From: Candidatus Zambryskibacteria bacterium RIFCSPHIGHO2_01_FULL_46_25 | GTDB taxonomy: Bacteria > Patescibacteriota > Minisyncoccia > Phycocordibacterales > Zambryskibacteraceae | Assembly (NCBI GenBank): GCA_001825155.1 | Contig: MHVH01000005.1 | Coordinates: 134,413-168,500 of the forward strand | Length of the DNA stretch: 34,088 bases | Direction of reading: 5' to 3' | Shown here: one piece after another, positions 1 through 34,088 of the stretch | How positions within the stretch are numbered: the first letter of the stretch is position 1 | Layout: every line of letters starts with the position of its first letter | Position numbers and translations under genes: made by a program | Notes under the pieces: model-generated | Seen by the model: only the letters and a program-made list of their open reading frames with translations | Databases searched by the model: none | What the model was told of the DNA's origin: nothing

Positions 1-386
1 AAAATACCATAATTATTATGGAATTCTGGGTTATGTGGGAAGCGTCTTAGATATTTTCTGAGACAGTCTTTATTGTAATCGGATGTATTCTCAAAATAAT
101 TCCAAATGATTTCCGAATGAAAAAAGGCGGCGATTTCTGATTCAGCATCCTCCTTTAGAAAACGGTTTACTATTACTAAGTAGGGACCCGCATCTTTTTC
201 TAAAAAGACACGCGCAAATAGGTAGACGGCTTTTCTCCAGTTGTCAGGCCAAGTACTAGCAGAATATGTTTGGTCTGTCTTAGAACAAAGCGTAGTGAGA
301 TAGTTTGAAAAAGCAACTGATTCATCCGAGCCTTCTTTAATTGATTTTATTATTCGCTCTAATTCGGGAATATCAGAAGATATCAT
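1..386 (-). CDS. hypothetical protein, partial (runs off left edge of window)
   Basis: Minus-strand open frame from ATG at 386 to the edge: MISSDIPELERIIKSIKEGSDESVAFSNYLTTLCSKTDQTYSASTWPDNWRKAVYLFARVF... No stop inside the window, so absent from the ORF track. ATGA overlap with the upstream small ORF. Confidence 0.7.
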   Translation of the reverse strand, partial: MISSDIPELERIIKSIKEGSDESVAFSNYLTTLCSKTDQTYSASTWPDNWRKAVYLFARVFLEKDAGPYLVIVNRFLKEDAESEIAAFFHSEIIWNYFENTSDYNKDCLRKYLRRFPHNPEFHNNYGI

Positions 387-550
387 TTTTTCGATTTACT
401 TGGTTTGCGGTCACGATTTGTATCTCCGTACCCAGCCTTAGGCACAAGTTCAACAACACACCGGTCTGGATTATTGCGTGCTTTCTCTACAGGAACAAAC
501 TCACCAGTACGGGCATCTCTGCCCAATTTAAAAGCTTTTGATTCACCCAT
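383..550 (-). CDS. small conserved-type protein (MGESKAFKLGRDARTGEFVPVEKARNNPDRCVVELVPKAGYGDTNRDRKPSKSKK)
   Basis: 55 aa minus-strand ORF below the track cutoff. The GRDA+TGEFVPVE.A...P..cVVE pattern resembles a widespread family of ~60 aa bacterial small proteins. Its stop overlaps the next start as ATGA. Confidence 0.65.
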   Translation of the reverse strand: MGESKAFKLGRDARTGEFVPVEKARNNPDRCVVELVPKAGYGDTNRDRKPSKSKK

Positions 551-752
551 AAAACTAAGTGGTTATATTAGTAATATCTTTATTATAATACTTTTCGACT
601 AAAAATTCGATTCAGTCTCGGAAAGGCTCATCGACACCTATTGTTTTAAGGATAAACCTGTTTCATTAAGTATCGGCACCTTAAACTTATCTGAATTCAT
701 CCCTTATGATGTCCTCTATAAAGCACCCAAAAATGGGTCAATTTCACAAATG

Positions 753-823
753 CTGCGGGGGAAGGAGTCGGACCTTCATTAGAAGCTTCAAAGGCTCCTG
801 TCCTGCCGTTAGACGACCCCGCA
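753..823 (-). tRNA. tRNA-Gln(TTG)
   Basis: RC TGCGGGGTCGTCTAACGGCAGGACAGGAGCCTTTGAAGCTTCTAATGAAGGTCCGACTCCTTCCCCCGCAG; acceptor TGCGGGG/CCCCGCA, anticodon loop CTTTGAA. CCA not encoded. Confidence 0.93.
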
Positions 824-851
824 ATTTTAAAACGATCCCGCAATTCGACCT

Positions 852-896
852 AAATTTAGCAAAAAAATCAAGATTTATCCAGAAAACGAAAAGCGT
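852..896. repeat. direct repeat copy 1 flanking hicBA (aaatttagcaaaaaaatcaagatttatccagaaaacgaaaagcgt)
   Basis: Near-identical to 1380-1426. Confidence 0.9.
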
Positions 897-900
897 GCTC

Positions 901-1119
901 TTAAATTTCTTCCAGCATCTTTAAATATTCGGCAACAGAGATACCCAGAACTCGTAAATTATTTTTGATGATAAATACGGGAATTTTAGAGCTCTTGGGT
1001 AGAACAATTGGACGCAGGAGTCCAGTCCTTCCCCAAATCCTATGATCACCCTTTTCTCTAAGCAGAGTGCAACCGACGAATGTTAGGATTCCAGGAATTG
1101 ACTCCCCTTCTCCAACCAA
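901..1119 (-). CDS. hicA: HicA-like toxin (putative TTG start), overlapping hicB
   Basis: Frame gives ...IPGILTFVGCTLLREKGDHRIWGRTGLLRPIVLPKSSKIPVFIIKNNLRVLGISVAEYLKMLEEI. REKGDH aligns to the HicA R-Q-K-G-S-H motif. Start codon uncertain. Confidence 0.6.
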   Translation of the reverse strand: MVGEGESIPGILTFVGCTLLREKGDHRIWGRTGLLRPIVLPKSSKIPVFIIKNNLRVLGISVAEYLKMLEEI

Positions 1120-1321
1120 GTTCCTTAAGAACTCTTTCAAGCGTACCCATGTTGTAGCACTCCTCAAAAAAAATCTGAACAGCTTCAGAGAAACGAGATT
1201 TAGCCTGCTCAAAAGTATCTCCAGCAGTAGAAAGATCAAGTGCCGGAGTATATGCCACAAATTTGTTTCCTTCCCGGAGAAAGGTTACCGGCAACGAGGC
1301 TTGAAAGTTGAGCTTTTTCAT
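1058..1321 (-). CDS. hicB: HicB-family antitoxin
   Basis: MKKLNFQASLPVTFLREGNKFVAYTPALDLSTAGDTFEQAKSRFSEAVQIFFEECYNMGTLERVLKELGW...: HicB RNase-H-like fold pattern. Short C-terminus. Confidence 0.75.
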   Translation of the reverse strand: MKKLNFQASLPVTFLREGNKFVAYTPALDLSTAGDTFEQAKSRFSEAVQIFFEECYNMGTLERVLKELGWRRGVNSWNPNIRRLHSA

Positions 1322-1379
1322 GGCTTTACTTTACCAAAATGACGGGCTAAGAGCAAGGGTCTTATCGGGTGTATAGTCA

Positions 1380-1426
1380 AAATTTAGCAAAAAAATCAAG
1401 ATTTATCCAGAAAAACGAAAAGGCGT
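1380..1426. repeat. direct repeat copy 2 flanking hicBA (aaatttagcaaaaaaatcaagatttatccagaaaaacgaaaaggcgt)
   Basis: Near-identical to 852-896, differing by two single-base indels. Confidence 0.9.
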
Positions 1427-1471
1427 CGCGGTGGTGTTCTTGAGGACTTAAGCATAAAGATTGGAGGGAAT

Positions 1472-1738
1472 TTAGATAGTTTTCAGGAAATTTAGAGCGG
1501 CCTTCCCTTCTTTTGTCAGAGCATGGCGCACGCTGTTGTTGTCGTTCCTCTTCATAATCATTCCGGCAATAGCGAGCCTCCTCACATGTTCGGCGCCAGT
1601 TTTATAATTAATTTTAAGCTTATCGCAAATCTCGGCAACGGATAATTCCGTCTGTTTGGACAATAATTCCATAATTTCAATTCTTCTGTGATTCGAAAAA
1701 CCTCTTACCAGCCGCTCCAACTGCCTTGTCGTTTTCAT
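1472..1738 (-). CDS. winged-helix (ArsR-like) transcriptional regulator
   Basis: MKTTRQLERLVRGFSNHRRIEIMELLSKQTELSVAEICDKLKINYKTGAEHVRRLAIAGMIMKR...: ArsR-type wHTH. Confidence 0.75.
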   Translation of the reverse strand: MKTTRQLERLVRGFSNHRRIEIMELLSKQTELSVAEICDKLKINYKTGAEHVRRLAIAGMIMKRNDNNSVRHALTKEGKAALNFLKTI

Positions 1739-1745
1739 ATCTATG

Positions 1746-1773
1746 CTGGTGTTCTTAAGAACTTGAGAATAGA
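1746..1773. repeat. 28-bp repeat ctggtGTTCTTAAGAACttgagaataga (contains 12-bp palindrome)
   Basis: Exact copy at 2166-2193; degenerate copy near 1432-1463. Confidence 0.9.
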
Positions 1774-1793
1774 TTGTTTAGTTTTCACAGATT

Positions 1794-1886
1794 TTATAAT
1801 TCTGAATAGTAATCAAATACATTAAGAAGCACAACAACGGCAAATAATATGTAAACACAAAGTATAATACCTTTAATTTCCTTCAT
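1794..1886 (-). CDS. putative 30-aa single-TM peptide (MKEIKGIILCVYILFAVVVLLNVFDYYSEL)
   Basis: ATG starts 1 nt after the TGA of the upstream frame. Strongly hydrophobic core. Too short for the ORF track. Confidence 0.4.
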   Translation of the reverse strand: MKEIKGIILCVYILFAVVVLLNVFDYYSEL

Positions 1887-1887
1887 G

Positions 1888-2107
1888 TCAGTTGAGAAAT
1901 GACTTGCTTAACTTATAAAATTCTCCCGCTATCTGACTGCCACGCTCATTCGGTTGAGGATTAGGGCGAGGTTTTTTCTTACTGTCTTCAAGTGAATATA
2001 AGGTAGCTATTATTTCTGGCTTATTGCTTATATCAATAACTCTACTCCATCTGTCTATAAGAAAACGGATTCTGGCAGCCGCAAGAAAAATATTATGTTT
2101 TGGTTAA
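1888..2107 (-). pseudogene. open frame without ATG (..IFLAAARIRFLIDRWSRVIDISNKPEIIATLYSLEDSKKKPRPNPQPNERGSQIAGEFYKLSKSFLN*), possible gene remnant
   Basis: Protein-like composition, no canonical start, ends TGA at 1888-1890. Confidence 0.35.
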
Positions 2108-2165
2108 TACGAGAATAATTTTCATGATATGAATTATATCACATAGAAAAACTAGTTAAGAAGTT

Positions 2166-2193
2166 CTGGTGTTCTTAAGAACTTGAGAATAGA
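2166..2193. repeat. 28-bp repeat, second exact copy, overlapping the dnaX 3' end
   Basis: Identical to 1746-1773; the dnaX stop TAA (2175-2177) lies inside the palindrome. Confidence 0.9.
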
Positions 2194-3248
2194 GATGGGG
2201 ACGCGGGTTTGATGGTCTCCGCGAGGGCAAGTTCCAAAGCCAATTCCGGAATACTGGTGCGGCCGGAGGATTCGTAAGCCTCGATGAACTTGAGGAGCGT
2301 CTCGGCGGTGAGATCGGGTCCGGCCTTCAGTGCTAAATCCTTGAGGAATTTGAAGTCGTCCTCGGCAATCTGACTTTCTATATAGCTATCCATGCCCGCT
2401 TTGAGACGCAGAAGAAAGAGGAAGCGCAAGCGCTCGAGGATGAGCTTGGCGAAGAGCTTCATCTCCGCATTCGCCGCAGTAGCACCTTGTATCGCCTTCA
2501 TCCCCTTCTCCAAGTTCTTCTCTACTATCGCCTCGAGAATGTCCCGTACAAGTTGAGCTTTAGGCGCGCCCGTTACCGTCTCCACTTCTGCCCGCGTTAT
2601 CTTCTTGTCTTTCGTAGAACTTAAAATTTTCTCCAATATGCCGTGCGCGTCGCGGAAGGAGCCGTCGCCCAAGAGTGCCACCAGTTCCGCCGCCGCCGGC
2701 TCGAGAGTCACGCCTTCCTTCTTCGCTATCGCGAGAGAAAAGTCACGGAGAGTCACCTGATTCGGCCGTTTGAAAGAAAATGTCTGGCAACGGGAAATGA
2801 CGGTCTCCGGCACTTTCTCCAACTCGGTCGTCGCAAGTATAAAAACTACATACGGAGGCGGCTCTTCAAGAGTTTTTAGAAGCGCGTTCCATGCTGATTT
2901 CGAGAGCATGTGAGCCTCATCGATGATGTAGACTTTAAATTTCGATTCATAAGGAAGAGTGAATGTGCTCTCGTTCAACTCCCGAATATTGTCCACGCCG
3001 GTCTGAGATGCCGCGTCCATCTCGACGAGGTCATTGGCGGAGGTGCCGATTTCCCTCGCGAGAATACGCGCCATCGAAGTCTTGCCGGTGCCGCGCGAGC
3101 CGGAGAAGATGTAGGCGTGGGAGATGTTGCCGAGCTTGACTGCTCCCTCAAGCACCTTGACCACGTGCTCTTGGCCGATGACGTCTTCGAATGCCTGTGG
3201 GCGATATTTCCTGTACAAAACTCCCTGAGACTTTTTCTCCTTGACCAT
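2175..3248 (-). CDS. dnaX: DNA polymerase III subunit gamma/tau (short form)
   Basis: YRKYRPQAFEDVIGQEHVVKVLEGAV..HAYIFSGSRGTGKTSMARILA..VYIIDEAHMLSKSAWNALLKTLEEPP. Confidence 0.95.
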   Translation of the reverse strand: MVKEKKSQGVLYRKYRPQAFEDVIGQEHVVKVLEGAVKLGNISHAYIFSGSRGTGKTSMARILAREIGTSANDLVEMDAASQTGVDNIRELNESTFTLPYESKFKVYIIDEAHMLSKSAWNALLKTLEEPPPYVVFILATTELEKVPETVISRCQTFSFKRPNQVTLRDFSLAIAKKEGVTLEPAAAELVALLGDGSFRDAHGILEKILSSTKDKKITRAEVETVTGAPKAQLVRDILEAIVEKNLEKGMKAIQGATAANAEMKLFAKLILERLRFLFLLRLKAGMDSYIESQIAEDDFKFLKDLALKAGPDLTAETLLKFIEAYESSGRTSIPELALELALAETIKPASPSLFSSS

Positions 3249-3267
3249 AGAAACAGTATAACGAAAT

Positions 3268-3297
3268 TACCGCCAGCACGCATGCGCGCTGGCGGTA
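3268..3297. repeat. 30-bp near-perfect palindrome (taccgccagcacgcatgcgcgctggcggta)
   Basis: 10-bp outer arms plus inner CGCATGCG palindrome, between dnaX start and lipoprotein stop. No T-tract. Confidence 0.75.
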
Positions 3298-3323
3298 TGT
3301 TGTCCCCGGCCGGAGCCGGAGAG

Positions 3324-4799
3324 TTAACGAATGATGACCTGGCTCACATAGCCCAGATCGTGGTACCTCGGCAGCGACATGTCTTCGGCAAGAAGACCCG
3401 CGCTAGGCGGATTGGTAACCGTCCAGGTGTGAGATACGGACCCACCTGAGACGATGCGCCACTTGCCGTCGGTGCCGATGGTAATCACCTGGGCGGTGAT
3501 GTCAGCCGTGCCGGGGTAAACTCCGGTAATCACGGCGTTCTTGCCCGCGTAGTACCAGGTGCAGTTATTTCCCGATGCGTCGCAGATCTGGTAGACAGCA
3601 TCTGCGCCGAGAACCTTCAGCACCGAGGGCTTGTTGGTGCCCCAGATGACCTGGCAATTCGACGGCCAGGGGCTGATCGGGTTGAGCGACACCGTCGTGT
3701 TTCGGTTGACGTACGCCGTTCCGCCGGGCGGAGAGTAATTGATCCCCGTCGTTGGACAAGCCGGCTGCGATACGCACGCATCGAACTGGAGAGTAACCGT
3801 CTTGGTCTCCCCACCGCTCGTCACCGTCACCGAGGCAACACCGGCGGTATTGCCGGGCGAAACAGAGACCTGCTGGTTCTGCCCGGCAGGCAAGCTCGAC
3901 ACGGAGAGCGTCGCGTAGGTCGTGTTGACCGAGAGCGACACCGACTGGTTTGAGCTGACCGCGAAGGTTCGCGAACCTGTGGCCGTGCATCCCGCTCCAC
4001 CCAGTTGGAACTGGAGGAAGTTGGGGCTTACGGAGAGAGCAGGTGGTACCTGTGTCACCGTGAGCGTAGCGTTCCTGGTGACAGTCGCGCCGGCGTTGTT
4101 GGCGCAGACGATTGTGTACGACGTTATTGCCGCCGGACTGACCGACTGACTCCCGGTAAGCGGTTTGCTCCCGGTGAAGTCGGTTGCTCCCGATGCCACG
4201 ACACTCGTCGTGCCACCGGAATGACTCCAAACCAGCGTCGCATGCTGACCAACCTGAATGCTCGTCGGACTGACCGAGAGCGAACAGTTGGGAGCTGGTA
4301 TCGGTATCGGTGTTGGTGTGGGTGTCGGTCCTGGCGGAGTTGGCCCAGGTCCAGGAGGCGTCGGTCCAGGTGTTGGTCCGGGTGTCGGACCTCCGCCACA
4401 GTTCCCAATCGCCGTTACTGTAACTGAACCGGTCACATCCGCATTCTGCGTGGCCGCGGCAGTCACGATGTAGGTACCGACCGTATTAATCTCGAGCGTC
4501 GCCGCCGAGCCGGAGGACTTGAATTCTCCTCCTCCAACTTTCTCCCACGTCACCGTCTGGGTGACGCCCGCTCCGTACACGGTCGCCGTGAAAGCGATTG
4601 TGGCGGGACAGGCGTTGAGCGTGACCGTGAGAGCCGGCGTGGACACCGAGACCGCATCCACCTTGATTGTTGGCGGGCTTGGGGTCGGAGCTGTTGGCGA
4701 GGTGATGTTGTTGATCACGGTCGTCTTCTGCTTGTTGCAGGCCGACGACAATGACACGAGAACGAGACACACTGCGAAAACCTTCACAAATCGAGTCAT
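3324..4799 (-). CDS. secreted lipoprotein with Ig/BACON-like beta domains and a Pro/Thr/Gly linker
   Basis: Signal peptide with lipobox-like LSSAC; (PTPGP)n linker; CSLSVSPTSIQVGQHATLVWSHSG and ALSVSPNFLQFQLGGAGCTATGSRTF modules. Confidence 0.8.
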   Translation of the reverse strand: MTRFVKVFAVCLVLVSLSSACNKQKTTVINNITSPTAPTPSPPTIKVDAVSVSTPALTVTLNACPATIAFTATVYGAGVTQTVTWEKVGGGEFKSSGSAATLEINTVGTYIVTAAATQNADVTGSVTVTAIGNCGGGPTPGPTPGPTPPGPGPTPPGPTPTPTPIPIPAPNCSLSVSPTSIQVGQHATLVWSHSGGTTSVVASGATDFTGSKPLTGSQSVSPAAITSYTIVCANNAGATVTRNATLTVTQVPPALSVSPNFLQFQLGGAGCTATGSRTFAVSSNQSVSLSVNTTYATLSVSSLPAGQNQQVSVSPGNTAGVASVTVTSGGETKTVTLQFDACVSQPACPTTGINYSPPGGTAYVNRNTTVSLNPISPWPSNCQVIWGTNKPSVLKVLGADAVYQICDASGNNCTWYYAGKNAVITGVYPGTADITAQVITIGTDGKWRIVSGGSVSHTWTVTNPPSAGLLAEDMSLPRYHDLGYVSQVIIR

Positions 4800-4875
4800 A
4801 CCTCACCCCAATCTAACGAGTAAGAACAATTTTAGCCTAATCTAGGCCTTTCCTACCATAAAATGACGTTGTCTG

Positions 4876-5856
4876 TCAATTATACTTACAGAGAATCTCC
4901 ACCGCTTCTGTCGCACTCTCTGTCTCCATCAATTTACCCCTCAAATCTGCCGCCCCGTCAAATCCGCTTATGTACGCTTTGAAATGCTTTTTCATAATCG
5001 AAAAGTTTTTCACCCCGCCCAGAAGTTCATCGAAAAGCTTGATGTGCTCAACGAGAACAGCCAGCCGCTCCTCAATGCCAGGCCTTAAATCCTCATTCTC
5101 AAGGCCGGACCTTTTCCCGCGGCTAAACAACCACGGGTTGCCGAATATCGCCCGCCCGAGCATTACTCCGTCGCAGCCGGTCTCTTCCACTTTCTTTTTC
5201 GCATCATCAATATCTTTCACATCGCCGTTACCCAAAATCAGTGTGGGACACTGATTTTGATTTCTGATTTCAACCGCCCTTTTCACGAATTCCCAACGCG
5301 CGGGCACCTTGGACATCTCTTTCCTCGTCCGCGCGTGGATTGTTACGACAGCTGGATTTTCTTTGAGAATTTCCAGTAGCCAAGTTTCAAGTTCCGGCGA
5401 ATTCCATCCTATTCGCGTTTTTATAGAAATTGGGAGACTAGGAGCCCCTTCTTTTGCCGCTCTGATAAGTTCTCGGGCAAGCTTAGGATTCTTCATCAGA
5501 GCCGCACCGGCACCCTGCTTCTCGACACCCTTGTCCGGACAGCCCATGTTTATATCCACACCATCGAAACCGAGACTGGCTGCCAGTTGCGCAGCCAGTC
5601 TCATGTGCTCTGGACTGGAAGTGAAGAATTGCGCCACTATCGGTCTTTCGCTCTCCGAATACTTGAGGTCAAGCAATAATTTCCGCTTCCCTTCTTCCGG
5701 CGCCAAGGCAAGACCATCCGCTGAAACGAATTCCGTCCACATCACATCCGGTTTGCCATACTTGGCGATAATATGCCGAAAGGCCGCATCGGTAACATCC
5801 GCCATGGGCGCCAGTGCAAAAATAGGTTTATTTAGTTGTTGCCAAAAAGTTTCCAA
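4876..5856 (-). CDS. dus: tRNA-dihydrouridine synthase
   Basis: FALAPMADVTDAAFRHI, GVDINMGCPDKGVEKQGAGAALMKNP, VTIHARTRKEMSKVPA, ILGNGDV. Confidence 0.95.
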   Translation of the reverse strand: METFWQQLNKPIFALAPMADVTDAAFRHIIAKYGKPDVMWTEFVSADGLALAPEEGKRKLLLDLKYSESERPIVAQFFTSSPEHMRLAAQLAASLGFDGVDINMGCPDKGVEKQGAGAALMKNPKLARELIRAAKEGAPSLPISIKTRIGWNSPELETWLLEILKENPAVVTIHARTRKEMSKVPARWEFVKRAVEIRNQNQCPTLILGNGDVKDIDDAKKKVEETGCDGVMLGRAIFGNPWLFSRGKRSGLENEDLRPGIEERLAVLVEHIKLFDELLGGVKNFSIMKKHFKAYISGFDGAADLRGKLMETESATEAVEILCKYN

Positions 5857-6671
5857 AATATTTTGTTTTCTATTCGCAGGTCAAGCTCACTTAACTTATC
5901 CATCTCTATCGCCGGATTCTTGAGAAATGCCTCTAGATTGGAGTACAGAAAAGTGAGGTCGCCGTATGCGTTAAAGAGGATGAGCGTTCCGTTTCTTGTC
6001 ACAAGTTCAACATCGCGGTCCTTGATAGTGAGCGTCACGGGTTCAAACCCGAACTTCGAAAGCCCTTCTACGAATTGGGCTAGTGGAGAAAAATTTTCCA
6101 GCAGAAGAAATTGGCTGCCTTTCGGATTCTTTATCGGCGCATCTTTTTTATAAATAAAATAAACTACGCCGGAGAAATCCGGCGCCTCGTCGAAGATGAA
6201 TCCGGATTTGTCGAGGAAGAAGCATTTGTCGACGGATTCGACAAGCTCACCGCGAGCAAGCTCAGGGCAATACAGCGCGTATGGGTCTCGTTCGCTTACG
6301 CTTACGGCAAGCCGCTTCATGCCGTCAAGCGAGAGCGAAACGGAGCTTATGCGCGGAAATTCTTTCATCAAATTTTCTCTAACTGCCCGGCGCGGATAGA
6401 TGGCGGCATTGGTCCAAGGCACAAGCCATAAGTATCGGTCAGAGAGAGTTTCCTTAACGACACGCGCTATTTCTTCTTCCGGGACAACCTTGGCGCCTTC
6501 CGCCGCCACTTCCCTAATCTGCAACCTCTCGAGTCTTGAAATAATTACCAGAGCGATGAAAACGGCAAGGACGCCGGCGCTCCATGCAAGCACCTTACGC
6601 TTCTTCTCCTTCTTCTTCCTCTCATAATTCTCCGGCGAAAAAAGCGTCCTACCGGTCGAAATAATCTTCAT
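5832..6671 (-). CDS. ftsQ: FtsQ/DivIB-like cell-division protein (POTRA domain); start probably at internal MKIIST
   Basis: N-terminal TM then LQIREVAAEGAKVVPEEEIARVVKETLSDRYLWLVPWTNAAIYPRRAVRENLMKEFPRISSVSLS. Overlaps the dus 5' end by 25 nt. Confidence 0.75.
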   Translation of the reverse strand: MKIISTGRTLFSPENYERKKKEKKRKVLAWSAGVLAVFIALVIISRLERLQIREVAAEGAKVVPEEEIARVVKETLSDRYLWLVPWTNAAIYPRRAVRENLMKEFPRISSVSLSLDGMKRLAVSVSERDPYALYCPELARGELVESVDKCFFLDKSGFIFDEAPDFSGVVYFIYKKDAPIKNPKGSQFLLLENFSPLAQFVEGLSKFGFEPVTLTIKDRDVELVTRNGTLILFNAYGDLTFLYSNLEAFLKNPAIEMDKLSELDLRIENKIFWKLFGNN

Positions 6672-6775
6672 GGTGAAATTATACCAGACCCCCTCCCGCA
6701 CCCCATCATTGGCAGGGGGAAACTGTTCTAAAAAATCATATACGTTATATTTCTACACGTGTAAGTTTATAGCGT

Positions 6776-6813
6776 ATACATTATAAGCAAGCTATAGCAT
6801 CGTTATAATGTAT
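6776..6813. promoter_or_regulatory. nested dyad: ATACATTATAA-4-GCTATAGC-4-TTATAATGTAT, containing TATAAT on both strands
   Basis: 11-bp perfect arms around a central 8-bp palindrome; TATAAT at 6804-6809 (+) and its complement at 6780-6785. Confidence 0.5.
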
Positions 6814-6840
6814 TTGGTATTTGGAAAAATTGAGCAAACG

Positions 6841-6990
6841 AAAAGGCCGCATCGTGAGATGGGCCTTGAAGGAGCGAGGGTGGTCCAAAGGGTTATTTGG
6901 ACCATTGGGGCAGTCTGTCCCGCCCGGCATAAACGCGCGCCCGCATGAATTGGCGCAACCGCGGCTGTCGGACGACTCCACCCCAACTTT
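6841..6990 (+). ncRNA. candidate structured non-coding RNA (unknown family)
   Basis: Hairpin AAGGCC-G-CATC-GTGA-GATG-GGCCTT with GNRA loop; TGGTCCAAA-GGGTTA-TTTGGACCA; enclosing TTGGGG/CCCCAA, AGTC/GACT, GTCC/GGAC. No convincing protein in this interval. Confidence 0.5.
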
Positions 6991-7076
6991 TACCCTCTAT
7001 GTCTACCTTAGCATACTTCACTATATTTGTCAAGCACAAAATTGAGATTGTATGACTGAATATCTAAAATATGGCT

Positions 7077-8345
7077 CTACTTAGTTCTTATCTCCCTCAA
7101 GCCATTCATGTATGGGACCAATACTTCCGGAATTTTGACGGAGCCGTCGGCGGTTTGGAAATTTTCGACTAGAGAAACAAGGACCCGTGGTGTCGCGATA
7201 GCGGTATTGTTGAGCGAGTGGGCATACTGTGTGTTGCCGGTCTCGTCCTTGTAGCGAATATTGAGGCGGCGAGTTTGAAAATCATGGAAGTACGATGCTG
7301 AATGCGATTCGCGATAAGTATTTTCAAGCGGCACCCAAAGCTCGATGTCATACTTCTTGACCTGACCCTGACCGATGTCGGCTCCACAGTTTACAACCCG
7401 GCGATATGGGATATTGAGAGATTCTATAAACTCTTCAGCGTTTCGGGTCAACTCTTCGTGCTGCCTGACTGATTCTTCATGGCTCGCTTCGCAGATGACC
7501 AACTGTTCGAATTTGAAAAATTCATGGACGCGGATAAGTCCTTTCACATCCTTAGAATGTGCCCCGATTTCGCGACGGAAGCAAGGAGAGAAAGCGAGTA
7601 CTTTTTTCGGCAGATCTTGTTTGGGAATAATTTCGTTCTGGAAGAATCCCATCATTGCCACCTCTCCGGTACCAGCAAGATACTTGTCGTCTTGCACTTT
7701 ATAAAGGTCATCTTCACCCTGAGGGAGATAGCCTGTACCCATAAGAGGCTCACGCCTGACCATAGAAGGCGCGATATGGAGATCTAATCCCCGCGAGACG
7801 AAGAAATCTATCGCATAGCGCCAGATAGCAAAAGAGAGCATGGCTCCCGATCCTTTGAGGAAATATCCTCGAAAACCGGCCACCTTGGTGCCGCGCTCGA
7901 AGTCAGCCATACCAAGATCCGTCATAATCTCGATGTGATTTTTCGGTGTGAAATCAAACTTAGGAATCTCTCCCCACTTCTTAACCTCCTGATTATCCTG
8001 ATCAGACTCACCCTCAGGCACAGAGGCATCTGGGATGTTGGGAACCAAAAGCATGAGAAGTTGCCACTCTTTCATCACGCTCTTCAACCCATCTTCGTCG
8101 CGTTCAAGGTCCGCCTTCAAAATTTTCATCTTCTCAAGAATTTTCGCGCGCTCTTCGGAAGTCGCATTGACGATTTGATTACTTGCCACGTTCTGTTCGG
8201 CACGCTTCATTTCGACTCTCGAAAGTATCAAGCGACGCTGGTCGTCTACCTCTATAAGTTTCTCCACGTCGAACTCAATCCGTTTCTTCTCCGCGGCTTT
8301 CTTTATCACACCCTTGTTCTCCCTAATGAATTTAATATCAAGCAT
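7077..8345 (-). CDS. serS: seryl-tRNA synthetase
   Basis: MLDIKFIRENKGVIKKAAEKK..; class II motifs LAGTGEVAMMGFF, FSPCFRREIGAHSKDVKGLIRVHEFFKFEQ. Confidence 0.96.
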   Translation of the reverse strand: MLDIKFIRENKGVIKKAAEKKRIEFDVEKLIEVDDQRRLILSRVEMKRAEQNVASNQIVNATSEERAKILEKMKILKADLERDEDGLKSVMKEWQLLMLLVPNIPDASVPEGESDQDNQEVKKWGEIPKFDFTPKNHIEIMTDLGMADFERGTKVAGFRGYFLKGSGAMLSFAIWRYAIDFFVSRGLDLHIAPSMVRREPLMGTGYLPQGEDDLYKVQDDKYLAGTGEVAMMGFFQNEIIPKQDLPKKVLAFSPCFRREIGAHSKDVKGLIRVHEFFKFEQLVICEASHEESVRQHEELTRNAEEFIESLNIPYRRVVNCGADIGQGQVKKYDIELWVPLENTYRESHSASYFHDFQTRRLNIRYKDETGNTQYAHSLNNTAIATPRVLVSLVENFQTADGSVKIPEVLVPYMNGLREIRTK

Positions 8346-8386
8346 AGGCAGTAAATAGTAGACAGTAGATAGTATAATACATACTC

Positions 8387-9244
8387 ATGATTAGAGCACT
8401 TAGACCAGAGGAATATCCCGAACTCTTGAAAGAAATCCCCCAGCCTCCCAAACAGCTTAGGCTGGAGGGCAAACTTCCGATTGAAGGCAATAAACTCCTG
8501 GCAATAGTCGGCTCCAGGAAATATTCCGCTTACGCCAGAGAAACTTGTGAAGCGATTATCGCGGGCCTTGCCGGCTCGCCTGTAACGATAGTCTCAGGTC
8601 TTGCTTTGGGTATCGATTCAATCGCCCACAGAGCAGCCATGCGCGCCGAGCTCCAGACTATCGCCTTGCCGGGCTCCGGCATCGACAGGAAAGTAATTCA
8701 CCCCCGTTCTCACGCCGGACTTGCGGACGAGATAGTGGCAAGCGGTGGCGGACTTCTTTCCGAATACGATGACCTCATGCCAGCTGGCGTGTGGGCCTTC
8801 CCTCGCCGGAATCGCATCATGGCTGGCATGTGCCATGCGACCATAGTGGTGGAGGCAGAGAAGAAATCCGGCACCCTTATCACTTCCCGTCTGGCGACGG
8901 AATACAATCGCGAAGTCGGGGCGGTGCCGGGACCTATCCATTCAAGCACTTCGGAGGGTCCTCACATGCTTATCCGCCTCGGCGCCGCGCTCATCCGGGA
9001 CCATAATGACGTTCTTGAGCTCTTGGGTTTGAAAAGGAGGGACGAACACCCCACTCTGGCGGATGTCGAAGATCTGACAAACGAAGAAAAGATTTTTATA
9101 AAACTGCTTGAAAAGCCGTCTCCGCGCGACGAGCTCATCCGCAAGTCCAAACTCGATACTGGCATGGCTTCAGCCATCCTCTCCCTACTCGAAATCAAGG
9201 GCCTCATAGCCGAAGAATTGGGTGAGGTAAGAAAAACATTTTAA
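8387..9244 (+). CDS. dprA: DNA processing protein DprA/Smf
   Basis: LAIVGSRKYSAYARE, IVSGLALGIDSIAHRAAM, LPGSGIDRKVIHPRSHAGLADEIVASGGGLLSEY, FPRRNRIMAGM. Confidence 0.95.
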   Translation: MIRALRPEEYPELLKEIPQPPKQLRLEGKLPIEGNKLLAIVGSRKYSAYARETCEAIIAGLAGSPVTIVSGLALGIDSIAHRAAMRAELQTIALPGSGIDRKVIHPRSHAGLADEIVASGGGLLSEYDDLMPAGVWAFPRRNRIMAGMCHATIVVEAEKKSGTLITSRLATEYNREVGAVPGPIHSSTSEGPHMLIRLGAALIRDHNDVLELLGLKRRDEHPTLADVEDLTNEEKIFIKLLEKPSPRDELIRKSKLDTGMASAILSLLEIKGLIAEELGEVRKTF

Positions 9245-9294
9245 AATGGAAATTTGCAAGAAAAATTTATGCGTGCTATTTGTGTAGCTTAGGG

Positions 9295-11496
9295 ATGAAA
9301 CTGCTAATAGTAGAAAGTCCATCGAAAGCGAAAACAATCGAGAAATATCTCGGCAAGGATTTTCGCGTGGTCGCCAGTGTGGGACATGTGCGCGATTTGC
9401 CAAAGAGCAACAGGCAGGCTATCGACATCGAGGCTGGCTTTGTGCCGCATTACGAAGTGGTCAAAGGCAAGGAGAAAGTGATATCCGAAATCAAATCACT
9501 CGCGAAGAAGACCGAGGAAGTATTCCTCGCCACCGACCCCGACCGCGAGGGTGAGGCTATTGCTTGGCATGTGGCCGAAGCTGTCGGATTGAAAAAATCT
9601 AAGCGCATAGTCTTTCATGAAATTACCAAAGAAGCTGTGGAAGAAGCGCTGGAGCATCCGAGGGAAATTGACATGAATCTCAAGGAAGCGCAGGAAGCCC
9701 GCAGGGTGCTCGACAGGCTCGTCGGTTACGACCTATCTGGGCTTATCTGGAAGAAGGTCCGTTACGGCCTCTCCGCCGGCCGAGTCCAATCCCCCGCTCT
9801 ACGCATCATTATGGAGCGGGAGCGTGAGATTCGCGCTTTTTTACCACAAACATTCTGGACTATTGAAGCGGATCTCAGAGACGGCGGAAACACAGCCAAC
9901 ACTTTCGTCTGTTCGGTCGAGCCAACGGAGAAGAAAGAGGTCGAAAGAATTCTCGAACTTGGCAACTCCTCGACCTGGCAGGTTACCGACATAAAAGAGA
10001 CACAGATAGCCCGTTCCCCCAAAGCGCCCTTCATCACCTCGACTCTCCAACAGACAGCAAGTTCACGTCTCGGTTGGTCGCCGTCTCGCACTATGTCCAT
10101 AGCTCAGCGCCTCTACGAAGCCGGATACATCACCTACATGCGCACGGACTCGACCAATCTCGGCACCCAAGCCAAACTTGCTATTCAAAATGTCGTGAAT
10201 AGCAAGTTTGGTCCCGAGTATTTCGAGGGACATCAGTTCGCGAAGAAATCCAAAAATGCTCAAGAAGCGCACGAGGCGATAAGACCGACGCATCTCAATG
10301 TTGAAATGGCCGGAGCTACGGAAGAGCAACACAGGCTCTACCGCCTCATCTGGCAGAGAGCTGTCGCAAGCCAGATGAAAAACGCGGAAGTGATGAGAAC
10401 CAAGGTTGTAGCCAAGCCCTCTCCTTTAGAATCAGATTCCCAAGGAGAGGGCTTGGCTGATTTCCCGGACTTCTGGCTTAACGGCTCGCGCATCCTCTTC
10501 GACGGTTGGCTCAAGGCTGACCCACTTTCCGCAAGCGAAGATGTGGTCCTACCGAAATTTAAGAACGGAGAGAGCCTCAAGCTCCTCGACATACGCTCAG
10601 CCGAGAAGCAGACCGAACCGCCGGCCAGATACTCGGAAGCCGGGCTCATCAAGGAGCTCGAGAAGCGCGGCATCGGCCGTCCGTCCACTTATGCTTCTAT
10701 CATAAAAACACTTGAGGACCGTGGCTATGTGGAAAAGATTTCCAAAGCGCTCCACCCAACCGATGTGGGCGAAGTTGTAAGCTCGTTTCTCGAAGATAAC
10801 TTCCCTTCATACATTAGCGATTCCTTCACCGCGGAGATGGAGGACGAGCTCGATGAGATTGCCAGTGGCGACAGAACGTATTTGAAGACCTTGAAGGATT
10901 TTTATACCCCGTTTATCAAAGACGTGAAGGCGAAAGAAAAGATTGAGAAGATTACCAATCTAGGCAAGGCGCCAGCGGAGATGAAGTGCCCTACTTGTGG
11001 TGGCGAGATGATTATAAAACTCGGTAAGGGAGGCAAGTTCTACTCTTGCGAACGGTTCCCAGACTGCGCGGGCGCCAGAACGCTCGAAGGCAAAGAATTG
11101 GAAGGGCCGAAAGATACCGGAGAACTCTGCCCCAAGTGCAGCAAGGGTAATCTTGTAACGCGCGAAGGCAAGTTCGGCATGTTTACCGCCTGCTCTCGTT
11201 TCCCAAAGTGCAAATTTGTAAAAAAAGATGAGGAACAGGAGCGCGCCAACTCGACCGGTGTACAATGCCCAGTGTGCAAAAACGGCTTCCTCTCAGAACG
11301 CCGCGGCCGCTTCGGCGTCTTCTATTCCTGCTCGAACTATCCTGACTGCAAATACGCTATCAAAGCCAAACCTACGGGAAACATTTGTAAACTCTGCGGC
11401 GCATTGATGATGGAGGGCACGAAAACCATCCCTGAAAGATGCAGTGATAAAAGTTGTCCAAATCATAACCCCCATAAGTTGGATAAATCTAAATAG
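9295..11496 (+). CDS. topA: DNA topoisomerase I with C-terminal zinc fingers
   Basis: MKLLIVESPSKAKTIEKYLG..DPDREGEAIAWH..YITYMRTDST..RPSTYASII; CPTCGG, CPKCSKG, CPVCKNG zinc fingers. ORF track start 9280; 9295 ATG preferred. Confidence 0.96.
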   Translation: MKLLIVESPSKAKTIEKYLGKDFRVVASVGHVRDLPKSNRQAIDIEAGFVPHYEVVKGKEKVISEIKSLAKKTEEVFLATDPDREGEAIAWHVAEAVGLKKSKRIVFHEITKEAVEEALEHPREIDMNLKEAQEARRVLDRLVGYDLSGLIWKKVRYGLSAGRVQSPALRIIMEREREIRAFLPQTFWTIEADLRDGGNTANTFVCSVEPTEKKEVERILELGNSSTWQVTDIKETQIARSPKAPFITSTLQQTASSRLGWSPSRTMSIAQRLYEAGYITYMRTDSTNLGTQAKLAIQNVVNSKFGPEYFEGHQFAKKSKNAQEAHEAIRPTHLNVEMAGATEEQHRLYRLIWQRAVASQMKNAEVMRTKVVAKPSPLESDSQGEGLADFPDFWLNGSRILFDGWLKADPLSASEDVVLPKFKNGESLKLLDIRSAEKQTEPPARYSEAGLIKELEKRGIGRPSTYASIIKTLEDRGYVEKISKALHPTDVGEVVSSFLEDNFPSYISDSFTAEMEDELDEIASGDRTYLKTLKDFYTPFIKDVKAKEKIEKITNLGKAPAEMKCPTCGGEMIIKLGKGGKFYSCERFPDCAGARTLEGKELEGPKDTGELCPKCSKGNLVTREGKFGMFTACSRFPKCKFVKKDEEQERANSTGVQCPVCKNGFLSERRGRFGVFYSCSNYPDCKYAIKAKPTGNICKLCGALMMEGTKTIPERCSDKSCPNHNPHKLDKSK
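10410..10458. repeat. in-CDS palindrome, 17-bp perfect stem and 15-nt loop
   Basis: agccaagccctctcctt-tagaatcagattccc-aaggagagggcttggct inside topA. Confidence 0.9.
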
Positions 11497-12421
11497 AGAA
11501 ATTTGAAACGGAATACAAAGATTCGTCATCCTCTCCTCTTCTCGGCTCGTCTTCGGCCATAATTTTCTCTTCATCCGTGAGAGGCGCGGCGGCAGATATC
11601 TCGCTCTCTACCACGATCCTCTCCAGAAGATGCCTCAAATCGTCTTTGTTGAAAAAGTCTATGGTCACCCTTCCGCCCTCCTCCCGCTTCTCTATGCGAA
11701 CGCGCGTACCGAGCTTCTCTTTGAACTGGTCCTCGATTTCTATCAGCTCGTGGTCAATGAGCTTCCTCGCGCGCTCGACAGCGATGTGCCTCGCGATACT
11801 CTCCGCTTCTCGGACATTGAGCTTCTTGAAAATAATTTCTTTAAACAAAGTTTCCTGCTCCTGCGGCCTGTCGATAAGCATCATAAGTGGGCGCGTATGA
11901 CCTTCGCTAATCTTGCCTTCGGAGAGCGCGGCCTTGATGTGTTCCGGCAGAGTGAGAATGCGCATGGTGTTCGATACATATTCGCGGCTTTTGCCCACCT
12001 TCTTGCCAATCTCCTGGTGGGTGAAGCTGAATTCTTTCGACAGCCGCTCGAATGCCCGCGCCCGGTCGACCGGAGAAAGGTCTTCGCGCTGAATGTTCTC
12101 GATGATGGCGAGCTCGAGCTTCATCAGGTCCGACTCCTCGCCGGTACGGATAAGGGCCGGCACTTGGGCTAGGCCGGCGAGCTTGGCGGCGCGGAGCCGA
12201 CGCTCGCCGGCCACTAGTTCGTACTCCGTTGCTATGCCGCCCTCCGGTTTCTCGACTTCCTTTCTCGTTACCACAAGCGCCTGGAGAACTCCGTATTGGC
12301 GAATGGAATCGGCAAGACTTCTGAGCATCACTTCGTCGAAATCGCGCCTGGGTTGGAAGGGATTGGGCTTAATCTTGTCAACCTCAATCCAGAAAATGGC
12401 GTCGTTATAGAAATGCGACAT
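11489..12421 (-). CDS. parB: ParB/RepB/Spo0J-family partition protein
   Basis: IKPNPFQPRRDFDEVMLRSLADSIRQYGVLQALVV, ELVAGERRLRAAKLAGLAQVPA, LAIIENIQREDLSPVDRARAFERL, HTH IGKKVGKSREYVSNTMRIL. Confidence 0.95.
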   Translation of the reverse strand: MSHFYNDAIFWIEVDKIKPNPFQPRRDFDEVMLRSLADSIRQYGVLQALVVTRKEVEKPEGGIATEYELVAGERRLRAAKLAGLAQVPALIRTGEESDLMKLELAIIENIQREDLSPVDRARAFERLSKEFSFTHQEIGKKVGKSREYVSNTMRILTLPEHIKAALSEGKISEGHTRPLMMLIDRPQEQETLFKEIIFKKLNVREAESIARHIAVERARKLIDHELIEIEDQFKEKLGTRVRIEKREEGGRVTIDFFNKDDLRHLLERIVVESEISAAAPLTDEEKIMAEDEPRRGEDDESLYSVSNFSI

Positions 12422-12468
12422 AACTAGATTTTAGCATGATTTTAAGGTAACTTGTAGATGTTTATAGC

Positions 12469-12550
12469 GCCGGGGTGATGAAATTGGTAACCATGCGCGA
12501 CTCAAAATCGCGTGTCGCAAGACTTGAGGGTTCGAGTCCCTCCCCCGGCA
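12469..12550 (+). tRNA. tRNA-Leu(CAA)
   Basis: gccgggg..acceptor ccccggc; anticodon loop CTCAAAA; long variable arm; ggttcgagtcc T arm. Confidence 0.95.
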
Positions 12551-12554
12551 CACA

Positions 12555-13427
12555 ATGAAAAAAGTTTTGGTCATAGTCGGTCCTACCGCCTCCGGCAAAA
12601 GCGATTTGGCGGTAAGATTGGCGAAGAAATTCAATGGCGAAATCATTTCCGCCGACTCGCGACAGGTTTATAGGGGTTTGAATATCGGTACAGGCAAGAT
12701 TACCAAGAAAGAAATGCGGGGCGTGCCGCACCATCTTCTCGACGTGACAAATCCTAAGAAGCAATTTTCCGCAGCCAAATACAAAAAGCTTGCTGAGGAA
12801 ATAGTACGATATATCGTATCAAAAAATAAACTGCCGATTATTGTGGGTGGCACGGGATTTTATATAGATGCTCTGACAGGTACTACTTCCCTGCCGGACG
12901 TGCCGCCGAACAAGTTGCTAAGGAGTAAGTTAGAAAAGCTTGATAAAGAAAAGCTTTTCAAGATGCTTGAGGAGAAAGACCCTGCGCGAGCCAAGACAAT
13001 CGATCGTCACAATAAAGTGCGTCTCATTCGCGCATTGGAAATTGTGAACGCTCTTGGAAAAGTTCCCGCACTTGGAAACTCAGTTTCCAAGTGGCAATTC
13101 ATATATATTGGTCTCAAACTGGCTGATTTGGATAAAAGGATTTATAAAAGATTGCTTAAAAGAATTCCCGGTATTATCCGCGAGACGAGAAAACTCTCTC
13201 CCAAGCGAGCACACGAGCTCGGGCTTGAATACAGATTCGCTTCGCTCTACCTTCGAGACAAATTAGATAAACAAGAATTTATAGAAAAACTCTATACTGC
13301 CATCCGCCAATACGCCAAGCGTCAAATGACGTGGTTCAAAAAGAATAAGAAAATCAAATGGTTCAAGCCGGGAAATTATCGTGAAATCGAGAGATATGTT
13401 AGGATAATTCTCGAAAGGGGCGATTAG
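12555..13427 (+). CDS. miaA: tRNA dimethylallyltransferase
   Basis: MKKVLVIVGPTASGKSDLAVRLAKKFNGEIISADSRQVYRGLNIGTGKI..; VGGTGFYIDALTG. Confidence 0.96.
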   Translation: MKKVLVIVGPTASGKSDLAVRLAKKFNGEIISADSRQVYRGLNIGTGKITKKEMRGVPHHLLDVTNPKKQFSAAKYKKLAEEIVRYIVSKNKLPIIVGGTGFYIDALTGTTSLPDVPPNKLLRSKLEKLDKEKLFKMLEEKDPARAKTIDRHNKVRLIRALEIVNALGKVPALGNSVSKWQFIYIGLKLADLDKRIYKRLLKRIPGIIRETRKLSPKRAHELGLEYRFASLYLRDKLDKQEFIEKLYTAIRQYAKRQMTWFKKNKKIKWFKPGNYREIERYVRIILERGD

Positions 13428-13488
13428 TTAAGTGGTATAACTTCGGTCTCCAAAACCGATGTCCGAGGTTCGATTCCTCGATCGCCCG
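13418..13488 (+). tRNA. tRNA-Trp(CCA)
   Basis: gggcgat..atcgccc acceptor, anticodon loop CTCCAAA, T arm gaggttcgattcctc. Overlaps the miaA 3' end by 10 nt. Confidence 0.95.
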
Positions 13489-13523
13489 CCTTCACTAAAG
13501 TTTCGGCGGACAAAGCCCGCAGA

Positions 13524-13697
13524 TTATGCTTTCTTCTCTTTGTAAATCGTGTGTTTCCGCGCGATGGGATTGTATTTCTTGAATTCGAGCTTCCTTTCGA
13601 CGGACTTCTTGTTCTTGGTCGAATAATAGGTGTGGCCCTTGCCAACGCCTTTCGCGTCCCCGACGGAGACGAACTTTATGAGATGATCCTGTGACAT
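13524..13697 (-). CDS. rpmG: 50S ribosomal protein bL33
   Basis: MSQDHLIKFVSVGDAKGVGKGHTYYSTKNKKSVERKLEFKKYNPIARKHTIYKEKKA; 57 aa, below track cutoff. Confidence 0.93.
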   Translation of the reverse strand: MSQDHLIKFVSVGDAKGVGKGHTYYSTKNKKSVERKLEFKKYNPIARKHTIYKEKKA

Positions 13698-13734
13698 AAG
13701 CGTATAGAATACACCAAATTAACAACTTGACAAG

Positions 13735-13817
13735 TGCGCCGGAGTGGACTCGAACCACTGATGCCCAATGGGCGGGAGATTTACAGTCTCCTGGAATAGC
13801 CGCTATCCGACCGACGC
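13735..13817 (-). tRNA. tRNA-Tyr(GTA)
   Basis: RC GCGTCGGTCGGATAGCGGCTATTCCAGGAGACTGTAAATCTCCCGCCCATTGGGCATCAGTGGTTCGAGTCCACTCCGGCGCA; anticodon GTA, long variable arm. Confidence 0.94.
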
Positions 13818-13864
13818 AATTAGGTTATTCTAAAGTAAAATGGGCAGACTTGCAAAATGTCTTA

Positions 13865-16756
13865 TTACTTGTTTATCGCTCTCCACAGAAACTTCGGTAA
13901 TTTCACGAATTTGTATAAAACAATTTTAATATTATTTGACACGTTCGTCGCAAATATACCGACACTGGCAAGATTATTTTTGTTATGATCTGACAAGGCA
14001 TCACTTATCCCCCTGCCACTCATGTTCTTTCCGTAGGAGTAAATCCAATAATAATATTCATTTATGCCTTTGTCTTTGTCCGTAGAGTCAAGATAAACGA
14101 TTTTAATTTTCAAACTACTTTTTCCGACAGTATAGGAAGAAGGAATTTCAAAATCCGAATCTATAAATCCATGACTGGCGTCAGAATTTAAATCCATAAT
14201 ATACCAAGGGTTCTCCGTTACCTTAGCATCATTAACATATACATCTGCTTTTTGAATCTGATTATTGTATCTATTTAATCTTTTCCTCAACTTGACGCCA
14301 TTATTGTTTGGGTCAATTTTTACCGTGAATTGACTGTACCCGTTGTTAGATCTACCGTTATCAATTATATGGATGTAATCCAGCTTTTGTTCGTAACCAT
14401 CATAATTACTGTTGGTTGAGCCAAACCAAGTCTGCTTATCAATTGAATACCCATGACTATTTTCCGATTGAATGTTACCGACATCCAACTTATCGGTCAA
14501 GGTAAGATTGCTTTTCCCGTCTGCATCTTTGTAATAATACACGACGGCATCGGTTTTTTGCCCTGATTTAAGACCTCCCCAGTTAGAGTGCTCATAAGTT
14601 ATTTTTATATTTTTGTTGAAAATATATGAATCGTTGTAATAAGTTCTATATGCCCCTTGATAGCCGTCCACTAATCCGCCCCACAGAGCTTTTTGATAAG
14701 CATCTCCGAGCCAGCCTTGATTGTGATCATCTTCTGTTCCATCTCCATGAATCTGAGGAGTACTACTGTCGTCTATATAGGTAAATTCATCTCCATCCGC
14801 AGAGAATCCTGTGGAATAGAACATCAGGCCCACCACCTTGCCCCTTCCTTGTTCATTAAAGGCCATTGAATAGGGTTGATTGGGAGAGGAAATATCAATT
14901 GTTCTTTTCGCGTAGAAATAGCCAGCCCCATCCTTAGAATAATTCAAGACTGAAGCCGGTTTATATTTAATGTTACTGGTAAGAGAAGAAATATTTAGAT
15001 TGGTATTATTGACGATTACAATTTTAGCGCGAGTCCAAAAAGGCATCGGCCAGTACGAATAAAAACTTTCATTGTTGGGACTGGAGCCATCGAAGCCGTA
15101 AAACAAATTTTTGAAAGTTTTAAAATAAACTTCTTCGGCACCGATAGTATCTCCACCACCGCCAAAAAAACTGCCCAAGGACATATCAACGGCCGGAACA
15201 GATGAACCATCCCAATACATTTGGATTCTAGCCTCTTTAAATAACTGGGGCATGCCCGGAACAAGCTCGAGATTAATGCTGGAAATAGATCCTTGACCGG
15301 ATAAATCAAATATGGTGGCCGAAGTCCCGGCAGGTATTGAGGAGACTTTATTCACCTCCACATTCCCAACCTGACTCTTGGGATCAGCACCGAGATTATT
15401 CCATTGGCTCCTGACCAGTGAACTGTCTTGCGTCATTCCTTGCCATGAAGTCACCAAGTTATCATTCGAAAATTTCAAATATGTAAATTGATACCACTTA
15501 ATGGCGCCGTTATCTTGCGGCGACATGGTTATTTTAAGATGTTGTTTGAATGGAAAGGGATAATAATTAATGGCGAACCTGTCTTTTCCATAAAGTCCGG
15601 TTGAATTATGATCATCAAAAAAAGTAAGGGGTGAATTTAAGGGTGCTGAATATCTCTGATCCTTGCCAAAAAATTCAGCCATAGTTTTATTTAATCGTGG
15701 AGCAGTTTCATTGTCAAAATAAAACTTAATCCTCGTAGAAGGAGCGATCCTTCCGCCATTCCAGACATTCATCTGCATCCGATAAAGCGCGCCCGCACCA
15801 TATTCATCAAAGATAACCCAATCTCCATTTGAATCAACGTATCGGCGAAGATTCAAATGAAATCCATCATCGTTACCGCCAGTTGTATCATAAGTTGAAA
15901 TTTGTTTAGTCTGAGTTCCATTCGGAAGCCACATCGGCAACAGCTCCGGCTGTTCCATCGCTTTTAATCCCGCTTCATAATTAAGTGCCGGAGGAGGTAT
16001 TGGAATTGAGTCTTGAGTTCTGGTCCAACGAGGGCTTGGCGAGCAATACTTAATTCCAGGGTTAATATATACATCTACAAAGATTGTACCTAAACCTGGA
16101 TGCTTAACCATATTTATAGAGGCCGTCCAAACTCCATTTCCTTGATTAACTCCCTTATACCAAATTAAATCATCCTGACCCCCCGCTTCGGACCAGGCAG
16201 GAAAGAAAACTTCTGTGACTCCTGAACCGACTCCTGTCGCGGTAATATCACGTATTCCCTTGGTATCCGTAAACGTAATATTTTGAGGTGAGATTGAAAC
16301 CGGGCAGGTAATTTGAGCGGGGTCGCTTGTTCTTTCCCAATAAATCGAGTTGCACAATTTAAGACCGGGATTGATATAATTAGCTACTAACAAAAGACCT
16401 AAACCTGGATGCTTGGCCAGATTTATAGAGGCTGTCCAAACTCCATTTCCTTGATCGACTCCTTTATACCAAATTATATCATCCTGACCCCCTACTTCGG
16501 ACCATGTAGGAAAAAAAACTTCTGTAACTCCTGAACCGACTCCTGTCACAGTTACCTCTCGAGTACCAGTAGTATCAGAAAAACTAAAATTATTGGGACT
16601 CGAAGCGGTAGGACAAGAAACAGTAGGGGTAAGCGTGTCCGCAGAGATTAAATTTTTAGATACTGAAACGAAAATTATTCCGACAAGAAACGGTAATATT
16701 AAACATTTTTTAAACGCTAAAGACAAAAAAACATTACGAAATCGTTGTTTCATCAA
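13865..16756 (-). CDS. exported DUF2961-containing protein with two GBS Bsp-like repeats
   Basis: Signal/TM N-terminus; two VTGVGSGVTEVFFPTWSEVGGQDDIIWYKGVDQGNGVWTASI repeats; DUF2961-type DGDEFTYIDDSSTPQIHGDGTEDDHNQGW. Confidence 0.75.
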   Translation of the reverse strand: MMKQRFRNVFLSLAFKKCLILPFLVGIIFVSVSKNLISADTLTPTVSCPTASSPNNFSFSDTTGTREVTVTGVGSGVTEVFFPTWSEVGGQDDIIWYKGVDQGNGVWTASINLAKHPGLGLLLVANYINPGLKLCNSIYWERTSDPAQITCPVSISPQNITFTDTKGIRDITATGVGSGVTEVFFPAWSEAGGQDDLIWYKGVNQGNGVWTASINMVKHPGLGTIFVDVYINPGIKYCSPSPRWTRTQDSIPIPPPALNYEAGLKAMEQPELLPMWLPNGTQTKQISTYDTTGGNDDGFHLNLRRYVDSNGDWVIFDEYGAGALYRMQMNVWNGGRIAPSTRIKFYFDNETAPRLNKTMAEFFGKDQRYSAPLNSPLTFFDDHNSTGLYGKDRFAINYYPFPFKQHLKITMSPQDNGAIKWYQFTYLKFSNDNLVTSWQGMTQDSSLVRSQWNNLGADPKSQVGNVEVNKVSSIPAGTSATIFDLSGQGSISSINLELVPGMPQLFKEARIQMYWDGSSVPAVDMSLGSFFGGGGDTIGAEEVYFKTFKNLFYGFDGSSPNNESFYSYWPMPFWTRAKIVIVNNTNLNISSLTSNIKYKPASVLNYSKDGAGYFYAKRTIDISSPNQPYSMAFNEQGRGKVVGLMFYSTGFSADGDEFTYIDDSSTPQIHGDGTEDDHNQGWLGDAYQKALWGGLVDGYQGAYRTYYNDSYIFNKNIKITYEHSNWGGLKSGQKTDAVVYYYKDADGKSNLTLTDKLDVGNIQSENSHGYSIDKQTWFGSTNSNYDGYEQKLDYIHIIDNGRSNNGYSQFTVKIDPNNNGVKLRKRLNRYNNQIQKADVYVNDAKVTENPWYIMDLNSDASHGFIDSDFEIPSSYTVGKSSLKIKIVYLDSTDKDKGINEYYYWIYSYGKNMSGRGISDALSDHNKNNLASVGIFATNVSNNIKIVLYKFVKLPKFLWRAINK

Positions 16757-16803
16757 ATAGCGGCTTAGTAATCATGTCTTTAATTATATACCTATTGGTC
16801 TAT

Positions 16804-19482
16804 TCACGCTATTTTACTGATGGTTTTTTTAGCGAGGATAGAACTCACGCGCCCGGAACGGGAACTCTTCTTGACATCGAAGGTGAGCTGCCCGCCTGTG
16901 ACATCCACACGCACAGTGCCACCGGAGAGCACCTTGTTCTCTATCATCATCGAAGCAACAGGATTGAGAATTTTGTCTTGAATAAGGCGTTTCAAAGGCC
17001 TTGCGCCATATTGCGGGTTGTAGCCTTCTTTGGTCAGCAATTCAATAACCGCATCCGTAACGGAAAGATCAATTTCCTTCTCCTTCAAACGCTTTTTGAT
17101 TATGTCAATCTGGATTCCCACAATTTTCTTAATTGCTTCCATCGAAAGTACGTCGAAGATGATGATATCGTCGAGCCTGTTTAAGAACTCGGGGCGGAAG
17201 TAATCTTTGAGCGTCGAGAGCACCTTCTCCTTCACCGTTTCGTAGTTGGCCTCATCACCTTTCGAGAAGCCTATCGATTGCATCTTGTCAATATACTGCG
17301 CACCGATATTGCTGGTCATGATGATAACCGTGTTTTTGAAATTGATGACCCTGCCCTTGGCATCGGTCAGTCTGCCGTTGTCTAAAATTTGGAGAAGGAT
17401 ATTGAAGACTTCCGGATGCGCCTTCTCTATCTCGTCAAGAAGAATGACGGAGTAAGGCCTGTGCCGCACAGATTCGGCGAAACTTGAGCCCTCTTCGAAA
17501 CCGACGTATCCCGGTGGCGCGCCTATGAGTTTGGAGACCGCGTGCTTCTCCATGAGTTCTGACATATCAACGCGAATGAGTGCCTTCTCGTCGTCGAACA
17601 TGAATTCCGCCAGGGCCCTGGTGAGCTCGGTCTTGCCAACACCGGTCGGACCAAGGAAAATAAATGACCCTATTGGGCGGTTGGGATCCGAAATGCCGGC
17701 ACGCGAGCGCTTAACAGTATCGGAAATTTTCCTCACCACCTCGTCCTGGCCGACGATACGCTTCTTCAAGAATTCTTCCATGCGGGCAAGCTTCTGCGCT
17801 TCCTCTTCAAGCATTCTCGCGACAGGAATGCCTGTCCAACGGGAGACTATCGAGGCAATGTCAGAGCCGGTAATTTCCTCCTTGAGAATGCGCCTTGAGC
17901 TCTGGAGTTTCTTTAAACGCTTGAGTTTCGAATCAAGTTCCTTCTCAAGCGCTGGGATCTTGCCATAGCGAAGCTCGGCGGCGCGGGAGAGGTCCGCCTT
18001 GGCCTCAGCTGATTCGGCCTCAATGCGCAAAGCCTCAAGGCTCTTCTTGGTCTCCTTTATCTCCCCCACTGTCTCTTTCTCATTTTTCCACTTAAGCTCA
18101 ATTTCGGAAGTTTTTTCCTTGAGGTCCGCGATCTCTTTATCTATCTGTTTCAAGCGCGACTTCACCTTAGGATTCTTGGCTTCTTTTCTCAGCGCCTCTT
18201 TCTCGATTTCGAGTTTCATTATTTTAGACTGTGCTTCCTGGAGCACCGGAGGCATGTTCTCAAGCGAGATTTTGAGATGAGAAGCGGCCTCGTCGATAAG
18301 GTCTACTGCCTTATCCGGCAGAAACCTGTCCGTGATATAGCGAGCGGAAAGAGTTACGGCAACCTGTATAGCCTCATCGGTAATACGCACACCGTGGTAG
18401 AGCTCATAGCGCTCTTTGAGGCCTCGGAGAATGGTCATGGCATCGTCGATGGAAGGCTCTTGGACATGGACGGGCTGGAAGCGCCGGGTCAAGGCCGGGT
18501 CTTTCTCAATATACTTCTGATACTCGCGCAAGGTGGTAGCGCCGATGGCGCGGAGATCACCTCGGGCCAGAGGCGGCTTAAGCATGTTCGAAGCATCCAT
18601 CGAGCCTTCGGCAGCACCTGCGCCGACAATAGTATGAATCTCGTCGATGAAGAGAACCACCTTGCCTTCGGAGCGCTCGATATCCTTGATAATATTTTTC
18701 AATCGCTCTTCGAATTCGCCGCGATATTTCGTCCCGGCTATAAGCAGGCCCAAGTCCAAAGAAACAAGCTCCTTGTCTTTGAGAGACTCCGGCACGTTGC
18801 CGGAAGCGATGCGTAAGGCCAAGCCCTCGGCGATAGCGGTCTTGCCGACACCGGCTTCGCCGATAAGAATCGGATTGTTCTTCGTACGGCGCGAAAGAAT
18901 CTGGATTATGCGGGAGATTTCTTCGTCACGACCGATGACCGGGTCGAGCTTATTGTGCTTGGCGAGAGTGGTAAGCGAGCGGGTATATTTTGAAAGAGAT
19001 TTGAATTTCTTCGCTTCCTTGGGTTCGTTCGTGGTTGTCTTCTTGAGCTCTTCGAGTACCTTTAACACCGTCTGGCGGTCAATCCTCATCCGGGCCAACA
19101 TGTCGCGCGCTTCGCCTGGCACATCGAGCATTGCGATGAAGAGATGCTCGGTTGAAACAAATTCATCTCCAAGAGAGTTGGCAACTTTACTTGAAGTCTC
19201 AATGGTTTGCGCCAACTCCGGCGTGAGATATATCTGGTATGAAGGCGAGATAGTTTGTCCGGTATCCGGGCTCTCGATCATATCGAGCACCGTATCGGTA
19301 AGAAGAATAGTGTCCACGTCCATTTTCTCGAGAATGGAGATAGTCATCGACTCTTCTTGGAGGAGAAGCGCCGCCAAGAGATGTATCGGATTGACGTGAT
19401 TCTGACCGCGCTCAATAGCCAGTTCATGGGCCTTCCTTATAACCTCCTTGGCCTTGGTGGTAAATTGGTTGAAATGCTGCAT
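16804..19482 (-). CDS. clpB: ATP-dependent chaperone ClpB-type (AAA+ disaggregase)
   Basis: Clp N domain, [15 protein letters not shown], long coiled-coil middle domain, [47 protein letters not shown]. Confidence 0.93.
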
Positions 19483-19485
19483 TTT

Positions 19486-20490
19486 TTATGATTTTATCAA
19501 ATTTTTAACCGTGTTGCAAAAAATTTCTGCCGCTTTTTTCACATCGTTTTCGGTCGTAAATCTGCCGAGAGAAACGCGCACCGGAGTATCTGGCGCCTCG
19601 GGCTTGCTTGAGTTGCAAGCCGGGCCGGCGGAAACCAGAACACTCGCCCGCTCGAGAGCAAGCACCAGAAGTTCCGGGAGAATTCCCGACACGGAAACAT
19701 TCACAATGTTCGGTTCGTTATAAGTCACTTGCGCTTCCGGTAATGAGACCCCCACCATCTTGCGGAACAATGCGCTCAAGGCACTTAGACGTTTAAACTC
19801 CGTCTCCCTGTCGCGAGCTACAATCTCAAGAGCTTTCGCGAATCCGACGATAAGCGGTACAGGAGGGGTGCCACGCGGTGGCAGTTTGAGCTCAACGCCG
19901 CGTTTTACGACCAGAGCGCCAACGCCCTTCGGTCCATAGAGTTTGGCGGAATCTAGTGTTAGAAGGTCGCAAGAGAGCACCTCCAGACCTACATTGAAAT
20001 AAGCCGCCGTTTGAGACGCGTCAATGTGGAGGAGTGGATATTCAGATCCGCCGGCTGGCGGATTCTTCTTCCTCTCCTCGCGAATTTTGCGCCCCAACTT
20101 GTTATCTGTTGCAACGCTTGAGATGAGAGTGATTTCTTTACCACTAATGCCATTAGCGGCTTCCGATACCGAGGGATGAGAACCTTCTTCAACTACAATG
20201 CGACCGGGTTTTACTCCAGTTATGGCCAGGACATTCGCCTCCGTCCCGCCGGCAGTAAAGATAATATCTTTACTGCCGGCGCCGATAATCTTCGCAATCC
20301 TCGCTCGGCAATCCTCGACAACCGCTTTTGCCCTCAAACCTTCCGCATAAATAGCATTGGGATTATAAAACTCTTCCGACCAATATTTCTTCATCTCTCG
20401 ACGCGCCTCCTCGCACACCGGCGTCGCCGATGCGTAGTCGAGGAAAATTCTTTTAGCGGAAAACCACTTCATTTGCATCAATATTATCAC
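19486..20490 (-). CDS. cysteine desulfurase-like aminotransferase class V (divergent)
   Basis: IFLDYASATPV, DIIFTAGGTEANVLAI, LLHIDASQTAAYF, LDSAKLYGPKGVGAL, VSAGPACNSSKPE. Confidence 0.85.
   Translation of the reverse strand: MIILMQMKWFSAKRIFLDYASATPVCEEARREMKKYWSEEFYNPNAIYAEGLRAKAVVEDCRARIAKIIGAGSKDIIFTAGGTEANVLAITGVKPGRIVVEEGSHPSVSEAANGISGKEITLISSVATDNKLGRKIREERKKNPPAGGSEYPLLHIDASQTAAYFNVGLEVLSCDLLTLDSAKLYGPKGVGALVVKRGVELKLPPRGTPPVPLIVGFAKALEIVARDRETEFKRLSALSALFRKMVGVSLPEAQVTYNEPNIVNVSVSGILPELLVLALERASVLVSAGPACNSSKPEAPDTPVRVSLGRFTTENDVKKAAEIFCNTVKNLIKS
20247..20281. repeat. 35-bp near-perfect palindrome (17-bp arms, 1-nt centre)
   Basis: cgccggcagtaaagata-a-tatctttactgccggcg inside the cysteine desulfurase-like CDS. 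Confidence 0.92.
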
Positions 20491-20499
20491 AAATACCCG

Positions 20500-20538
20500 G
20501 TGTTAACACTTTACACGACCGTGAGAGATGTTAACATT
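20500..20538. promoter_or_regulatory. putative operator/promoter element copy 1: TGTTAACA-N20-TGTTAACATT
   Basis: tgttaacactttacacgaccgtgagagatgttaacatta, directly upstream of the PaaX/Cas2-like CDS. Confidence 0.75.
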
Positions 20539-20546
20539 ATGGGAAC

Positions 20547-21044
20547 ATGAGTTTAACTAACGGAATATTTAACGCGATTTTCAATTACCACTCGCGGGGT
20601 TTCAGAGTCTTATATGAAGACGTTTACAAACTCAAGCGAGCAGAACAAAGCAATAAATCGTTTGAGGGGACTTTGCGCTCAACCTTAAGCAGAATGAAGC
20701 GAAAGGGGCTTCTAAAGAATGTCGGCGGCAAGTGGAGCATGACATCCGACGGCCTCGAGCTTTTGAATGGTCGGAATTCTGATATCAAAAGATACTTCCC
20801 TGCTCCCAGACATCGCGGCAGAAGCGTGAAAAGAAGCTTAATCGTAATTTTCGACATTCCCGAAAAGATTCGCAGATATCGCGACTGGCTCAGGCCGGAA
20901 CTTGAAAATTTCGGCTTTAAAAGAATTCAGGATAGCGTCTGGTTCGGTCCTCCTCTGCCTAAAGAGTTTTTGGAGTTTCTTGATGAATATAAACTCATGA
21001 GATACATCAGATTTTTTAAGGCGACGGAAGACGATTTAATCTGA
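20547..21044 (+). CDS. PaaX-like regulator: N-terminal wHTH plus Cas2-like C-terminal domain
   Basis: SFEGTLRSTLSRMKRKGLLKNVGGKWSMTSDGLELL (wHTH) and KRSLIVIFDIPEKIRRYRDWLRPELENFGFKRIQDSVWFGP (Cas2/PaaX-C ferredoxin-like pattern). Confidence 0.75.
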   Translation: MSLTNGIFNAIFNYHSRGFRVLYEDVYKLKRAEQSNKSFEGTLRSTLSRMKRKGLLKNVGGKWSMTSDGLELLNGRNSDIKRYFPAPRHRGRSVKRSLIVIFDIPEKIRRYRDWLRPELENFGFKRIQDSVWFGPPLPKEFLEFLDEYKLMRYIRFFKATEDDLI

Positions 21045-21082
21045 TGTTAACAGATTATACGACCGTGAGAAGTGTTAACATT
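21045..21082. promoter_or_regulatory. putative operator/promoter element copy 2: TGTTAACA-N20-TGTTAACATT
   Basis: tgttaacagattatacgaccgtgagaagtgttaacatt, starting directly after the TGA stop and upstream of infB. Confidence 0.75.
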
Positions 21083-21179
21083 TTATCCTTATAAATCCGG
21101 ATTTGAAATTTTGAATAAAAGAAATCCGCCCGGCACGCGAGGTGTAATTAAGCCATTTTTATGCTAATCTAGCTCTTGC

Positions 21180-22700
21180 ATGACTTCAAACAACTCCCAA
21201 TCAAATATAATTCCGCGGCCGCCGGTGGTGGGCATCTTCGGCCATATCGACCACGGCAAATCTTCTCTCATAGATTACATCAGGAAATCACACATTACAG
21301 AAAAAGAGGCGGGTGGTATTACACAACATGTGAGTGCTTACGAAGTGTTGAGACAAAGAAAAGATGGCAAGACTTCCAGAATCACTTTCCTCGACACGCC
21401 CGGACACGAAGCTTTCAAAAACATTCGTACTCGCGGCGCATCCGTGGCCGATATAGCGGTCCTCATCGTTGCGGGAGATGACGGAGTGAAGCCGCAAACG
21501 CTCGAGGTTCTCAAATATATTCTCGAGAGCAAACTTCCCTATCTCGTCGCCATCACCAAGGTCGACAAGTCCTCAGCCGATGTCACGAGAACCAAACAAA
21601 GCCTGGCGGAGAGTGGCGTACTCGTCGAAGGCTATGGCGGAGATGTCTCGGTCGTCGAGGTTTCAGCCAAAACAGGTCAAGGCGTCGAGGAATTTCTGGA
21701 CATGATAGACCTTATCGCGGAGATGGAGAATTTTTCCGGCAACATGGACGAGAACGGCTCTGGCGTTATCATCGAAGCCAATCTTGATCCGAAGAGAGGT
21801 GTTGCCGCCACGGGCATCGTGAAGAACGGTATAGTGCGCAAGGGAATGTTTGCAGCCTGCGGTGACTCAACGATGCCTATACGTTTTCTTCTCGATGCGG
21901 AAAATAATATGGTCGAGGAGCTTTCCTTCTCAAGTCCGGTACGGCTTATCGGCTGGGACAAGCTGCCGCCTATCGGAGAAGAATTCAAAACATTTTTGAA
22001 GAAAGCGGACGCGGAAGAGTATGCGAGAGAATTTGCAGAGAAAGGCAAGGCCTTAAATACAAATCCCAAAGGCCTTGCCTTGGAAAGCGAAGGAGTATCA
22101 TCTCTCTCTCTTATAATCAAGGCCGATACGGCCGGTTCTCTAGAAGCGGTAAGGAGCGAAATTGGGAAACTAAGCCGAGAGAGAATCCTGCCGCGCGTAA
22201 TTCTCGCGAGCGTTGGCAGTGTCGGCGAAAACGATGTCAAGGCGGCGCTCGCCACGCCGGGATCTGTCATTCTGGCTTTCCATACAAAAATTGATTCACA
22301 GGCCGCCTCGCTGGCCGAGCGAACTGGGGTCGAGATATTTCCTTTCGATATTATTTATGAACTCACAGACAAGACAACCGAGCTTCTGGCGACGCGCGAA
22401 CCGAGAATTGAAGTGGAAGAAATTTCCGGCTCGGCAAAAGTGCTCAAGCTCTTCAGCACAGTGAAAAACAAGCAAGTCCTCGGTGCCAGAGTCGTGACCG
22501 GCTTCATTGCGAAAGGAAACAACCTGAGAATCATGCGGCGCGAAGCGGAAATTGGCCGAGGCAAGATAAAGGAGCTCCAGATGGCAAAAGTCGATGCGCC
22601 GAAAGTTGAGGAGGGTTCTGAATTCGGCGCGCTCATAGAGTCTAAAACGGAGATTGCTCCGGGCGACATCCTTGAAGCGGTATCAATGGTTATAAAATAA
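21180..22700 (+). CDS. infB: translation initiation factor IF-2 (short N-terminus)
   Basis: [68 protein letters not shown]. Confidence 0.96.
22042..22081. repeat. in-CDS palindrome, 13-bp stem and 14-nt loop
   Basis: aaggcaaggcctt-aaatacaaatccca-aaggccttgcctt inside infB. Confidence 0.9.
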
Positions 22701-22701
22701 A

Positions 22702-23019
22702 ATGAGAGATAAAAAAAGGGAGATAATCGCGGAAATTCTGCATCGCCTAGCGTCGAAATACGCGCTCGAAGAAGGAAGCAAAGCATCGCTTCTGACTATT
22801 ACGAGAGTGGAAATTTACCCGAGCGGAAAAGAGGCCAAGATTTTCTTCACCACTCTTCCGGAGAATCAGGAAGAAACAGCTCTCAAATTTCTGGAAAGGA
22901 AAACTCCCGAATTCCAGCGCTACGTCCGTGACCAATCTCGCATCGGCATTGTGCCGCACATCAATTTCAAAATAGACTACGGAGAGCGGAATCGCCAACG
23001 TTTGGATACATTATCTTAA
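22702..23019 (+). CDS. rbfA: ribosome-binding factor A
   Basis: REIIAEILHRLASKYALEEG..LLTITRVEIYPSGKEAKIFFTTLPENQEETALKFLERKTPEFQRYVRDQSRIGIVPHINFKID; directly follows infB. Confidence 0.85.
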   Translation: MRDKKREIIAEILHRLASKYALEEGSKASLLTITRVEIYPSGKEAKIFFTTLPENQEETALKFLERKTPEFQRYVRDQSRIGIVPHINFKIDYGERNRQRLDTLS

Positions 23020-24529
23020 GCCAGTGCAGAGCTTTCTCGTCATTCTTCTCGCTCAAATACAGAAGTGTCAGATTCTCAATCGCGCCCGGGTAGGGATACT
23101 TCTGCTTGAGAGATTCGTGATACATTTGCTCCGCTTCACGCGGTCTTCCTTGCTTCCAATAGACAAGACCAAGATTGTTTAGGCCTTTCGAATACACGGG
23201 TTTAATGGCCTTGCTCGCTTCCAGATATTTTGCCGCCGTCTCAAAATCACCGCGGAAGTAGTAAACCGTGCCGGCATTCGAGAGCGAGAGCACACTCTTG
23301 GGCGCGCATTCGGCGGCGTTTAGGAAAAGTTTTTCCTCGCTCATCCATACCGACTGCCGCTGGAAAGAAATAATTACGTAGATAATAATAAGTAATCCCC
23401 CAACCCCCTTTATCAAGGGGGTAATCCAATTTTTCCCCTCCCCTGATAAGGGGAGGGTTAGGGAGGAATTTAAGACATAGGCGACAAACAATGCAAAACC
23501 CAGCGATGGATAGAAAAACAATCTCTCCCCCGCTATCGTTCCAACTGGGAAAATAAGATTCGATACAGGAATAAAGCTCGCGAGAAATATTGCCGAAGCA
23601 AACGAAATAATTGGTCGACGACGCAAGAAAAAGAAGAAAGAAACAATGGCGGCAAATAGCACTAGAGCGCCGAGAATCGCTCCGGCAGACATGAATGACG
23701 CGATGGGAATCTGATTGTATGAATAATCCGAGCAGAGATTGGCGGGCCAAAAAGTTTTGGAAACATATATCCAAAGAATTTGAAGCCCGGTGGCAATGCG
23801 ATCGGGCACACTAGCAAAGAGAAGTGGATTCTCAATTATGCTCGTCTCCACGCCGAGGAAGTGCGCCGGTCCGAGCACCAAGAGCCGCAAGATAAAATAA
23901 ATGGAAGCTCCCATTGCAACACCGAGTGTTGCAGGCGAAAGAACTTTTCGTTTTTGGATTACCATAATTAGTACCGCGAGTGGTACTACCGCGACTGCTG
24001 TTTCCTTCGCGCCTATTGCCAGAAACATCCAGAGACCGGCAAGCCAGAAATTAATTTTTTCCTTGCTAAATTCCAGAAGCAGAAGAAGTGAGAAGAAGAG
24101 TGCCAGAAGTTCCGAGCGACCGGAGATGTTGGCCACCACTTCCGTATGTATCGGTAGAACTAGAAAAATGAGCGCCGAGAGATACGCCAGCCATTCATTT
24201 TCAAAAAGTCTTTTGACCAGAAGATAAATGCACGCGCAAATGCCGAAATACAGAAAGAGATTAATGAGATGGAAGCCGAACGCACCTTCGCCGAGAAAGA
24301 CGGTGTTGAAGAGATAGCTCAGAAGCGTTACCGGCCGGTAGAGCCCTGCCTCAACAATCCAGTACGGATGCGTGGCCACTTGGACGACCTGGTCGAGTCC
24401 GGTAAAAAGCTCTTGATGCTCGGCAATACCGCGGTCATCGAAGACGAATCCGCCGGCCAGAGACTGGCCGTAGATAATCAAGACAAGCGCGCCGAGAATT
24501 CCAAAAAAGATTTTCTCTTTTTTTGTCAT
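22967..24529 (-). CDS. polytopic GT-C/TMTC-like glycosyltransferase with C-terminal TPRs
   Basis: FVFDDRGIAEH...LYRPVTLLSYLFN..; ~10 hydrophobic segments; TPR-like AKYLEASKAIKPVYSKGLNNLGLVYWKQGRPREAEQMYHESLKQKYPY. Confidence 0.8.
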   Translation of the reverse strand: MTKKEKIFFGILGALVLIIYGQSLAGGFVFDDRGIAEHQELFTGLDQVVQVATHPYWIVEAGLYRPVTLLSYLFNTVFLGEGAFGFHLINLFLYFGICACIYLLVKRLFENEWLAYLSALIFLVLPIHTEVVANISGRSELLALFFSLLLLLEFSKEKINFWLAGLWMFLAIGAKETAVAVVPLAVLIMVIQKRKVLSPATLGVAMGASIYFILRLLVLGPAHFLGVETSIIENPLLFASVPDRIATGLQILWIYVSKTFWPANLCSDYSYNQIPIASFMSAGAILGALVLFAAIVSFFFFLRRRPIISFASAIFLASFIPVSNLIFPVGTIAGERLFFYPSLGFALFVAYVLNSSLTLPLSGEGKNWITPLIKGVGGLLIIIYVIISFQRQSVWMSEEKLFLNAAECAPKSVLSLSNAGTVYYFRGDFETAAKYLEASKAIKPVYSKGLNNLGLVYWKQGRPREAEQMYHESLKQKYPYPGAIENLTLLYLSEKNDEKALHWLKIMYPNVGDSALRSLF

Positions 24530-24530
24530 G

Positions 24531-24601
24531 TGCGAGATGGGAGAATCGAACTCCCGTCCGATGCTTGGGAAGCACCAGTTCTGCCACTAAACTAATCTCG
24601 C
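24531..24601 (-). tRNA. tRNA-Gly(CCC)
   Basis: RC GCGAGATTAGTTTAGTGGCAGAACTGGTGCTTCCCAAGCATCGGACGGGAGTTCGATTCTCCCATCTCGCA; anticodon CCC. Confidence 0.94.
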
Positions 24602-24639
24602 TGCTAATTCATTCTACTTTAACTTTTTATTTAATGAAG

Positions 24640-24671
24640 AGGGTCACCTGAGAAATCCCAGAGTGACCCCC
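24640..24671 (-). terminator. hairpin downstream of the zinc-ribbon ORF (GGGGTCACTCTGGGATTTCTCAGGTGACCC)
   Basis: GGGTCAC/GTGACCC stem with partial inner pairing, followed by TCTTCATT on the minus strand. Confidence 0.5.
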
Positions 24672-24836
24672 TTAACCGGCCTTGCTGTAGAAGTTTTTCT
24701 TGCCACACCAAGGGCAAAACCAATCCTTTTTCCCCTTAGGGGCATCCCCGACTGTCCACCACTTCAAGCAAAAATGGCAGTGGAAGTGGTGCAAGAGTTC
24801 CACCGAGCGCCTGATTTTCTTCAATCCGACCTTCAT
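24672..24836 (-). CDS. 54-aa zinc-ribbon protein
   Basis: MKVGLKKIRRSVELLHHFHCHFCLKWWTVGDAPKGKKDWFCPWCGKKNFYSKAG: two CxxC knuckles. Absent from ORF track because of length. Confidence 0.7.
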   Translation of the reverse strand: MKVGLKKIRRSVELLHHFHCHFCLKWWTVGDAPKGKKDWFCPWCGKKNFYSKAG

Positions 24837-24957
24837 TTAACACTTCTCCTTGAATACGTCCTAAAATACCCTACTTCAGTGATGCAATTTAATCAAATGT
24901 GGCTCTATACGAGTCTGCTCGAACCTACTTTATCAAAAATTCTTGATTCTAACTAAC

Positions 24958-25629
24958 TCGCACGCCCTGCGGGCGTGCTCGTGCCTCTCGTCTTACAGAC
25001 GCCGTACACCTTTCGCACCTTCGGTGCTCAAGGCCCTTCGGAAGCGCACAGCGCTTCCTCAGCCTTTCCGCTATCAAACTTTCAGTGTTGGCGGTGATAA
25101 GACTTTTTTGAATGCATGCCCCGTAGCGAGCTTCGCTCTGCTACTGGGGGAATGAGCGGAAAGGGGCTCGGCTAGGAATACAAGATACTCGGTGCTCGGT
25201 CTGATTGTTTGTGGAGCGTCCGCGCCTAAAGCGGGTGCACCACTCGGCATCCGCCTCGGGCTGTTTCCGCTAGGGCTACGAGCGCCTAGATGCCTATGTG
25301 CGGGTAGTGAGCGAACGGCTCAAATACCAGTAAATGAGCCGTTCGCTCTACCCGCCTCTTTTTGGGGAGAGGAAAGGTTCCTCTCCCCAGCTTCGGGCTC
25401 CTCCTCGTTCCTTCGGAGTCCGCCCTCGCACAACCCCTCTCCTTGTTTTCATCTCTGTGTGAGTTGTGTCGCTACGCTTTCGTGTTTTGTGGCTTCGTTC
25501 GGGTCGGCGCTCGTCTTTAGTCACAGACGCCCTAGCGGTTCTCAGCCCGAGGCTCTTTAGTTTCTGTGCTTGCCCCACACCACCCGTGCGCGCACATTCT
25601 GCCGCGAGGTTAGTGAGGGGGCGGCAGAA
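24958..25629. ncRNA. candidate large structured RNA / hairpin-dense non-coding region (strand unresolved)
   Basis: Many perfect hairpins plus a nested long-range stem 25253-25263/25543-25553, 25267-25276/25529-25538, 25279-25286/25506-25513. Overlapping ORFs in this interval look spurious. Confidence 0.6.
25300..25355. repeat. strong hairpin GCGGGTA-gt-GAGCGAACGGCTCA..TGAGCCGTTCGCTC-TACCCGC
   Basis: 14-bp plus 7-bp perfect stems with a 2-nt bulge; core ACGGCTCA shared with palindromes at 26132 and 30364. Confidence 0.9.
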
Positions 25630-25634
25630 CTCCC

Positions 25635-26327
25635 TTACATTCGGGAATACGATACAGGTTTTCCGGTCCTTCCATTCTGTCTTACCTTTCCTCCTCTCTC
25701 TAGTTGCTCAAGGTATCTGGTAGCTGTTGCATCCGAGACATGCAGAAGCTTTTCTACATCATCATTAGTAATATTTGCTTGCTTCAAAAACATTCCCATT
25801 ATCTTTTCCAGTTTCTTGCGCTTTCGGAATTGTATAACTTCTCTGGCTTTTATCAGTAGTTCACGAGCCAAACTTGTTTGGATTACGGGCGGAGTTGAGA
25901 CTTGGGGTTGTGGCGCAGAAACAGGTTCGGGGGTAGGAGTGGGTGTTTCTTGCGGTGAGCTTGTCGAAGGGGTCGAAACCGGTTCGGGGATTGGTTCAGT
26001 AGGGGTTGGCGGTAGTTGCGCTGACTCTGGGGTAGGAGATGGCTCTATCGGTGCTATGTAGAGCTCTGGGACGGATTCCGGCACTTGGTTAGAGTCAGGT
26101 GCTGGTACGGGTGTAGGATTTGGCTCTGGGTCCAACGGCTCAACGGGTTGAGCCGTTGGGGTTTCCTCGACCACTGCCGGTTCTGTGATTGGTTCGGGTA
26201 CAGGCGGAGTTACTACTGCCGGTTCAGGTTGGATTGGTGCTGGTTCAAGTATTGCTTCGCCCGCCGAAGCCTCAGGCGTAGGCTGGGGCTCGCTTACAAC
26301 AGATTCAGTTGTAGTTTCTTCGGCCAT
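25635..26327 (-). CDS. Pro/Glu/Thr-rich disordered protein with C-terminal wHTH
   Basis: Long EPxP/PTP low-complexity region, then NITNDDVEKLLHVSDATATRYLEQLERGGKVRQNGRTGKPVSYSRM. Confidence 0.7.
   Translation of the reverse strand: MAEETTTESVVSEPQPTPEASAGEAILEPAPIQPEPAVVTPPVPEPITEPAVVEETPTAQPVEPLDPEPNPTPVPAPDSNQVPESVPELYIAPIEPSPTPESAQLPPTPTEPIPEPVSTPSTSSPQETPTPTPEPVSAPQPQVSTPPVIQTSLARELLIKAREVIQFRKRKKLEKIMGMFLKQANITNDDVEKLLHVSDATATRYLEQLERGGKVRQNGRTGKPVSYSRM
26132..26159. repeat. palindrome CCAACGGCTCAA-cggg-TTGAGCCGTTGG
   Basis: 12-bp perfect arms; inside the low-complexity coding region. Confidence 0.9.
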
Positions 26328-26614
26328 TAGACTCTTTCGTAACTCACATATCTGCCGGTTTTTCCAACTTGTCTTACTTTCCCTTCTTTTTCTAATTCAT
26401 CGAAGTATCTAGTAGCCGTGGCATCGGAAATACCGAGCATCGCTTCAACATCATTGTTGGTAAGCGGGTGGTTTGTTTCCAGAAGCTCAAAAATTGCTTG
26501 TTTATTCCGTTTCTTTTCTTCCTGTTGCTTAGAAATGAAGCCGACCTCCTGCTTTTTAGAAGCAACAAAATAACCGAGGAGAAAACCGATAATAAGTGTG
26601 ATTATGAAATACAT
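26327..26614 (-). CDS. membrane-anchored wHTH protein
   Basis: N-terminal TM (MYFIITLIIGFLLGYFVASKK) and wHTH NNDVEAMLGISDATATRYFDELEKEGKVRQVGKTGRYVSYERV. TAATG overlap with the next gene. Confidence 0.75.
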   Translation of the reverse strand: MYFIITLIIGFLLGYFVASKKQEVGFISKQQEEKKRNKQAIFELLETNHPLTNNDVEAMLGISDATATRYFDELEKEGKVRQVGKTGRYVSYERV

Positions 26615-26645
26615 ATGAATATTGTATCAAATTTTTTTACTCCAT

Positions 26646-27785
26646 CTAGTTTGATTGATATTGATTCTTTAATATCTCGCTAAGAATTTTAATTGATTTT
26701 TCGATATCACCATTATCTATCGAGGCAGTATCACCATGGTGGATAACATTTCTTATACACAGAGGAAGCAAAACATCTTTTCCAATTCCCAGATCCATCT
26801 TCTTTATAACTAAACCTTCGTTATTTAGAATTCGTATCATTTCATTTGATGTCTTTTCTATACCAGATTTACCCAGTCGCCACTTTTTACTTCCGCCCAT
26901 CTTTTCATGTACTTTGTTAAATAGTGCAATATGTAGGTTTTCGTCCGCAACATTACCAAAATCCGTCATGCCTTCTTCTGGTTTTTGAGTTTCATTGTTT
27001 ATTTTTTTGAAGGAATAGATTTTTATATCATCATTACCTAAGTTTGAATACAAAAAATAAGGATCGTGAGTTGAAACAATGATTGTTATCTTATCGTCCA
27101 CATCAATAATATCCTTTATTGCTTTGTTTATGTTTCTTTTAAGTTCTGGATGAAGAAAAATTTCTGGTTCCTCAAATAGGATTAATGTTTCTTTATTTGC
27201 TGCCTCGTCAGCTGGTCCATATTTTTTATAGAGATCCACATATGATTTTAAAATCGAAGCAATAAACATTCTTTGATATCCTTGACCAATTTGATTTATT
27301 TTTAAGTCTTTCTCTACCCCAGTTTCTTTAATTAGAAACTTGTTAAACAAGGACTGAATTATTGGTTCTATTTTGATAACGGTGCTTTCTAGATCGTTCT
27401 TAATCTCCATTTCGTCCTTAGAAGTGAATTGCTTAAAATTGTTATTTGTTTGCTTTACCAGAAATCCCAACTTCTCTTTAAGACCCCACTCGTCTTCAAT
27501 TTTTATAGGTATATTGAGATTATTAAATAGTTTTACTACATTACTAACCAATCCAGAGGTGGCCGCTGATTCCTTGAACTGATCATCTGAGGGATTTACA
27601 TCATTTGCTCTAATATATACAATTTCTACTTTTTCTGATTTATTGAACTGTTCCTCTATTGCTTCAAAAAATTTTGTTTTCCCGACATTATTTTGACCGA
27701 CTATTATATTTAGTCTCGCCATGTTTGGTAAACAAAAACCCTCTGGTATCGGCTGGTTAGCTTTTGTTATTTTAATTTCTTGCAT
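26646..27785 (-). CDS. AAA15/21 (OLD-like) ATPase with C-terminal HEPN-like motif
   Basis: Walker A GQNNVGKTKF; Walker B ETLILFEEPEIFLHPE; STHDPYFL; C-terminal LLPLCIRNVIHHGD. Confidence 0.8.
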   Translation of the reverse strand: MQEIKITKANQPIPEGFCLPNMARLNIIVGQNNVGKTKFFEAIEEQFNKSEKVEIVYIRANDVNPSDDQFKESAATSGLVSNVVKLFNNLNIPIKIEDEWGLKEKLGFLVKQTNNNFKQFTSKDEMEIKNDLESTVIKIEPIIQSLFNKFLIKETGVEKDLKINQIGQGYQRMFIASILKSYVDLYKKYGPADEAANKETLILFEEPEIFLHPELKRNINKAIKDIIDVDDKITIIVSTHDPYFLYSNLGNDDIKIYSFKKINNETQKPEEGMTDFGNVADENLHIALFNKVHEKMGGSKKWRLGKSGIEKTSNEMIRILNNEGLVIKKMDLGIGKDVLLPLCIRNVIHHGDTASIDNGDIEKSIKILSEILKNQYQSN

Positions 27786-27791
27786 GATGAT

Positions 27792-30272
27792 TTATTTTAG
27801 TAACTCATACTCAAACAGCTTCGGCTGAATAATATTTTCGTAGTATTTGGCTAATTTTGTCTTTAAACTAATGATTGTCGTATTCAGTTCCGGATAGTTG
27901 TAAATCCACTCGTCGTTTTCATTTTTATAACGAGAGTTAAGTTCCTCGTCGATCTGATACGTGCCATAAGTACATTTCTTGTCATAGTTCTTTGTGGATC
28001 TAGCTTTTGACAGCACCTCAGAAAAAGCGTCCAACAAATCCTGCTCTTCTTTGGTGAGTTTGTGCGATGTTATCTTACTGCTTGCTAACGTTCCTTTGTC
28101 AAAACAGAGTTCGTTTTTATAAAATCGGCCGTCACTGCCATCGAAGCTACGGCAATGATTACGCTGGCTCAAACAAGCAAATATAAAACAGCTTTTTAAG
28201 AAATCCTTGTCCTTAAGATAATGATCGCCTCCGTCAGCGGTTGTGAAATATACATCGCGCTCATACCAATTCTTTTGAGGATAGAGTTTTGCTGCAAATA
28301 ACGGTAACTTATCTACAAAATTATCTGATCGGAGATAGAAACCCTGAGATTTTTCTAAGCCATTGTATGTAATAGTTCTGGTCAGTGAATAACTGATAGG
28401 ATCTAAGTTATAGCTCGTAATCCTTAGGTGACCGACTATATTGTCATTGTATATTGCCTTGCGTGTAATTTTTTTATCCGACTCTATACCAGATAATTCA
28501 CATACAACTTCGGTTTTAATATCATTACTAAAAGTCCGTATATCTTTGTAAACCTGTTGCATCGGGCGATGTACCTTTCTAATTTCAATATTATGTAACT
28601 CAACCACCTCATCATCTTCTTGCTCTGGTGTTCTCTTTGTATCTATATCAAAAGCTTTGAGTGTTAGTTTCTCACGGCTATTGTCCATGTTCTGCCATAA
28701 AATACAACTAATAGCGCTAGGACCAGCATGGAAGAACTGGCGGTTAAATAAAAAGCCGTCAATAAATTTCTTTTCACCAAGACCGAGCGACTTCCAATAT
28801 TTTATCGGGCTAAACAATACAAAATAATCATCGGGTTTCGTGAGATAGTGTTTCCACCCTGACCAAATAAACAAATTTGCTAATTCTCGGTGGCTAGCTT
28901 CGTTTGTTCCTGCTTTCTTAAATTCTTCATAGACGAATGACTTGCTAGTATTTTGATTTTTTATCTTGGCAGCTTCATCTCGATACGGTGGATTTTCCAA
29001 CAGGATTATGTTTGTTTTCTTGTCCTTAATAAAGCCTGAAAGCATTGCGATGCTTTCGCTATACTCCTTAGTCATTCCGGTTGACTTTTGTCCCGTAACA
29101 AATTGAGAGCTCAGCGCATCACCACCTTCAACTAAAGCCTTCTTGTTACTAACTTCCTGTGGTGGTGGGATGATTAGCTTGACACGATCTCCAATGCGCT
29201 CGTATAGCACTATCCATTCCTTCAATTCATAAGTGTTAACAATAGTGTGCGACAACTCATTGTCAAAAATATAATTGCGTACCTTGATAGATGTTTCGTA
29301 TTTCTTTAATTCCGCCAGTGTAATCTCGTTTATTGTTTTTTTACTTCTCCCTAAAATCAAATCTACGCCATCGCCAACGCTAGAGATATATTCCTTCTTG
29401 AAACTCCTATCAACGTACTTACCTAATTCGCCAATTGTAATATCATCCACACTTTTATCAGTTAAAAACTCTTCTAGGTTGCCTGTACCGGCGCAGCGGT
29501 CAAGAATGATATAGTCATGGCCTTTCGGTATCTGCTTAATGGCCTTACGGACCAATTCTGTAGCTTTGAGACAATATGCTGGAGGAGTATAAAAAGCACC
29601 AAGTTCTTTTTTGTGCTGCTTATCATTAAGCAGGTCCATGATGTACTTGAAATCCCTTTCATCACCTGTCCACGGATAGATATAAGCAGCAAAATGTTTA
29701 GGGGCACGTAACTCCTTAAAAAGTTTAATTTTACTAGCAGTCGGATTTTCTAGATAAAACCGATTTGACCAACCGACAACATCGAATAAGTCAATATGAA
29801 TTTGGGTATATTTTTCTACATCTAGAATTTCTGTAATCCGTCGTAGGCCAGCTAAATTACTGTAATCAATCTTTTCTGATTGAAGGTTAGTCCCAAAATC
29901 AGCATTATCTTTGCTTGCTGCACCGGCATAGGGTATTTCTATATATGAAAGAAAATCTTGAGAATTAAACAAGTAAGCATTTTCTTCATTTAGTGCGACT
30001 AGTAAGATTTGCGCGGGTATAGGATCTCCTTTTACTCTTCGGTGACTGAGATATTTTATTGCCTGAAATAGCGCCTTATTAATGTCCGGGATAGTGAGTT
30101 TGAATTCGAATAAGGTACCTTTATATACCCCGTCAGTATTATGAGTTAGTTCCACGTCGGCATCTATCCTTAAATCAACAAAGAATTGTATCTGACCTTC
30201 ACGTTCAGATGAGAAATTCTTTTTTGGTTTAGTTAGTTTTTTTGCCATACTTTGTACTTCGCCCTTAGCCAT
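27792..30272 (-). CDS. single-chain restriction-modification-like protein (PD-(D/E)XK-like N-terminus, N6-adenine methyltransferase, target recognition C-terminus)
   Basis: NTDGVYKGTLFEFKL (nuclease-like), GAFYTPPAYCLKATELV, motif I DRCAGTGNLEEF, motif IV LLENPPYRDE. Confidence 0.8.
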   Translation of the reverse strand: MAKGEVQSMAKKLTKPKKNFSSEREGQIQFFVDLRIDADVELTHNTDGVYKGTLFEFKLTIPDINKALFQAIKYLSHRRVKGDPIPAQILLVALNEENAYLFNSQDFLSYIEIPYAGAASKDNADFGTNLQSEKIDYSNLAGLRRITEILDVEKYTQIHIDLFDVVGWSNRFYLENPTASKIKLFKELRAPKHFAAYIYPWTGDERDFKYIMDLLNDKQHKKELGAFYTPPAYCLKATELVRKAIKQIPKGHDYIILDRCAGTGNLEEFLTDKSVDDITIGELGKYVDRSFKKEYISSVGDGVDLILGRSKKTINEITLAELKKYETSIKVRNYIFDNELSHTIVNTYELKEWIVLYERIGDRVKLIIPPPQEVSNKKALVEGGDALSSQFVTGQKSTGMTKEYSESIAMLSGFIKDKKTNIILLENPPYRDEAAKIKNQNTSKSFVYEEFKKAGTNEASHRELANLFIWSGWKHYLTKPDDYFVLFSPIKYWKSLGLGEKKFIDGFLFNRQFFHAGPSAISCILWQNMDNSREKLTLKAFDIDTKRTPEQEDDEVVELHNIEIRKVHRPMQQVYKDIRTFSNDIKTEVVCELSGIESDKKITRKAIYNDNIVGHLRITSYNLDPISYSLTRTITYNGLEKSQGFYLRSDNFVDKLPLFAAKLYPQKNWYERDVYFTTADGGDHYLKDKDFLKSCFIFACLSQRNHCRSFDGSDGRFYKNELCFDKGTLASSKITSHKLTKEEQDLLDAFSEVLSKARSTKNYDKKCTYGTYQIDEELNSRYKNENDEWIYNYPELNTTIISLKTKLAKYYENIIQPKLFEYELLK

Positions 30273-30363
30273 CTTGACATTCTTAAATATTGCTTGCCTA
30301 TAAGAATGTTGCCGTTTCTTTATAATCCCACAGATTCCTCATTTTTGAAACTTACTGATTTAT

Positions 30364-30389
30364 CAACGGCTCAATGGATTGAGCCGTTG
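30364..30389. repeat. palindrome CAACGGCTCAA-tgga-TTGAGCCGTTG
   Basis: 11-bp perfect arms, intergenic; same family as 26132-26159. Confidence 0.9.
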
Positions 30390-30408
30390 GCAAAAAATCC
30401 CTTTTCTG

Positions 30409-31056
30409 CTACTTTACCTCTCCGAGATGAGCGTGATCATTCCAACCGAGTATATACCAACCAGATTCATGAAGTCCAAATGAGTGATCATATTGAATCA
30501 ACGTAATGCCGGTATTGTGCGGAACGAATGTTCTTTTTACTTCATCATAAATCTCAGGTGTTAGTTTATCTCCAAAGATAACCATCGCAAGAATCATTTT
30601 GAGTATTTCACCGTGGGTAACAACAAGTATGTTTTGCTCGCTACGTTTTGATAATAAATTCATAATCTTTCCAGCACGTTCTTTAATTTGAAAATAATCC
30701 TCTTCGTCGGAGTGTCTGTTGTGTGGATCGGTGAATGTGTCCTTCACCACTTTCATTATTGTTTTTACCTCCGGATCACTTTTATTTCGTCCACGCACCG
30801 CTGACGGCCTCTTTATTTCTTCAAATATAGGATCTTCGATTACCTTATGTCCAGTACGTTCAGCAATAGCTCGTGCCGTTTGAGATGCTCTTGTCATCGG
30901 GCTCGCAAATATCACGTCTACGGGTATGCTTTCAAATCTCTTGGCCATAAATTCTGCCTGTTCCTTTCCTTTTTCAGACAGTTCTATGGTTGGTAGCTGG
31001 AACTGATCAGACTCATTTCCATCAGTGCTTCCATGTCGAACAAAATAAATATTCAT
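30409..31056 (-). CDS. histidine phosphatase (phosphoglycerate mutase-like) family protein
   Basis: MNIYFVRHGSTDGNESDQFQL...FASPMTRASQTARAIAERTG...LVVTHGEILKMIL. Confidence 0.9.
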   Translation of the reverse strand: MNIYFVRHGSTDGNESDQFQLPTIELSEKGKEQAEFMAKRFESIPVDVIFASPMTRASQTARAIAERTGHKVIEDPIFEEIKRPSAVRGRNKSDPEVKTIMKVVKDTFTDPHNRHSDEEDYFQIKERAGKIMNLLSKRSEQNILVVTHGEILKMILAMVIFGDKLTPEIYDEVKRTFVPHNTGITLIQYDHSFGLHESGWYILGWNDHAHLGEVK

Positions 31057-31065
31057 GTGATTGGA

Positions 31066-31884
31066 TTATGTTATATCTGGTAAATCACCAACTTTTTGAT
31101 CTTTGAATGAAATGTTTGGGAAATCTCTCAAGGAATAATCGAATACAGCCTGGTTTTTATAATAAGAGTTCGGAAAAAGATTAACTTTCTTACCAAGCAA
31201 AGTTGCACAGATCGCTATATGCAACCTATCGGTATTTATCTCCTTATACTGCTTTAAAGAATTAATGAGTTCATCTAAAGGCTTAGTAGCATAGCCATTG
31301 TAAGAAAGATCATTATTGAAATTTGGAATATTGTCTAATACAGACTCCTTGTCTTTACGAAAGACATTTAATACTCCATTCCCTTCAGGAAATTTTGGAA
31401 AGATATTATAAAATGCACAATCATGCCATAGATAAACATCTCCTTTCAGAATGTTCCGCTTAACAAAATCAAAAGAAACTTTTTCCCGACAAAAAACAAT
31501 AGCATCGCCAGATAAATTATTTAATACCTCAATTTGCTTATCTCCAAAAATTGTATGAGGTAAAATAACAATTTCTCGGTATAAATTATGCTTCTTGATT
31601 AAGAAATCTCTTACGTCTGAGTAGTAATCAACAAAATTACCCCCGCCATCTATAAACAAGACGTCATTATTTTTTGGTGAATCTATTTCAACATAATTCT
31701 CGCTAATATTCAGTTCATTCAATAATATTTTGGTTCCATGCCAAATTAGTGAATCGCCGTAATTACCAGGGAAACGGTAAAAATCTACTGCCTTACCCCG
31801 ATATTTCTCTAAAAGATCTTTTAAATCAAGCTCTTCCATCGAGTAAGCATGCGCTAAAAATGCGAGTTTAACAAGGACTATCAT
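31066..31884 (-). CDS. polysaccharide pyruvyl transferase family protein (start may be internal)
   Basis: GNYGDSLIWHGTKILL, DVLFIDGGGNFVDYYSDVRDFLIKKH, IVILPHTIFGD, DRLHIAICATLLGKKVNLFPNSYYKNQAVFDYSL. Confidence 0.85.
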   Translation of the reverse strand: MIVLVKLAFLAHAYSMEELDLKDLLEKYRGKAVDFYRFPGNYGDSLIWHGTKILLNELNISENYVEIDSPKNNDVLFIDGGGNFVDYYSDVRDFLIKKHNLYREIVILPHTIFGDKQIEVLNNLSGDAIVFCREKVSFDFVKRNILKGDVYLWHDCAFYNIFPKFPEGNGVLNVFRKDKESVLDNIPNFNNDLSYNGYATKPLDELINSLKQYKEINTDRLHIAICATLLGKKVNLFPNSYYKNQAVFDYSLRDFPNISFKDQKVGDLPDIT

Positions 31885-31904
31885 TTACATGTTATTATTG
31901 CAAT

Positions 31905-32645
31905 ATGAATGTAGTCTTCTGTGCTGACGGGACTTATCTAGCACTTCTACCCACTGTATTAAACTCAATATCTGCTTCTAATGATGCGAGTAAAATGCGA
32001 TTCCACTTGCTTCACAATATTGAAGACGATGAGTTGATAGAAAAATTTAATATATATATTAGAGAAAGGTTCAAAACTGAATTGTTATCATATTTCGTAC
32101 CTAAAAGATTTAAGTACGATAACAACCTAAATCATGTTACAGATGCCACCATGTTACGTCTTTTGATTCCCAATGTCATCGATGCGCAAGGGAAAATACT
32201 GTATCTAGATGCGGATATTATTGTAAATACTAATTTAAGTAGATTATTAACAATCAATCTCAGTGAAAAAGGATTCGGCGGTAAGACATCTCTACATAGC
32301 GGAGTCGTTAAAGATATGACTTTTGGAAATATAAAGCCCACTTACAAAACTCTAAACGCCGGTGTTCTGATTATGGATTTGGACATTCTAAGAAAAGACA
32401 AATTCACAGAAAAGTGCTTGGCTCTTCTGGACAAATACCCATATAACGACCAAGTGATTATCAACTTATACCTAGAAGGAGACTACTCAGAACTTCCTAA
32501 GCAATATAATATCTTTAACACTCAAGATGATGAGCTCTTGCTTGAACACAAGGAATACATATTACACTACGTGGGCGCGTATAAACCATGGAATCATGAG
32601 GTACCAAATGCGGTCATATGGAAGAGATTTGAAATTCTTGCCTGA
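31905..32645 (+). CDS. glycosyltransferase family 8
   Basis: VVFCADGTYLALLPTVLNSI, ATMLRLLIPNVIDAQGKILYLDADIIVNTNLSRL, LNAGVLIMDLDILRKDK, HYVGAYKPW. Confidence 0.9.
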   Translation: MNVVFCADGTYLALLPTVLNSISASNDASKMRFHLLHNIEDDELIEKFNIYIRERFKTELLSYFVPKRFKYDNNLNHVTDATMLRLLIPNVIDAQGKILYLDADIIVNTNLSRLLTINLSEKGFGGKTSLHSGVVKDMTFGNIKPTYKTLNAGVLIMDLDILRKDKFTEKCLALLDKYPYNDQVIINLYLEGDYSELPKQYNIFNTQDDELLLEHKEYILHYVGAYKPWNHEVPNAVIWKRFEILA

Positions 32646-32648
32646 AAA

Positions 32649-33407
32649 TTATCTCTTTTCTATTACAGCAATGCCATCACAAGATTTTGTTATATCTGGG
32701 TTATTCAAGCTATCAAATATAAATATGTTCTTTATACCCTCCTCAATTATTCGTCTCTCTTCTTCCGAAGCAAGCGTTGAAAGCCATAATCCAGTCCTTT
32801 TAAATTCACGCAGAATGTCAATAGTTTTCGGATTTTTTTCATCCTCATACTCGCTTGGTTGCCAGTGAAGATCCTCAATGATAAATAAGCCGCCAGATTT
32901 TAAGTATTTAAATAAGTAATTAAATGTTATTTGCTGGTGTTTTGAGGCATGAAGTGCATCATCGATGATGACATCCAGATCCTTTTCTATTTCAATGATT
33001 TTTTTCAGATCTTCCCGCTTGCTTTGGTCTCCCTGGACAATCACTATTTGAGAATCTGTTGGGGGTAAAAAATGGCAAATATCGAATCCGATAATTTTTG
33101 CATTAGGAAGATACTGCCGCCACATATTGAGTGATGGTGTTGTTTTACGAATTTGAGTCTCGTCAGTTTGGTGCCGGATATATAAAAGGCCAATTTCACA
33201 CAATGTTTTGATGGTATGACGACGTTCGTTAAGAAAAAAATCATAAATACGAACGTAACCGTGCCCTGAATTTGCCTTATCAGTTCCCGTCCTGATAGCA
33301 AGACCTATTAGCCTGTTACTGCGATATTGTTTGAAGTTATATTTAAAATACTCACAAATAGATTTGAATTCTTGGAATATACCTATAATTTTACGTCTCC
33401 AGTTCAT
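32649..33407 (-). CDS. class I SAM methyltransferase (sugar/macrocin O-methyltransferase-like)
   Basis: TGTDKANSGHGYVRIYDFFL, SLNMWRQYLPNAKIIGFDI, LDVIIDDALHASKHQQITFNYLFKYLKSGGLFIIEDLHW. Confidence 0.8.
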   Translation of the reverse strand: MNWRRKIIGIFQEFKSICEYFKYNFKQYRSNRLIGLAIRTGTDKANSGHGYVRIYDFFLNERRHTIKTLCEIGLLYIRHQTDETQIRKTTPSLNMWRQYLPNAKIIGFDICHFLPPTDSQIVIVQGDQSKREDLKKIIEIEKDLDVIIDDALHASKHQQITFNYLFKYLKSGGLFIIEDLHWQPSEYEDEKNPKTIDILREFKRTGLWLSTLASEEERRIIEEGIKNIFIFDSLNNPDITKSCDGIAVIEKR

Positions 33408-33430
33408 GTACAGTGGTTAAAATTAGATTT

Positions 33431-34088
33431 TTAGCTAGTTTGTAGTTTGCAAACAATAATTTTTGGTCTTAGGTAACCACCTACATTCGTCGGCAATTTT
33501 AACTGTAATGACTGAAAAATTTTAAAGCGAGATTTACGCAAAATAGATTCAATAATTTCGTACTCACTTGTATATACCCCTAATGTGCCATTAGGAAGTA
33601 ATTTTTCTTCACAGTATTCAATAAAGGTCCTATACAATGTTTCCAGGTCCTCATTCTTTGATACAACCATACCAAATGGCAAATCAGAAGTAATAGCATC
33701 AAATCGACCTAGATCTGGTTTATCAAATATATCTGCCTCCTTAAGTCGCGCTTTCTGTATTAAGCCAGCCTCTTTCACATTTTGTATTGCCAAAGAAAGG
33801 TGCTTTTTATTATTATCAAAACCAACAATTTCTTTTAACTTTGGATAACACAGACCCGCTTCTATAAGCAGGGTTGCGCTTCCAGAAAAAATATTTAGGT
33901 ATGACTCAGCTCTTTCCAGTTCACATAATGAATTGAGTGCATAAGCAATTGTAGGATCCATAGCACCACTCATATGCCTTACTTTATAGTTTCTTAAGGA
34001 TAGGGGCCTGGGTGTGCTTTGAATGCCGACTTCCCACTCATCCTCTATTTTTATAATATGAATTTTTAGATCAGATTCCTCTGTTTCA
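33431..34088 (-). CDS. THUMP/Trm14-Trm11-type RNA methyltransferase, partial (5' end beyond window)
   Basis: Frame stays open upstream of ORF-track M33973 to the edge: ETEESDLKIHIIKIEDEWEVGIQSTPRPLSLRNYKVRHMSGAMDPTIAYALNSLC..; NIFSGSATLLIEAG and ITSDLPFG motifs. Confidence 0.75.
   Translation of the reverse strand, partial: ETEESDLKIHIIKIEDEWEVGIQSTPRPLSLRNYKVRHMSGAMDPTIAYALNSLCELERAESYLNIFSGSATLLIEAGLCYPKLKEIVGFDNNKKHLSLAIQNVKEAGLIQKARLKEADIFDKPDLGRFDAITSDLPFGMVVSKNEDLETLYRTFIEYCEEKLLPNGTLGVYTSEYEIIESILRKSRFKIFQSLQLKLPTNVGGYLRPKIIVCKLQTS

What the first reader, a model, noticed from the sequence alone, without database searches (positions are those of the whole stretch)
24958..25629. Large hairpin-dense gene-less region: candidate new large structured RNA
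Perfect local stems: 24960-24978 (GCACGCCC/GGGCGTGC), 25015-25027, 25040-25058 (GGAAGCGC/GCGCTTCC), 25119-25149, 25300-25355, 25364-25388 (GGGGAGAGGAA/TTCCTCTCCCC), 25597-25629. Long-range stems: CCTTTCCGCT 25063-25072 with AGCGGAAAGG 25155-25164; and a coaxial set 25253-25263/25543-25553 (11 bp), 25267-25276/25529-25538 (10 bp), 25279-25286/25506-25513 (8 bp), whose right strand contains a further hairpin CGTCT..AGACG. A similar CTCGTCT..AGACGCC motif recurs near 24988. Repeated CTTCGG/GCTTCGC loops occur. The density and nesting exceed what terminators or REPs explain. I do not recognise a known class (GOLLD, ROOL, OLE, HEARO, group I/II intron, tmRNA, RNase P), but cannot run Rfam.
Basis: partly seen in the sequence, partly recalled or inferred. 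Interest (0 to 1): 0.85.

Follow-up and report, generated by a model that had tools for sequence, protein, structure and literature searches.

The report
Structured terminus of tRNA-targeting cargo island
The hairpin-rich stretch is real and is the non-coding left end of an apparently undescribed kind of mobile island in tiny Paceibacteria, which carries accessory genes between long inverted repeats next to a serine recombinase sitting at a tRNA gene; whether its conserved fold works as RNA or as DNA is still open.

Summary
Window 24958-25640 folds far better than shuffles on both strands (z -11.2/-10.1) and has no Rfam match. Homologues exist in 66 of 399 genomes of the order (Candidate Phyla Radiation, Paceibacteria). 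The stems covary (14 pairs with changes on both sides; 0 of 500 shuffles).

It is not a free-standing ncRNA gene. Its left ~216 bp (24899-25114) is a terminal inverted repeat: a 99.5% identical inverted copy lies 14 kb to the right. In 17 of 23 assembled loci the left end recurs inverted 3.7-14 kb away (76-100% identity). In 14 of these 17 a large serine recombinase gene starts within 1.9 kb beyond the far repeat; in 12 of those 14 its 3' end overlaps a tRNA 3' end. Cargo between the repeats (restriction-modification, AAA ATPases, reverse transcriptases, glycosyltransferases) mostly reads toward the structured region, often stopping 0-10 nt from it. An empty site in a congener places the left boundary at window 24902, at a tRNA-Leu 3' end.

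So this is the structured terminus of a cargo-carrying, tRNA-targeting serine-recombinase island. Pairs show no G-U excess on the + strand, unlike RNase P, so the fold is either a - strand 3' UTR RNA or a DNA-level structure.

The parts
24530..24601 (-). tRNA-Gly in the chromosome left of the island; with the zinc-ribbon ORF it adjoins tRNA-Leu(tag) in the empty site of G014
   Evidence: ARAGORN and Rfam; synteny
24898..24902 (.). Left outer boundary / att core (CCAC on the - strand, derived from the tRNA-Leu 3' end)
   Evidence: Synteny with empty site G014 stops at 24902; IR-L and IR-R outward sequences diverge after this core
24899..25114 (+). IR-L, terminal inverted repeat of the cargo unit (hairpin-rich); inverted copy at contig C5:173617-173832, outside the window
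   Evidence: 216 bp, 99.5% identity, 14 kb apart
24904..24950 (-). Conserved left-end motif GTTCGAGC with a -10-like hexamer; possible outward promoter or recombinase site
   Evidence: Alignment of 24 left ends; promoter score only weakly above control
25063..25164 (.). Stem of the repeat, CCTTTCCGCT 25063-25072 with AGCGGAAAGG 25155-25164
   Evidence: equivalent stems of other sequence in other copies
25115..25149 (.). Palindromic insertion, absent from other copies, where the flanks (query 157 and 192) are adjacent
25171..25634 (-). Conserved structured core between the inverted repeat and the last cargo stop codon; strand of action uncertain, - favoured if RNA
   Evidence: Homologues, covariation, G-U/A-C test
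25253..25553 (.). Long-range stem set 25253-25263/25543-25553, 25267-25276/25529-25538, 25279-25286/25506-25513
   Evidence: supported by covariation
25300..25355 (.). Hairpin with the dispersed palindrome AACGGCTCA..TGAGCCGTT
   Evidence: Six places in own genome
25363..25389 (.). Covarying hairpin TGGGGAGAGGAA/TTCCTCTCCCCA
25597..25634 (.). Right-end hairpin followed by constant CTCCC (25630-25634)
25635..26327 (-). Last cargo ORF, winged-helix protein with Pro-rich N-terminus; stop codon abuts the core
26327..26614 (-). Cargo ORF, membrane-anchored winged-helix protein
   Evidence: HTH_24
26646..34088 (-). Further low-GC cargo within the window (AAA_15 ATPase, 826-aa protein, PS_pyruv_trans, methyltransferases); continues to C5:173.8 kb

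Best explanation
The region is the non-coding left terminus of an integrated mobile island. Reading left to right: chromosome, att core, IR-L, structured core, cargo operon (transcribed leftward toward the core), IR-R, att core, a large-serine-recombinase unit with its own inverted repeats, and a tRNA 3' end. The recombinase most likely acts at the short att cores at the ends of the two units and inserts them in tandem at tRNA 3' ends; IR-L and IR-R carry the end sequences it needs. The structured core follows the stop codon of the last cargo gene and most likely acts in cis: as a folded 3' UTR of the cargo transcript on the - strand that ends and insulates it (about 45%), or as DNA hairpins of the element end (about 40%). 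Shown: the repeats, the recombinase, the tRNA junctions, one empty site, the fixed orientation and the covariation. Inferred: that this recombinase moves the cargo unit, and the role of the core.
For: Left end recurs inverted 3.7-14.3 kb away in 17 of 23 assembled loci, often 98-100% identical, while left ends of different elements are about 81% identical. A large serine recombinase (Resolvase + Recombinase + zinc ribbon) starts within 1.9 kb beyond IR-R in 14 of 17; its 3' end overlaps a tRNA 3' end in 12 of 14. The recombinase unit has its own inverted repeats in at least 8 loci. IR-L and IR-R are identical up to a short core and then diverge. Empty site in G014, boundary at window 24902. 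Gene next to the core reads into it in 46 of 53, often 0-10 nt from its stop codon. Cargo genes of at least 100 aa run toward the core 83 to 19. GC left of the element exceeds GC right in 25 of 28.
Against: No excised circle or transfer was observed; loci were selected by the core, so units without it are not sampled; 6 of 23 loci showed no repeat pair (some are short contigs or partial assemblies); three repeat-bounded units have no serine recombinase on the fetched right flank (G154, G244, G318). In the host the neighbouring tRNA cluster is inverted relative to G014, so the simple insertion is complicated by a rearrangement. The role of the core is not shown.
Confidence: 0.85

Rival explanations
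1. The core is a large structured RNA read from the - strand with or after the cargo operon (3' UTR or processed ncRNA), and the fold is selected as RNA.
For: Core always downstream of the last cargo gene and in the same direction; covariation; G-U(-) versus A-C(-) events 78 to 49.
Against: The wobble excess is small (1.6 to 1, RNase P 3 to 1 in the same count); both strands fold equally well; no RNA data; no terminator-like site at the end on the - strand.
Confidence: 0.45
2. The core is a DNA-level structure (hairpins in single-stranded or supercoiled DNA) of the element end that takes part in recombination or end protection; perfect palindromes are also favoured by template-switch mutation.
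For: Near-perfect Watson-Crick stems with hardly any G-U: hairpin 25363-25389 has 601 Watson-Crick, 5 G-U and 6 A-C cells; equal folding of both strands; position beside a terminal inverted repeat.
Against: Fixed orientation relative to the cargo and weak - strand wobble excess; only the left end has the core, so it is not a general requirement of both ends.
Confidence: 0.4
3. A free-standing + strand large ncRNA gene.
For: Strong fold and covariation.
Against: A-C exceeds G-U on the + strand; no convincing + strand promoter; left third is an inverted repeat of a mobile unit.
Confidence: 0.06
4. The repeats bound an invertible (phase-variable) segment switched by the neighbouring serine recombinase, not a mobile unit.
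For: Long, nearly identical inverted repeats beside a serine recombinase.
Against: The core is at the recombinase-distal end in all 14 units with a recombinase; cargo differs between genomes and an empty site exists.
Confidence: 0.1
5. A cluster of REP-like palindromes without a common function.
For: Five Y1_Tnp matches in the genome; at least two hairpins are dispersed or inserted palindromes.
Against: The core is collinear and covarying across many families of the order, and the fold stays significant without the dispersed hairpin.
Confidence: 0.04

Closest known systems
Staphylococcal cassette chromosome (SCC) and its ccr serine recombinases
   Same: Large serine recombinase (closest NCBIfam profiles include CcrB, CcrA and XisF, all below their cut-offs), insertion at the 3' end of a chromosomal gene, variable cargo. 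SCC biology is from general knowledge.
   Different: Targets are tRNA genes; the recombinase lies outside the cargo repeats in a unit with its own repeats; cargo repeats are 84-383 bp; a conserved structured region of about 460 bp sits at one end.
tRNA-targeted genomic islands such as those in the Islander database (PMC4383910) and tycheposons (PMC10872708)
   Same: Integration at tRNA 3' ends, cargo genes, small size.
   Different: Those are described with tyrosine integrases (PMC4383910 abstract; tycheposons from general knowledge); here a large serine recombinase, long inverted repeats and a structured core.
IS110/IS1111 elements with bridge RNA or seekRNA (PMC11208158, PMC11187229)
   Same: A recombinase-mobilised element with a structured non-coding region near an end.
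   Different: DEDD transposase there, serine recombinase here; a guide-like match of the core to its own target was tested and not found.
GOLLD, ROOL, OLE and HEARO class large RNAs
   Same: Large, covarying, GC-rich structured non-coding region, in part linked to mobile DNA (general knowledge).
   Different: No Rfam match; RNA nature not shown; part of an element terminus.

Membership tests
Integrative element mobilised by a large serine recombinase | Large serine recombinase gene (Resolvase, Recombinase and zinc-ribbon domains) linked to the element | tested here: met
   14 of 17 units
Integrative element mobilised by a large serine recombinase | Specific integration site with short shared core | tested here: met
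   tRNA 3' ends in 12 of 14; IR-L and IR-R share a core and then diverge
Integrative element mobilised by a large serine recombinase | Empty site in a relative | tested here: met
   G014, boundary at window 24902, with a rearranged tRNA cluster in the host
Integrative element mobilised by a large serine recombinase | Excision and integration by the enzyme | not testable with these tools
   needs reads or a laboratory assay
Staphylococcal cassette chromosome | Insertion at the rlmH (orfX) 3' end with ccr genes inside the element | tested here: not met
   tRNA targets; recombinase outside the cargo repeats
Known Rfam RNA family | Covariance-model match at gathering score | tested here: not met
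Functional structured RNA | Covarying pairs beyond phylogeny | tested here: met
Functional structured RNA | Excess of G-U over A-C on the transcribed strand | tested here: inconclusive
   absent on +; weak on -
Functional structured RNA | Transcription | not testable with these tools
   no RNA-seq available
Guide RNA of a recombinase (bridge-RNA-like) | Core matches its own target more than others | tested here: not met
   Own-target matches equal to swapped targets in 7 elements; exact substrings only

The most novel reading that the evidence does not exclude
The conserved core is a functional partner of the serine recombinase or of cargo capture (a structured RNA or single-stranded DNA needed to mobilise the cargo unit), making this a nucleic-acid-assisted cassette system built on a large serine recombinase.
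Probability: 0.2. Interest if true: 0.92.

Novelty: new variant of a known kind. Interest (0 to 1): 0.75.

Why it matters
How very small Paceibacteria genomes exchange accessory and defence genes is poorly known. This gives a concrete, sequence-searchable element family with defined ends, target, recombinase and cargo, and a new conserved non-coding structure to test. It also offers an explanation for assemblies of these genomes breaking at such places: the repeats are long and nearly identical.

Tried and rejected
Rfam at gathering score and at E up to 10: nothing convincing. Target-site duplications between the left end and CTCCC: none; CTCCC turned out not to be an element end. Left end as + strand promoter: not convincing. 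REP/RAYT origin: explains two hairpins only. Viral contigs with a conserved core pattern: 0 matches. Bridge-RNA-like guide: negative. Coding potential: the 122-aa ORF at 25192-25560 has no Pfam match. Literature searches and one paper on gene exchange in Patescibacteria (PMC12455944: no mention of recombinase, integrase or tRNA) gave no description of such an element; the library is incomplete. A PADLOC scan failed on a wrong coordinate and was not repeated.

Full report
Observation. The stretch folds far better than dinucleotide shuffles on both strands, and its inverted-repeat part and core part each do so separately while the neighbours do not. No Rfam family matches.

Homologues. The region matches 46 of 61 relatives at a loose threshold (many of those matches are short) and the core matches 66 of 399 genomes of the order at E below 1e-6. 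It is rare outside: 6 of 389 across the phylum, five of them in the order. Named records are mostly Zambryskibacteria, Kaiserbacteria, Nomurabacteria, Taylorbacteria, Adlerbacteria, Vogelbacteria and Yonathbacteria. Viral contigs gave none. Many copies sit near contig ends.

Structure. An alignment of 57 copies, tested against a tree-based null, gives significant covariation in local hairpins. The kind of change is unusual. In pairs shared by the folds of both strands, G-U and A-C cells on the + strand are 100 and 165, while RNase P from the same order has 79 and 20. Counted as events on a tree they are 49 and 78, against 34 and 11 for RNase P. A + strand RNA is therefore unlikely; a - strand RNA or a DNA-level structure remain possible.

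Position. The gene on the right reads into the element in 46 of 53 loci, often with its stop codon 0-10 nt from the constant CTCCC; the left neighbour has no preferred direction. Left flanks are richer in GC than right flanks in 25 of 28. In the window GC falls from about 0.5 to 0.31-0.42 beyond the element. A winged-helix gene is next to the element in 13 of 45 loci, and many of the strongest relatives of that gene found elsewhere also lie beside an element.

Mobile island. In congener G014, where the element was not detected, the zinc-ribbon gene and tRNA-Gly lie next to tRNA-Leu(tag); synteny with the window stops at 24902, at the tRNA-Leu 3' end. In the host the tRNA-Leu(taa), Cys, Lys, Leu(tag) cluster lies beyond the island and is inverted relative to its far neighbour. 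The left end of the element recurs inverted to the right: 14 kb away in the host (99.5%), 10 kb in the single-contig genome G097 (247 bp, 100%), and likewise in others, 17 of 23 assembled loci in all. Just beyond the far repeat lies a large serine recombinase in 14 of 17. The recombinase unit has its own inverted repeats in at least 8 loci, and the 3' end of the gene overlaps a tRNA 3' end in 12 of 14. The two cargo repeats are identical up to a short core and then diverge. Cargo genes run toward the structured core, 83 to 19, and in eight loci a small ORF that reads by eye as an XRE-type helix-turn-helix protein lies in the cargo unit, seven of them on the - strand near the far repeat.

How it works. 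The arrangement fits two repeat-bounded units in tandem at a tRNA: a recombinase unit next to the tRNA, and a cargo unit whose ends carry the same kind of att core. The recombinase would join these cores. This is inferred from anatomy; no excision was seen. The core lies at the 3' end of the cargo operon, just inside one repeat. I give a - strand 3' UTR RNA 45%, a DNA-level end structure 40%, and other roles the rest. A guide role was tested and not supported. Free inversion of the cargo is unlikely because the core is at the end away from the recombinase in every unit with a recombinase.

Novelty. tRNA-targeted islands and serine-recombinase cassettes are known; this combination of tRNA targets, an external repeat-bounded recombinase, long cargo repeats and a conserved structured region was not found in the papers searched, which is not proof of absence. 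I call it a new variant of a known kind, with a new structured non-coding family of open function.

Limits. Most genomes are metagenome assemblies; G097 is a single contig. Loci were chosen by the core, so repeat-bounded units without it would be missed. Gene calls are simple open reading frames.

Noticed in passing
window 25314-25343 and 26133-26156; six places in the host genome: The palindrome AACGGCTCA..TGAGCCGTT is dispersed; one copy lies in frame inside the coding sequence of the winged-helix cargo gene (reads PVEPLDP), much like Rickettsia palindromic elements.
   Followed up: partly
L034:5929-7185: A reverse transcriptase gene (RVT_1, group II maturase-like, below cut-offs of named antiviral RT families) lies between the far repeat and the recombinase in the host; other cargo units also carry reverse transcriptases (L215:2802-4289, L040, L125).
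   Followed up: partly
L215:4397-5965: Cargo protein fusing a LexA-like DNA-binding domain, an S24 peptidase domain and a C5 cytosine DNA methylase.
   Followed up: no
L215:2238-2309: A tRNA gene lies inside a cargo unit, between the structured core and the cargo.
   Followed up: no
host contig C5:118067-120927 (L033): A decayed small unit: 80-bp inverted repeats 2.8 kb apart, most of the core deleted, with a truncated relative of the winged-helix gene.
   Followed up: partly
island ends in L034, L214, L223 and others: The motif GGTTCGAGC near repeat ends of both units resembles the tRNA T-loop at a roughly similar distance from the core; the ends may mimic the tRNA target.
   Followed up: no
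window 26646-30272: AAA_15/OLD-like ATPase next to an 826-aa protein without Pfam match that looks by eye like a restriction-methylation enzyme; possible defence cargo.
   Followed up: no
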